Below are positions 1 to 64,000 of a stretch of 64,000 nt of DNA, piece by piece (the stretch's first letter is position 1; each line of letters opens with the position of its first letter). The translations under genes and the position numbers were made by a program. The notes under the pieces are model-generated. The model searched no databases and was not told the origin of the DNA. It saw only the letters and a program-made list of their open reading frames with translations. Source of the DNA: Anoxybacteroides voinovskiense (GTDB lineage: Bacteria > Bacillota > Bacilli > Bacillales > Anoxybacillaceae); the NCBI RefSeq assembly GCF_014196205.1, contig NZ_JACIDE010000003.1, positions 1 to 64,000 on the forward strand. The letters are read 5' to 3'.

Positions 1-328
<328 letters not shown>

Positions 329-382
329 AAGTTTTCTTCCAAACTCATGTTTATTCGTTCATTGAACGAGGACGCTTCGTTT

Positions 383-402
383 TGTTCAGTTTTCAAAGAA
401 CA
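383..402 (-). promoter_or_regulatory. boxA-like antitermination element in rRNA leader
   Basis: On the minus strand this reads TGTTCTTTGAAAACTGAACA, the conserved leader sequence found before Bacillus 16S genes. It contains the boxA-type core where NusB/S10 load to make rRNA transcription resistant to termination. It lies between the two promoters and the mature 16S end. Confidence 0.7.
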
Positions 403-424
403 TTTTCAACAACACAGCTATTAC

Positions 425-454
425 ATAATAACAAATGAACAACTTCATGTCAAA
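425..454 (-). promoter_or_regulatory. rRNA promoter P2
   Basis: On the minus strand there is a perfect -35 TTGACA (454-449), an 18-base spacer and TATTAT as -10 (430-425). It is the promoter closer to the 16S gene. Confidence 0.75.
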
Positions 455-495
455 CATTTTTTTTAATTTATTTAAAGTTGTTTCAGACAATGTTT

Positions 496-524
496 ATTAT
501 ACTAATGTACTTCATTTTTAGCAA
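496..524 (-). promoter_or_regulatory. rRNA promoter P1
   Basis: On the minus strand there is TTGCTA (524-519), a 17-base spacer and a perfect TATAAT (501-496). With P2 about 70 bases downstream this gives the tandem promoter arrangement normal for Bacillus rrn operons. Confidence 0.75.
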
Positions 525-533
525 GTATTTTTT

Positions 534-572
534 AATATTTCCTCCCTGCTTTTCACGCAGAGAGGAAATATT
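534..572 (-). terminator. long hairpin at the end of the HD-GYP-like gene
   Basis: Arms 534-549 and 557-572 pair over 16 positions with one mismatch around a 7-base loop. The hairpin overlaps the stop codon of the upstream gene and sits just before the rRNA -35 element. On the minus strand it is followed by an A-rich, not a T-rich, stretch, so it is not a textbook intrinsic terminator; it may protect a 3' end or insulate the rrn promoters. Confidence 0.45.
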
Positions 573-1656
573 ATGAGTCATGTAAAATCTCTTCAATGTA
601 AATGTCACGTTGTTCGCTCAATGAAATAAACGTTTCGTTAGTCGTTTTTATAATCGGCCGCGTCGGTTCTTTGCGATGGATAAAGACGATTTCTCCTGTT
701 TCTCCATTCGATAGCTTCACTTTCGTTCCGACGTTAAACGATGTTAAACTATCTAATAAAATTTGTATGACCTCGACACTAAGTTTTCCAAAACTTTCTT
801 TCTGAATTTGTTCCAACGCTTTAAACGGAGACTCTTTTTTTCGATAAAGGCGCTCCGATACCATCGCGTGATATACGTCAGCGACCGCAACGATTTTGCT
901 ATATGGATGAATTTGTTTATCAGTAATCCCGAACGGATAGCCGCTTCCGTCATTTCGTTCGTGATGCTGCAATACTGCTAATTTTACTCCTTCTTGTATA
1001 AAAGAGATTTTTTGCACCATTTTATATCCGAAAACAGAATGTTGCTTTACTTCTTTATACTCTTCTGATGTCAAGGCAGATTTTTTCATTAAAATTTTTT
1101 CATCAATTTTCGCCATCCCACAATTGCTCAAAAAACCAGCTAGCGCAATTTGACAATAGTCACCTTTACTATAATTCAAACATTTCGCTAAAAATCCGGA
1201 TAATAGCCCGACACTTACCGCATGATGACATAAATAATCTTCTTTGGTTGTGTAACGATATAGCGTAAGCAACTCGCTCCGGTTATCAACTAAACGGTCT
1301 AGCAACGGTAAGAGGATTGCACGCACCTCGTTAATATCAATTGCCAGCCCAGATTGCCATGATTGAAATACTTTTTTATACCGCTGCACTGCTTTTAAAT
1401 AAAGGGTGATTAACTCTTCTTCTTGAACGGTTCCGCTAGGCGAATTTTGTGGAATCACTTCTGCTGGTTTAAACGGCTGGCCATTCGCTAAAACAGATTC
1501 GACGTAAACATCTTCTATCAAAAATTTTTCCAACACATGAAGCAGCGTCGGTGTTAATACGGTATTTTTAGGAATAATTGGTTTTTGTGTTTTACCGATA
1601 ACATCTTCTGCTAAAATACATCCTTCTTGCAGTTGCTGGATTTTTACTCGAAACAT
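571..1656 (-). CDS. HD-GYP-like domain protein with degraded HD motif
   Basis: 361 residues. The second half resembles HD-GYP domains, which hydrolyse cyclic-di-GMP. The GYP part is intact (HHERNDGSGYPFG, then VADVYHAM). Where active enzymes have HDIGK after a hydrophobic helix, this protein reads FLSNCGMAKI, so the metal-binding His-Asp pair is replaced by Ser-Asn. A catalytically dead or binding-only role is inferred. The N-terminal third has no domain I recognise. The ATG at 1656 is preceded by GGGGGAGG; an upstream in-frame start at 1749 lacks a good ribosome site. It follows gyrA with no visible terminator between them, so readthrough is likely. From memory, related thermophiles have a gene like this in the same place. 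Confidence 0.85.
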   Translation of the reverse strand: MFRVKIQQLQEGCILAEDVIGKTQKPIIPKNTVLTPTLLHVLEKFLIEDVYVESVLANGQPFKPAEVIPQNSPSGTVQEEELITLYLKAVQRYKKVFQSWQSGLAIDINEVRAILLPLLDRLVDNRSELLTLYRYTTKEDYLCHHAVSVGLLSGFLAKCLNYSKGDYCQIALAGFLSNCGMAKIDEKILMKKSALTSEEYKEVKQHSVFGYKMVQKISFIQEGVKLAVLQHHERNDGSGYPFGITDKQIHPYSKIVAVADVYHAMVSERLYRKKESPFKALEQIQKESFGKLSVEVIQILLDSLTSFNVGTKVKLSNGETGEIVFIHRKEPTRPIIKTTNETFISLSEQRDIYIEEILHDS

Positions 1657-1795
1657 ATTCCTCCCCCAGTTTCCCCCACTTTTTCTCACTTCGCCCTCGA
1701 TGGAAGCGAGCTTTTTAGAATGATAAACTGACGAAGGAAAGCCTAACACTTTCCTCCGTCAGCTGAAGGCGTAGATTTTTGTCAGTCAAATCGGA

Positions 1796-4261
1796 TTATG
1801 CTTCCTCTCCGCTTTCTAATTCTTTTTCTTCGTCGCGTGAAACTTTCGCAACCGTTGCAACGTATTCATGGTCGCCAGATAAACGAATAAGTTTGACGCC
1901 CTTTGTATTTCTTCCCATTCGGGAAATATCGCTTACGGCGATTCGAATTAAAATCCCGTTCGTTGTCATTAACATTAAATCTTCTTCATCTGTCACTGTT
2001 TTCACTGCAACAACTGTCCCGTTTTTCTCGGTAATGTTGCACGTCTTTAATCCTTTTCCCCCACGCGTCTGAATGCGATATTCTGAGGCTTTTGTCCGTT
2101 TTCCGTATCCATTTTTCGTGACAACAAGCACATCGTCAGCGTCTTCTAAAATTTCCATTCCGACGACTTCATCATCGCCTTCTAACGTAATTGCTTTTAC
2201 CCCTGTCGCACTTCTTCCCATCGTTCGCACATCCGTTTCTGGGAAACGAATGAGCATGCCGTGTTTCGTTCCAACAATAATATGTTTGGAACCATCGGTC
2301 AACTTCACAGAAATTAATTCGTCGCCTTCGCGAAGACAAATAGCAATTAGCCCGTTGTTGCGAATGTTAGCAAACGAAGAGAGCGGAGAGCGTTTGGCAA
2401 TCCCTTGTTTTGTTGTAAAGAACAAGAACGAATTATCATCAAACTCATCGATTGTAATAATCGTATTAATCCACTCTTCCTTATCGATTTCTAACAAATT
2501 AACAATAGGGAGTCCTTTTGCTGTTCGACCGAACTCTGGGATTTCATATCCTTTCGCTCGATATACCTTTCCTTTATTTGTAAAAAATAAAATAGTATGG
2601 TGTGTTGATGTAATGAGGAGATGTTCAACAAAATCATCCTCGCTCGTATTCATTCCTTGAACTCCTCTTCCGCCACGCTTTTGACTCCGATACGTAGAAA
2701 GCGGAATCCGCTTAATGTAACCTTTATGTGTCAACGTCACGACGATTTGTTCGCAAGGGATTAAATCTTCATCCGCAAACTCTTCCACACCACCACTTAT
2801 AATTTCGGTTCTTCGTTCATCGTTAAATCGTTCTTTTATTTCTGTTAGCTCGGTTCGAATAATTTGCAATACTTTTTCTTCGTCTGCTAAAATCGAACGC
2901 AATTCCGCGATAAGTCGAACAAGCTCTTGGTATTCTTGTTCGATTTTTTCCCGTTCTAAGCCAGTCAATCTTTGCAAGCGCATATCTAAAATCGCTTGCG
3001 CCTGTCTTTCCGTTAACGAAAATTTTTGCATTAACCCTTCTTTCGCCATTTCTGTTGTTTGTGAGTGACGAATTAAGTGGATGACTTCGTCTAAATGGTC
3101 AAGCGCAATGCGTAGCCCTTCTAAAATATGCGCTCGTGCTTCTGCTTTTTTCAGTTCATACGCTGTACGACGGCGAATAACGATTTTTTGATGATCTAAA
3201 TAGTGAATTAAACATTCTTTTAAATTTAGTACTTTCGGTTGTCCGTCCACAAGCGCCAACATATTAATGCCAAAACTCGTTTGTAACGCTGTTTGTTTAT
3301 ATAAATTGTTTAAAATCACTTTCGCATTGGCATCTCTACGAATTTCCATGACAACTCGCATGCCGTTTCGGTCTGATTCATCCCGCAAATCAGTAATGCC
3401 ATCAATTTTTTTCTCACGGACAAGTTCTGCAATTCGTTCAATCAATTTCGCCTTGTTCACTTGATAAGGAAGTTCGTAAACGATAATGCTTTCCTTGCCG
3501 TTTTCTTTTTGTTCAATTTCCACTTTTGCTCGCAATGTAATCGAGCCACGACCTGTTTCATATGCTTTCCGAATGCCGCTACGACCAATGATTTGCCCAC
3601 CGGTTGGAAAATCTGGTCCAGGGATAAATTCCATCAATTCAGCAACCGTCATTTCTGGATCTTGACTTAATGCTAAAAGTGCATCTACTACCTCACCGAG
3701 CTGATGTGGGGGGATATTTGTTGCCATCCCCACCGCAATCCCTGAGGAGCCGTTGACAAGTAAATTTGGAAAGCGTGAGGGCAAAACAATCGGCTCTTTT
3801 TCCGAACCATCGTAGTTGTCTTGATAATCAATCGTATCTTTCGTAATATCACGCAATAGTTCCATCGAGATTTTCGACATGCGCGCTTCCGTATAACGCA
3901 TAGCTGCCGCTGCATCGCCATCAATCGATCCGAAGTTCCCATGCCCGTCCACTAACATATAACGATAGTTGAAATCTTGCGCCATCCGCACCATCGTGTC
4001 ATAAACAGCCGCATCCCCATGTGGATGGTACTTACCGATAACTTCTCCAACGATGCGTGCGGATTTTTTATAAGGCTTGTCCGCAGTCATTCCTAAATCG
4101 TGCATCGCGTATAAAATTCGGCGATGAACCGGCTTCAACCCGTCTCGAACATCAGGCAAAGCACGTGACACAATAACACTCATTGCATAATCAAGAAAAG
4201 ACGAGCGCATTTCTTGGCTAATATTCACTTCGCGAATTCGTGAATTTTGGTTTTCTGACAT
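1796..4261 (-). CDS. gyrA: DNA gyrase subunit A
   Basis: 821 residues, the normal length. GyrA carries the breakage-reunion activity of the A2B2 gyrase that adds negative supercoils. The catalytic tyrosine is Tyr123 in AMRYTEAR. The GyrA box QKRGGRG that marks a true gyrase rather than topoisomerase IV is at residues 527-533, ahead of the C-terminal beta-pinwheel repeats and an acidic tail. Residue 84, the main quinolone-resistance position (Ser in B. subtilis), is Ala here, codon GCG at 4010-4012. The start has GGGAGG nine bases upstream. It lies 71 bases after gyrB and probably shares its transcript. Confidence 0.98.
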
Positions 4262-4332
4262 TTTGCCAAAACCTCCCTTGTAAACTCATTTTTATCCGGG
4301 GGAGGGTGATAAGCGACACTCTCCGTACAACT

Positions 4333-6264
<1,932 letters not shown>

Positions 6265-6290
6265 CTACGCTTTCCTTTGACAGTCAAAAC

Positions 6291-7403
6291 TCATTGGGTT
6301 ATTTGGCCAGAACGCACGCGGTAAACAGCTGCTTCTTTTATGACGTCATGCTCAATTCCATCAATGCTTGTCGTCGTAACGAACGTTTGGACTTTTTGGC
6401 GAATCGCATTCAACAAATGCGTTTGCCGAAAATCATCAAGTTCTGAAAGAACGTCGTCTAATAAAAGAATCGGATAATCACCCGTTTCTGTGAAAATCAA
6501 TTCAATTTCCGCTAATTTAACAGATAAAGCGGTGGTCCTTTGCTGACCTTGTGAGCCGAACGTTTGGACATCTTTTCCGTTTACGTCGAACGATAAATCA
6601 TCACGGTGTGGACCAGCAAGCGTCAACCCCCGTTCAATTTCCTTCTCCTTTATTTTAACAAATTTTTCACTATACGCTTCTACTATTCTCGACAATTCTA
6701 TCTTTTCTGATACGTCAACCGACGGATGGTAACGAATAGAGAGGTTTTCTACCCCTCGGCTAATTTCGTGATGAATAGGCTCTGCCCACTTTTGCAACAG
6801 CTGCAAAAACTCATACCGTTTTAACGTAATTTTCGCAGCCAATTCCACCAACTGTTCCGTTAATACAGAAAGCATCGTTTCATCGCGCTGTTGCCTTGTT
6901 TGTAACGCTTTTAAATAGTGGTTTCGCTGCTGTAATATTTTTTGGTACAGGCTTAAATCGTGCATGTAGACAGGGGAAATTTGTCCGATTTCCATGTCGA
7001 TAAAACGTCGCCTTACTTGAGGTCCCCCTTTGACGAGATATAAGTCTTCTGGGGCAAACAAAACAACGGGAAGATGACCAATGTATTGACTTAATTTTCG
7101 TTGTTCTATATGGTTTATTTTTGCTTTTTTCCCTTTTTTTGATACAACAAGCTGTAAAGAGAGCGGACCATTTCGTTTCATCGCTCTCCCTTCTATTTTA
7201 GCATATTCCTCCTCCCAACGAATCAATTCTTTATCATTTGCCGTTCGATGGGATTTGGCCATCGCTAACACGTAAATCGCTTCCATCAAATTAGTCTTTC
7301 CTTGCGCATTTTCCCCTAAAATGATGTTGACATGATTAGCAAATGTCACTTCTTGGCTGCTGTAGTTCCGATAATTTTTTAGCGATAATTGTGTCAAGAG
7401 CAA
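6291..7403 (-). CDS. recF: DNA replication and repair protein RecF
   Basis: 370 residues. RecF is an SMC-like ATPase that, with RecO and RecR, loads RecA at single-strand gaps. Walker A is GENAQGKTN near residue 31, the ABC signature is in [12 protein letters not shown], and Walker B is [12 protein letters not shown]. The start is a TTG (7401-7403) with AGGTGA upstream; it puts the conserved YRNY at the same position as in B. subtilis RecF. It lies 11 bases after yaaA, so the two are co-transcribed. Confidence 0.97.
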
Positions 7404-7414
7404 AGATTCTTCAC

Positions 7415-7633
7415 CTACTCTACCCCTTTTACAACAAAAGTACCAAATTCACGGACATCGACAACGTCCCGATTTGTTAACTTACGGCCGCGGCGCGTCT
7501 CTCGTTCCCCATTTACATATACTTCTTTCGTCTGTAAAAACCATTTTGCCATTCCACCTGTATCAATCACATCTGCCAGTTTTAAAAACTGTCCAAGGGT
7601 AATGGTTTCCGTTGAAATTTGGATTTGTTTCAT
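7415..7633 (-). CDS. yaaA: S4-domain protein YaaA
   Basis: 72 residues forming a single S4-like RNA-binding domain (GGMAKWFL, then RRGRKL). It is the small gene always found between dnaN and recF in Bacillaceae. B. subtilis YaaA has been linked to 50S ribosome assembly; the role here is by homology. The ATG at 7633 gives the family's length; a GTG five codons upstream is possible, and neither has a strong ribosome site. Confidence 0.92.
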
Positions 7634-7744
7634 GTATTCACCGCTCACTTTCGTTAAAAACTGTCCATTACTTTATTTTACTAAAAAATTTGTCAATAGA
7701 AAAGAAAGCCGCTAGAAACTCTTTTTTCTAGCAGCTTTAACCTA

Positions 7745-8881
7745 TTAGTACGTTCTGACTGGCAAAATCAGCTGAAGCATGGAATCCGTATGAAGCGGAC
7801 GAAGGATAAATGGGCGCATTGCTCCAGTGAAGCTAATTTTAATTTCTGTACCTTCTAATGCTTTTAAGGCATCCATCATGTATTTCGCGCTAAAAGAAAT
7901 TTTTAGCTCTTCCCCTTCGATTGCTTCGCATTGAATTTCTTCTGTCACTTTGCCGATCTCTGGAGAAATGCAGGAAACTTCAAGCTTGTTGTCGGATAAC
8001 GTCGCTAATTTGACAACATTGTTTCTTCCTTCTCGTGCTAACAAGGAAGCCCGGTCGATCGCTTGGAAAAATTCTTTCGCATTAATAATAACATCCGTTT
8101 GGCTATCTGTTGGAATTAAACGGGATGTATCTGGATAATTGCCATCAAGAAGTCGGGAGAAAAATAATAAATGCTTTGTTTTAAATAATACTTGATTTTC
8201 TGTCATCACGATTTCAACCGCTTCGTTCGTATCGTCTAAAATTTTGCTTAGTTCGTTTAAGCTTTTTCCAGGAATAACAACGTTATAAGATAAATGATGC
8301 TCCATTTCGATTTTCGCTTTTCGTAAAGCAAGACGATGGCTATCTGTTGCAATACAGATAAGCTCTCCATTTTCCACTCGCCAGTTGACACCTGTCAAGA
8401 TCGGGCGTGTTTCCGACATTGACACAGCAAAAACCGTTTGCCGAATGATTGTTTTCAATAGGTCTGTCGGCAATTTGAAGACATGCTCTTCTTGAATTTG
8501 CGGAAGACGTGGATACTCTTCTGCATCTAAACCATTTAAGTTAAATTCGGTTTTGCCAGAGCGAATGAGAACGACGTGTGACGCTTGCACCTCAATTTCT
8601 ACTGTATCCTGTGGGAGTTTTTTTACAATTTCTGCGAAAAAGCGAGCAGGCAACACAATACTTCCTGGCTCTAGTATTTCTACAATCATTTTTCCGTCTT
8701 CTTCCGCAGGGATAAATGATTCAATCGAAATATCAGAGTCACTTCCGGTCAATGTTACCCCTTGTTCCATTGCCACCATTTTAATGCCCGACAAAATAGG
8801 AATTGCTGTTCGTGAAGAAATTGCTTTCATCACGTCTTGCACACTTTGAGCTAAATACTCCCGTTGAATGGTGAGTCGCAC
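7745..8881 (-). CDS. dnaN: DNA polymerase III beta sliding clamp
   Basis: The beta clamp encircles DNA and tethers replicative polymerase and other clamp-binding proteins. The protein aligns end to end with B. subtilis DnaN (SRTAIPILSGIK near the N-terminus, ending ILPVRTY). An ATG at 8887 lies only two to three bases from GGAGG. The GTG at 8881 lies eight bases from it and gives 378 residues starting (V)RLTIQ, the same length and register as B. subtilis, so GTG is chosen. It follows dnaA across the inner part of oriC. Confidence 0.96.
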   Translation of the reverse strand: MRLTIQREYLAQSVQDVMKAISSRTAIPILSGIKMVAMEQGVTLTGSDSDISIESFIPAEEDGKMIVEILEPGSIVLPARFFAEIVKKLPQDTVEIEVQASHVVLIRSGKTEFNLNGLDAEEYPRLPQIQEEHVFKLPTDLLKTIIRQTVFAVSMSETRPILTGVNWRVENGELICIATDSHRLALRKAKIEMEHHLSYNVVIPGKSLNELSKILDDTNEAVEIVMTENQVLFKTKHLLFFSRLLDGNYPDTSRLIPTDSQTDVIINAKEFFQAIDRASLLAREGRNNVVKLATLSDNKLEVSCISPEIGKVTEEIQCEAIEGEELKISFSAKYMMDALKALEGTEIKISFTGAMRPFILRPLHTDSMLQLILPVRTY

Positions 8882-8907
8882 AAACATCTCCTCCTAAATG
8901 CAAAAAT

Positions 8908-9013
8908 AGGTTTATTTTTATATATAAAAAATAATAGTAATAGTAGTAGGGCTTGTTAACATGTGGATAAGCACAAAAAAACAAAGGAAACACAGTCATC
9001 CACATGTGGATAG
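8908..9013 (-). other. oriC: oriC, inner part: DnaA boxes, DnaA-trios and unwinding element
   Basis: Reading the minus strand: a facing pair of one-mismatch DnaA boxes (9013-9005 CTATCCACA on this strand, with 8996-9004 TCATCCACA on the plus strand), then a perfect TTATCCACA (8970-8962). A short GC block GCCC follows, then the triplet run CTACTACTATTACTATTATT (8950-8931), then TTTTTATATATAAAAATAAA (8930-8911). B. subtilis has the same order: boxes, GC clamp, DnaA-trio, AT-rich duplex-unwinding element. DnaA assembled on the boxes is expected to extend along the trios and open the helix here. Confidence 0.88.
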
Positions 9014-9050
9014 ACTGTGCGCAACCTTTTTCTATTATTCACAAAAATAA

Positions 9051-10397
9051 TTAATGTTTTAGCTTTTCTTGAATTTCTTTAATGTGTTTTTGTAATTGGC
9101 TATCTGTTTGCAGCAATTTCGTAATTTTTTCGTGCGCATGAATGACGGTCGTATGATCTCGGCCCCCGAACTCCTCGCCAATTTTTGGTAGGGAGCAATC
9201 TGTCAGCTCGCGAGAAAGGTACATGGCGATTTGGCGCGGAAACGCTACCGATTTTGTTCGTTTTTTCGCTTTGAAGTCTTCCATCTTTAAATTAAAATGT
9301 TCTCCAACTACCCGCTGAATGTCTTGAATCGTAATCACTTTCGGTTTGGCGCTAGGAATAATGTCTTTCAATGCTTCAGCCGCTAAATCGGCATTAATTT
9401 CTTTATTAATCAAGGATGAATACGCGACAACGCGAATAAGTGCTCCTTCTAATTCGCGAATGTTAGAGTCAATTTGATTCGCGATGTAAAGCATCACTTC
9501 GTTAGGGATGTCGAATCCTTCTGCTTTCGCTTTTTTACGTAAAATGGCGATTCGAGTTTCTAAATCAGGGGGAGTAATGTCAGTAATTAGTCCCCACTCA
9601 AACCGTGAACGAAGGCGGTCTTCGAGAGTTGGAATTTCTTTTGGTGGACGGTCGCTTGAAATCACGATTTGCTTGCTTTCTTCGTGCAGCGTATTAAACG
9701 TATGGAAAAATTCTTCTTGCGTCTGTTCTTTTCCAGCTAAAAACTGAATATCATCAATTAGTAGAACGTCCACGTTTCGATATTTATTGCGAAAATCGTC
9801 GGCTTTATTGTCGCGGATGGCGTTAATAAACTCGTTTGTAAACTTTTCAGAAGATAAATAGACGACTTTCGCGGATGGATTATGCTCGATCACGTAATGA
9901 CCAATCGCATGCATTAGATGCGTCTTTCCTAAACCAACTCCGCCGTAAATAAAAAGCGGATTATATGCTTTCGCTGGCGCTTCAGCTACAGCTAAGGAAG
10001 CCGCGTGAGCAAAGCGGTTTCCTGAACCGATGACGAACGTATCAAACGTATACTTTGGGTTGAGCATGCTTTGTGGAAAGTCGGTTTGCTCTTCTTCGAG
10101 TTTTCGCTGTTTTTTTGTTGTCGGTTTGAGCTCTAATTCTTCCTCCGGATTATGTGGGATAATAAATTTAATTGTTAGCTCTTCACCGGTAATGTCATAG
10201 AGTGTTTCGCCTATTAAATGCGCGTAGCGGGAATCTAACCAATCTCTAGCAAATTCATTAGGGGCTACGATTACGAGTGTGTCGCCTTTCAATGAGTGAG
10301 CTTTTGTTGATTTTAACCACGTTTCGAAGCTAGGTTTGCTAATTTTTTTTTCAATTTCCGCAAGCGCCTTATTCCATAAATCATCGATATTTTCCAC
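9051..10397 (-). CDS. dnaA: chromosomal replication initiator DnaA
   Basis: 448 residues from the GTG at 10397, which has AAAGGAGGG upstream and matches the B. subtilis start; 21 further in-frame codons upstream are leader. DnaA binds DnaA boxes and opens oriC. Domain I is at the N-terminus ([17 protein letters not shown]). The AAA+ domain III has Walker [10 protein letters not shown] at residue 152 and Walker [10 protein letters not shown]. Domain IV has the box-reading helix-turn-helix, [11 protein letters not shown]. DnaA boxes flank the gene on both sides, and it is probably autoregulated. Confidence 0.98.
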
Positions 10398-10420
10398 CCG
10401 TTGGCCCTCCTTTTCTCCCC

Positions 10421-10443
10421 GGTTGTACAACTTTTGTACAACC
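10421..10443 (-). promoter_or_regulatory. perfect inverted repeat in dnaA leader
   Basis: GGTTGTAC (10421-10428) and GTACAACC (10436-10443) are perfect 8-base arms around 7 bases, just upstream of the dnaA ribosome-binding site. In RNA this is a hairpin beside the ribosome site; in DNA it could be a repressor operator. Function unknown. Confidence 0.55.
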
Positions 10444-10491
10444 TTAAAAACTTCGTGCATATATGTTTATAAAAATGCGCATGTGGAAAAA

Positions 10492-10799
10492 TAATATAAT
10501 AAGGAAAGAAAACGACATTTCGACAAAATTCACAAGATGTGAATATTTTTTTCTACACCTCTGAATAAAGTGTCCACACGTTATTCACATTCTGTGGATA
10601 ATGGAGTTATCCAGATAAACAATCCAGAGTGAAAACAAGAATATAATATCAAATAACATGAGGAGTTGCAATGATTTTAAAAAAATATCCACAATGCCCA
10701 TATATTGTGGAAAAAACGTTATCCACACCACAAGACATTGTGAAAAAGATGTCGATAAATGTTGGGGAAAAAAGAAAAATGGCGATGAATTTATCCACA
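10492..10799. other. oriC: oriC, outer DnaA-box cluster upstream of dnaA
   Basis: Perfect DnaA boxes (TTATCCACA or its complement) lie at 10593-10601, 10719-10727 and 10791-10799. One-mismatch boxes lie at 10492-10500, 10581-10589, 10607-10615, 10685-10693, 10706-10714 and 10750-10758. They occur in both orientations. This corresponds to the upstream half of the bipartite Bacillus origin. The whole gap between dnaA and rpmH (10398-10907) holds no convincing gene. Confidence 0.92.
10519..10527 (-). promoter_or_regulatory. Spo0A-box-like site in the dnaA upstream region
   Basis: The minus strand reads TTTGTCGAA, an exact fit to the Spo0A box core TGTCGAA. It lies next to the DnaA box at 10492 and upstream of dnaA. 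In B. subtilis, Spo0A boxes in oriC let Spo0A~P restrain initiation during sporulation; the same role here is inferred from position. Confidence 0.5.
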
Positions 10800-10832
10800 A
10801 CGAAAAAACGCTAAAAGAACCACCTGGGACGG

Positions 10833-10862
10833 TTGACATTTTGCCGTATTGTTCACTATAAT
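10833..10862 (+). promoter_or_regulatory. rpmH promoter
   Basis: Perfect TTGACA (10833-10838), 18-base spacer and perfect TATAAT (10857-10862), 45 bases before the rpmH start. Confidence 0.85.
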
Positions 10863-10907
10863 TAGAAAGACTGCCTGTAACAGTTATTCCTCAGGGAGGT
10901 GTCATAA

Positions 10908-11042
10908 ATGAAACGCACGTACCAACCAAACAAGCGTAAACGTAGCAAAGTTCACGGCTTCCGCGCGCGCATGAGCACGAAAAACGGACGTAAAGTGCTT
11001 GCACGTCGTCGCCGCAAAGGAAGAAAAGTATTATCCGCATAA
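10908..11042 (+). CDS. rpmH: 50S ribosomal protein L34
   Basis: 44 residues, [20 protein letters not shown] to the end KVLSA, very rich in Arg and Lys and of exactly the family's length. L34 is a small 23S-binding protein of the large subunit. The ribosome site is GGGAGGTG, with a strong promoter upstream. rpmH-rnpA next to oriC is the conserved bacterial arrangement, transcribed away from dnaA. Confidence 0.98.
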
Positions 11043-11070
11043 GGCCACTGAACCGTCAGTGGTCTTTTTT
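11043..11070 (+). terminator. rpmH terminator or attenuator
   Basis: Stem GGCCACTGA/TCAGTGGTC (11043-11051 with 11056-11064, one G-T pair), loop ACCG, then six T. It lies between rpmH and rnpA, so it likely sets L34 production well above RnpA. Confidence 0.88.
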
Positions 11071-11104
11071 CTAAATATACATTGATGGAGTGTTTGGCCT
11101 TGGG

Positions 11105-11461
11105 ATGAAAAAAAAATACCGAATCAAAAAAAATAAGGAATTCCAACAAGTGTTTCAACAAGGAAAATCGATGGCGAACCGGCAGTTTGTCGTTTATGTA
11201 TTCGATCGTCCCGAGCAACCTTTCTTCCGCCTCGGTTTATCGGTGAGCAAGAAGATTGGCAAAGCGGTCGTAAGAAACCAAGTGAAACGTTATATCCGCC
11301 AAGTCTTTTTAGAATTGCGTGAGCAAATAGCGCCAGGGAAAGATTATGTAGTAATTGCAAGAATACCGACGTCGGAAATGAATTATGCCGAGGTGAAAAA
11401 AAGTTTAATCCACGTGCTAAAAAAAGCAGGGGTTCTAGTCAATCAACCATTTCAACGATGA
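11105..11461 (+). CDS. rnpA: ribonuclease P protein component
   Basis: 118 residues from the ATG at 11105, matching the usual MKK start. An in-frame GTG at 11090 is the alternative; neither has a clear ribosome site. RnpA assists the catalytic RNA in trimming tRNA 5' ends. The RNR-like signature appears as [18 protein letters not shown] (residues about 51-68); Gln replaces the common Arg in the NRIKR core. It is followed closely by yidC. Confidence 0.95.
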
Positions 11462-11494
11462 TGAATGATAATACGAGGAAAAGTGAGGAGGAAA

Positions 11495-12268
11495 ATGAAG
11501 GTGAAAAGGCGAATTTGGTTCATAGTCACGCTTATTTTACTTGTGGCTTTCGTTTCAGGATGTTCGCAAGTTAATCAGCCGATCACGCCGGAAAGCAAAG
11601 GATTTTGGAACGAATATATCGTTTATCCGCTTTCATGGTTGATTAAGTATGTGGCCAAGCTATTCGGAGGAAATTACGGACTGTCCATTATTATTGTAAC
11701 AATCATCATTCGCGTAGCGATTTTACCATTAATGATCCAGCAGACAAGAAATTCGAAAGCGATGCAGGCGTTGCAGCCGGAGCTGCAAAAATTGAAAGAA
11801 AAATATAGCTCCAAAGATATGCAAACACAACAACAACTGCAACAAGAAACGATGTTACTGTTCCAAAAACACGGCGTGAACCCGCTTGCTGGCTGTTTCC
11901 CTTTGCTTATCCAAACACCGATTTTAATTGGTTTCTATCACGCGATTATGCGGACACGAGAAATCGCTGACCACTCGTTCTTATGGTTTGATTTAGGCGC
12001 AAAAGACCCGTACTATATTTTGCCGGTTATTGCTGGTGTCGCTACGTTTATCCAGCAAAAAATTATGATGGCGGGGATGGAACAACAAAACCCGCAAATG
12101 GCGATGATGCTTTGGATGATGCCAATTATGATTATTGTGTTTGGAATTAGCTTTCCAGCGGCGTTGTCGCTTTATTGGGTAGTAGGAAACATTTTTTCCA
12201 TTGTGCAAACGTATTTCATCAAAGGTCCTGATTTAAAATCTACTCATTCAGGGGGACAGAAAAAGTGA
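11495..12268 (+). CDS. yidC: membrane insertase YidC1/SpoIIIJ (lipoprotein)
   Basis: 257 residues. It inserts membrane proteins with or without SecYEG; the B. subtilis paralogue SpoIIIJ is also needed for forespore-specific transcription. It has a signal peptide with lipobox VSGC and then several membrane segments. The conserved Arg in the hydrophilic groove is in [11 protein letters not shown], and the motif [12 protein letters not shown] is present. The ATG at 11495 follows GAGGAGG and matches the B. subtilis start. The stop overlaps the jag start (GTGA), indicating coupling. Confidence 0.96.
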
Positions 12269-12900
12269 AAGAAGTAACCGCGACCGCTTCCACTGTTGAT
12301 GAAGCTATTGAGCTTGCATTAAATCAATTAGGAGTTTCAAAAGATCGCGTGGAAATTAGTGTGTTGGACGAAGGGAAAAAAGGGTTATTCGGGATTTTCG
12401 GCAATAAGCCAGCGGTGGTAAAGGCAACGGTGGTACCGCATCCTGTGGAGGAGGCCGAAGCCTTTTTAAAAAAGGTCATTGAGCAAATGGGAATTTCCGC
12501 TCATATTGAAAAGACAGAAAAAGAAAAAGATGTTCAATTTATGATTGCCGGGGAACAAGTGGCGCGTTTAATCGGGAAGCACGGGCAAACATTAAATTCG
12601 TTACAGCTATTGACGCAGCTTGTCGCTAATCGGTATGCGAAAGGGTATATTCATATTACTGTTGATGCGGAAAATTATCGGGCAAGACGCCAAGAAGTAT
12701 TGGCGCAACTTGCGAAAAAGCTAGCGGAAAAAGCGCTCAAAACAGGAAAAGAAGTCAAATTAGAACCGCTCCCTGCGTATGAGCGAAAAGTGATTCATGC
12801 GACATTAGCGACAAACGGGAAGGTGAAAACGTACTCTGTTGGAACCGAACCGAACCGTTATATCATTATCGCTCCCGTACGAACAAATCGACAGTACTAG
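12265..12900 (+). CDS. jag: RNA-binding protein Jag/KhpB
   Basis: 211 residues with three domains: Jag-N (residues 1-50, ending [10 protein letters not shown]), a KH domain with the GxxG loop IGKHGQTLN near residue 104, and an R3H domain near the C-terminus (ERKVIHATL, then EPNRYIII). KhpB binds RNA with KhpA and affects cell-wall growth in Gram-positives. The GTG start overlaps the yidC stop by four bases. Confidence 0.95.
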
Positions 12901-12910
12901 CGCGGGCGAA

Positions 12911-12945
12911 GAGGCTATCTCATCAGGTGAGACGGCCTCTTTTTT
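12911..12945 (+). terminator. intrinsic terminator after jag
   Basis: Arms GAGGC..TCTCA and TGAGA..GCCTC (12911-12939) around a short loop, then a T run. It ends the rnpA-yidC-jag transcript. Confidence 0.9.
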
Positions 12946-12974
12946 CTGTTGCTCCTCCAGTGGGAAACTTATTG

Positions 12975-13034
12975 TTATTCACATGTGGATAAGTTAAAAT
13001 GGATAATGATTACTTTCTTAATGGATGTGGATAG
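12975..13034. other. DnaA-box cluster between jag and mnmE
   Basis: TTATTCACA (12975-12983, one mismatch) abuts a perfect TGTGGATAA (12984-12992); TGTGGATAG (13026-13034, one mismatch) follows. The region is non-coding and lies about 2.2 kb beyond the main oriC boxes. B. subtilis is reported to have a DnaA-box cluster at jag (from memory). Confidence 0.7.
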
Positions 13035-13088
13035 AAAATGTTTTTTGTTTACAATAGATAACACTCTTTAAAGTGAGGTGAAACTAAG

Positions 13089-14474
13089 ATGGAATTTGAT
13101 ACGATTGCGGCTATCTCTACTCCGATGGGGGAAGGAGCGATCGCGATTGTCCGATTGAGCGGAGAGAAAGCAATTCCTATTGCTGATCGCATTTTCAAGG
13201 GAGTAGGCGGAAAGCAGCTAAAAGAAGTTCCTTCCCATACGATTCATTACGGCCACATCATTGATCCGGCGAACGGGCAGACGATAGAGGAAGTAATGGT
13301 ATCGGTCATGAAAGCGCCAAAAACATTTACGCGGGAAGATGTCGTTGAAATTAACTGCCACGGTGGCTTAATGTCAGTGAACCGCGTGTTGCAGCTTGTA
13401 TTGACGAACGGCGCGCGCCTAGCAGAACCTGGAGAGTTTACGAAGCGGGCGTTTTTAAATGGGCGGATTGACTTATCGCAGGCGGAAGCAGTCATTGACT
13501 TAATCCGCGCCAAAACCGATCGTGCAATGCACGTTGCACTTAGCCAAATGGAAGGCCGACTATCCAAGATGATTCGCCATTTGCGGCAAACGATTTTAGA
13601 AACGCTTGCCCATGTGGAAGTAAACATTGATTATCCAGAATACGATGATGTCGAAGAAATGACGCATCAGTTGCTTCGAGAAAAGGCAACATACGTCCGC
13701 GAGCAAATCGAGCGATTATTACAAACCGCTCAACAAGGGAAAATATTGAGAGAAGGGTTGGCTACGGCCATTATTGGTCGACCGAACGTTGGGAAATCGT
13801 CGCTGTTAAATAACCTTGTTCATGAAAATAAAGCAATTGTTACGGACATCCCTGGTACAACAAGGGATGTAATTGAAGAATATGTCAACGTGCGTGGCGT
13901 CCCTTTAAAATTAATCGATACGGCGGGCATTCGGGAAACGGAGGATATTGTTGAGCGAATTGGTGTCGAGCGTTCAAAGCAAATGGTAAAGGCGGCCGAT
14001 TTAATTTTATTGGTACTAAACTATAATGAACCGTTAACAGAAGAAGACGAACAACTTTTTGCGGCTGTCGAAGGGAAAGAAGTGATCGTTATCGTCAATA
14101 AAACGGATTTGCCGCAAAAAATTGAAATGGAACGTGTTCGGGAACTCGCGGCAGGCCGTCCAGTCATTACGACATCGTTGTTGGAAGAAAAGGGAATAGA
14201 TGAATTAGAAGAAGCAATTGCGCGGCTGTTTTTTACTGGAGGGGTTGAAGCAGGCGATTTAACATATGTGTCCAATTCGCGGCATATTGCTCTCCTTCAC
14301 CAAGCGAAGCAAGCAATCGAAGAGGCAATCACTGGCATTGAAGCTGGTGTACCGATTGATATCGTGCAAATTGACTTAACACGATCGTGGGAACTGCTTG
14401 GTGAAATTATTGGTGATACGGTTCACGAAAGCTTAATTGATCAGCTCTTTTCGCAGTTTTGTTTAGGGAAATAA
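13089..14474 (+). CDS. mnmE: tRNA modification GTPase MnmE
   Basis: 461 residues. With MnmG it adds the aminomethyl or carboxymethylaminomethyl group to wobble U34 of certain tRNAs. The N-terminal domain starts [20 protein letters not shown]. The G domain is inserted in the helical domain, with GRPNVGKSS at residue 230 and DIPGTTRD in switch I. The protein ends FCLGK, the conserved catalytic-Cys tail. The ribosome site is GAGGTG. It is followed 14 bases later by mnmG. Confidence 0.98.
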
Positions 14475-14488
14475 AAGGAGGTTAGAGT

Positions 14489-16378
14489 ATGGAATACCAT
14501 GGCGGTACGTATGACGTTATCGTAGTCGGTGCGGGCCATGCGGGTTGTGAAGCAGGATTAGCTGCGGCGCGCATCGGAGCTAAGACGCTCATGATTACAT
14601 TAAATCTTGATATGGTTGCATTTATGCCATGCAACCCGTCGATTGGCGGTCCAGCGAAGGGGATTGTTGTTCGTGAAATTGACGCATTGGGCGGAGAAAT
14701 GGCAAAAAACATCGATAAAACGTATATTCAAATGCGCATGTTGAACACTGGGAAAGGTCCGGCTGTTCGGGCGTTGCGGGCGCAAGCTGACAAGTTTTTG
14801 TATCAACACGAAATGAAAAAGACGCTAGAAAATGAAGAAAACTTAACGCTATTGCAAGGGAAAGTGGAACGGTTAATTGTCGAAGACGGGGTATGTAAAG
14901 GAGTAATTACCCATACAGGAGCGCATTATTATGCGAAAGCGGTCGTCATTACGACAGGAACATTTCTGCGCGGGGAAATTATTATTGGCGATATTAAATA
15001 TTCTAGCGGGCCAAACAACCAGCAGCCGTCGATTAAGCTATCAGAGCATTTAGAAGAACTCGGGTTTGAACTCGTGCGCTTTAAGACAGGAACTCCTCCA
15101 CGGGTCAATAGCCGTTCGATTGATTATAGCAAAACGGAAATTCAGCCAGGAGATGAAGTGCCGCGCGCGTTTTCTTATGAAACGACGGAGTATATTACAG
15201 ACCAACTCCCGTGCTGGTTGACTTATACGACGGAGGCAACCCATCGAATGATTGATGAAAATTTGCATTTGTCGCCGATGTATTCAGGCATGATTAAAGG
15301 AACGGGACCGCGCTATTGCCCATCGATTGAAGATAAAATTGTCCGCTTCCACGACAAGCCACGCCACCAAATTTTCCTAGAACCGGAAGGGCGGAATACA
15401 GAAGAAGTGTATGTTCAAGGACTATCGACGAGCTTGCCGGAGCATATTCAGCGGCAAATTTTAGCGACGATTCCAGGGCTTGAACGAGCACAATTAATGC
15501 GAGCGGGCTATGCGATTGAGTACGATGCGGTCGTGCCGACACAGCTATGGCCGACACTTGAAACAAAAATTGTCAAACATTTATATACTGCAGGGCAAAT
15601 TAATGGGACATCTGGCTACGAAGAAGCGGCAGGACAAGGATTGATTGCAGGGATTAACGCTGCAAGAAAAGCGCTCGGAAAAGAAGAATTGATTTTAAGC
15701 CGCTCGGACGCATACATTGGCGTCCTAATTGATGACCTTGTCACGAAAGGAACGAACGAACCTTATCGCTTGTTGACGTCACGCGCGGAATACCGCCTGT
15801 TGCTTCGTCACGATAATGCCGATTTGCGCTTGACAGACATCGGTTACAAAATCGGGCTTATTTCCGATGCTCGTTATGAAAAATTTTTGGCGAAAAAAGC
15901 GGCAATTGAAAAAGAGAAGAAACGGCTACAAACGTTTATTATTAAGCCGACGCCTCAAGTGCAAGAAGTCATTCGAAAAGCAGGAGGAAGCGAACTAAAA
16001 GACGGCATTCGTGCAGCAGACTTATTAAGAAGACCAGAAATGACGTACGAACATATTCAACTGCTGGCGCCAGCAGAGGAAGATATTCCAGCTGATGTTA
16101 TTGAACAAGTAGAAATTCAAATTAAGTACGAAGGATATATCGAAAAATCACTACAGCAAGTCGAACGGCTCAAAAAAATGGAAAATAAAAAAATTCCAGA
16201 GGATATTGATTATGACGCGATTACTGGGCTTGCGACAGAAGCGCGGCAAAAATTAAAACAAGTGCGACCGCTCTCGATTGCGCAAGCATCCCGAATTTCT
16301 GGTGTAAACCCAGCCGATATTTCGATTTTATTAGTTTATTTGGAACAAGGAAGAATCGCACGAGTGTCGAATGAATAA
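14489..16378 (+). CDS. mnmG: tRNA U34 modification enzyme MnmG (GidA)
   Basis: 629 residues, the usual length. It is the FAD-containing partner of MnmE. The N-terminal Rossmann motif is [17 protein letters not shown]. The family signatures GPKYCPSIE-like ([11 protein letters not shown]) and [17 protein letters not shown] are both present. The ribosome site is AAAGGAGG. It is co-transcribed with mnmE and rsmG. Confidence 0.98.
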
Positions 16379-16397
16379 AAAGTGAAGGGATTGGCAT

Positions 16398-17114
16398 ATG
16401 GAGACAAAACAGTTTCAGACATTGCTTGAGGAGAAGGGAATTTCCCTTTCTCCTTGGCAACTAGCGCAATTCGAACGGTATTACGAGCTGTTAGTGGAAT
16501 GGAACGAGAAAATGAATTTAACAGCGATTACGGACAAGCCAGACGTTTATGTAAAACATTTTTTTGATTCCATTTCACCAGCGTTTTATTACGATTTTTC
16601 TAAGCCGATGTCGCTTTGTGATGTTGGCGCAGGCGCTGGTTTCCCGAGCGTTCCGCTAAAAATTTGTTTTCCGCACATTCGGTTGTCCATTGTCGATTCA
16701 TTACAAAAGCGCATTACGTTTCTTCACGCACTTGCCTCAGAATTAGAATTGGAGGGGGTAGCGTTCTATCATGACCGTGCGGAAACGTTTGGCAGAAAAG
16801 AAGGCATTCGTGAGTCATTTGACGTCGTGACGGCTCGCGCGGTTGCTCGCATGTCTGTCTTAAGTGAACTTTGCCTTCCGCTTGTCAAAGTAAATGGCAC
16901 ATTTATCGCGATGAAAGCAGCGGCGGCGAGCGAAGAATTAGCACAAGCACAAACAGCGATTAAAGTATTAGGCGGAGAAATCGCTGCTGTTCATTCGTTT
17001 ACACTGCCGGTCGAGGAAAGTGAACGTACGATTATTGTGATTCAGAAAAAACGGAAAACATCGAACAAATATCCGCGGAAACCAGGAGTGCCAAATAAAC
17101 TTCCGATTGAGTAA
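16398..17114 (+). CDS. rsmG: 16S rRNA m7G527 methyltransferase RsmG
   Basis: 238 residues. It methylates G527 of 16S rRNA using SAM; loss gives low-level streptomycin resistance in several bacteria. The SAM-binding loop is [14 protein letters not shown], followed by [11 protein letters not shown]. It ends [14 protein letters not shown], as in B. subtilis GidB. It lies 19 bases after mnmG. Confidence 0.97.
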
Positions 17115-17151
17115 CCATTAGGGGAGAGCTTTTATAAGGTGGTGTGGGGAA

Positions 17152-17997
17152 ATGAAGCATCCTTTTTCACGCTTCTTCAGCTTTGGAGAAAAAGAACAAG
17201 AGGAAATGATTGAGAAAACGGACACGGAGGAAGTACGGAAAATTCCAGTTACGCAAATCGTCCCAAACCGTTTTCAGCCGCGGACGATTTTTGATGACGA
17301 AAAAATTGCCGAGCTCGCGCTGACGATTCGAACGCACGGGATTATTCAGCCGATTGTCGTTCGTGAATGCGACGACGGCAAGTTCGAAATTATCGCCGGC
17401 GAAAGACGATGGCGCGCGGTTCAGCAGCTTGGTTGGACAGACATCCCTGCGATTATTAAAAACTTAAACGATAAAGAAACCGCTTCTGTTGCGCTGATTG
17501 AAAACTTGCAGCGGGAAGAGTTGACGCCGATTGAAGAGGCGATGGCGTATGCGAAGCTGTTAGAGCTACATCATTTAACACAAGAAGCACTAGCGCAGCG
17601 GCTCGGCAAAGGACAGTCGACAATCGCTAATAAGCTTCGTTTATTGAAGTTGCCGCAAGAAGTACAAGAAGCACTTTTGCAACGGACGATTACGGAGCGG
17701 CATGCGCGCGCGTTAATTGTTTTAAAAGATAAAGAAAAACAGCTGAAGCTATTAAAAGAAATCGTTGAAAAGCAACTCAACGTAAAGCAAACCGAAGACC
17801 GCGTGTTAAAAATGCTCGAAGCAAATCAAGCAAAACAAAAACCAAAACGAAAATCATTTAGCAAAGATGTTCGAATCGCGGTGAATACGATTCGGCAATC
17901 GTTAGCGATGGTCGCAGATAGCGGGATGTCTATCGATTCAGAAGAAGAAGAATTTGAAGACTACTACCAAATTACCATCCGCATTCCGAAAAAATAG
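17152..17997 (+). CDS. noc: nucleoid occlusion protein Noc
   Basis: 281 residues, a ParB paralogue that blocks division over the nucleoid. The N-terminus has a short amphipathic, aromatic stretch ([11 protein letters not shown]) that fits the membrane-targeting helix of Noc. The CTP-binding ParB motifs are GERRWRAV and [14 protein letters not shown], and a helix-turn-helix follows ([19 protein letters not shown]). Its position between rsmG and parA is diagnostic. I saw no clear Noc-binding site (core TTTCCCGGGAAA) in the window. Confidence 0.95.
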
Positions 17998-18005
17998 GCA
18001 GAAAA

Positions 18006-18038
18006 AACCTCATCATGAAGCAGGTGATGAGGTTTTTT
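18006..18038 (+). terminator. intrinsic terminator after noc
   Basis: AACCTCATCA/TGATGAGGTT (18006-18015 with 18025-18034) is a perfect 10-base stem followed by T. It is preceded by an A run, so it could act both ways. Confidence 0.93.
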
Positions 18039-18122
18039 CTCGCATTTCCCTTATAGAAAATACCTCCATTTTTTATTTCGTGATAGAATAAAACATATGA
18101 GTAATTAAGGGTAGGTGTCATC

Positions 18123-18884
18123 GTGGGCAAAATCATTGCGATAGCAAACCAAAAAGGTGGAGTGGGGAAAACGACAACGGCCGTAAATTTAGCCGCTTGT
18201 TTGGCGCATCTCGGCAAAAAAGTCTTGCTTGTCGACATCGATCCGCAAGGAAATGCCACAAGCGGCATTGGGATCGAAAAGGGAGATATCGACGAATGCG
18301 TATATAATCTTTTAGTAGAAGGAATGAAAGCAAAAGAAATTATTCGACCGACGAACATTGAACATTTATATATTATCCCGGCTACCATTCAATTAGCTGG
18401 TGCAGAAATTGAACTAGTGCCGGTCGTATCAAGGGAAATTTTATTAAAAAACGCGCTTGAACCGATTAAAGAGCACTACGATTTTATTTTCATCGACTGT
18501 CCGCCTTCTTTAGGGTTATTGACATTAAACGCGCTAACTGCTGCAGACGCAGTTTTAATCCCAGTGCAGTGCGAATATTATGCGCTTGAAGGACTTAGCC
18601 AGCTATTAAATACAATTCGGCTTGTTCAAAAACATCTAAACACAAACTTAAAACTGGACGGGGTCGTATTAACGATGCTGGATGCGCGAACGAATTTAGG
18701 GATACAAGTCATTCAAGAAGTAAAAAAATATTTCCGTGAAAAAGTGTACGATACAATCATTCCGCGCAACGTCCGATTAAGCGAAGCGCCAAGCCACGGA
18801 AAACCGATTATTTTGTATGATGTCCGGTCAAAGGGAGCAGAAGTATATATTGAGCTGGCGAAGGAGGTGTTAGCACGTGGCTAA
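18123..18884 (+). CDS. parA: chromosome partitioning ATPase ParA/Soj
   Basis: 253 residues. ATP-dependent dynamic partner of ParB; in B. subtilis Soj also acts on DnaA to control initiation. The deviant Walker A is KGGVGKTTT at residues 11-19, with DIDPQGN and DCPPSLG. The start is GTG with AGGTG six bases upstream. Its end overlaps parB by eight bases. Confidence 0.97.
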   Translation: MGKIIAIANQKGGVGKTTTAVNLAACLAHLGKKVLLVDIDPQGNATSGIGIEKGDIDECVYNLLVEGMKAKEIIRPTNIEHLYIIPATIQLAGAEIELVPVVSREILLKNALEPIKEHYDFIFIDCPPSLGLLTLNALTAADAVLIPVQCEYYALEGLSQLLNTIRLVQKHLNTNLKLDGVVLTMLDARTNLGIQVIQEVKKYFREKVYDTIIPRNVRLSEAPSHGKPIILYDVRSKGAEVYIELAKEVLARG

Positions 18885-19731
18885 AGGACTTGGAAAAGGG
18901 ATAAACGCGCTGTTTGCGAATTTGGAAGTAAAAGAAGGGGAAACCATTCAAGAAATAAGCATTAAAGAGCTACGCCCAAATCCTTATCAACCACGCAAAA
19001 CATTCCGCCCGGAATCGATTGAAGAATTAAAGCAGTCGATTATCGAGCATGGGATTTTACAGCCGTTAATTGTTCGGCAAAGCATTAAAGGATATGAAAT
19101 TGTTGTCGGCGAGAGACGGTTTCGTGCGGCGAAAGAAGCGAACTTAAAAACCGTTCCGGTCGTCGTTCGCAACTTAACAGAGCAGCAAATGATGGAGTTT
19201 GCTTTGCTAGAAAATTTGCAGCGCGAAGATTTAACACCGATTGAAGAAGCGATGGCGTACCAAACGTTAATCGAACATCTCCAGTTGACACAAGAGCAAT
19301 TAGCCGCTCGTGTTGGAAAAAGCCGTCCGCATATTGCCAATCATTTGCGTCTACTAGCGTTGCCAAAAGAGATTCAACAGCTGCTGAATGACGGTACGTT
19401 GTCAATGGGGCATGGACGCGCATTACTAGGATTAAAGAAAAAAGAAAAAATGAAAGCGGTAGTGGATAAAATCGTTGCAGAACAGCTCAATGTCCGTCAG
19501 CTAGAAAAACTCATTCACGACATGAATCAAAATGTTTCACGTGAAACAAGCAAACCGAAAAAAGAAAAAAGCGTTTTTGTGAAACAAAGCGAATCACTAC
19601 TGCGAGAGAAACTAGGCACCAATGTTACGATTAAACAAAATCGGAAAAAAGGAAAAATTGAAATTGAATTTTTCTCAAATGATGATTTAGAGCGAATTTT
19701 ACAACTATTTGACGTTAAATGGGATGAATAA
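18877..19731 (+). CDS. parB: chromosome partitioning protein ParB/Spo0J
   Basis: 284 residues. It binds parS, hydrolyses CTP and loads SMC at the origin. The motifs are RPNPYQPRKTF, GERRFRAAKEA and ENLQREDLTPIEEA, followed by a helix-turn-helix (LAARVGKSRPHIANHLRLL) and a C-terminal dimer domain. The GTG start has AAGGAGGTG upstream inside parA. A perfect parS lies within its own coding sequence, as in B. subtilis. Confidence 0.98.
   Translation: MAKGLGKGINALFANLEVKEGETIQEISIKELRPNPYQPRKTFRPESIEELKQSIIEHGILQPLIVRQSIKGYEIVVGERRFRAAKEANLKTVPVVVRNLTEQQMMEFALLENLQREDLTPIEEAMAYQTLIEHLQLTQEQLAARVGKSRPHIANHLRLLALPKEIQQLLNDGTLSMGHGRALLGLKKKEKMKAVVDKIVAEQLNVRQLEKLIHDMNQNVSRETSKPKKEKSVFVKQSESLLREKLGTNVTIKQNRKKGKIEIEFFSNDDLERILQLFDVKWDE
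19533..19548. other. parS site inside parB
   Basis: TGTTTCACGTGAAACA is a perfect 16-base match to the B. subtilis parS palindrome. It is the nucleation site for ParB spreading, about 9 kb from dnaA. Confidence 0.97.
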
Positions 19732-19732
19732 T

Positions 19733-19760
19733 GCCATCAAAAAAAGATGGTTTCTTTTTT
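19733..19760 (+). terminator. small terminator after parB
   Basis: GCCATC (19733-19738) pairs with GATGGT (19746-19751) and is followed by TTCTTTTTTT. The stem is short. The ATG at 19747 lies inside it, which argues against that codon as the start of the next gene. Confidence 0.6.
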
Positions 19761-19779
19761 TGGAAAAGGGGAGAACGAG

Positions 19780-20481
19780 TTGGCCTTATTAGGAACAATT
19801 GTTAACGGAATTTGTATTATTATCGGTGCACTGCTTGGAAAATTGTTTCATCGAATTCCGGAGAAAATGAAAGAAACCGTTATGAGCGGTATCGGTCTTG
19901 CGGTAGCGCTATTAGGCATCCAAATGGCGCTAAAGAGCGAGCAGTTTCTTGTTGTCATTTGCAGCCTTGTTTTTGGTGGCATTTTAGGAGAGTTATGGGA
20001 TTTGGATCATCAATTGAATCGGCTCGGCTATTGGTTAGAGCAAAAAATCGGGGGACGAGAGCAAGGAGCGATTGCAAAAGGCTTTGTGGCAGCGACGCTA
20101 CTATTTGTCATCGGTGCGATGGCGATTATCGGGGCGCTAGACAGCGGGTTGCGTGGCGACCATCGCGTATTATATACAAAATCGATCATTGATGGTTTTA
20201 CGAGTATTCTTTTAACAACGACACTCGGCATTGGCGTCTTGTTTTCTGCATTTCCTGTCGTTTTCTATGAAGGAACGATTGCGTTATTAGCGACAAAAAT
20301 TGAGACATTGGTGCCAAAAGGATTGATGGATTCGTTTATCGCAGAATCAACAGCGACCGGCGGCATTTTAATTATGGCGATTGGTCTCAATTTGCTTGGA
20401 ATAACCAACATTCGCGTAGCGAATTTACTTCCGAGTATTCTTGTCACAGCTCTCATTGTCGTTATCATGTACATCTCATAA
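19780..20481 (+). CDS. DUF554 family membrane protein
   Basis: 233 residues with about six to seven hydrophobic segments. The family signature LLGTIVNG is at the very start, and ESTATGGILIMAIGLNLLGI is near the end. DUF554 proteins are polytopic membrane proteins of unknown function. The start is taken as TTG at 19780, with AAGGGGAG about eight bases upstream; this gives the family's normal N-terminus. It converges on yyaC, with a shared terminator between them. Confidence 0.85.
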   Translation: MALLGTIVNGICIIIGALLGKLFHRIPEKMKETVMSGIGLAVALLGIQMALKSEQFLVVICSLVFGGILGELWDLDHQLNRLGYWLEQKIGGREQGAIAKGFVAATLLFVIGAMAIIGALDSGLRGDHRVLYTKSIIDGFTSILLTTTLGIGVLFSAFPVVFYEGTIALLATKIETLVPKGLMDSFIAESTATGGILIMAIGLNLLGITNIRVANLLPSILVTALIVVIMYIS

Positions 20482-20489
20482 TAAAAAAT

Positions 20490-20520
20490 CCCTTCTTGTT
20501 GGAAAACAAAGAGGGGATTT
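20490..20520. terminator. bidirectional terminator between DUF554 gene and yyaC
   Basis: AATCCC-TTC-TTGTT pairs with AACAA-AGA-GGGGATT, with A-rich and T-rich flanks on the two sides. It serves two convergent genes. Confidence 0.75.
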
Positions 20521-20525
20521 CCCAT

Positions 20526-21146
20526 TTAGCGCGGTTTAGATTGTTCATTGCCCCAATTGCTAGGAAGGTAATCTCTTCGCTTTAAATAACGATCTGCCTC
20601 ATAAATACCGTTGGCAATTGTTTTTGCCATGTTCATCACTAAATGAAGACGTGTATTTTGCAAAACGAAAAACTCCATAAAGCCGCTGACGTTGACAACG
20701 CCTGTAATGTGAAGATCGCCGACTGAGGGCAATTGTTTATTTACGCCAGCTCCTGGTCGGACAGGTCCTTCGGCAATCGTAATCGCTCCGACGCTTTTTA
20801 ATCGCCCTAAACAAGCGTCGACAGCAATCATAAAGGCATTTTCATGAATGGAGCGAATGGCAGTAATTTTTTCTTCTAAATTTACGGCATGGATAGGCTC
20901 TTCTAATGTTCCGTATACGTGAAAATACGTCATATTTTTCTCTTTTAACATCGTGCCGACGAGCGGACCGAGCGCATCGCCTGTTGAACGGTCAGTTCCA
21001 ATACAAACAATGGCGAGCGGTTTCGTTAACGAGGTTGGAAGTAATGACAAAAGGCGCATGGCAACTAATGTGGTTGCTCCTTTTTCGTCATAGAAAATGC
21101 GTTCTTTTTCATTTTTAGATTGAAAAAAAATGGATGATAAACTCAT
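20526..21146 (-). CDS. yyaC: spore protease-like protein YyaC (DUF1256)
   Basis: 206 residues, similar in length and sequence to B. subtilis YyaC, a sporulation-associated protein resembling the GPR germination protease. The conserved blocks VCIGTDRSTGDALGPLVGT, VDACLGRLKSVG and GVVNVSGFMEFFVLQNTR are intact. The ATG at 21146 has AGGAG eight bases upstream; a longer frame to 21221 is not supported. It is divergent from mscS and implies a spore former. Confidence 0.94.
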   Translation of the reverse strand: MSLSSIFFQSKNEKERIFYDEKGATTLVAMRLLSLLPTSLTKPLAIVCIGTDRSTGDALGPLVGTMLKEKNMTYFHVYGTLEEPIHAVNLEEKITAIRSIHENAFMIAVDACLGRLKSVGAITIAEGPVRPGAGVNKQLPSVGDLHITGVVNVSGFMEFFVLQNTRLHLVMNMAKTIANGIYEADRYLKRRDYLPSNWGNEQSKPR

Positions 21147-21325
21147 CTTATTCACTCCTAATAGCCAATAAAGTATTAAACAGTATACGGAAAAAACAGG
21201 GATTATATACATTCGTTGCACTTTTTCTTCTGAAGCGCAGAGGCTACCTTTTTTCTCTAGATGTTGGTAAAATAATTGGTATGCATAAAGTAGAGTATTT
21301 TAACGTATGTCGAGGTGAGAAAAAA

Positions 21326-22213
21326 GTGAACAGCATCGAAACGTTTTATCAGCATCTGCTTGCGTTTTTCACGAATGAAGCGTTTTGGTTGAAAGTAAGT
21401 ACAGGCATCGTGAAGATGATTACGATTATCGTCGTGGCAGCGGTTGCATCGAAAATATTAAAAATCGCTGTCCATAATATTTTTAAAGTGCGGCAGAAGG
21501 CGCCAATCCGAATTTCCGAACGGCGAGAGGCGACGTTGTTACGATTGCTTGATAACGTGGTGACGTACGTGATTTATTTTATTGCGCTCGTGATGATTTT
21601 AGATACGTTTGGCGTCGAAGTTCGTACATTGCTTGCTGGAGCGGGGATTGTTGGGCTTGCTGTCGGCTTTGGGGCACAAAGCTTAGTAAAAGATGTCATT
21701 ACCGGGTTTTTTATCATTTTTGAAGATCAATTTGCGGTTGGCGATTATGTTCGGATTGGCACATTTGAAGGGTATGTCGAGGAAATCGGGCTAAGAGTGA
21801 CAAAAATTAAAAGCTGGACCGGAGAAGTTCATATTCTCCCGAACGGAACGATTACGCAAGTGACGAATTTTTCTTTGCATAACAGTGTCGCGGTAGTAGA
21901 CGTTAGCGTTTCTTACGAAGGAGATATTGAGCGAGCGGAGGAAGTGATTCGTGAGTTGTTGGCGGAATTGCCAGCGAAGTACGAAGATATCGTTTCTCCG
22001 CCAGAATTGTTAGGAATTCAAAATTTCACAAACTCCGAAGTCGTCATGCGTGTGACGTGCGAAACGAAGCCAATGCGCCATATGTTTATTGCTAGAGCGA
22101 TACGGAAAGAAATTAAGCTTCGTTTAGATGAACACGGCATCGAAATTCCATTTCCACGTCTTGTTCTTTATAATCGTCAAGAAGAAACAAAACAAGCAAA
22201 AACTGATGTGTAG
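21326..22213 (+). CDS. small-conductance mechanosensitive channel (MscS family)
   Basis: 295 residues. It opens under membrane tension and releases solutes in hypo-osmotic shock. There is a leading transmembrane segment (ITIIVVAAVASKILK), a second, and then the pore helix rich in Gly and Ala (AGAGIVGLAVGFGAQSLVKD). The beta domain follows (DQFAVGDYVRIG and LPNGTI). The GTG at 21326 has GAGGTGAG upstream; longer in-frame extension to 21134 would run over the divergent yyaC start and is rejected. It resembles B. subtilis YkuT and the gene near yyaC. Confidence 0.93.
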   Translation: MNSIETFYQHLLAFFTNEAFWLKVSTGIVKMITIIVVAAVASKILKIAVHNIFKVRQKAPIRISERREATLLRLLDNVVTYVIYFIALVMILDTFGVEVRTLLAGAGIVGLAVGFGAQSLVKDVITGFFIIFEDQFAVGDYVRIGTFEGYVEEIGLRVTKIKSWTGEVHILPNGTITQVTNFSLHNSVAVVDVSVSYEGDIERAEEVIRELLAELPAKYEDIVSPPELLGIQNFTNSEVVMRVTCETKPMRHMFIARAIRKEIKLRLDEHGIEIPFPRLVLYNRQEETKQAKTDV

Positions 22214-22224
22214 GAGGGAACGTA

Positions 22225-22419
22225 ATGGAGAAGGAGTTTGGCTTACACGATATTGTCGAAATGAAAAAGCCGCATCCGTGTGGCACAAACCGTTGGAAAA
22301 TTATTCGTATGGGAGCGGATATCCGCATTAAATGCGAAGGATGCGCACATAGTGTGTTAATTCCGCGCAAAGAATTTGTTCGGAAGTTGAGAAAAGTATT
22401 GGAAAAGCATGAGGAATAG
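22225..22419 (+). CDS. yyzM: DUF951 protein YyzM
   Basis: 64 residues. A conserved small protein with HPCGTNRWKIIRMGADIRIK and a CEGC pair, consistent with a small metal-binding or RNA-binding fold. Function unknown. The ribosome site is GGAGGGAA. It sits between mscS and yyaE as in B. subtilis. Confidence 0.93.
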   Translation: MEKEFGLHDIVEMKKPHPCGTNRWKIIRMGADIRIKCEGCAHSVLIPRKEFVRKLRKVLEKHEE

Positions 22420-22432
22420 AGGGGGAAAGGGG

Positions 22433-24442
22433 ATGGATGGGGTTCATATCTCTTCTTGTCCATTAAACTGTTGGGATACGTGTGGACTAAAAGTGACGGT
22501 TGAACATGGGAAAGTCGTAAAAGTCGATGGCGATGACGAACACCCGATTACGAAAGGAAAAATTTGTGGACGCGGGCGAATGTTAGAAGCGCGCACGAAT
22601 TCATCGGAGCGGCTGCTTTACCCGCTCAAAAAAAGAAACGGGCAATTTGTCCGCATTTCTTGGGAACAAGCATTGGACGAAATCGCGGAAAAAATGGCGG
22701 AAATTCGGGCGAAGTATAAAACGACGACCGTTCTTCATAGCCACGACTACGCTAATAGTGGGTTGTTAACAAATGTAGCTCGTCGCTTTTTCAACTGCTA
22801 TGGTGGAGTGACGGAATTGACAGGAAGTCTTTGCTGGGGGGCTGGAATCGAAGCGCAAACGTGGGATTTTGGCAATGCTTATAGCCATGCGCCTGAAGAT
22901 ATTTATCATAGTAAACATGTCGTTATTTGGGGGCGAAATGTTGCGCGGACGAACATGCATTTGTTTCAATACTTAAAAGCGGTGCAAAACCAAGGAACGA
23001 CATTAGTAGTAATCGACCCAATCTATAACCAAACCGCGCAAATCGCCGATAAATATATATCGATTGCTCCTGGCATGGACGGCTTTTTAGCGATTGGCAT
23101 CATGAAAGAACTATTGCGGTTAGGGCTAGAAGATCGCTTTTTTATCGAAAACTATACGTTCGGATTTGCGGACATCGAAGCGTTGTTACAAACGATTACG
23201 CTTGAAGAAATCGAACGATTGACTGGGGTAGAACGGGAGACGATGACGTGGCTCGCTCGCCTTTATGGAGATCGCCCAACGATGACTTATTTAGGGCTTG
23301 GCATGCAGCGATATGCAAACGGTGGCAATACGATTCGCCTTATTGATGCGCTCGTGGCGATGAGCGGAAATGTGGGGATTTCTGGGGGCGGTGCGAATTT
23401 TGGCAACTTGCAAGTCGGGCAAAGCTTTTCGATAGACATATTAACATTGCCGGAACGAAAAACCGCTTCACGTACCTTTACGATGATGAAACAAGCAGAA
23501 GGAATTTTACAGGCAACCGACCCAGAAATTAAAATGATTATCGTGACGTGCGGTAATCCGCTCACCCAAGTACCAAATACGAATGTTGTGAAAAAAGCAT
23601 TTCAATCGGTCGAAACGGTCGTTGTGTTCGAACAGTTTATGACTGATACAGCAGAAGCGGCAGATTATGTGTTGCCGACGACGACCGTATTTGAAGAGGA
23701 AGACATTTATTATTCGTCCATGTATCATGCGTACGTTAATTACGGTCCAGCGCTCGTTACACCTCCTGGGGAAGCGAGGCAGGAGCTTTGGATTTGGACG
23801 CAGCTAGCCGAACGATTAGGATTCGGGAAAGACTTTGCTTTTTCGCGGGAAGAATTTTTAGCAATGGGCTTACGCGGTCTAGAAAAGTATGGAATTACAC
23901 TTGACGCGCTAAGACAGGAAAAACGTATGCTATTGCCGGTAAAGGCAGTGCCTTGGTCAGATTACCGTTTTCAAACGCCAAGCGGAAAATATGAATTCAC
24001 TTCGCAGTTAGCTTCTCAAAAAGGAATGGATGGAAAATTACGTCTTGCATATCCAGCGGAATCTGAGCTAACAGACCATAAGCTCGCGGAAAAATACCCA
24101 TATCGGTTATTAACGATTCATCCGCTGCGCTCGAATCATTCGCAACATTACCATTTAATCGAATCGCTGCAATCGATTAAAATAGAAATATCGAAAGACA
24201 TTGCAGACGAAAAAGGGCTAATAGACGGTGACCGTGCAAAAGTTTTTAATGATCGCGGCGAGCTTTCTGGCATCGTGAAAATTTTACCGAATGCCCATGC
24301 GAAAACAATGAATATCGATGAAGGGCAATGGGGGAAATTTGGCGGAAGCGTCAACATATTGACATCCAATCGTGAATCAGACAACGGACAAGGAAGTACG
24401 TTGTATGATTGCTTAGTAAATATCGAGAAAATAAACGAATGA
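22433..24442 (+). CDS. yyaE: molybdopterin oxidoreductase, YyaE type
   Basis: 669 residues of the DMSO reductase/formate dehydrogenase superfamily. The N-terminal [4Fe-4S] motif is CPLNCWDTCG with a fourth Cys in GKICGRG. The molybdopterin domain follows, with GSLCWGAG in the region that usually provides the metal ligand, then GGGANFGNLQVGQ. The C-terminal dinucleotide-binding domain reads LTIHPLRSNHSQHYH and NDRGELSG. There is no Tat signal, so it is cytoplasmic. Substrate unknown; no partner subunits are encoded nearby. The ATG at 22433 follows GGGGGAAAGG. Confidence 0.9.
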   Translation: MDGVHISSCPLNCWDTCGLKVTVEHGKVVKVDGDDEHPITKGKICGRGRMLEARTNSSERLLYPLKKRNGQFVRISWEQALDEIAEKMAEIRAKYKTTTVLHSHDYANSGLLTNVARRFFNCYGGVTELTGSLCWGAGIEAQTWDFGNAYSHAPEDIYHSKHVVIWGRNVARTNMHLFQYLKAVQNQGTTLVVIDPIYNQTAQIADKYISIAPGMDGFLAIGIMKELLRLGLEDRFFIENYTFGFADIEALLQTITLEEIERLTGVERETMTWLARLYGDRPTMTYLGLGMQRYANGGNTIRLIDALVAMSGNVGISGGGANFGNLQVGQSFSIDILTLPERKTASRTFTMMKQAEGILQATDPEIKMIIVTCGNPLTQVPNTNVVKKAFQSVETVVVFEQFMTDTAEAADYVLPTTTVFEEEDIYYSSMYHAYVNYGPALVTPPGEARQELWIWTQLAERLGFGKDFAFSREEFLAMGLRGLEKYGITLDALRQEKRMLLPVKAVPWSDYRFQTPSGKYEFTSQLASQKGMDGKLRLAYPAESELTDHKLAEKYPYRLLTIHPLRSNHSQHYHLIESLQSIKIEISKDIADEKGLIDGDRAKVFNDRGELSGIVKILPNAHAKTMNIDEGQWGKFGGSVNILTSNRESDNGQGSTLYDCLVNIEKINE

Positions 24443-24448
24443 ACGTGC

Positions 24449-24477
24449 TTGTCATTTTATTTTTTACTATCTATAAT
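24449..24477 (+). promoter_or_regulatory. ychF promoter
   Basis: TTGTCA, 17-base spacer, perfect TATAAT, 35 bases before the ychF start. Confidence 0.75.
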
Positions 24478-24512
24478 GAGAAAAGATTTGACGGTGAAAG
24501 AGGAGTGGAAAA

Positions 24513-25613
24513 ATGGGATTAACAGCAGGAATCGTCGGTTTACCGAACGTCGGAAAATCGACGTTATTTAATGCGATCACAAAAGCAGGCGCGGAGTCTG
24601 CGAATTATCCGTTTTGTACGATTGAGCCGAACGTCGGAATTGTTGAAGTGCCTGATGAACGATTAAAAAAGTTAACAGAACTGGTTAAGCCAAAACGTAC
24701 AGTACCGACCGTATTTGAATTTACCGATATTGCCGGAATTGTAAAAGGAGCGAGTAAAGGCGAAGGACTAGGAAATAAGTTTTTATCCCATATTCGCCAA
24801 GTCGATGCCATTTGCCAAGTCGTTCGTTGTTTCTCTGATGAAAATATTACCCATGTTGCTGGAAAAGTCGACCCGCTTTCCGACATTGAAACGATTAACT
24901 TAGAACTAATTTTCGCGGATCTTGAAACGGTGGAGAAACGCATCGACCGCGTTGGAAAAATGGCAAAGCAAAAAGATAAAGAAGCGATGTTTGAGCACGA
25001 CATTCTTGTTCGACTAAAAGAAACGTTTGAAGCGGGAAAAGCAGCGCGGACGTTGTCATTTACGGAAGAAGAAATGAAAGTCGTCAAACATCTCCATTTG
25101 CTAACCATTAAGCCGATGCTATATGTAGCGAACGTCGGCGAAGAAGATTTAGCTAATCCAGAGGCGAACCCTTACGTTCAACAAGTGCGAGAGTTTGCAA
25201 AAAGTGACAATGCGGAAGTAATCGTCGTATGTGCGAAAGTGGAAGAAGAAATTGCCCAGCTCGACGAAGAAGAAAAACAAATGTTTTTACAAGAATTAGG
25301 AATTGAACAATCGGGACTAGACCAACTTATTCGCGCAGCGTACAGCCTGTTAGGTTTGGCGACGTATTTTACGGCTGGAGAACAAGAAGTGCGCGCTTGG
25401 ACGTTCCGTAAAGGAATGAAAGCACCGCAATGTGCCGGCATTATTCATTCCGATTTTGAACGCGGGTTTATTCGCGCAGAAACTGTTTCTTTTGCTGATT
25501 TATTGGCTTGCGGTTCGATGGCAGCGGCTCGTGAAGCTGGAAAAGTACGATTAGAAGGAAAAGAGTACGAAGTGCAAGATGGCGATATTATGCATTTCCG
25601 TTTTAATGTGTAG
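24513..25613 (+). CDS. ychF: ribosome-binding ATPase YchF
   Basis: 366 residues. An Obg-family P-loop protein that prefers ATP to GTP and binds ribosomes. Walker A is GLPNVGKSTLFNA at residue 8. The G4 position lacks the usual NKxD guanine motif, as is normal for YchF. The C-terminal TGS domain ends YEVQDGDIMHFRFNV. It has its own promoter and lies upstream of the rpsF operon as in B. subtilis (yyaF). Confidence 0.97.
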   Translation: MGLTAGIVGLPNVGKSTLFNAITKAGAESANYPFCTIEPNVGIVEVPDERLKKLTELVKPKRTVPTVFEFTDIAGIVKGASKGEGLGNKFLSHIRQVDAICQVVRCFSDENITHVAGKVDPLSDIETINLELIFADLETVEKRIDRVGKMAKQKDKEAMFEHDILVRLKETFEAGKAARTLSFTEEEMKVVKHLHLLTIKPMLYVANVGEEDLANPEANPYVQQVREFAKSDNAEVIVVCAKVEEEIAQLDEEEKQMFLQELGIEQSGLDQLIRAAYSLLGLATYFTAGEQEVRAWTFRKGMKAPQCAGIIHSDFERGFIRAETVSFADLLACGSMAAAREAGKVRLEGKEYEVQDGDIMHFRFNV

Positions 25614-25615
25614 TA

Positions 25616-25644
25616 TTGCAACGGTCGTTTTATCATGATATAAT
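25616..25644 (+). promoter_or_regulatory. rpsF operon promoter (extended -10)
   Basis: TTGCAA, 17-base spacer, TATAAT, with TG one base upstream of the -10 (TGATATAAT). It is placed 75 bases before rpsF. Confidence 0.85.
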
Positions 25645-25671
25645 CAGAAAATGTGAGTAATGCATATTGCT

Positions 25672-25706
25672 CCTTGCTCTTTTATAGAGCCGTTTAGACC
25701 AAAAGG
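25672..25706 (+). promoter_or_regulatory. possible S6:S18-binding leader RNA
   Basis: CCTT (25672-25675) can pair with AAGG (25703-25706), and inside it GCTC (25676-25679) with GAGC (25687-25690). An unpaired CCG follows the inner stem. This resembles the autoregulatory motif bound by S6:S18 upstream of rpsF in many bacteria. Assigned by shape and position only. Confidence 0.4.
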
Positions 25707-25718
25707 AGGTGACGGACA

Positions 25719-26006
25719 GTGAGAAAATATGAAATCATGTACATTATCCGCCCAAATATCGACGATGAAGGTCGGAAAGCAGTTGTTGAGCGTTTTAACA
25801 ACATTTTAACAGAAAATGGTGCGGAAATTACGAGTGTAAAAGAATGGGGTAAACGTCGTTTAGCGTATGAAATTAACGATTTCCGTGACGGTTACTACAT
25901 GATTGTGAACGTGATGTCTCAGCCAAAAGCGGTGCAAGAATTTGACCGTTTAGCGAAAATTAGCGAAGACATCATTCGTCACATTGTCGTAAAAGAGGAA
26001 GAATAA
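25719..26006 (+). CDS. rpsF: 30S ribosomal protein S6
   Basis: 95 residues, [13 protein letters not shown] with [18 protein letters not shown]. It binds S18 on the 16S central domain. The start is GTG with AAAGGAGGTG upstream. First gene of rpsF-ssb-rpsR. Confidence 0.98.
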
Positions 26007-26031
26007 TTCCGATTTTTAAGGAGTGGTTCTG

Positions 26032-26526
26032 ATGATTAATCGCGTAGTTCTTGTAGGGCGACTTACAAAAGACCCTGAATTGCGCTATACTCCAAATGGA
26101 GTTGCTGTTGCCACATTTACGCTAGCGGTCAATCGCCCGTTTACAAACCAACAGGGCGAACGCGAAGCAGATTTCATTAACTGTGTTGTTTGGCGTCGTC
26201 CCGCAGAAAATGTCGCTAATTTCTTGAAAAAAGGAAGTTTAGCTGGCGTGGACGGACGGTTGCAAACGAGAAGTTATGAAGGTCAAGACGGAAAACGTGT
26301 GTACGTAACCGAAGTGGTTGCTGATAGTGTTCAATTTCTTGAACCGAGAGGTAGCACAGAACAACGTGGTACAGCAACAGGTGGCTACTACGGGGAGCCA
26401 TATCCATTTGGACAAAATCAGAACCAACGTCACACACCTGACCAAAATTTCAGTCGCATCGATGAAGATCCGTTTGCTCATGATGGACAACCGATCGATA
26501 TTTCGGATGACGATTTGCCGTTTTAA
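26032..26526 (+). CDS. ssb: single-stranded DNA-binding protein SsbA
   Basis: 164 residues. The OB fold occupies residues 1-105 ([37 protein letters not shown]). A Gly/Gln/Asn-rich linker follows. The tail ends DISDDDLPF, the conserved peptide that recruits RecG, RecQ, PriA and others. The ATG at 26032 has AAGGAG eight bases upstream; a GTG three codons earlier is rejected. Confidence 0.98.
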
Positions 26527-26585
26527 TTATTGAACGTGATAACCGTTTCTAATACCATTATTTTTTAAAAAAGGAAGGAGGATAA

Positions 26586-26825
<240 letters not shown>

Positions 26826-26830
26826 GACGA

Positions 26831-26870
26831 AAAGCAGTAAGGGGGACGAAGCCTTACTGCTTTTTTTATA
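26831..26870 (+). terminator. intrinsic terminator of rpsF-ssb-rpsR
   Basis: AAAGCAGTAAGG pairs with CCTTACTGCTTT, and the T run starts within the second arm (seven T). Very strong. Confidence 0.95.
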
Positions 26871-26885
26871 CGAGGAGGGTCGGAT

Positions 26886-27815
26886 GTGAGAAATACATAT
26901 GCGTTGACAGAAGCAGCAATTCAGCTTGCCATTTTTATCGTGTTGTTTTTAGCCTCTTTATACGTGCCGTTGCTCGGGATGATGATTAGCTTATTTTTAT
27001 CGCTCCCTTTTATCGTTTTTACGATGCGGCACGGCTACCGTCCAGCTCTTGTGTTATTAACTGCCGCTGTCATTGTTTCAACGCTCATTAGTTCCGTATT
27101 ATCTGCTTTTGCTGCTGTTATGTTTGGAACGGGTGGAATTGTCATCGGTGCACTGTTAGCAAAACAAAAAAATCGGTATGTCGTGTTAGCGGTGGCGACT
27201 ATTGCTTTTTTAGTAAATATCGTTATCAACTATGTCGTATCCGTCAAGTTTTTCGATCTAGATATCATTGCGCAAACGATTTCTGTCATCAGCGATTCTT
27301 TTCACACCGCTGTGCAAGTAATGGAAAGCGCAGGGAAAAAGCCGCCGGAGGCAACCATTGCTCGTTTTGAGCAAGGATTGAAGGTAATCAAATACGTTAC
27401 GCCAACGCTATTCGTGATTACTGCGCTTGCATTTGCGTATTTGACGATCATCGTTTCTGTTCCGATTTTAAAACGGTTAAAGTTATCTGTTGGAACATGG
27501 CCACCGTTTCGCCAGTTAATGTTGCCACGGCAGCTAGTGTGGTATTATTTGCTCGTGCTAATCGCCACTTTTTTCCCGTTAGAACAAGGGACGTTTGCGT
27601 TTATTGTGGTCATCAATTTATATTACGTATTACAGCTTTTATTTGCTATTCAAGGTTTTTCTTTTCTTTACTATATCGCGTATCGTAAACAAATTGCTAA
27701 AGGAATTGTCGTTGCTGGAACAATAGTTTGCTTGTTTATCCCTTTTTTACTTTATCTTATCGCGATATTAGGTATAATTGATTTAGGATTTGAATTGCGA
27801 AAACGCGTTCAATAA
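26886..27815 (+). CDS. yybS: membrane protein YybS (DUF2232)
   Basis: 309 residues with about eight hydrophobic segments. YybS/DUF2232 proteins are predicted membrane proteins without established function, almost always upstream of gdpP. The start is GTG with CGAGGAGGG upstream. It lies 32 bases before gdpP and is probably co-transcribed with it. Confidence 0.88.
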   Translation: MRNTYALTEAAIQLAIFIVLFLASLYVPLLGMMISLFLSLPFIVFTMRHGYRPALVLLTAAVIVSTLISSVLSAFAAVMFGTGGIVIGALLAKQKNRYVVLAVATIAFLVNIVINYVVSVKFFDLDIIAQTISVISDSFHTAVQVMESAGKKPPEATIARFEQGLKVIKYVTPTLFVITALAFAYLTIIVSVPILKRLKLSVGTWPPFRQLMLPRQLVWYYLLVLIATFFPLEQGTFAFIVVINLYYVLQLLFAIQGFSFLYYIAYRKQIAKGIVVAGTIVCLFIPFLLYLIAILGIIDLGFELRKRVQ

Positions 27816-27847
27816 GCGAAAGAATGATGGTTTAGGAGCTGACATAC

Positions 27848-30267
<2,420 letters not shown>

Positions 30268-30275
30268 TCCGTGGA

Positions 30276-30317
30276 AAATGTGATTTTATGGGGGCTTCCT
30301 CATATAATCACATTTTT
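30276..30317 (+). terminator. intrinsic terminator after rplI
   Basis: AATGTGATTTTATG pairs with CATATAATCACATT, followed by five T. Confidence 0.88.
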
Positions 30318-30357
30318 CTTATGATGGCGCTAAATGATTGAAAAGGTGGTGAATACG

Positions 30358-31722
30358 ATGGACGACTTATTGGCAGAACGCATTCCGCCGCAAAACATCG
30401 AAGCAGAGCAGGCAGTATTAGGAGCGATTTTTCTTGATGCATCTGCTTTAACGTTAGCTTCGGAAATTTTAATTCCAGAAGATTTTTATCGAGCCGCACA
30501 CCAAAAAATTTTCCATGCGATGTTAAAAGTGGCTGATAAGGGAGAGCCGGTGGACTTAGTAACCGTTACAGCGGAATTGGCCGATGCGAAGGCGCTTGAA
30601 GAAGTAGGTGGTGTTTCCTATTTAAGCGAACTCGCCGATTCTGTTCCAACCGCTGCAAACGTTGAATATTATGCGCGAATTGTGGAAGAAAAATCGGTAC
30701 TTCGCCGCCTCATCCGCACCGCGACATCGATCGCTCAAGACAGCTATACGCGCGAGGATGAAGTCGATGTACTGCTAAATGAAGCAGAAAAGAAAATTAT
30801 GGAGATTTCACAGCGCAAGCATTCGGGGGCGTTTCAAAACATTAAAGACGTGCTCGTGCAAGCATATGATAATATCGAAATGCTTCACAACCGAAAGGGA
30901 GAAATTACAGGAATCCCGACCGGCTTCACCGAATTGGATCGCATGACCGCTGGTTTTCAACGAAGTGATTTAATTATTGTCGCTGCTCGCCCTTCCGTTG
31001 GGAAAACGGCGTTTGCCCTTAATATTGCGCAAAATGTAGCGACGAAAACAAACGAAAACGTGGCGATTTTTAGCTTAGAAATGAGTGCGCAGCAGCTTGT
31101 GATGCGGATGCTTTGCGCCGAAGGAAACATTAATGCACAAAATTTGCGGACAGGAAAACTGACGCCAGAAGATTGGGGAAAGTTAACGATGGCGATGGGG
31201 AGTTTATCCAATGCGGGCATTTATATTGATGATACGCCAAGCATTCGCGTCAGTGAAATTCGGGCAAAATGCCGCCGCCTCAAACAAGAAAGCGGGCTTG
31301 GCATGGTGTTAATTGACTATTTACAGCTCATTCAAGGAAGCGGAAGAAACCGTGAAAACCGCCAGCAAGAAGTATCCGAAATTTCTCGTTCGTTAAAAGC
31401 GCTTGCCCGTGAATTAGAAGTACCTGTCATCGCTCTATCGCAGCTGTCGCGTAGCGTAGAACAGCGCCAAGATAAACGCCCGATGATGTCTGATATTCGT
31501 GAATCCGGAAGCATTGAACAAGATGCGGATATTGTGGCGTTTTTATATCGCGACGATTACTATGACAAAGACTCGGAAAACAAAAATATTATTGAAATTA
31601 TCATCGCTAAGCAGCGGAACGGTCCAGTCGGGACTGTCCAGTTAGCCTTTATTAAAGAATACAATAAATTCGTCAACCTAGAGCGAAGATTTGATGATAC
31701 GCAAATTCCCCCAGGTGCTTAA
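30358..31722 (+). CDS. dnaB: replicative DNA helicase
   Basis: 454 residues; called dnaC in B. subtilis. The hexameric 5'-3' helicase at the fork. The N-terminal domain has RIPPQNIEAEQAVLGAIFL. The RecA-like core has Walker A AARPSVGKTAFALNIA, Walker B VLIDYLQLI and the arginine-finger region. It ends IPPGA. The ATG at 30358 has GGTGGTG eight bases upstream and matches the B. subtilis start; the frame open upstream is not used. Confidence 0.98.
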   Translation: MDDLLAERIPPQNIEAEQAVLGAIFLDASALTLASEILIPEDFYRAAHQKIFHAMLKVADKGEPVDLVTVTAELADAKALEEVGGVSYLSELADSVPTAANVEYYARIVEEKSVLRRLIRTATSIAQDSYTREDEVDVLLNEAEKKIMEISQRKHSGAFQNIKDVLVQAYDNIEMLHNRKGEITGIPTGFTELDRMTAGFQRSDLIIVAARPSVGKTAFALNIAQNVATKTNENVAIFSLEMSAQQLVMRMLCAEGNINAQNLRTGKLTPEDWGKLTMAMGSLSNAGIYIDDTPSIRVSEIRAKCRRLKQESGLGMVLIDYLQLIQGSGRNRENRQQEVSEISRSLKALARELEVPVIALSQLSRSVEQRQDKRPMMSDIRESGSIEQDADIVAFLYRDDYYDKDSENKNIIEIIIAKQRNGPVGTVQLAFIKEYNKFVNLERRFDDTQIPPGA

Positions 31723-31750
31723 CGCGCTCCCGCTTCGAGCGCGTTTTTCT
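31721..31750 (+). terminator. intrinsic terminator after dnaB
   Basis: AACGCGCTC (31721-31729) and GAGCGCGTT (31737-31745) form a GC-rich stem followed by T. It starts at the dnaB stop codon. Confidence 0.92.
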
Positions 31751-31755
31751 GTATA

Positions 31756-33150
<1,395 letters not shown>

Positions 33151-33200
33151 GAAAAGCGAAGAACGATCCTCGGTGAAGCCGACCGGTTAGCAAGGAAAGA

Positions 33201-33232
33201 AAAGCATAGACGTTTTGTGTCTATGCTTTTTT
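33201..33232 (+). terminator. intrinsic terminator after purA
   Basis: AAAGCATAGAC (33201-33211) pairs with GTCTATGCTTT (33219-33229), then T. The 49 bases before it (33152-33200) carry a segment resembling the right end of the dispersed repeat seen at 52.3 and 62.6 kb. Confidence 0.93.
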
Positions 33233-33373
33233 GTGTCGTTTTTCTCACGGATTGGCATCGGTAATAAGTGAATTCGCGCTCATAACATGGTACATTATTA
33301 ATATATGCTCTTTTTTTTGAATGTCGGGGAAACGTCCGAATAATCCATCAACATAGGAAGGATGTGAATTAAG

Positions 33374-34084
33374 ATGGAAAAACGAATTCTTGTTGTCGAT
33401 GATGAAAAACCGATTGCCGATATTTTGCAATTTAATTTACAGCGGGAAGGATACGAGGTCATTTGCGCTTACGATGGCGTCGAAGCGCTGCAAAAAGTCG
33501 AAGAACTTATTCCTGATCTTATTTTACTCGACATTATGCTTCCGCAAAAAGACGGCATGGAAGTATGCCGAGAAGTGCGAAAAAAATACGATATGCCGAT
33601 TATTATGCTGACAGCAAAAGATTCAGAGATCGATAAAGTACTTGGTCTAGAACTAGGCGCAGACGATTACGTAACGAAACCGTTCAGCACAAGAGAGTTG
33701 CTTGCACGTGTTAAAGCAAATTTGCGCCGTCATCAACCAATTGCAGGGGCACAAGACGAAGCAAATGATATGAGCGAAATCGTAGTCGGCTCGCTTGTTA
33801 TTCGCCCAGACGCATACATTGTGCTAAAAAGGGGCGAAACGATCGAATTAACCCATCGTGAATTCGAGCTGCTTCATTATTTGGCCAAACATATTGGACA
33901 AGTGATGACAAGGGAACATTTATTGCAAACCGTATGGGGATACGACTATTATGGAGACGTTCGCACAGTAGACGTAACGGTTCGCCGCTTGCGGGAAAAA
34001 ATTGAAGACAATCCTTCTCATCCGGCATGGATCGTGACACGCCGCGGCGTCGGTTATTATTTACGCAATCCAGAACAGGAGTAA
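33374..34084 (+). CDS. walR: response regulator WalR
   Basis: 236 residues, OmpR family. It controls cell-wall hydrolase genes and is essential in most Firmicutes. The acidic pocket is Asp9/Asp10, the phosphorylation site is Asp53 in [11 protein letters not shown], and Lys is in TKPFS. The C-terminal winged helix has [15 protein letters not shown] and the recognition helix [13 protein letters not shown]. The ribosome site is AGGAAGGATGTG. First gene of walRKHIJ. Confidence 0.98.
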
Positions 34085-34094
34085 ACGAGACAGC

Positions 34095-35927
34095 ATGAAA
34101 AAAGTAGGACCTTTTCGTTCCATTCATTTTAAATTTGTGTTGATTTACGTACTGCTTATTCTTGTAGCGATGCAAATTATTGGCGTATATTTTGTTCGTG
34201 AATTAGAAACGCAGCTCGTACAAAACTTCAAAAGTTCCTTAAACGAACGAGTAACGCTACTAGCGTATAATGTCGAGCAGGCGATGAGCAAAGAGCGGGA
34301 TGATCAAAAAGATCCGACGCTAGAAGAAGAAATTCGCTCGCTGCTTCACGATTTTATTTCACAAGATATTTCCGAAGTTCGCGTCATTGATGATAAAGGA
34401 AAAGTATTGGCGACATCGAATCCATACATGCAAAATATCGTCGGGAAGCGGACGACCGAAATTTTTGTCAAGCGCGCGCTTGTGACAGGAGAAGTTGTCG
34501 ACCGAACGTTAATTGATCCGAAAACAGGCCATCGCATGTACATTTCTTCGACGCCAGTAAAACTAAATGGTGAGATTAAAGGAGCCATTTATGTCATTGC
34601 GTCGATGGAAAACGTTTTTTCCCAAATGAAACAAATCAATATGATTTTCGCGACAGGGACAGGCATTGCCTTGGCGATTACGGCAGTATTGGGAATTTTT
34701 TTATCTCGCACGATTACTCGTCCGATTTCCGATATGCGCAAACAGGCGCTCGCGATGGCAAAAGGAAATTTCTCCCGTAAAGTAAAAGTGTACGGGTACG
34801 ATGAAATTGGTCAATTGGCGATGACGTTTAATAACTTAACGAAAAAGTTGCAAGAAGCACAAGCAACGACTGAAGGAGAGCGTCGGAAATTAGCGCTTGT
34901 GCTTACGCATATGACCGACGGGGTCATCGCTACCGATCGGCGTGGCCGCATTATTTTAATTAATGATGCTGCGTTAAACATTTTAAATGTTTCACGTGAA
35001 ACAGTGCTTTCTAGTTCGATTATCGATGTACTGGGGCTAGAAGGGCAATATACGTTTGAAACGTTAATTGAAGAGCGCGATTCGCTCATTTTAGATTTTA
35101 GTACCGAAGAAGAATTGTATGTGTTGCGCGCTTCTTTGTCTGTCATTCAAAAAGAAACTGGATTTGTGAACGGATTGATTGTCGTGCTTCATGATATAAC
35201 AGAGCAAGAGAAAATCGACCAAGAGCGTCGGGAGTTCGTTGCTAATGTTTCACATGAGCTTCGGACGCCGTTAACGACGATGAAAAGCTATTTAGAGGCG
35301 CTTGGAGAAGGTTTGTGGAGAGATGAAACAATTGCGCCAAGGTTTATCGAAGTAGCGCAAACAGAAACCGAACGAATGATTCGGCTTGTGAACGACTTAT
35401 TGCAGCTTTCGAAACTAGACAGCAAAGATTATAAATTAAGCAAATCATGGGTCAATTTTTCCCATTACTTTCACCAAGTCATTGACCGATTTGAGCTAAC
35501 GAAAAATGAGAATATTACATTCATTCGCAAAATACCGGACGAAGCAATTTTTATTGAAATTGACGAAGATAAAATTACGCAAGTGCTCGATAATATTATC
35601 TCGAACGCCTTAAAATATTCTCCGCATGGTGGAAACATTACGTTTCGTGTGAAAGAGTTAAACGATGAAATTTTAGTCAGTGTCACCGATGAAGGGGTAG
35701 GCATCCCTAAATCAGATTTATCGAAAGTATTTGAGCGGTTTTACCGTGTCGATAAAGCACGCTCACGGAAGCTTGGCGGAACAGGGTTAGGGCTAGCAAT
35801 CGCAAAAGAAGTAGTCGTCGCCCATGGGGGAAGAATTTGGGCGCGAAGCCAAGAAAATAAAGGAACGACAATTTTCTTTACATTGCCATTTGAACGAATA
35901 CAAGAGGATGACTGGGATGAAGTATGA
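34095..35927 (+). CDS. walK: sensor histidine kinase WalK
   Basis: 610 residues. Two transmembrane segments flank an extracellular Cache/PAS-like domain; then a HAMP domain (SRTITRPISDMRKQALAMA), a cytoplasmic PAS, and HisKA with His387 in NVSHELRTPLTTMKSY. The ATPase domain has N, G1 and G2 boxes (DNIISNALKYS, DEGVGIP, GGTGLGLAIAKE). It phosphorylates WalR. A perfect parS lies inside the gene (34988-35003). It overlaps walH by 11 bases. Confidence 0.98.
   Translation: MKKVGPFRSIHFKFVLIYVLLILVAMQIIGVYFVRELETQLVQNFKSSLNERVTLLAYNVEQAMSKERDDQKDPTLEEEIRSLLHDFISQDISEVRVIDDKGKVLATSNPYMQNIVGKRTTEIFVKRALVTGEVVDRTLIDPKTGHRMYISSTPVKLNGEIKGAIYVIASMENVFSQMKQINMIFATGTGIALAITAVLGIFLSRTITRPISDMRKQALAMAKGNFSRKVKVYGYDEIGQLAMTFNNLTKKLQEAQATTEGERRKLALVLTHMTDGVIATDRRGRIILINDAALNILNVSRETVLSSSIIDVLGLEGQYTFETLIEERDSLILDFSTEEELYVLRASLSVIQKETGFVNGLIVVLHDITEQEKIDQERREFVANVSHELRTPLTTMKSYLEALGEGLWRDETIAPRFIEVAQTETERMIRLVNDLLQLSKLDSKDYKLSKSWVNFSHYFHQVIDRFELTKNENITFIRKIPDEAIFIEIDEDKITQVLDNIISNALKYSPHGGNITFRVKELNDEILVSVTDEGVGIPKSDLSKVFERFYRVDKARSRKLGGTGLGLAIAKEVVVAHGGRIWARSQENKGTTIFFTLPFERIQEDDWDEV
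34988..35003. other. second parS site, inside walK
   Basis: TGTTTCACGTGAAACA is identical over all 16 bases to the site in parB, about 15.4 kb away and on the same side of oriC. It encodes residues around NVSRETV in the WalK PAS domain. Confidence 0.95.
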
Positions 35928-37254
35928 GACAGCGAAAACGATTTTGTTAACGTTTTTAGTGTTGACAAGCATTGCGTTTACGTGGGAATTGTGGACGTAT
36001 CATCCGCAGTATGATGCGATTCAAACCGATGAATATATTCAAAACGTATCGATTAGCAACACCCAAGTGGAAACATCAATGATTGTCCGTCCTTCACAAA
36101 TCATCATTCATAAAAATGATGCTCATTACGGGATGGTAGATGAAGGGGAGATGACGAAGCTTCTGAAAGAGATGAAAAAATGGACGTTCGATGATTTTGA
36201 AAACATTTCGTCCACCATCTCCAAAGAAGAGTTTTTATCATTTGTCCATCGGAAAGAAGCGATTGAAATCATTTATCCCGACGATATCCCAATGAATATT
36301 TACCGCGATCTTTTCCAAATTGATGATAAAGGGATGGACGGGGTTAGTTTTAATACGATTGTTGTTCCAATTGAGAAAAACAAAGATGTTATTGCTTATT
36401 TCATTTCGACTGACCATCGCAGAGTGTATAAAGCGACGGTGAGTGATGTGTCGTTAGGAGAAATTAATCAGTTTTATGAAAAAGCGGAAAAACTCCCGCG
36501 CTATTTAGCCTATAACGTGAGCGAAACGAAAACATTTTTTTTGCCGGAAAAGGAAATGGTGATGAGCCGGCTACAATATTATACGGATGAGCTTGATCCG
36601 GATAAATTTAAAGAAGCACTATTTAGCGATCCTAGCTTTGTGAAAAAGGATATATTAGCATTTGGTGAGGAATATACGGATGGGTCAAGGTTGATGGACG
36701 TTGACTTTCTGCAAAAATTGCTTTTATATGTAAATCCAGCGGCGAAAAACACAAAAGGTTCAGCGAACGAAGATAGCGCAGCATTAATTCAAAAAAGCAT
36801 TGATTTTGTGAACGAACATGGCGGATGGACGGATATGTATCATTTTGCAGAATGGGATCAGGAAAAACGGAAAATTGTCTTTCGGCTTTATGCGAATAAC
36901 TACCCTGTCTTTAATGATTACGGGATGTCGGAAATCATTCAAATATGGGGAGCAAATGAGGTGAATAAATACCAGCGTCCGTTGTTCCGCTTAGAAATTC
37001 CTGACCGTGTGAGCGTATCGACAAAAGTGTGGGCTGGTCAAGAAGTGATAAAACAACTTGAAAAACAAAAAGGGTTTCGAAAGGAATTAGTCGATGGCAT
37101 TGCGCTCGGATACAAACTAGTAAAAGATCAAGGAAAAGGAAAGGTTATTGTTTTGGAACCAGCATGGTTTTGCCTGTATGATGGAACGTGGAAACCGATT
37201 TCGTTAAAAGAAACAACCGGAGGACGAGGAGGGGGAGTCGGTGGATTGGAGTAA
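35917..37254 (+). CDS. walH: WalK regulator WalH (YycH)
   Basis: 445 residues. One N-terminal transmembrane segment (TILLTFLVLTSIAFTWELW) and a large extracellular domain. In B. subtilis YycH and YycI form a complex with WalK and tune its activity. The ATG at 35917 lies nine bases after AGAGG, inside walK. It is followed by walI with a 14-base overlap. Confidence 0.93.
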   Translation: MKYETAKTILLTFLVLTSIAFTWELWTYHPQYDAIQTDEYIQNVSISNTQVETSMIVRPSQIIIHKNDAHYGMVDEGEMTKLLKEMKKWTFDDFENISSTISKEEFLSFVHRKEAIEIIYPDDIPMNIYRDLFQIDDKGMDGVSFNTIVVPIEKNKDVIAYFISTDHRRVYKATVSDVSLGEINQFYEKAEKLPRYLAYNVSETKTFFLPEKEMVMSRLQYYTDELDPDKFKEALFSDPSFVKKDILAFGEEYTDGSRLMDVDFLQKLLLYVNPAAKNTKGSANEDSAALIQKSIDFVNEHGGWTDMYHFAEWDQEKRKIVFRLYANNYPVFNDYGMSEIIQIWGANEVNKYQRPLFRLEIPDRVSVSTKVWAGQEVIKQLEKQKGFRKELVDGIALGYKLVKDQGKGKVIVLEPAWFCLYDGTWKPISLKETTGGRGGGVGGLE

Positions 37255-38026
37255 GACGAAAACGATTTTTATCATTACGTTCCTTATCCTCGACCTTTTT
37301 TTAGGCTATCAATTTATGCAAAAGCGGACTAGTAGCCAGCTGGATGTCATTTTAGAAACAACGATTGAAGAACAGTTAGAGGCAAACGGGATTACGTATG
37401 TTGATATTCCGAAAGAAGTGACGAAAGCATCGTACGTAAGTGGCAAAAGCAAAATTTTTACCCGACAAGAAATAGAGAAATTGACAAACCAAAAAATTAC
37501 GACGAGCAATCAGTCGGTATTGCAGTCAGTGTTTACTCATCCGGTAGCGCTTACCGATGTGAAAGATCCGATTAGCTTAAGTGATTTCTTACAGAAGAAC
37601 ATTATTAATGGGAAATCGTATGCTTTTTGGACATTTGATGAGAAATCGCGAACAATCGTTTGTTTTCAAACATATGGCAATAAAATGATTTATAAAAACG
37701 TCAGCAGCATGCTTTTATTGCATTTGAATGACAAAAAAGAAGTGGTTTCATATGAGCAAACGATGTTAGACGATTTAGAGAAATACGAGAAAAAACAAGA
37801 CATTATTCCAGCGATAAAAGCGATTGAAACGCTGTATAAAAAAGATTATTTAAAACCTGGCGATCGGGTGACAACAATTGAACTCGGGTATTATGCGCTC
37901 GTACAGTTTACAGCTTCACAAGTGTTAACACCGACTTGGCACGTAGTCGTAAATGGGAAGAAAGATTATTTTATTCATGCATTTGAAGGACAAATTATTA
38001 ACGATGAAGGAAGCGTGTTGGAGTGA
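37241..38026 (+). CDS. walI: WalK regulator WalI (YycI)
   Basis: 261 residues. One N-terminal transmembrane segment ([19 protein letters not shown]) and an extracellular YycI domain, the partner of WalH. The start is GTG with GAGGAGGGGGAG upstream inside walH. Confidence 0.93.
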
Positions 38027-38031
38027 GTGGA

Positions 38032-38823
38032 ATGATGCGATTTAGCGTGCTTGCTAGTGGAAGTACAGGGAATGCTTTTTACGTGGAAACAGAAACAGAG
38101 CGGCTGCTTGTCGATGCAGGGTTGAGCGGCAAGCAGCTCGAGCAACTTTTTCAACAAATTGGCCGTCATCTAAAAGATGTGACGGCAATTTTAGTGACGC
38201 ATGAACATAGCGATCATATTAAAGGGTTGGGGGTCATTGCCCGCAAATACCAACTGCCGATTTATGCAAACGAAAAAACGTGGAAAGCGATGGAAGGGTT
38301 GGTCGGTGAAATTCCGACCGACCAAAAATTTGTCTTTCCAACCGGCTCGATTCGTTCATTTCGGGGGATAGATGTCGAATCGTTCGGCGTTTCTCATGAT
38401 GCGGCCGAGCCGATGTTTTATGTGTTTCATCATGAGGGAAAAAAGCTAGCGCTAATGACGGATACAGGATATGTGAGTGAACGGATGAAACGGACGATTG
38501 AACATGCCGACGTGTTTGTATTTGAAAGCAATCACGATGTCGAGATGTTACGGATGGGTCCTTATCCGTGGAGCATTAAGCGCCGCATTTTGAGCGACGT
38601 TGGTCACGTGTCGAACGAAGATGCGGCGCTAGCGCTTGCTGATGTAATTGGGGAGAGGACGAAGCGAATTTATTTAGCTCACTTAAGCCAAGATAACAAT
38701 ATGAAAGAGCTTGCTCGTATGACGGTGGAACAACTATTGGTTAATCGAGGGTTTTCGGTCGGGGAGCAATTCGTTCTTTATGATACGGATCCGAAAATCC
38801 CGACAGACTTAGCGTATGTGTAG
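38032..38823 (+). CDS. walJ: metallo-beta-lactamase-fold exonuclease WalJ/YycJ
   Basis: 263 residues. The metal motif is THEHSDH (residues about 59-65), with further ligands in GVSHDA and TDTGY and a Ser-rich start [14 protein letters not shown]. YycJ has been described as a 5'-3' DNA exonuclease in Bacillus and linked to mismatch repair and wall homeostasis. The ATG at 38032 has GGAGTGAG upstream; adjacent ATG and upstream GTG are alternatives. Confidence 0.94.
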
Positions 38824-38935
38824 GCGCTATTTTGGGAAAGATGGGCTAATGTGTTTGACATGGATTTTTGGCAAGCGAAAGCAGTATAATAAAAAGATGG
38901 GTACATACTAGCGAGAAAGGATAGGTGAGGGAAAG

Positions 38936-40153
38936 ATGGGCTACTATGACGACCATTATGAACCGTATCGGCAAAAGCAAAAAGGGAATCGGCGCGGCAC
39001 GTTCCTCGCTGCTTTAGTCGGTGCATTGCTCGGGGCATTATTAGTGGTGTTTTCCATTCCTGTGCTTTCCACATGGGATGTCTTGCCTTATTCAGTAACG
39101 CCAAAAGAGCGCGGACAGACGAGCAAGGAAGAGGCGGGTAATCAGCCAACCGTCCAAGAAAACGTATCAGTAAACGTTGTGTCGCAAGTGACGAAGGCGA
39201 TTGACAAAGTATCCGATGCCGTTGTCGGCGTTGTGAATATTCAAGAAGCAAATTTTTGGTCACAAGGCGGTGAGGCTGGAACTGGTTCAGGAGTCATTTA
39301 TAAACTAGCGAACGGTAAAGCATTTATCGTCACGAACCACCATGTCGTGGAAAATGCAAGCCAATTGGAAGTGAGTTTAAAAGATGGGATGCGCGTTCGT
39401 GCGCGCTTATTAGGAAGCGATGCATTAACAGATTTAGCAGTGCTCGAAATTGATGCAAAGCATGTGAAAAAAGTCGCAGAGTTCGGTGATTCGGATGCTG
39501 TAAAGTTAGGGGAACCAGTGATTGCAATTGGGAACCCGCTCGGGTTACAATTTGCTGGCTCAGTGACGCAAGGAATTATCTCAGGAAAAAATCGGACGAT
39601 TGAAGTTGATTTAGACCAAGACGGGTTGCCAGATTGGAATGCAGAAGTATTGCAAACCGATGCGGCAATTAACCCTGGCAATAGTGGTGGAGCATTAGTC
39701 AATATTGAAGGGCAAGTGATTGGCATTAATTCGATGAAAATTGCCCAAGAAGCGGTGGAAGGAATCGGCTTTTCGATTCCGATTAACTCGGCAAGACCGA
39801 TTATTGCCGATTTAGAAAAGTACGGGCAAGTCCGTCGACCATATATAGGGGTAGAGCTTCGGTCGTTAAGCGATATTTCATCGTATCACTTGCAAGAAAC
39901 GTTGCATTTACCGCCAAACGTAACCGAAGGGGTTGCGATTATTCAAGTAGTGCCGAGATCGCCAGCAGCACAAGCAGGGTTGCGCCAATTTGATGTCATT
40001 GTCGCGTTAGATGGGCAAAAAATCACAAACGTGTTAGACTTACGAAAATATTTATATACGAAAAAGACGATTGGCGATGATTTAAAAGTCACATTTTACC
40101 GTGATGGGAAAAAGGCGACGGTGACGGTGCGGTTGACGAAAGAATCGTTTTAA
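38936..40153 (+). CDS. htrC: HtrA-like serine protease HtrC
   Basis: 405 residues. Short cytoplasmic tail, one transmembrane segment ([21 protein letters not shown]), trypsin-like domain and one PDZ domain (about 290-400). The catalytic triad is His in TNHHVVENA, Asp in [10 protein letters not shown] and Ser in [11 protein letters not shown] membrane-anchored quality-control protease exposed on the outer face. It lies downstream of walJ as in B. subtilis. A TTGACA and a TATAAT upstream are 24 bases apart, too far for a normal promoter. Confidence 0.96.
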
Positions 40154-40200
40154 CGAAACATCTCGTTGCAAGAAGACAGAATGATTGTGGATAAAAAACA

Positions 40201-40230
40201 AGGAGCGAAAACGACGCTCCTGTTTTCTTT
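40201..40230 (+). terminator. terminator after htrC
   Basis: AGGAGCG (40201-40207) pairs with CGCTCCT (40215-40221), followed by GTTTTCTTT. Confidence 0.75.
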
Positions 40231-40259
40231 GTCCACAAGTGGATAAGGGGGCGAATAAT

Positions 40260-40421
40260 ATGTATTGTTGTTTCGAACATGTGGAGGTAGCGATTGATAT
40301 GTATGTGGATAACAAAGAGCGAGCACCAGAAATCATAGCAATACCTGTGGATAAACAAACGAAATTGTGTGAATTTTGCGCGAAACGAGCAGAATATATG
40401 GTAGGGAACGAATGTTTTTAG
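40260..40421 (+). CDS. CxxH/CxxC small protein
   Basis: 53 residues. N-terminal CCFEHVEVAIDMYVD and C-terminal CEFCAKRAEY match the small CxxH/CxxC family of Bacillaceae; the Cys/His pairs suggest a zinc site. Function unknown. GGGGG lies about ten bases before the ATG. Two perfect DnaA boxes fall inside the coding sequence and encode the YVDN and VDKQ stretches. Confidence 0.85.
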   Translation: MYCCFEHVEVAIDMYVDNKERAPEIIAIPVDKQTKLCEFCAKRAEYMVGNECF

Positions 40422-40496
40422 CACAATATGTGGATTGGTTATGTGTATATGTGGATAAATACTGTTGATAACTTGTTTGTAAAGTGGGGATGTTAT

Positions 40497-40976
40497 GTGA
40501 ATATAACGGTTTTATCTGTTGGTAAGTTAAAAGAAAAATATTTGAAGCAAGGAATCGATGAATATGCGAAGCGGTTATCGACGTATGCGAAGATAGAGAT
40601 CATTGAGGTGGCGGATGAAAAAGCGCCAGAACATTTAAGCCAGCAAGAGATGGAGCAAATAAAAGCGAAAGAAGGCGAGCGCCTTTTAGCGAAAATCCCG
40701 CATGATGCGTATACTATCGCCTTAGCCATTGAGGGAACGATGAAATCCTCGGAGCAATTTGCTGAAAGTTTAGATAAGCTTGCGACTTACGGCAAAAGTA
40801 AAGTCGTCTTTATCATCGGCGGCTCGCTCGGTCTAAGCCGCCAAGTGATCGAGCGTGCTGACGAACTGCTCTCTTTTTCTAAAATGACGTTCCCGCACCA
40901 GCTGATGCGCTTAATCCTTCTAGAACAAATTTACCGCGCATTTCGGATTAATCGGGGGGAACCATACCACAAATAG
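40497..40976 (+). CDS. rlmH: 23S rRNA pseudouridine-1915 N3-methyltransferase RlmH
   Basis: 159 residues, the exact B. subtilis length. A SPOUT methyltransferase acting on assembled 70S ribosomes. It has the knotted SAM site IGGSLGLS and the end [26 protein letters not shown]. The GTG at 40497 follows GGGG and matches the family start; upstream in-frame codons run through DnaA boxes. Confidence 0.97.
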
Positions 40977-40979
40977 CTA

Positions 40980-41011
40980 GTTTTCCCCTTGTGGATATGC
41001 AAAGGGAAAAT
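40980..41011 (+). terminator. terminator-like hairpin after rlmH
   Basis: TTTTCCC.CTTG pairs with CAAAGGGAAAA around a loop that contains a one-mismatch DnaA box. The T run is poor. Confidence 0.5.
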
Positions 41012-41013
41012 AT

Positions 41014-41042
41014 TTTACATTTTTCACTAAATTTTTTATAAT
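41014..41042 (+). promoter_or_regulatory. promoter of the dgcN-like operon
   Basis: TTTACA, 17-base spacer, perfect TATAAT. The start of transcription is expected near 41049, about 100 bases before the first codon. Confidence 0.7.
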
Positions 41043-41070
41043 TATTGATAGAATGACTATTTTTATGAAG

Positions 41071-41108
41071 GAACATCTTTCCGAAACAAGGGTTAAGGTG
41101 TTCTTTTT
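41071..41108 (+). terminator. leader terminator (possible attenuator)
   Basis: GAACATCTT (41071-41079) pairs with AAGGTGTTC (41095-41103, one G-T pair), then five T. It lies between the promoter and the first gene, so it may gate entry into the operon. A competing short pairing GGAA/TTCC overlaps the left arm. Confidence 0.6.
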
Positions 41109-41149
41109 CGTGGAAAAAATTGATTTCACATGAAATGGAGGGGTTTCTC

Positions 41150-42238
41150 GTGAAGAAGTATGCCATTGTTTATTGTGAAAATCAATTTGGTTCCATGGAT
41201 GGAAAAACGGCAAACGGATTAGTCCGCAATTCTGGACTGTATGAAATTGCGGCGGTTATTGACAGTACGAAAGCTGGACAAGATGCAGGTGAAGTATTAG
41301 ACAAAAAACGAAACGGTATTCCGATTTACAAAGACCTTCAAGAAGCGATTACCTCTGTGAAAGAAAAACCGAACTACTTTATCCTTGGAATTGCTCCTGC
41401 AAATGCTTTTCTCAAACAAGAAGAACGGCAAGTAGTAATCGATGCAATGGAAGCAGGAATGCATATTATTAATCCCCTACAAGAATTTTTGACAGAAGAT
41501 GAAGAAATGATGGCAATTGCCAAACGTTGCGGCGTAGAAATTCGCGATATTCGCAAACCGCGGCCGAAAAAAGAATGGACGCTATTTACCGGACGCATTT
41601 TGCAAGTAAAGGCACCAGTCGTTGCTGTGCTTGGCACCGATGGGGCGTGTGGCAAACGGACGACGGCAATGATTGTGGACAAAGGACTACAAGCGCGCGG
41701 CTATCGCACTGCGTTTATTGCTACTGGGCAGACAGGACTCATTCAAGGCGCTTCTTACGGTTTCGCCATGGACGCGTTTCCGCTCCAATATATGATTGGA
41801 GAATTGGAACGAGAAATCGTCCGAGCGTACGAAACGGAGCAGCCGGACATTATTATCGTCGAAGGACAAGGAGCATTAAGCCATCCTGCGTACGTCAGTT
41901 CATGCGGCATTTTAAAAGGAGCAAGGCCGCAAGCAGTAATTTTGCAACATCCGCCAAAACGAAAAGTTCTCGGCGATTTCCCGTTCATGAAAATGCCGTC
42001 TGTTCAAAGCGAAATCGAGTTAATTGAACATTTCGGCCAAACAAAAGTCGTCGCGATTACGTTAAACCACGAAGGAATGACGGATGATGAACTACAAAAA
42101 ACGATTATAGAATATGAACAAACGTTCCGCATGCCAGTAACAGACGTCTTAAAAATGGGACCAGATAAAGTAATTGACCGTCTTATCGACTACTTCCCGT
42201 CATTGAAAAAGAAACGTCCGTCAGGGGTGGCCGTATGA
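41150..42238 (+). CDS. DUF1611 / DgcN-like P-loop protein
   Basis: 362 residues. The N-terminal Rossmann-like part (about 1-130) precedes a P-loop domain with GTDGACGKRTTA at residues 162-173 and IIVEGQGALSHPAY. This is the DUF1611 family, whose characterised member DgcN N-acetylates D-glutamate in a marine D-Glu pathway; substrate here is not known. The GTG at 41150 lies six bases after GGAGGGG. It overlaps the downstream racemase-like gene by four bases (ATGA), which ties it to D-amino-acid chemistry. Confidence 0.85.
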   Translation: MKKYAIVYCENQFGSMDGKTANGLVRNSGLYEIAAVIDSTKAGQDAGEVLDKKRNGIPIYKDLQEAITSVKEKPNYFILGIAPANAFLKQEERQVVIDAMEAGMHIINPLQEFLTEDEEMMAIAKRCGVEIRDIRKPRPKKEWTLFTGRILQVKAPVVAVLGTDGACGKRTTAMIVDKGLQARGYRTAFIATGQTGLIQGASYGFAMDAFPLQYMIGELEREIVRAYETEQPDIIIVEGQGALSHPAYVSSCGILKGARPQAVILQHPPKRKVLGDFPFMKMPSVQSEIELIEHFGQTKVVAITLNHEGMTDDELQKTIIEYEQTFRMPVTDVLKMGPDKVIDRLIDYFPSLKKKRPSGVAV

Positions 42239-43341
42239 GAACAGCGCTCACCCCGAGGGTGGAAATTGATTTGCACAAAATTCGCCATAATGCTAGCGTG
42301 CTAAAAAAATTATATGAGAAAAAAGGTGTTCAAGTGACAGCGGTCGTCAAAGGAGTAGACGCTAGTATCGAGATTGCGAAAACGCTCGTGGAAAGCGGGA
42401 TTACAAGTTTAGCCGATACGAAAATTTCCCGCCTCCGACGATTAAAAGCAACGCGTTTGAATGCGACGCTCATGTTGTTAAGGACGCCAGCATTAAGCGA
42501 AGTGGCGTCCGTCGTTCAAGTTGCTGACATTAGCATGAACACAGAACTAGATGTGATTCGTGCATTGGCAAACGAAGCAGCAAAGCAACAGAAGAAACAT
42601 TCGATTATTTTAATGGTCGAAATGGGCGACTTGCGCGAAGGGGTTATGCCCGAAGATTTGCCTGCGATGATCGAAGAAGTGTTAAAGTTGCCAAACATTC
42701 AGCTTGTCGGTCTTGGCACGAATTTCGCTTGCTTTGGCGGCGTGATTCCGACTGAGCAAAAAATGTGTGAATTTTCCTCTATCGTAAAACAAATCCAAAA
42801 GCGGTTTTCGTTATTTCTCCCATATGTTTCGGGCGGCAACTCTGCTAATTACCATTGGGTGAAACAAACAAAAGATGTCGGAACGGTAAACCATATTCGC
42901 CTCGGGGAATCGATTTTTTTAGGAAGGGAAACAGTGAACGGAACTCCGATTCCTGGGCTGTACCAAGATGCGTTTTGCTTAGTAGCGGAAGTGATTGAAG
43001 CAAAAACGAAGCCGTCGGTGCCATTTGGAGAGCGAGGGCGAAACGCATTTGGCGAAACGATTACGTTTGGCGATCGCGGGCTCATCCGGCGTGCCATCGT
43101 TGGCATCGGTCGGCAAGATGTCTTCGTGCCAGGGTTAACACCGCTATTGCCGATAGACATTCTTGGGGCAAGCAGCGACCATATTATTCTTGATACGAAA
43201 AATATCGAGTTAAAGGTTGGGGATGAAGTAAAATTCAACGTTGATTACGGTGCACTTATTTCACTTATGACGTCTCCTTACGTTTATAAAAAATATTTGC
43301 CTGAACGAAGCCACTATTCCAAAAGTCGAACGTCCGCATAA
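42235..43341 (+). CDS. PLP-dependent alanine/ornithine racemase family protein
   Basis: 368 residues. Alanine-racemase-type N-terminal barrel with the PLP lysine in TAVVKGVDA, followed by SGGNSANYHW and NHIRLGESIFLG, which match ornithine-racemase-like (Orr) proteins more than the true Alr. It likely interconverts L- and D-forms of a basic or acidic amino acid; the substrate cannot be told from sequence. It is translationally coupled to the DUF1611 gene and ends at a strong terminator. Confidence 0.85.
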   Translation: MRTALTPRVEIDLHKIRHNASVLKKLYEKKGVQVTAVVKGVDASIEIAKTLVESGITSLADTKISRLRRLKATRLNATLMLLRTPALSEVASVVQVADISMNTELDVIRALANEAAKQQKKHSIILMVEMGDLREGVMPEDLPAMIEEVLKLPNIQLVGLGTNFACFGGVIPTEQKMCEFSSIVKQIQKRFSLFLPYVSGGNSANYHWVKQTKDVGTVNHIRLGESIFLGRETVNGTPIPGLYQDAFCLVAEVIEAKTKPSVPFGERGRNAFGETITFGDRGLIRRAIVGIGRQDVFVPGLTPLLPIDILGASSDHIILDTKNIELKVGDEVKFNVDYGALISLMTSPYVYKKYLPERSHYSKSRTSA

Positions 43342-43348
43342 GATAAGT

Positions 43349-43395
43349 ATCGCTTTTCTGCTTTAGGTGAGTCGGAGGCAGAAAAGCGATTTTTT
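43349..43395 (+). terminator. intrinsic terminator after racemase gene
   Basis: ATCGCTTTTCTGC and GCAGAAAAGCGAT form a perfect 13-base stem, followed by T. Confidence 0.95.
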
Positions 43396-43440
43396 GTTGA
43401 AAATTAGCACGTAATAATAATACCTGGTAATAAAAAATAA

Positions 43441-43470
43441 TTGACAGGACAAGAGGAAAGATGGTAGGAT
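43441..43470 (+). promoter_or_regulatory. desaturase promoter with long leader
   Basis: Perfect TTGACA, 18-base spacer, TAGGAT. The untranslated leader is then about 120 bases, longer than for other genes in the window. No known motif recognised in it. Confidence 0.6.
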
Positions 43471-43597
43471 GAAGCATAAGTAAGAATAACCGCATAAACG
43501 GTCTTTTCAGAATATTGCGACTGATTGTGCGGCGAATGTGCAATGCCTTTTGTCCATTTTGATTCGGCAGAAGGTTCATTTTGAAAGGAGCCATTAA

Positions 43598-44695
43598 ATG
43601 AAAGAATTTCATTCGTTCGGCTGGTATGCGGCGAGAATTTCCCCGCATTTGCCGAAAAAAGCATTTCAACCCGTCCCTTCTCGTCTTTTCGGTGGTCTAG
43701 CGTATTTGCTTATCGCGTTGAGCGGTATCCTCGCTATTTCTTTACTTGATCTTCATCCAATATGGAAAACGATCATTTCGGTGGTGCTAGGGTTTAGTTT
43801 TGCTGCGTTAGGGTTTTTAGGGCATGAAATTTTGCACGGTACTGTCGTGCGAACCCCGTGGTTGCGCGATTTTCTTGGCGCGGTTGCTTTTTGGCCGCTA
43901 TGTACAGGTCCGAAACTATGGAGAAAGTGGCATAATGTCACACACCATGCCCATACACAAGATGAAGAGAAGGACCCGGATGCATGGCCAGCGGTAGAAA
44001 AATTAGCTAAAAGCCGCTTCTTGCGCTGGGTGTATACTATTCCGTTTACGATTCGAGCGTTTTTTGCTTTTTGCTCGTTAGCGATTACGTTTACCATTCA
44101 TTCGACAAGGATGTTGTTTTATTTTCTCAAAGACTTTCACCCGAAAAATCGCGGCATTGTGTTCTTTCAGTTTTTGTTGCCGTGGGTAACATGGATTGGC
44201 TTATTGTTCGTTGTAGGATTTTCTAATTGGTTCTTTATCTTTTTATTGCCGCTATTGATTGCTAATTTCATCGTCATGAGCTACATTTCGACGAACCATC
44301 GCTTAAATCCATTAGTGCCCGTGAACGACCCACTGGCCAATAGCTTATCGGTCACCGTTCCGAAATGGGTCGATGTGCTCCATTTTAACTTTTCGTACCA
44401 TACGGAGCATCATCTATTTCCAAGCATGAGTTCAAAATATTACCCACTGGTAAAAGCACACATTAAGAAAATGTGGCCAGACCGCTATCATGAAATGCCG
44501 ATGTTGCAAGCGTTGCGGGCGCTTTGGAAAACACCGAGGCTTTATTATCAACAAACCGAGCTGATTGAACCGCGTCAAGGAAACGTATACGGCTCTTTAG
44601 GATACGGATTAGACCCGTTGCACATCGAATATCGCAAAATGGAGAACAAAGAGCAAGTCGTTGCGAAAAAAGTAGCTGGACAATTGAAAAAATAA
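43598..44695 (+). CDS. fatty acid desaturase
   Basis: 365 residues. A membrane di-iron desaturase with the three histidine boxes: GHEILHG (about residue 76), HNVTHHAH (about 111) and HTEHHLFP (about 268). Four or more hydrophobic segments. It probably introduces a double bond into phospholipid acyl chains to keep membranes fluid. The ribosome site is GAAAGGAG. It differs in length from B. subtilis Des. No DesK/DesR genes are in the window. Confidence 0.93.
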   Translation: MKEFHSFGWYAARISPHLPKKAFQPVPSRLFGGLAYLLIALSGILAISLLDLHPIWKTIISVVLGFSFAALGFLGHEILHGTVVRTPWLRDFLGAVAFWPLCTGPKLWRKWHNVTHHAHTQDEEKDPDAWPAVEKLAKSRFLRWVYTIPFTIRAFFAFCSLAITFTIHSTRMLFYFLKDFHPKNRGIVFFQFLLPWVTWIGLLFVVGFSNWFFIFLLPLLIANFIVMSYISTNHRLNPLVPVNDPLANSLSVTVPKWVDVLHFNFSYHTEHHLFPSMSSKYYPLVKAHIKKMWPDRYHEMPMLQALRALWKTPRLYYQQTELIEPRQGNVYGSLGYGLDPLHIEYRKMENKEQVVAKKVAGQLKK

Positions 44696-44706
44696 GGAAG
44701 CTGGAT

Positions 44707-44733
44707 GCTGGTTCTATTGCGAACCAGCTTTTT
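44707..44733 (+). terminator. intrinsic terminator after desaturase
   Basis: GCTGGTTC (44707-44714) and GAACCAGC (44721-44728), followed by five T. Confidence 0.92.
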
Positions 44734-44786
44734 GTTTGTCGCCATCTTGTAAAAGTAATATGATGGAAATAAAGGAGGGAGCGAAG

Positions 44787-45926
44787 ATGAAAATTGTCAT
44801 TGCACCGGATTCGTTTAAGGAAAGTTTGTCGGCATTGGAAGTCGCTAACGCCATCGAAAGAGGATTTCGTCGCGTCTTTCCGGAGGCGGAGTATGTAAAA
44901 GTTCCGCTTGCGGACGGTGGAGAAGGAACGGTTCAAGCGCTTGTAGATGCGACAGGAGGAACAATCATCGAAAAGCAAGTTACCGGACCGTTAGGTGAAC
45001 CGGTCTCCGCTTTTTTTGGTTTGCTTGGCGATGGAAAAACGGCGGTGATTGAGATGGCGGCTGCGTCAGGGCTGCATCTTGTCCCGCGGGAAAAGCGGAA
45101 TCCGCTCGTTACGACAACCCGTGGGACAGGTGAACTTATTCAGGCAGCGCTTGATTATGGGGTACAGCATATCATCATCGGACTCGGTGGAAGCGCGACG
45201 AATGACGGTGGTGCAGGGATGGCGCAAGCGCTCGGAGTAAAACTATTAGATGAGAACGGGGAAGAAATTGGATTTGGTGGCGGCAGCCTGTCGCGACTAG
45301 CACAAATTGACATGTCTTTGCTAGATCCACGGCTAAGACACGTCAAGATGGACGTCGCGTGCGACGTAACGAATCCGTTAACAGGGCCAACAGGAGCATC
45401 GTTTGTTTTCGGGCCGCAAAAAGGCGCCACGTTCGAAATGGCGCGACAGCTAGATGACCATTTACAGCACTATGCAGACATCATCGCTAAAACGCTCGGG
45501 AAACAAATCAATGTTCCTGGTGCTGGAGCGGCAGGAGGACTCGGTGCAGGGTTATTAGCATTTTTGCCTGCCGAATTAAAACGAGGAATTGACATCGTGC
45601 TGGAAGCGGTTCAATTCGCGGAAAAGTTAGCGAATGCGTCGCTTGTCGTGACAGGAGAGGGTCGAATTGACAGCCAAACCGTTTATGGGAAAGTGCCAAT
45701 TGGCGTTGCGAAAGCAGCAAAAACGAAAAACATTCCGGTCATTGCATTGGCCGGGTCGCTAGCAGACGACAGCGACGTTGTTCTCGATTATGGAGTAGAC
45801 GCCCTTTATACGATCGTTCCAGGTGTTGTATCGCTTTCGGAAGCGATGGAAAAGGCTGCGGATTACATAGAGCGTACCGCCCGTCACATTGCGGCGTCGC
45901 TTCGGATCGGAATGAACGTAGAGTGA
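44787..45926 (+). CDS. glxK: glycerate kinase
   Basis: 379 residues of the GarK/GlxK family. It phosphorylates D-glycerate with ATP, feeding glycolysis. Conserved blocks: KIVIAPDSFKESLSA at the start, PLADGGEGTVQALV, IIGLGGSATNDGGAGMAQAL and VVTGEGRIDSQT. The ATG at 44787 has AAAGGAGGGAG upstream. It stands alone between two terminators. Confidence 0.96.
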   Translation: MKIVIAPDSFKESLSALEVANAIERGFRRVFPEAEYVKVPLADGGEGTVQALVDATGGTIIEKQVTGPLGEPVSAFFGLLGDGKTAVIEMAAASGLHLVPREKRNPLVTTTRGTGELIQAALDYGVQHIIIGLGGSATNDGGAGMAQALGVKLLDENGEEIGFGGGSLSRLAQIDMSLLDPRLRHVKMDVACDVTNPLTGPTGASFVFGPQKGATFEMARQLDDHLQHYADIIAKTLGKQINVPGAGAAGGLGAGLLAFLPAELKRGIDIVLEAVQFAEKLANASLVVTGEGRIDSQTVYGKVPIGVAKAAKTKNIPVIALAGSLADDSDVVLDYGVDALYTIVPGVVSLSEAMEKAADYIERTARHIAASLRIGMNVE

Positions 45927-45928
45927 GA

Positions 45929-45957
45929 GTGTCCCGAAAGGCACGGGACACCCTTTC
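45929..45957. terminator. terminator between glycerate kinase and Rieske oxidoreductase
   Basis: GTGTCCCG (45929-45936) and CGGGACAC (45944-45951), followed by CCTTTCTT. The genes converge. Confidence 0.85.
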
Positions 45958-46052
45958 TTATAACAACATATACGCGCGAAACACCTTTTAAAAACTATAT
46001 ACTGTATTTTCTTTGAAGAAAGATACTCTTTTTGGTCAGCCCCGCTCCATGC

Positions 46053-47564
46053 TCATTCGATTTTTTGTAACGGTTGCTGTGCTGGACCTTCGATGACGTC
46101 ACCGTGGACAGAGAAACGAGAGCCATGGCATGGACAGTCCCATGTGCGGTCGCCGCTATTCCATTCGACTTCACATCCTAAATGGGTGCATGTCGTATCG
46201 ACGATCGACAACATTCCGTTTTCATCTTTATAGGCACCTGCTCGTTTGCCGTTAACAAGGACAACCGCGCCCTCCCCATTCGCTAAATCGTCTGGCGTCC
46301 GTACGACGACCTCGATTTTTCCTTCTACAAGGTGCTTGGCGACATCTGCATTTTGCACGACGAAATGTTTGACGCTCGGGTCGGCATAAAAGCGCGACGG
46401 CGTATAAAGCTCGCTGTAACGATTGTCCCGCCCTAAAATTAAATCGCTTAACAACAAGCCTGCCACTGTCCCGTTTGTCATCCCCCATTTTCGGTAGCCT
46501 GTCGCGACATAGACGTTTTTTGTGTTGGCTGTCATATGGCCGATGTACGGCACTTTATCAAGCGTTATTAAGTCTTGGGCGGACCAGCGATAAGGAATGG
46601 CAGTGACTGGAAATAACTCGGACGCAAACGACCGCAATGCCCCGTAATGTTCGATTGTCGGTATTCCTTGCCCGGTTTTATGGCTTTCTCCGCCGATAAG
46701 AAGCAGTTCCCCATTAGGCGTGTCCACTGAGCGAATGGATCGTTTCGGCTCATCGGCGCTTAAATACATGCCGCCGGGATATTTTTTATCACTTTGAACG
46801 GCAAGCACATACGAGCGTTCCGCATACATGCGCGAAAAATAAAACCCACCGTCATAAAACGGAAAATGGGAACAGACGACAAGATGGCGACATGTGAGCC
46901 GTTTATGCTGCCTTGTAATGACGGTTAACGTTTCCCCTTGCTCTACATCAGCCGCGGGCGTTTGCTCATATATTTTTCCACCTTTTTGTTGAATGGCTTC
47001 GACAAGCTTTTGTAAATATTTCAATGGATGAAATTGGGCTTGGTGTTTCATGACGAGCGCTGCACGAATAGGTAGCGATAGCGGCATCGTTTCTTGAACT
47101 GCACCAGAAATACCTAGTTTTTCATACGCTTTCCATTCGTTAATTAGGTTATGGAGTGAAGCGTCTGTTGTTGAATAAATGTACGCCTCTTCCTCTTTCC
47201 AATCGCAGTCGATACGTTGTGCCTCAATCGTTGTTTTTATCCATTGCATCGCCTCTGTGCAGGCATCGTAATACATCCTCGCTTTTTCGACGCCAAGATG
47301 ATGAAGCAATTCATCGTAAATCAGATCGTGCTGCGCTGTCACTTTTGCGGTAGTGTGCCCCGTTGTTCCGTTTAATAGACGGTCGGCTTCAATAAGCGCA
47401 ACATCTACCCCAGCATTCGCTAATAAATAGGCGGTTGTAATACCGGAAATACCGCCACCAACGATGACTGTATCGACATGAATATTTTCTGTTAACGGCG
47501 AAAAAGACGGGAGCACAGTGGACGTTCGCCAATACGGTTCGACAAGTTGCGGAAGTGAGTGCAT
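46053..47564 (-). CDS. FAD-dependent oxidoreductase with Rieske domain (YhfW-like)
   Basis: 503 residues. N-terminal DAO-type FAD domain (VIVGGGISGITTAYLLANAG at about residue 33) and a C-terminal Rieske [2Fe-2S] domain with CTHLGC (Cys459, His461) and CPCHGS (Cys477, His480). B. subtilis YhfW has the same architecture; its substrate is unknown. The start has AAGGAGG upstream. No ferredoxin or substrate genes are adjacent. Transcribed alone on the minus strand. Confidence 0.93.
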   Translation of the reverse strand: MHSLPQLVEPYWRTSTVLPSFSPLTENIHVDTVIVGGGISGITTAYLLANAGVDVALIEADRLLNGTTGHTTAKVTAQHDLIYDELLHHLGVEKARMYYDACTEAMQWIKTTIEAQRIDCDWKEEEAYIYSTTDASLHNLINEWKAYEKLGISGAVQETMPLSLPIRAALVMKHQAQFHPLKYLQKLVEAIQQKGGKIYEQTPAADVEQGETLTVITRQHKRLTCRHLVVCSHFPFYDGGFYFSRMYAERSYVLAVQSDKKYPGGMYLSADEPKRSIRSVDTPNGELLLIGGESHKTGQGIPTIEHYGALRSFASELFPVTAIPYRWSAQDLITLDKVPYIGHMTANTKNVYVATGYRKWGMTNGTVAGLLLSDLILGRDNRYSELYTPSRFYADPSVKHFVVQNADVAKHLVEGKIEVVVRTPDDLANGEGAVVLVNGKRAGAYKDENGMLSIVDTTCTHLGCEVEWNSGDRTWDCPCHGSRFSVHGDVIEGPAQQPLQKIE

Positions 47565-47737
47565 TTGCTATTCCTCCTTCTGATTCTATCTACATACATA
47601 AATTTCCTTAAACTAAAAAAATTATCCGTGACTCGTTCATTTTCTTTTTTGCCTCTCGTTCCAAGAAAGGTGATAAAATAAGAAACAGAGAGAAAAGGGA
47701 TTTATTTTCATACTATAGCGTAAGAGGGAGATTGGAA

Positions 47738-49111
47738 GTGAATAATTATACAAATAACTTAGAGCATCATTCCTCTGGATGGAAAGATAACGTCATTTTA
47801 GAACATTACGGGTTGAACGAATTAAATTTTGAATCTGTCAAGCATTATCGGGAAAAATTTGCGGAGGCAAAACCGAATCACCCGTGGAATGGGCTAGAGA
47901 TGAAAGAATTTTTATACAAAATTGGTGCATGGGGGAAATTGAGAAACAGCAGTAAAGAAGGCATTACGATCGCAGGGCTTTTAATGTTCAGCGAAGAACG
48001 AATCATTACAGAGGTGCTGCCGCAATATTTTTTAGAGTATCGTGAAATACAAACAACTTATCAAGGTGGCTGGTCGAAGCGATTTACTTCTCAAGATGGA
48101 ACATGGTCAGGAAACGTATACGATTTTTATTTTAAAGTAATGGATACCATTTCCCCACATGAGCGCTCCATTGCACCAGCGTTGCATGAAGCGGTCATTA
48201 ACGCACTTGTTCATGCCGATTATTTCGGGGAAGGCGGGATTGTTATTGAGAAAGAACGTAACACCTATCGGCTTTCTAATCCGGGATTGCTTCGCATTCC
48301 GGTAGAATCTGCTTGGACAAGTGGAATGAGCCATTTACGCAATCCGAATGTGTTTAAGATGTTTATTTTAATTGGGTTATGCAAAAGAGCGGGATTCGGA
48401 CTTCCATACCTTTCGTCCGTATGGGAAGGACAACGTTGGAAACAGCCGGAGGTCATTCAACAAGCGGATCCAGCACGTACGATATTTGTATTACCGACAG
48501 AACCGAGCGCTGTCATGTTTCCAGAAGAAACGGCAGTGGCATCTGAAACAGAAGAACAACCATTAGTAATACAGCATGGAGAGGTAGAGTTTGTTGACTG
48601 GGGAGAGGATCTAACTGCCGACTTCATAAATAACGCGCCGAACTCCATAAATAAAAATTCAAACTCTTTAAATAACGGGGACTACTCCGTAAATAACTCC
48701 CTTAACTCCGTGGATAACGAGATTTACTCCGTAAATAATAATATCAACTCCGTGAATAACCGCGAAAACTCCGTGAATAACAAACCGGACTACGTAAATA
48801 AGCATTCTAAGTCCGTAAATAATAAAAGCGGTGAGGAGCATATAGAGGTGGAGGATTCGTTATGGCAAATTGCTTCTTTAGCGCGGAAGAAAAGAAGGCT
48901 TTCTCCAGCGATGATGGAGCAAATTATTTTACAGCTTTGTGCGAAACGCCCGCTCATGCTAAAAGAATTGTCCTATTTATTGGATCGGACGGCAGACGGA
49001 TTGCGCAATAACTACTTGTCTAAATTATTAGAGGAAGGAAAAATACGGTTGAAATATCCCGAGCAGCCAAACCACCCACGTCAAGCATATGTGACAATAC
49101 AAGATTCATAA
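47738..49111 (+). CDS. AAA_4/RecG-C-like ATP-binding protein, N-terminally short, with heptad repeats
   Basis: 457 residues. Residues about 140-230 resemble the HATPase_c_4 domain of Schlafen-AlbA_2-type regulators (HEAVINALVHADYFG, then KRAGFGLPYL). The AlbA_2 domain that normally precedes it is missing; only its trailing segment seems present (GITIAGLLMFSEE). Residues 295-364 are ten 7-residue repeats of the form [N/Y]-S-[V/I/L]-N-N-x-x. The last 85 residues form a winged-helix-like region (LMLKELSYLLDRTADGLRNNYL, too long to be chance). GTG start with GAGGGAG seven bases upstream; TTG at 47732 is an alternative. Confidence 0.8.
   Translation: MNNYTNNLEHHSSGWKDNVILEHYGLNELNFESVKHYREKFAEAKPNHPWNGLEMKEFLYKIGAWGKLRNSSKEGITIAGLLMFSEERIITEVLPQYFLEYREIQTTYQGGWSKRFTSQDGTWSGNVYDFYFKVMDTISPHERSIAPALHEAVINALVHADYFGEGGIVIEKERNTYRLSNPGLLRIPVESAWTSGMSHLRNPNVFKMFILIGLCKRAGFGLPYLSSVWEGQRWKQPEVIQQADPARTIFVLPTEPSAVMFPEETAVASETEEQPLVIQHGEVEFVDWGEDLTADFINNAPNSINKNSNSLNNGDYSVNNSLNSVDNEIYSVNNNINSVNNRENSVNNKPDYVNKHSKSVNNKSGEEHIEVEDSLWQIASLARKKRRLSPAMMEQIILQLCAKRPLMLKELSYLLDRTADGLRNNYLSKLLEEGKIRLKYPEQPNHPRQAYVTIQDS
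48620..48829 (+). repeat. ten 21-base in-frame repeats
   Basis: Exactly ten consecutive 21-base units encode DFINNAP, NSINKNS, NSLNNGD, YSVNNSL, NSVDNEI, YSVNNNI, NSVNNRE, NSVNNKP, DYVNKHS and KSVNNKS. The core ACTCCGTAAATAA is the best conserved DNA part, and the last two positions of each unit vary most. The encoded stretch is polar and very rich in Asn. Confidence 0.95.
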
Positions 49112-49188
49112 TTTGTTCAATGTATTGTACGTGATAATAAGGAAAAACATATTACAATAAAGACAAACAGCAGGTAGGAGTGAAGACG

Positions 49189-49416
49189 ATGATTCTTTGT
49201 GAATGGCGGGACTTTTCGACAGACGCAGCTACGTATACGTTAGAAAGCTTTGAAGAAATGATTGGTGATGAGTTTGAGGCGATGATGTTTGAAGAAGGAA
49301 ACGATATTCCTTCTTATATATGGACAGTGAACTATGTTGTCATTATTAAACGAAATACACGTATGTATAACGATATTTCCTTCACGAAAATTCCACGAAA
49401 CCCTGTCTGTGAATGA
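49189..49416 (+). CDS. small hypothetical protein
   Basis: 75 residues, acidic in the middle (ESFEEMIGDEFEAMMFEEG) with a C-terminal beta-rich piece (WTVNYVVIIKRNTRMYND). I do not recognise it. The ATG at 49189 lies seven bases after AGGAG, and a hairpin follows at the stop codon, which support a real gene. It stands alone between the repeat protein and adhE. Confidence 0.65.
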   Translation: MILCEWRDFSTDAATYTLESFEEMIGDEFEAMMFEEGNDIPSYIWTVNYVVIIKRNTRMYNDISFTKIPRNPVCE

Positions 49417-49436
49417 AGGGGGCTTTGGCCCCCTTC
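49415..49436 (+). terminator. GC-rich hairpin after the small gene
   Basis: GAAGGGGGC and GCCCCCTTC with loop TTTG form a perfect stem at the stop codon. It has almost no T tail, so termination may be weak. Confidence 0.6.
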
Positions 49437-49460
49437 TAATGAGAAATTTTGTAAAAAAGT

Positions 49461-49478
49461 TTGTTCAACATTTCACAA
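49461..49478. promoter_or_regulatory. Rex operator-like site 1, adhE
   Basis: TTGTTCAACATTTCACAA fits the 18-base Rex palindrome TTGTGAA-N4-TTCACAA with a perfect right arm and two mismatches in the left arm. Confidence 0.6.
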
Positions 49479-49525
49479 AATTGACATACCTAAGTGCCAG
49501 TACATCGTTTATAATGAAATTGTAC

Positions 49526-49555
49526 TAGATGAGGAAACGCTCATCTAAAATTTTT
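49526..49555 (+). terminator. hairpin in the adhE leader
   Basis: TAGATGAG (49526-49533) pairs with CTCATCTA (49540-49547), then AAA and TTTTTC. It lies between TATAAT at 49510-49515 and the second Rex site; it could be a leader attenuator if that TATAAT is the adhE -10, although no proper -35 is 17 bases upstream. Confidence 0.5.
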
Positions 49556-49563
49556 CTTCTGTT

Positions 49564-49581
49564 TTGTGAAGTGTTTCACAA
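49564..49581. promoter_or_regulatory. Rex operator, adhE (perfect arms)
   Basis: TTGTGAAGTGTTTCACAA has both 7-base arms of the Rex consensus perfect. It ends 20 bases before the adhE start. Rex releases DNA at high NADH, which would switch adhE on when oxygen runs out. Confidence 0.85.
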
Positions 49582-49601
49582 ATAATTAGGAGGGCATCAA
49601 C

Positions 49602-52205
49602 ATGGCGGTGGAAGAAAAAGTATTAGAGAAAAAGATCGAAGTGACGAAAATGATTGACCAGCTTGTCGCAAACGCTCAAAAAGCGCTAGAAAAATTCCGC
49701 AACTACGACCAAGAAACCATCGATAAAATTGTCAAAGAAATGGCGCTCGCTGGACTCGATCAGCACATGCCGTTAGCGAAAATGGCAGTAGAAGAAACAA
49801 AACGTGGTGTATATGAAGACAAAATTATCAAAAATATTTTTGCCACAGAGTATATATACCACAACATTAAATACGATAAAACGGTTGGCATTATTCGCGA
49901 AAATCCGCATGAAGGAATTGTGGAAATTGCCGAACCAGTTGGGGTTATCGCTGGGGTGACACCAGTCACGAACCCAACATCGACGACGATGTTCAAAGCA
50001 TTAATTTCCATTAAAACACGCAACCCGATTATTTTTGCTTTCCACCCATCTGCACAAAAATGTAGCAGCGAAGCAGCAAGAGTGTTGCGTGATGCAGCGG
50101 TTAAAGCAGGGGCGCCAGAACATTGCATTCAATGGATTGAAACTCCTTCATTGGAAGCAACGCAACAATTAATGACGCATCCAGGCGTTTCGCTCATTTT
50201 AGCGACTGGTGGCGCGGGTATGGTAAAATCTGCGTACAGTTCAGGAAAACCAGCGTTAGGGGTAGGGCCTGGTAACGTGCCTTGCTATATTGAAAAAACA
50301 GCGAACATTAAACGTGCGGTAAACGACTTAATTTTATCGAAAACATTTGACAACGGAATGATTTGTGCTTCGGAACAAGCGGTTATTATCGATAAAGAAA
50401 TTTACGATCAAGTGAAAAAAGAAATGATCGACAACCGTTGCTATTTCTTAAATGAAGAAGAAAAGAAAAAAGTAGAAAAATTGGTTATTAACGAAGACAA
50501 ATGTGCTGTCAACCCAGACATCGTCGGCAAACCAGCATACGAAATTGCGAAAATGGCTGGTGTCGACGTACCGAAAGATACAAAAATTTTAGTGGCGGAA
50601 TTAAAAGGGGTCGGACCGCAATATCCGCTTTCTCGTGAGAAATTAAGCCCGGTATTGGCTTGCTATAAAGTAAATAGCACAGAAGAAGGGCTAAAACGTT
50701 GCGAAGAAATGTTAGCGTTCGGCGGATTAGGACACTCAGCAGTCATTCATTCCGATGACCAAGATGTCATTACTCAATTCGGACAACGGATGAAAGCAGG
50801 TCGTATCATTGTGAACGCGCCATCTTCGCAAGGGGCAATTGGTGACATTTATAACGCGTACATTCCGTCCTTAACGCTTGGTTGCGGTACGTTTGGCGGA
50901 AACTCAGTATCGACGAACGTAGGTGCAATCCACCTCATTAATATCAAGAAAATGGCGAAAAGGACGGTCAATATGCAATGGTTTAAAGTACCGCCAAAAA
51001 TTTATTTCGAGAAAAACTCGACACAATACTTGGCGAAAATGCCGAATATCTCGAAAGCATTTATCGTTACTGACCCTGGCATGGTGAAACTTGGCTATGT
51101 CGATAAAGTGCTTTACTATTTGCGGAAACGCCCGGACTATGTCCATTGTGAAATTTTCTCAGAAGTCGAGCCAGATCCATCGCTTACAACGGTCATGAAA
51201 GGCGCCGAAATGATGAGAAGCTTCCAACCAGACGTCATCATCGCGCTTGGTGGCGGTTCGGCAATGGACGCAGCAAAAGCAATGTGGTTGTTCTACGAAC
51301 ATCCAGAAACAGACTTCCACGGATTAAAACAAAAATTTTTAGATATTCGCAAACGTGTTTTCAAATATCCGAAGCTTGGTCATAAAGCACAATTTGTGGC
51401 GATTCCGACAACGTCTGGAACAGGTTCAGAAGTGACATCGTTTGCGGTCATTACCGATAAAGAAAACAATGTAAAATACCCATTGGCAGACTATGAATTA
51501 ACGCCAGACGTTGCGATCATTGACCCACAATTTGTCATGACGTTGCCAAAACATGTCACAGCCGATACAGGAATGGACGTATTAACACATGCGATCGAAG
51601 CATATGTATCGAACATGGCAAACGACTACACAGACGGTTTGGCAATGAAAGCAATTCAGCTTGTATTCGAATACTTGCCAAGAGCATATAAAAATGGCAA
51701 CGATGAATTAGCTCGTGAAAAAATGCATAACGCATCGACAATTGCAGGGATGGCGTTTGCGAATGCGTTCTTAGGCATTAACCATAGTTTAGCGCACAAA
51801 CTTGGTGCGGAATTCCATATTCCACACGGACGCGCGAATACGATTTTAATGCCGCACGTTATTCGCTATAACGCAACGAAGCCGAAAAAGTTTACAGCGT
51901 TCCCGAAATACGAATATTTCATTGCCGATCAACGTTATGCGGAAATCGCAAGAATGCTCGGCTTGCCAGCAAGAACGACGGAAGAAGGCGTCGAAAGCCT
52001 CATCCAAGCAATCATTAAGCTGGCAAAAGAATTGGATATTCCGTTGAGCATTGAAGCATGCGGTGTCAGCAAGCAAGAATTCGAAAGCAAAGTCGACAAA
52101 TTAGCAGAACTTGCTTTTGAAGACCAATGTACAACCGCTAACCCGAAACTCCCGCTTGTCAGTGATTTAGCAGACATCTACCGACAAGCGTTTAAAGGAG
52201 TATAA
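49602..52205 (+). CDS. adhE: bifunctional aldehyde-alcohol dehydrogenase AdhE
   Basis: 867 residues. It reduces acetyl-CoA to acetaldehyde and then to ethanol, reoxidising two NADH. N-terminal CoA-linked aldehyde dehydrogenase with catalytic Cys255 in GMICASEQAV. C-terminal iron-dependent alcohol dehydrogenase with the metal region DVLTHAIEAYVS and HSLAHKLGAEFHIPHGRAN. The ribosome site is AGGAGGG. Two Rex-like sites lie upstream, and an unbroken intrinsic terminator follows. Confidence 0.98.
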   Translation: MAVEEKVLEKKIEVTKMIDQLVANAQKALEKFRNYDQETIDKIVKEMALAGLDQHMPLAKMAVEETKRGVYEDKIIKNIFATEYIYHNIKYDKTVGIIRENPHEGIVEIAEPVGVIAGVTPVTNPTSTTMFKALISIKTRNPIIFAFHPSAQKCSSEAARVLRDAAVKAGAPEHCIQWIETPSLEATQQLMTHPGVSLILATGGAGMVKSAYSSGKPALGVGPGNVPCYIEKTANIKRAVNDLILSKTFDNGMICASEQAVIIDKEIYDQVKKEMIDNRCYFLNEEEKKKVEKLVINEDKCAVNPDIVGKPAYEIAKMAGVDVPKDTKILVAELKGVGPQYPLSREKLSPVLACYKVNSTEEGLKRCEEMLAFGGLGHSAVIHSDDQDVITQFGQRMKAGRIIVNAPSSQGAIGDIYNAYIPSLTLGCGTFGGNSVSTNVGAIHLINIKKMAKRTVNMQWFKVPPKIYFEKNSTQYLAKMPNISKAFIVTDPGMVKLGYVDKVLYYLRKRPDYVHCEIFSEVEPDPSLTTVMKGAEMMRSFQPDVIIALGGGSAMDAAKAMWLFYEHPETDFHGLKQKFLDIRKRVFKYPKLGHKAQFVAIPTTSGTGSEVTSFAVITDKENNVKYPLADYELTPDVAIIDPQFVMTLPKHVTADTGMDVLTHAIEAYVSNMANDYTDGLAMKAIQLVFEYLPRAYKNGNDELAREKMHNASTIAGMAFANAFLGINHSLAHKLGAEFHIPHGRANTILMPHVIRYNATKPKKFTAFPKYEYFIADQRYAEIARMLGLPARTTEEGVESLIQAIIKLAKELDIPLSIEACGVSKQEFESKVDKLAELAFEDQCTTANPKLPLVSDLADIYRQAFKGV

Positions 52206-52231
52206 TCATAGATCCCTAACCTCCCCTCTGG

Positions 52232-52260
52232 AGCTGAGGCAATTGCCTCAGCTTTTATTT
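52232..52260 (+). terminator. intrinsic terminator after adhE
   Basis: AGCTGAGGC AATT GCCTCAGCT is a perfect palindrome followed by TTTATTTT. Confidence 0.9.
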
Positions 52261-52265
52261 TGAAA

Positions 52266-52335
52266 GGTAAGAAAACCTCCTCGGTGGGGCTTGTGCGATC
52301 TTCGCCGATAGGCGGGCGCTTTACGCTTTTCTTAT
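52266..52335 (+). repeat. dispersed repeat, internally deleted copy
   Basis: The stretch 52278-52335 matches 62612-62669 with about three differences, including GGGCTTGTGCGATCTTCGCC. Both copies are also preceded by AGGTAAGAAA, but in this copy the roughly 85 bases between that end and the shared block are missing. The ends TAAGAAA and TTTCTTA are complementary. Confidence 0.85.
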
Positions 52336-52351
52336 TGAAAAATAACATTGA

Positions 52352-52373
52352 CTTACTTATTGTTGAAAGTAAG
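52352..52373. promoter_or_regulatory. inverted repeat upstream of pgmB
   Basis: CTTACTT (52352-52358) and AAGTAAG (52367-52373) are perfect arms around 8 bases, overlapping a TTGACT at 52348-52353. It could be an operator; the regulator is unknown. Confidence 0.45.
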
Positions 52374-52417
52374 CAGGTGCTAGTTTTGGTAGATAGGTAA
52401 AAAATAGGAGGGTCGTA

Positions 52418-53086
52418 ATGATTCAAGCCGTTATTTTTGATTTAGATGGGGTCATTGCCGATACGGTGGAGTTATATTATATTGCGACAAAGCGGGTGGC
52501 AGATGAAATTGGCGTTCCGTTTGACCATCAGCTCAATCAGCAGCTTCAAGGAATGAGTCGACAGGCGATGGTTGAAGCGCTGCTTGGAGAAAAAGCATGT
52601 GAATGGACGAACGAGGAAAAGATGAAGCTTGGGGAACGTCGAGGGATGTATTATCGGGAATTAATTGAGCAATTAACCCCGCAACATATATTGCCGGGAA
52701 TGTATTCGCTTTTGCAACAGATTCGCAACGACGGTGTGCCAATCGCATTGGCATCGTCTAGTTCTAATGCATTCACCGTCTTAGAGCGCCTCGAAATTCG
52801 CTCGTTTTTTGATGTTATTGTAGACGTGAAAACGATTGCGCAATTGAAGCCCCATCCGGAGATTTTTTTAGCTGCAGCAAGCGAGCTAGGTGTCAATCCA
52901 CGTGATTGTGTGGCTATTGAAGATGGAGAGGCAGGCATTCAAGCGATTAAGCAAGCGGGCATGTTCTCGGTCGGAATTGGAAAGCATTTAGCTCCGCTGT
53001 CACCAGATTGGCTTGTCGAACGAACAGAGCAAGTGACGTGGGAACAATTGAAGCGCGTGTTTAAACGAACTACCCCTCTTACGTAA
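52418..53086 (+). CDS. pgmB: beta-phosphoglucomutase-like HAD hydrolase
   Basis: 222 residues. HAD family with nucleophile Asp8 and acid/base Asp10 in [14 protein letters not shown] in motif II, Lys in QLKPHPEIF and acidic motif IV in IEDGEAG. Closest to PgmB, which interconverts beta-glucose 1- and 6-phosphate, but no maltose or trehalose phosphorylase is nearby, so substrate is open. The ribosome site is AGGAGGG. Its last codons overlap the end of pflA on the other strand. Confidence 0.85.
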
Positions 53087-53092
53087 GAGGGG
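53073..53092. terminator. 20-base palindrome shared by the ends of pgmB and pflA
   Basis: CCCCTCTTACGTAAGAGGGG is a perfect palindrome. On each strand it encodes Pro-Leu-Thr and a TAA stop: pgmB ends TTPLT and pflA ends AAPLT, with the two stop codons interleaved. There is no T tail on either side. Confidence 0.9.
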
Positions 53093-53819
53093 CAGCTTCG
53101 TGCAAAATGTTGTACGCCATTTGAACCGTTTCTTCTGAAGGTGGTTCAATGCCCTCGAGCGGATATGCAAGCCCGAGTTCTTTCCATTTATATACTCCTA
53201 ATTTATGATAAGGGAGAATTTCAATTTTCTCTACATTGTTCAACGTCCGAATAAACGCGGCAAGCCGGCGCAAATCGTCTGGGTCGTCGGTAATCGTCGG
53301 AACGAGCACGTGACGAATCCAAACCGGTATTCGCTTTTCGGATAAGAGCTTGGCAAACTGTAAAATATGGGTGTTCGTTTTCCCAGTTAGTTTACGATGT
53401 TTTTTTTCATCGATATGTTTTAAATCGAGCAAAATTAAATCCGTATATTGAAGCAATTCGTCTAATTTCCGTTGAAATGATGCTTCCGTTGTGTAGCAGC
53501 CACCAGACGAATCAATCGTCGTATGAATGCCAAGCTTTTTGCATTCTTTAAATAGTTCGATTAAAAAATCGATCTGTAAAAGTGGCTCGCCGCCGCTGAC
53601 GGTAATTCCGCCACCGGAGGCAGTAATAAATGGGAGATACGTCTGTAAGTCAGCGATAATTTCCTCGACGGTCATTTCTTTTCCTTTGCCAATTTCCCAC
53701 GTATCGGCGTTATGGCAATATTGGCAGCGCAGCAAACACCCTTGCATAAAAACGACGTAGCGAAGGCCAGGACCGTCTACCGTGCCGCATGATTCAATCG
53801 AATGAACAAATCCTTTCAT
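53079..53819 (-). CDS. pflA: pyruvate formate-lyase activating enzyme
   Basis: 246 residues. Radical-SAM enzyme that installs the glycyl radical on PflB. The cluster motif is [10 protein letters not shown] (CxxxCxxC), followed by the GGE motif in VSGGEPLLQ. The ATG at 53819 lies nine bases after GGAGAA; six more in-frame codons exist upstream. It is downstream of pflB, with a hairpin in the 64-base gap that may lower its expression. Confidence 0.97.
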
Positions 53820-53847
53820 GGAAATTTCTCCTTCCAAATAGAAATGA

Positions 53848-53877
53848 CCCCCTCACGAACAGCGAGGCGTGAGGGGG
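53848..53877 (-). terminator. hairpin between pflB and pflA
   Basis: CCCCCTCACG and CGTGAGGGGG form a perfect 10-base stem. No T run follows on the minus strand, so readthrough or processing to a stable pflB 3' end is more likely than full termination. Confidence 0.6.
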
Positions 53878-53883
53878 AGTTTA

Positions 53884-56142
53884 TTACATGCTTTCGTGGA
53901 ATGTGCGGTTAATGACATCGATTTGTTGTTCGCGCGTCAATTTAATAAAGTTTACCGCATATCCAGAAACGCGAATTGTTAATTGCGGATATTTTTCCGG
54001 ATGTTCCATGGCATCTAACAACGTTTCACGGTTAAAGACGTTAATGTTGAGATGGTGTCCGCCTTTTTCTGCATAACCATCTAAAATGGCGACAAGGTTG
54101 CGGACGCGAGTTTGCTCGTCTTTCCCAAGTGCTTTCGGTACAATCGAGAACGTGTTCGAAATACCGTCTAGTGCATGTTCATAAGGCAATTTGGCGACAG
54201 AGCTTAACGAAGCTAACGCGCCTTTTGTGTCGCGGCCGTGCAATGGGTTAGCCCCTGGTGCAAACGGTTCGCCTGCGCGGCGACCATCTGGCGTATTTCC
54301 TGTTTTTTTGCCGTATACGACGTTCGATGTAATCGTTAAAATCGATGTCGTATGCTTCGAATCGCGATATGTTTTATGTTTTTTCAATTTTGTCATAAAC
54401 CGTTCGACAATGTCGACAGCAATCGAGTCGACGCGGTCGTCGTTGTTTCCGTATTTCGGGAAGTCGCCTTCGATTTCAAAGTCAACGGCTAAGCCATTTT
54501 CGTCACGGATTGTTTTTACTTTCGCATATTTAATCGCACTTAATGAGTCAGCGACAACCGACAATCCAGCGATACCAGTTGCCATTGTGCGTAAAATATG
54601 CGTATCGTGAAGCGCCATTTCAATCCGCTCATAGCAATATTTATCGTGCATGTAATGAATAATGTTTAATGTATTAATGTAAAGCTCTGCGAGCCATTCT
54701 AACACTTGGTCGTATTTGCGCATGACTTCTTCATAGTCTAAGTATTCCGAAGTAACGGGTGCAAATTCTGGGCCAACTTGGATTTTTAATTTTTCATCGA
54801 CACCGCCGTTAATCGCGTATAGCAATGCTTTCGCAAGGTTTGCCCGCGCGCCGAAGAACTGCATTTGTTTACCGATTCGCATCGCCGATACGCAGCACGC
54901 AATGCCGTAATCGTCGCCGAATTCTGCGCGCATTAAATCGTCGTTTTCGTATTGGATCGAACTTGTTTTCATCGACATTTTCGCGCAATATTCTTTAAAG
55001 CCTTCCGGCAATTGTTTCGACCAAAGCACGGTTAAGTTCGGCTCTGGCGCCGGGCCTAAGTTATCAAGCGTATGAAGGAAACGGAACGAGTTTTTCGTCA
55101 CAAGCGGACGTCCGTCAATCGCGACGCCGCCGATCGACTCTGTTACCCATGTCGGGTCGCCGCTGAATAGCTCGTTATATTCCGGCGTTCTTGCGAATTT
55201 GACAAGGCGCAATTTCATGACGAAATGGTCGACGAGTTCTTGCGCTTCTTTTTCTGTTAAGACCCCTTCTTGCAAGTCGCGCTCGATATAAATGTCAAGG
55301 AACGTTGATACACGCCCTAAGCTCATTGCCGCGCCGTTTTGTTCTTTAATCGCTGCAAGATACGCAAAATATAGCCATTGAAATGCTTCGCGAGCGTTGC
55401 GTGCTGGTTCCGAAATGTCGTAGCCGTAGCTTAGCGCCATTTGTTTTAATTCTTGAAGCGCACGAATTTGTTCCGATAGTTCTTCGCGAAGGCGAATAAT
55501 ATCTTCGCTCATCGTCCGTGCGCCCGTGTTGCGCAAGTCTTTTTTCTTCTCTTCCATTAAGCGGTCAACGCCGTATAATGCCACGCGGCGGTAGTCACCG
55601 ATAATGCGGCCACGGCCGTATGCGTCAGGAAGACCAGTAATAATCCCAGCTTTTCGCGCCGCTTTCATTTCGTCTGTGTAGGCGTCGAACACCCCTTGGT
55701 TATGCGTTTTACGATATTCCGTAAAAATCTTTTTCACTTCGTCGCTCACTTCGTAGCCGTACGCTTCGCACGATTGTTCCGCCATGCGAATGCCGCCAAA
55801 CGGCATAAGAGAACGTTTAAACGGTTTATCAGTTTGGAAACCGACGACTTTCTCTAACGATTTGTTTAAGTAGCCAGGTTGATGGGAAGTAATCGTCGAA
55901 ACGATTTCGGTGTCCATATCAAGAACGCCGCCTTTTTCCCGCTCCTGTTTCGACAATTCCATCACTTGTTCCCATAGCTGTTTCGTTGCTTCCGTCGGTC
56001 CTTCTAAAAACGATTCATCTCCATAGTACACAGTGACGTTGTTTAAAATAAAATCGCGGACGTTAATTTCCTTTTTCCATTTCGATCCTTTAAAGTTTCG
56101 CCACGGATCTAACGGAGTTTTTGTCATTACCATTTGTTCCAT
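53884..56142 (-). CDS. pflB: pyruvate formate-lyase
   Basis: 752 residues. Oxygen-sensitive glycyl-radical enzyme that converts pyruvate and CoA to acetyl-CoA and formate. The active-site pair is Cys416-Cys417 in GIACCVSAM, and the radical glycine is Gly727 in RVSGYAVNF. The ribosome site is GGGGGAAG. An Fnr-like and a Rex-like site lie upstream. It supplies acetyl-CoA to AdhE. No formate dehydrogenase complex is adjacent. Confidence 0.98.
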
Positions 56143-56259
56143 ATCAGCTTCCCCCTTATTTATTAAAGACTATAACAGAGTCGCAAAAATCTATATAACA
56201 GTTTCTAGATATAGCATACTACATTTATAAAAAAGCGGGAGTACCCATTCGTGAATGAT

Positions 56260-56277
56260 TTGTGAAATTTTGAGCAA
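56260..56277. promoter_or_regulatory. degenerate Rex-like site upstream of pflB
   Basis: TTGTGAAATTTTGAGCAA has a perfect left arm, an ATTT centre and two mismatches in the right arm relative to the Rex palindrome. Confidence 0.5.
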
Positions 56278-56278
56278 A

Positions 56279-56294
56279 TGTGATGGACATCACG
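56279..56294. promoter_or_regulatory. Fnr/Crp-like site upstream of pflB
   Basis: TGTGATGGACATCACG fits TGTGA-N6-TCACA with one mismatch. It lies two bases from the Rex-like site and about 137 bases before the pflB start. The 398-base gap 56143-56540 holds this, the Rex-like site, the inverted repeat at 56390 and the livJ promoter. Confidence 0.65.
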
Positions 56295-56389
56295 TTTTTT
56301 AAAAAAACAGCACTGAATTGCAATAGGAAAATATTTAGTAACTTTTGTAACGATAATATTTAGAGGGACGAAATATTGTGCCGCAAAAG

Positions 56390-56433
56390 CGTCATAAATG
56401 TATTATTCCCGTGTTGAAAAGCGCATTATGACG
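56390..56433. promoter_or_regulatory. spaced inverted repeat upstream of livJ
   Basis: CGTCATAA (56390-56397) and TTATGACG (56426-56433) are perfect 8-base arms 28 bases apart. They may be two half-sites of one operator; unknown regulator. Confidence 0.4.
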
Positions 56434-56464
56434 AAAAAAGTTTTTTCCAGTAAAAAAATAATGC

Positions 56465-56493
56465 TTGTCTATTTGGACAATTCATATTATATT
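56465..56493 (+). promoter_or_regulatory. livJ promoter with overlapping dyad
   Basis: TTGTCT, 17-base spacer, TATATT. The -35 overlaps the dyad TTGTC-N6-GACAA (56465-56480). A poor CodY-like stretch AATTTTCAAAAGTGA follows at 56511. Confidence 0.55.
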
Positions 56494-56540
56494 TTTCTTA
56501 AAATAAAAAAAATTTTCAAAAGTGAAAAAGGGGGATTCGA

Positions 56541-57758
56541 ATGGTCTTAAAGAAAACGCTTTCCATTCTTGCAACAACGACACTGGCAGTCGGTATTTTA
56601 GCCGGATGCTCAGGTGGTCAGAAAAACGACACTGCCAATAACGGTGGAAACGGAGGTGGCGGTGGCGGCAGCAACGTCATTAAAATTGCGACGCAAAGCC
56701 CGCTTTCTGGTGGAAGTGCAACGCTGGGCGAATCAATTAAGCTCGGTGCGCAATTGGCGTTGGAAGAACAACAAGCGAACTTTGAAAAGCTTGGCTTTAA
56801 ATTAGAGCTTGTTCCATACGATGACCAAGGCGACCCGAAAAAAGGGGTAGCGAACGCGCAGTTAATCGGCGCTGATAAACAAGTATTTGGTGTTGTTGGT
56901 CACTTAAACTCCGGCGTAGCGATTCCATCGTCAGAAATTTATGAAAAGTACAGCATTCCAATGGTCTCTCCAGCAAACACAGCAACAGACGTAACAGACC
57001 GCGGGCTAAAAACAGTTAACCGCATTTGTGCCCGTGACGATTTCCAAGGACCTGCAGGCGCGAAATTCGCCGTTGAAACACTTGGCGCGAAGAAAATCTT
57101 TATCATTCAAGACAAAACCGCTTACGGTACTGGTTTAGCGGAAGCGTTCAAAAAAGGCGCGGAAGAACTTGGTGCGCAAATTCTTGGTTTTGAAGGAATT
57201 ACCGTTGGGGAAAAAGACTTTAACGGCGTCTTGAACCAAGTATTGGCGAAAAAACCTGACTTAATTTACTTCGGCGGCCTTTACACAGAAGGTGGTTTAT
57301 TGATTAAACAAGCGCGCGATAAAGGCATTAATGTGCCGATTATGGGCGGTGACGGGCTAGACTCTTCGACGCTTGTCCAAATCGCTGGCGATGCGGTGAA
57401 AAATACGTACATGACTTCAGCTGCTGGTTTAGCGACAGCAACAGACGCTGGAAAACAATTTGCGGAAAAATATAAACAAAAATTCGGTAAAGAGATCGAG
57501 TCTTATTCTGCATACGGCTACGATGCAATGGGCGTATTGCTTAAAGGACTTGAAAATGCAATTAAAGCAAATGGCAACAAGCTTCCAACACGTCAACAAG
57601 TAGCAGAAGAAGTTCGCAAAGTGCAAGATTATCAAGGAGTTGTAACAAAAGTAAGCTTTGACGAAAAAGGCGATAACAAATATGCGAAAATTTACATCTA
57701 CAAATTTGATGAAGCAAAATATCCGGCTAAGCTAGAGAACGAAGTAAGCAAACAATAA
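56541..57758 (+). CDS. livJ: branched-chain amino-acid ABC transporter, substrate-binding lipoprotein
   Basis: 405 residues. Signal peptide with lipobox LAGC, then a Gly-rich linker (NGGGGGGSN) and a periplasmic-binding-protein type 1 fold (KIATQSPLSGGSATLGESIK, then VVGHLNSGVAIPSSEIY). It captures Leu, Ile, Val or related amino acids at the outer membrane face. It has its own terminator, so it is likely made in excess of the permease. Confidence 0.95.
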   Translation: MVLKKTLSILATTTLAVGILAGCSGGQKNDTANNGGNGGGGGGSNVIKIATQSPLSGGSATLGESIKLGAQLALEEQQANFEKLGFKLELVPYDDQGDPKKGVANAQLIGADKQVFGVVGHLNSGVAIPSSEIYEKYSIPMVSPANTATDVTDRGLKTVNRICARDDFQGPAGAKFAVETLGAKKIFIIQDKTAYGTGLAEAFKKGAEELGAQILGFEGITVGEKDFNGVLNQVLAKKPDLIYFGGLYTEGGLLIKQARDKGINVPIMGGDGLDSSTLVQIAGDAVKNTYMTSAAGLATATDAGKQFAEKYKQKFGKEIESYSAYGYDAMGVLLKGLENAIKANGNKLPTRQQVAEEVRKVQDYQGVVTKVSFDEKGDNKYAKIYIYKFDEAKYPAKLENEVSKQ

Positions 57759-57769
57759 ACGGATGACCG

Positions 57770-57806
57770 GAAAAGGGTATGACATGTTTGCCGTACCCTT
57801 TTCTTT
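57770..57806 (+). terminator. terminator between livJ and livH
   Basis: GAAAAGGGTA (57770-57779) and TACCCTTTTC (57794-57803), followed by TTT. Confidence 0.85.
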
Positions 57807-57913
57807 CCGGCATCGTTTTGCGCCCGGCTTGTTGGTGGTAGACATTTGTTATGTACGAACAAAAAGCTGGGCGATTTTTCTGTAAAAGTAGCAAAAACAG
57901 GCGGGTGAACAAA

Positions 57914-58900
57914 ATGATCAATGAAGTGTTGCATACGTTGCCGCAAGTGTTAATTGATGGGTTAACGCTCGGAGCTGTTTATGCGATTGTCGCATTAGGA
58001 TATACGATGGTATATGGGATTTTGGAACTGATTAACTTTGCCCACGGGGAAATTTTTATGACGGGGGCATTTGTAGGAACGGCGATTTTATTGACGTTTG
58101 CGGGATTCGGCTGGTTGGCATCCATGCCAGCGCTCGTAGCACTTGTTTTAGTGCTTGTGGTTACGTCGGTAGTTACCGGTTTGCTTGGAATGGGAATTGA
58201 ACGAGTGGCATATCGTCCGTTGCGCAATGCACCGAAGTTAATCACGTTAATTACAGCAATTGGCGTTTCGTTTTTGCTTCAAGATATCGTTCGTTTTATC
58301 GCAGAATTGAAAAACGGCAACTACATTTTAACGGGACCAAGTTTATTTAGCGGGCAAATTGGGATTAAAGTTTCCTCTATTTCGTCGATATTTAACGATG
58401 CATCGGTCAAATCTTCGTTTTTTATCGTATTAATTGTAGCAGTCATTATGATGGTGACGTTGGACTTTTTCGTCAATAAAACAAAATGGGGAATGGCGAT
58501 GCGCGCTGTGGCGCAAGACCGGGAAACAGCGGCGTTAATGTCGGTAAACGTGAATAAAGTCATCGCTCTTACATTTTTTATCGGTTCTGCATTAGGGGGG
58601 GCAACAGGTGTATTGTTTGCCATTCAATACGGCACAATTGACCCGTATATCGGGTTTATTCTAGGATTAAAAGCTTTCACGGCTGCCGTTTTAGGCGGAA
58701 TCGGCAACATTCGTGGAGCGATGTTTGGTGGTATTTTGATTGGGATTATGGAAATGTTCGCGGCAGCGAACTTGCCAGTCATTTCACACGGCGTACTTGG
58801 CGCAGAGTATAAAGACGTATTTGCCTTTGCGATTTTAATTATCGTATTAATCTTCAAGCCAGAAGGGCTATTCGGAAAAGTGTCAGTAGAGAAAGTGTAG
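57914..58900 (+). CDS. livH: branched-chain amino-acid ABC permease LivH
   Basis: 328 residues with about eight membrane segments. LivH signatures LGAVYAIVALGYTMVYGILE, INFAHGEIFM and AFTAAVLGGIGNIRGAMFGG. The ATG at 57914 has GGCGGGTG upstream; an upstream in-frame extension to 57851 is not supported. Confidence 0.94.
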   Translation: MINEVLHTLPQVLIDGLTLGAVYAIVALGYTMVYGILELINFAHGEIFMTGAFVGTAILLTFAGFGWLASMPALVALVLVLVVTSVVTGLLGMGIERVAYRPLRNAPKLITLITAIGVSFLLQDIVRFIAELKNGNYILTGPSLFSGQIGIKVSSISSIFNDASVKSSFFIVLIVAVIMMVTLDFFVNKTKWGMAMRAVAQDRETAALMSVNVNKVIALTFFIGSALGGATGVLFAIQYGTIDPYIGFILGLKAFTAAVLGGIGNIRGAMFGGILIGIMEMFAAANLPVISHGVLGAEYKDVFAFAILIIVLIFKPEGLFGKVSVEKV

Positions 58901-58909
58901 GTGATCGAG

Positions 58910-60202
58910 ATGAAAAATTTGCTCTATGCGATCCAACAAAACAAGCGCCTTCAGGCTATCATCGTTGGCTTATACATCGTCGTTACGTTTTTTAGCTTAT
59001 ATTTGGCACAAAAATCAGTTGTTGCGTTTTTGCTTCTATTGTCGTCGCTGTTGCTTCTTTATTTCACAACGTTTTCTAACCGCGTGAAATGGCTGATTGG
59101 CGGGGTCGTAATGGTCGTACTGTTGCCGCTTGCCGCGAGCCAAGGAGAAGCGTATCAGTCGTACATGGAAGTTGCGACATTAGTCGGTATTTACATCGCG
59201 ATGGCACTCGGGTTAAACATTGTTGTCGGAATGGCAGGACTTTTGGACTTAGGATTTGTCGCCTTCTTTGCGCTCGGTGCATACACATACGGAATTTTTG
59301 CGACCGGTCAGGCGAACAACTTTATGCCGTTTGGGCATTATCCGCTATCCGGTGAAAGTTTCTGGGTATTTATTTTCATCGGTTGTTTTGTCGCAGCACT
59401 ATTCGGGATTTTGCTCGGCGTACCAGTGTTGCGTGTCAAAGGTGACTATTTAGCAATCGTTACGCTTGGATTCGGGGAAATTATCCGTATTATTTTTAAC
59501 AACTTGGACAAGCCAGTAAACATTACAAACGGTGCGATGGGGCTTGCGTCCGTCCAACCACCGCGTTTGTTCGGTATCGACTTTATGTATCCGAACCAAT
59601 TTTACTATATCGTCTTAGTCATTTTAGTAACGGTCATTTTTGCGGTACGCCGTCTTGAATTTTCGAAAATCGGCCGCGCGTGGAAAGCGGTACGGGAAAA
59701 TGAGATCGCTGCACAGGCGATGGGCATTCACCTTGTGAAAACAAAGCTTATGGCGTTTGCGGTCGGTGCTTCTTTCTCAGGAATGATGGGCGTTGTGTTT
59801 GCGGCGAAGCAAACGTTCGTGGACCCGACGAGCTTTACGTTGCTTGAATCGATTACGATTCTCGTCATGGTTATTTTAGGAGGAATGGGCAGTGTGCCAG
59901 GCGTTATTCTTGGGGCAGCGCTTGTAACGATTTTGAACTTGCAAGTGTTGACGGAATTGACGAACTGGCTGAACCAATTGAGCTTAAATGGGGTTATTAA
60001 CGTACCTGATGCGCTTTCTCCAGCGAAAATGCAGCGGTTTATTTTCGGGGTCATTTTAATTCTCTTTGCCCTTTACCGTCCGCAAGGGTTGTTGCCGGCG
60101 AAAAACCCTGTCTTCGATGAAAAGGATCTAAAAGATGCAGACAAACTAATCAACGCCGGCGTACAGAAGGAGGCGACGCAACATGTCCATCTTGACAGTT
60201 AA
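58910..60202 (+). CDS. livM: branched-chain amino-acid ABC permease LivM
   Basis: 430 residues. About ten hydrophobic segments; LivM signatures GLNIVVGMAGLLDLGFVAFF and GDYLAIVTLGFGEIIRIIF. The ATG at 58910 follows AGGTGATCGAG; a GTG at 58901, directly after the livH stop, is the alternative. Its end overlaps livG by 20 bases. Confidence 0.94.
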   Translation: MKNLLYAIQQNKRLQAIIVGLYIVVTFFSLYLAQKSVVAFLLLLSSLLLLYFTTFSNRVKWLIGGVVMVVLLPLAASQGEAYQSYMEVATLVGIYIAMALGLNIVVGMAGLLDLGFVAFFALGAYTYGIFATGQANNFMPFGHYPLSGESFWVFIFIGCFVAALFGILLGVPVLRVKGDYLAIVTLGFGEIIRIIFNNLDKPVNITNGAMGLASVQPPRLFGIDFMYPNQFYYIVLVILVTVIFAVRRLEFSKIGRAWKAVRENEIAAQAMGIHLVKTKLMAFAVGASFSGMMGVVFAAKQTFVDPTSFTLLESITILVMVILGGMGSVPGVILGAALVTILNLQVLTELTNWLNQLSLNGVINVPDALSPAKMQRFIFGVILILFALYRPQGLLPAKNPVFDEKDLKDADKLINAGVQKEATQHVHLDS

Positions 60203-60962
60203 AAACTTGACGAAACAGTTCGGCGGACTTGTCGCCAATAGCAATATCGACATGGAAGTGCAAAAAGGTTCGATTACGGCCGTCATCGGCCCGAACGGTG
60301 CTGGAAAGACGACATTTTTTAACATGGTTACAGGCGTCTATCAGCCGACGAGTGGCGAGATTTTATTAAATAATGAATCCATTGTCGGATTAAAGCCGCA
60401 TCAAGTGACGAAAAAAGGAATTGCCCGCACGTTCCAAAACATCCGCTTATTCGGCGCGATTACCGTATTGGAAAACGTCATGGTTGGCATGCATAACCAT
60501 CTTCACGGCGGATTGTTTAGTACCATTTTGAATTTGCCACGCGTGCGGAAAGAAGAAAAAGAAGCGCGGCGCGAAGCGTATCGCCTTCTTGAATACGTTG
60601 GGTTAGAATCGTTCTATAACGAAGAAGCAAGCAGCTTGCCGTACGGAGCGCAGCGGAAATTAGAAATTGCCCGCGCGCTTGCAACGAAGCCGAAAGTGTT
60701 GTTGCTTGACGAGCCGGCGGCAGGGATGAACCCGAAAGAAACGAGCGAATTGACAAAGCTCATTTACAATATGCGCGAAGAGTTGGATTTAACGATTGTC
60801 TTAATTGAACACGACATGAAGCTTGTCATGGAAATTTCGGAGCATATTGTCGTATTAGACCATGGAGAAAAAATTGCCGAAGGGACACCTGATGACATCC
60901 GCAATAACGAGAAAGTCATTGAAGCTTATTTAGGAAAAGGTGCTGCTACAACGGCTTCGTAA
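60183..60962 (+). CDS. livG: branched-chain amino-acid ABC ATPase LivG
   Basis: 259 residues. Walker A GPNGAGKTT (about residue 36); the signature is LPYGAQRKLEIARAL instead of LSGGQ, as usual for LivG; Walker B LLLDEPAAGMNP and the switch His in LIEHDMKLVM. The ribosome site AAGGAGGCG lies inside livM. Confidence 0.97.
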   Translation: MSILTVKNLTKQFGGLVANSNIDMEVQKGSITAVIGPNGAGKTTFFNMVTGVYQPTSGEILLNNESIVGLKPHQVTKKGIARTFQNIRLFGAITVLENVMVGMHNHLHGGLFSTILNLPRVRKEEKEARREAYRLLEYVGLESFYNEEASSLPYGAQRKLEIARALATKPKVLLLDEPAAGMNPKETSELTKLIYNMREELDLTIVLIEHDMKLVMEISEHIVVLDHGEKIAEGTPDDIRNNEKVIEAYLGKGAATTAS

Positions 60963-60977
60963 AGGGGGAACCTCGCA

Positions 60978-61685
60978 ATGAGTTTGCTACGGCTAGAAGA
61001 TATTAACACATTTTACGGCGGAATTCACGCATTAAAGGGAGTTTCGCTTGAGGTAAACGAAGGCGAAATCGTGACGCTAATCGGAAGTAACGGTGCCGGA
61101 AAATCGACGACATTAAAAACGATTAGCGGGCAAGTGAAGCCGAAAAGCGGAAAAATTATTTACAATGGGCAAGACATTACAAACACGCCACCGCACGTGA
61201 CGGCGTTGACAGGCATTGCCCATGTACCGGAAGGACGGCGAATTTTCCCGCGCTTAACGGTCAAGGAAAATTTAGAGATGGGTGCGTTTTCGGTGAAAGA
61301 TAAGCGGGTCATTGAGGAACGAATGGAGCGCGTCTTTCATTATTTCCCGAGAATTAAAGAGCGTCTGCAACAAAAAGGCGGAACGATGAGCGGTGGCGAG
61401 CAGCAAATGCTTGCGATCGGTCGGGCGTTGATGATGCAACCAAAGCTGTTAATGCTTGATGAACCGTCGATGGGACTTGCGCCGATTATCGTCGAGCAAA
61501 TTTTTGAAATTATTAAAGAATTGAATGAGGAAGGTATGACGATTTTGCTCGTTGAGCAAAACGCGTTCCAAGCGTTGCAAATCGCTCATCGCGGCTACGT
61601 CATTCAAACAGGCGAAATTGTCATGTCTGGGCTTGGAAAAGACTTACTTGTCAACGAACAAGTGCGCGAGGCGTACTTAGCATAA
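60978..61685 (+). CDS. livF: branched-chain amino-acid ABC ATPase LivF
   Basis: 235 residues. Walker A GSNGAGKSTT, signature MSGGEQQMLAIGRAL, Walker B LLMLDEPSMGLAP. Pairs with LivG. Last gene of livHMGF. Confidence 0.97.
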   Translation: MSLLRLEDINTFYGGIHALKGVSLEVNEGEIVTLIGSNGAGKSTTLKTISGQVKPKSGKIIYNGQDITNTPPHVTALTGIAHVPEGRRIFPRLTVKENLEMGAFSVKDKRVIEERMERVFHYFPRIKERLQQKGGTMSGGEQQMLAIGRALMMQPKLLMLDEPSMGLAPIIVEQIFEIIKELNEEGMTILLVEQNAFQALQIAHRGYVIQTGEIVMSGLGKDLLVNEQVREAYLA

Positions 61686-61687
61686 TG

Positions 61688-61717
61688 AAAAGGACTCCAA
61701 GGAAGGGGTCCTTTTCT
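61688..61717 (+). terminator. terminator after livF
   Basis: AAAAGGACTCC pairs with GGGGTCCTTTT (61688-61698 with 61705-61715, one mismatch) and runs into TTTTC. Confidence 0.85.
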
Positions 61718-61771
61718 ATTGCCGCAAGTTTTTGTACAATGAATGTCGTGCTTACAAACAGGAAGGTGAAG

Positions 61772-62485
61772 ATGATGGACGAAAAGGAAGCAAAAGCGTT
61801 CATTGAACAGCTGCAGCAAGAAGGATTATTAACGGAAGCAATGCGCCCTGTGTGGCAAATGATTATGCCGGAACGTCTGAAGCGAATGTATGACGTATTG
61901 AACGAACGAACCCGCTATATCACGATCATTACCGAAGCGGTCGACGACCCGCATAACCAAGCGGCTGTGCTGCGTTCCGCGGAAGCATTTGGCTTGCAAG
62001 ACGTCTATGTCGTCACAGGGAGTGCCCCGTTTCAGCCGAATCCGTTTGTGACACGTAATGCGGATAAATGGTTGACCGTTCAGCAAAAGAAAGACATTCA
62101 GACTGCTATCCAACAATTAAAAGAAAGCGGTTATCAAGTGTTCGCAAGCTATTTAGGGGAAGGGACGATTCCTCTTCAAGCAATCGATGTATCGAGACCG
62201 ACGGCGCTATTATTTGGCAATGAACATCGTGGCGTATCAGATGAAGCCATTCGTTTAGCGGATGGGACGTTTATGATTCCAATGCATGGATTTGTGCAAA
62301 GTTTTAACATTTCCGTCGCCGCTGCTTTAACGCTATATGACGTGACGGAGCGGGCGCGTCGCCAAGCTGGTGAGGCGTATTATTTGCCGTTTGCGGAGAA
62401 AAAGGCGCTATATGAACAATGGATGTGGCAAACGCTTCAGCCGCGGCTGCGCCGGATGATGGAAATGCAGTTTCAAAAAAGCTGA
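61772..62485 (+). CDS. trmH: tRNA (Gm18) 2'-O-methyltransferase-like TrmH
   Basis: 237 residues. SPOUT family with the three SpoU motifs: NQAAVLRSAEAFG, LLFGNEHRGVSDEAI and IPMHGFVQSFNISVAAAL. Probably methylates the ribose of G18 in tRNAs. The ATG at 61772 has AAGGTGA upstream. A 29-codon extension in frame runs across the livF terminator and is rejected. Confidence 0.93.
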   Translation: MMDEKEAKAFIEQLQQEGLLTEAMRPVWQMIMPERLKRMYDVLNERTRYITIITEAVDDPHNQAAVLRSAEAFGLQDVYVVTGSAPFQPNPFVTRNADKWLTVQQKKDIQTAIQQLKESGYQVFASYLGEGTIPLQAIDVSRPTALLFGNEHRGVSDEAIRLADGTFMIPMHGFVQSFNISVAAALTLYDVTERARRQAGEAYYLPFAEKKALYEQWMWQTLQPRLRRMMEMQFQKS

Positions 62486-62512
62486 TCTTCGAAGGAAGGT
62501 CAGCTTTTTTAT
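62475..62512 (+). terminator. terminator after trmH
   Basis: AAAAAAGCTGATC and GGTCAGCTTTTTT form a stem whose second arm is the T run. It overlaps the trmH stop. Confidence 0.9.
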
Positions 62513-62513
62513 A

Positions 62514-62671
62514 AGGTAAGAAAGTATAAAATTTTACGATTAGGTGGAGTGCTGTCTAGCTCCAAGCGCCATCGGCTCGAGTCGTTCCGCCTCTTCTTTC
62601 GGCGGCTAAGTCTCCTCGGTAGGGCTTGTGCGATCTTCGCCGATAGACGGGCGCTTTGCGCTTTTCTTAAC
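62514..62671 (+). repeat. dispersed repeat, fuller copy
   Basis: A structured element: left end AGGTAAGAAAG, then GTCTAGCTCC and AAGCGCC (62564-62570), which pairs with GGCGCTT (62650-62656). Inside are CCGCC/GGCGG and other hairpins. It ends GCGCTTTTCTTAA. The right 58 bases match the copy at 52278-52335. It lies in the 439-base gap 62486-62924, which also holds a lone DnaA box at 62753-62761 and the Rex-like site. Confidence 0.8.
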
Positions 62672-62817
62672 GTGTCTACTTAGTAGATTCCCGTTTAGGA
62701 TAGCGAATCCTTTTTTTGTTTAAAAGTAGTTTCAATGGCGCATTTTCATGTTTTATCCACACAATCGAATATTTCATGAACAATTTTTGAACGAATCGTG
62801 ACAAAAATTTTGCGTAT

Positions 62818-62835
62818 TTGTGAACTTTTTCGCAA
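62818..62835. promoter_or_regulatory. Rex operator-like site upstream of qoxA
   Basis: TTGTGAACTTTTTCGCAA fits the Rex palindrome with one mismatch in the right arm (TTCGCAA for TTCACAA). It lies 90 bases before qoxA. A weak promoter candidate TTTCAA (62841) with TATGTT (62863) follows it. Confidence 0.6.
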
Positions 62836-62924
62836 AACCGTTTCAAACATTTTCACTTTTGATATGTTAGAAACAAACGTATTGAGCATGGGATGTCATT
62901 TTGCAAATGTAAGGAGGAACACCG

Positions 62925-63839
62925 ATGAAGCAAAGGGTGTGGAAATGGGCTTCGTTACTTCCGTTATCATTATTGATTTTTTTAAGTGGATGCAGTGAAA
63001 ATATGCTCGTATTGCAGCCAAAAGGACCTGTGGCGAAAACGCAGTACGATTTAATTGTTTGGTCAGTTGGTTTTATGTTGCTCATTATTGTTGTTGTGTT
63101 TGTGTTGTTTGCTGTTGTGTTAATTCGGTATCGTGAAAAGCCAGAGAACGCTAATTACGAGCCACCGGAAGAAGAAGGGAACACGCTATTAGAAATCGTC
63201 TGGACGGCAATTCCGATCATTATTGTAACAGCGCTAGCTATTCCAACGGTCAAAGCGACCTTTGCCTTAGAAAAGCCGTCTCAGAAGAGCGTAAAACCGT
63301 TAACGATTCATGTTACCGCGGCAAACTGGAAGTGGATTTTTAGCTATCCGGAACAAAATATCGAAACGGTGAACTATGTCAATATTCCAGAAGACGTTCC
63401 TGTCAAATTCGAGTTGACATCAGTCGGTCCGATGAGCTCATTTTGGGTACCGCAGTTAGGGGGACAAAAATATGCGATGGATGGCATGGAAACGGAATTG
63501 TTCCTTGAAGCAGATGAGCCAGGTTCGTATATGGGGCGGAACGCGAACTTCACAGGAAAAGGCTTTACGCATATGGAGTTTGAGGTTGTCGCACAAACAA
63601 AAGATGACTTTAACAAATGGGTAAAAGACGTGCAGCAAACCGCGCCGAAACTAAGCAAAGAAAAATATGACACTATTTTAAAACCGGGGCTTGTTGGTCG
63701 GATGACGTTTTCGAATACGCATTTAGAATGGGTGGATCATTCGAAACAAAATAGCCATCATACGGGCAAAACAGAAGACCATCGTGAGAATGCAGAACAT
63801 GACGAAGGAATGCACATGGAGCATCAAAGCCATCAATAG
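62925..63839 (+). CDS. qoxA: quinol oxidase subunit II QoxA
   Basis: 304 residues. Signal peptide with lipobox LSGC, two transmembrane segments and a cupredoxin domain. The CuA ligand motif of cytochrome c oxidases is absent; that region reads GRNANFTGKGFTHM, as in quinol oxidases. WKWIFSYPEQ and VPQLGGQKYAMDGM match B. subtilis QoxA. The last 33 residues are unusually rich in His (eight). The ribosome site is AAGGAGG. Part of the aa3-type menaquinol oxidase. Confidence 0.95.
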   Translation: MKQRVWKWASLLPLSLLIFLSGCSENMLVLQPKGPVAKTQYDLIVWSVGFMLLIIVVVFVLFAVVLIRYREKPENANYEPPEEEGNTLLEIVWTAIPIIIVTALAIPTVKATFALEKPSQKSVKPLTIHVTAANWKWIFSYPEQNIETVNYVNIPEDVPVKFELTSVGPMSSFWVPQLGGQKYAMDGMETELFLEADEPGSYMGRNANFTGKGFTHMEFEVVAQTKDDFNKWVKDVQQTAPKLSKEKYDTILKPGLVGRMTFSNTHLEWVDHSKQNSHHTGKTEDHRENAEHDEGMHMEHQSHQ

Positions 63840-63869
63840 CATGCATTGTAGGGAAGGAGGAACAGGCGG

Positions 63870-64000
63870 ATGAAATGGAGCGAATTTTTCGTGACGGGCG
63901 AGCCGCTAATTTATGCCGCGGACGTGTCCATTGTGTTGACGGTAATCGGCATTGTCTTTATTCTAACGTATTTTAAAAAGTGGAAATGGCTTTGGGATGA
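63870..64000 (+). CDS. qoxB: quinol oxidase subunit I QoxB, 5' part
   Basis: 43 codons before the window ends: MKWSEFFVTGEPLIYAADVS and then a transmembrane segment ending YFKKWKWLW, as in B. subtilis QoxB. The heme-copper catalytic subunit. The ribosome site is GGAAGGAGG. 30 bases after qoxA. Confidence 0.93.
   Translation, partial: MKWSEFFVTGEPLIYAADVSIVLTVIGIVFILTYFKKWKWLWD

Follow-up and report, generated by a model that had tools for sequence, protein, structure and literature searches.

The locus lies in a window of 64,000 nucleotides, the whole stretch of DNA analysed, from a host genome of 3.2 Mb. It consists of two genes on the + strand, one for a DUF1611 protein (41150–42238) and one for an Orr-type PLP racemase of the alanine-racemase fold (42235–43341), which share a stop/start overlap, ATGA, at 42235–42238, with putative translational coupling. 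The pair is flanked by an rlmH-type gene (SPOUT methyltransferase family, ending at 40976) and a desB-type desaturase gene (43598). A promoter-like site, TTTACA-N17-TATAAT, which matches the consensus at 11 of 12 positions, is located at 41014–41042 (+) ahead of both genes, and the same kind of site was readable at the matching place in two further loci (L054 and L055). It is followed by a terminator or attenuator hairpin at 41068–41108 (+), with the arms AAGGAACATCTT/AAGGTGTTCTTT, the core GAACATCTT/AAGGTGTTC and then TTTTT, and by a Shine-Dalgarno sequence, GGAGGGG, at 41137–41143 (+), read directly ahead of the GTG start at 41150; the start region of the DUF1611 gene is conserved in relatives. 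An intrinsic terminator 3′ of the racemase gene (43349–43395, +; 13-bp hairpin ATCGCTTTTCTGC/GCAGAAAAGCGAT followed by T6) closes the unit. The earlier note had described a four-base overlap, a shared promoter and a leader terminator, and the gene pair with its overlap, promoter and leader terminator was confirmed as described. Most relatives of the pair have a −4 or −1 overlap, and for both proteins the nearest relatives came from Anoxybacillus. Elsewhere in the window we observed a 16S rRNA gene truncated by the window edge to its 5′ part (1–328, − strand), a FAD-dependent oxidoreductase fused to a Rieske domain (46053–47564, − strand) and an open reading frame (47732–49111) that contains a tract of SVNN/SLNN-type repeats and gave a weak, RecG-C-terminal-like match.

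The window leader folded at z = −2.97. Leader terminators, consisting of a stem and a T-run 5′ of the start, were detected in 17 of the 29 Bacillales leaders of the pair, where dinucleotide shuffles gave a mean of 3.8 and a maximum of 8 in 100 trials; among the other genes in these loci, 16 of 118 had one. The stem arms covaried between lineages (GAACATCTT/AAGGTGTTC, AACACCTTA/TAAGGTGTT and CCCGCAG/CTGCGGG), and in the Bacillales leaders the stem was conserved and the inner loop variable. Since a varying loop, co-varying arms and recurrence form the pattern expected of attenuation, we infer that the leader terminator would act as an attenuation switch for transcription of the pair. A conserved aptamer was disfavoured, because the stem is kept but the inner loop varies. 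An Rfam scan of the window leader detected no T-box or known riboswitch at gathering, and returned two chance-level microRNA matches (E up to 1).

The racemase matched PF01168 (E 1.6e-29), and the membership analysis placed it in the PLP type III alanine-racemase fold, with a PLP lysine, an arginine at the pyridine nitrogen and two domains. Its partner role had been ascribed before to an Orr-type PLP racemase and not to the enolase-fold DgcA, and both parts of that assignment held: the match to the Orr model NF040742 was full-length, at 401.4 bits against a cut-off of 480. With the alanine racemase model TIGR00492 the protein scored 61.3 bits against a cut-off of 168. Since the same genome encodes a separate true Alr (421 bits), the racemase of the pair is not the housekeeping alanine racemase. 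The predicted model (pLDDT 92) showed the whole Alr fold, C-terminal domain included, with Z 30 over 331 residues. In hhalign alignments K39 aligned with the PLP lysine of Alr, R222 with R219 and R134 with the R136 region, and these three residues were kept in 68–69 of 69 pair-type proteins; the protein also has the motif SGGNS (199–203). Judged by eye, the equivalent of Alr Tyr265 may be the variable residue 293 of the pair-type family; the hhalign alignment stops before the C-terminal domain. The Alr numbering and the roles of its residues are general background. The only strong match to an enolase-superfamily C-terminal domain in the genome was a menC-type protein encoded elsewhere.

The DUF1611 protein was above gathering with both PF17396 (84.6 against 22.6 bits, E 6e-24) and PF07755 (218.8 against 25 bits, E 6e-65), and its N-terminal Rossmann-like and C-terminal P-loop domains agree with the earlier placement in a DUF1611/DgcN-like P-loop family. 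With the DgcN equivalog NF041892 it scored 153.4 bits, where the cut-off is 480. The names DgcN and ornithine racemase, which the current annotation invites, thus found no support for either protein, and since both fall below the NCBI cut-offs and the DUF1611 lineages are separate (see below), neither name should be transferred.

The model of the DUF1611 protein (pLDDT 87) matched the DUF1611 structures 2obn, 2g0t and 7xrj with Z 38.5, 35.9 and 31.3, the last being deposited as the N-acetyltransferase DgcN. Beyond these structures the fold matches spanned only residues ~145–353 and were to nucleotide-binding proteins (Z 14–16), namely CbiA, MinD/Soj, HypB, BioD, CTP synthase and cyclic 2,3-diphosphoglycerate synthetase; the domain at about 150–353 therefore has a BioD/CbiA-like P-loop fold (Z 14–15). 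GNAT-fold entries were absent from the fold-match list, an absence that excludes nothing. In place of the canonical Walker A motif GxxxxGK[ST] the protein has GTDGACGKRTT (162–172), with R after GK in 71 of 71 pair-type proteins. Fixed in all 71 were D17, G18, K19, T163, D164, G168, K169, R170 and T171, and also TGQT 192–195, D208, EGQG 238–241 (within EGQGALSHP, 238–246), SHP 244–246, Q266, R271 and N306. These data bear on the possibility that the DUF1611 protein is a BioD/CbiA-type ATP-dependent ligase or kinase, which would activate a carboxylate and join the D-amino acid into a conjugate or dipeptide. Residues 145–353 fold like CbiA with bound ADP (Z 15) and like dethiobiotin synthetase, CTP synthase and cyclic 2,3-diphosphoglycerate synthetase (Z 14 each), and the TD...GK and EGQG signatures were kept throughout the pair-type proteins. 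However, a common fold shows no function, the Walker A motif is non-canonical, and 7xrj, annotated as an acetyltransferase, has GKMYT at the P-loop position where GKRTT stands here. We regard a ligase or kinase as somewhat unlikely, but as a serious rival to acylation. The proposal of the earlier note to assay the proteins with acetyl-CoA or ATP was apt, the nearest non-DUF1611 folds being ATP-dependent enzymes.

The linkage of the two genes was examined in a sample of 150 Bacillales genomes, 18 of which carried a full-length DUF1611, in 19 copies. The racemase lay directly downstream, as a strong match, in 17 of these 18. Two exceptions were noted: in G021 a racemase passing the Orr cut-off is located elsewhere in the genome, and G058 carries, besides its first copy, a divergent DUF1611 that belongs to another cluster. 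Lone strong racemase matches numbered five in this sample; in three Bacillales genomes (L050, L052 and L053) a lone Orr-type racemase was seen inside a conserved seven-gene context. A search with the pair-type DUF1611 alone retrieved at least 558 loci, of which the best 80 were examined and 79 were testable; the racemase adjoined DUF1611 in 65 of these 79 and was absent from the neighbourhood in 14. Among the matches listed, the hosts of paired loci belonged to at least 16 bacterial and archaeal phyla, including Bacillota, Bacteroidota, Verrucomicrobiota, Actinomycetota, Pseudomonadota, Spirochaetota, Myxococcota, Acidobacteriota and Gemmatimonadota, the archaeal and several other matches being MAG contigs that are possibly misbinned. 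Plasmids of Vibrio and Rhodobacterales carry the pair as well, and wherever the annotation includes both genes they overlap by the same 4 bases. Its distribution is patchy, since in a phylum-wide sample the pair-type profile detected 1 of 348 genomes, the window's own. The earlier note would have given up its reading had the pair been rare and unlinked elsewhere; it proved widespread and linked, and adjacency across Bacillales and the other phyla bears out the coupling of the genes. As the gene neighbours in Bacillales differ almost everywhere, the conserved linkage is not inherited synteny and the pair is free-standing; BCCT, ThiO-like oxidase, NspC and ProC-like neighbours, considered as clues to the substrate, were set aside as incidental. 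A pair so conserved and yet dispersed over phyla, chromosomal contexts and plasmids probably serves to make or handle a single, specific compound.

In phylogenetic trees the racemase-linked DUF1611s were split from all DgcA-linked ones by a branch with SH-aLRT 99, and the pair-type racemases from five lone Orr-type racemases by a 100% branch. Path lengths in the DUF1611 and racemase trees correlated at 0.92 over 69 pairs, to which shared host descent contributes. With midpoint rooting, the unpaired DUF1611s of Acetobacterium and Caldisericota branched off early within the racemase-linked side, although the trees were quick, with some long branches, and deep placements need care. The earlier suggestion of a distinct D-amino-acid pathway therefore stands as far as a lineage separate from DgcN-DgcA is concerned, and its pathway part is a reasonable guess. 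The split bears equally on a reading in which the DgcN-DgcA D-glutamate pathway operates with its racemase swapped, so that DUF1611 would acetylate D-Glu and the Orr-type enzyme would handle D-/L-Glu. The DUF1611 fold is the same, and the two-gene, near-overlapping layout is that of dgcN-dgcA. Yu et al. in 2023 reportedly described that DgcN acetylates first and DgcA then racemises. A PLP enzyme requires a free amine, so the racemase must act before any acylation, and the order of the DgcN-DgcA steps cannot apply here. In addition, all 71 Orr-linked proteins have Q at position 266, where all 7 DgcA-linked ones have C or A. We consider the swapped D-glutamate pathway very improbable.

Some operons contained additional genes. 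In a Myxococcota MAG (L127) a third gene of the D-aminoacylase family overlaps by 11 bases and matched solved D-aminoacylases and N-acyl-D-glutamate deacylase with E 1e-66 to 1e-72; in Natrinema a relative of it (35% identity), annotated as D-aminoacylase, precedes a DUF1611-dipeptide epimerase pair. Six operons from Bacteroidota, Ignavibacteriota and Chlorobiota add an M15 D,D-dipeptidase family gene with the motifs H..GGAVD and EYWHFD. These genes fit D-amino-acid chemistry but single out no substrate. The M15 genes also bear on the ligase, whose product the dipeptidase could cleave or recycle: their motifs keep the H..G..D and E.WH patterns, and the layout resembles the racemase, ligase and D,D-dipeptidase of van clusters, but the M15 gene is confined to a few phyla. 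Other DUF1611 lineages likewise adjoin racemases: in plasmid loci the neighbour is DgcA, and in L048 it belongs to the Asp/Glu racemase family. Since DUF1611s thus stand beside three unrelated racemase families (enolase-fold, PLP Alr-fold and Asp/Glu type), a common role of DUF1611 proteins in D-amino-acid chemistry is suggested. The L048 locus itself (contig 33 of G058, 794–6780) encodes FemAB-like, MFS and radical SAM proteins, the divergent DUF1611, a membrane-like protein and the Asp/Glu racemase family protein, and has the look of a small cluster for biosynthesis.

In Paenibacillus agricola (L078) we detected a c-di-AMP riboswitch (RF00379, 80.5 bits, 5682–5826) immediately 5′ of the two genes. 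It would suit the synthesis of an osmolyte, with racemase and N-acetyltransferase producing a compatible solute, an N-acetyl-D-amino acid, much as a mutase and an acetyltransferase do for N-epsilon-acetyl-beta-lysine; BCCT transporter genes downstream in two loci and the marine or salt-loving names of many hosts point the same way. Yet the riboswitch is a single case, the BCCT genes lie several hundred bases off or behind another gene, and the pair also occurs in thermophiles and non-halophiles, which makes an osmolyte role highly unlikely in our estimation.

The explanation that we tentatively prefer, at somewhat less than an even chance, is a two-enzyme D-amino-acid module, transcribed as a unit by itself, in which the racemase supplies a D-amino acid that the DUF1611 protein most likely N-acylates. 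A free amino acid would be converted between its L- and D-forms by the PLP racemase; the P-loop enzyme would use the D-isomer and most likely transfer an acyl group to its amine, like its distant relative DgcN. The product would be an N-acyl-D-amino acid, with acylation pulling the reaction towards D, and transcription of the module could be switched by attenuation at the leader terminator. The direction of the reaction, the acylation and the D-specificity are what we infer, and racemisation followed by trapping of the D-isomer is the economical reading. N-acylation as the trapping step is argued from DgcN, the one relative with a named function, and ATP-dependent ligation from the fold of the P-loop domain. 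Linkage over the phyla, correlated branch lengths, the Alr fold, the 7xrj-like fold and the D-aminoacylase and M15 neighbours support the module. Against acylation stand the low DgcN score at ~25% identity and the nucleotide-dependent nearest non-DUF1611 folds of the P-loop domain, unexpected for an acetyltransferase; against the module as a whole, the D-aminoacylase link comes from one MAG, and 14 of the 79 loci among the best 80 have no neighbouring racemase. A literature search on DUF1611 and racemase found no description of the role of the pair. A more far-reaching version, which we think distinctly unlikely, puts an ATP-dependent ligase in place of the acetyltransferase: the D-amino acid supplied by the racemase would be conjugated by DUF1611, in an undescribed and deeply conserved pathway that in Bacillales stands under the recurring attenuation leader; if true, it would lead to a new class of D-amino-acid metabolite.

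One of the closest known systems is the DgcN-DgcA D-glutamate pathway, mentioned in passages of PMC12363236 and PMC10845958. The pair resembles it in the order and near-overlap of the two genes, DUF1611 first and racemase second, and in the DUF1611 fold, and differs in that its racemase (PF01168) is of the PLP/Alr fold and not the enolase fold, that it has no DgcR-type neighbour and that its DUF1611 forms a separate clade. With Orr the racemase shares a full-length match and the motifs K39, GDLREG, SGGNS and RLGES, but it stays below the cut-off and pair-type racemases stand apart from the five lone Orr-type ones. The N-succinylamino-acid racemase pathway combines a GNAT protein with the enolase-fold NSAR, a layout also seen on contig 12 of the host's own genome (L154), where a menC-type enolase-fold gene lies beside a GNAT-like-looking gene. 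The pair would share with that pathway, in the proposed reading, the acylation and racemisation of D-amino acids, whereas both of its protein folds differ. The DUF1611 protein is like the BioD/CbiA ATP-dependent enzymes in its C-terminal domain fold, P-loop and EGxG motif, and unlike them in its GKRTT variant of Walker A and its extra N-terminal Rossmann-like domain.
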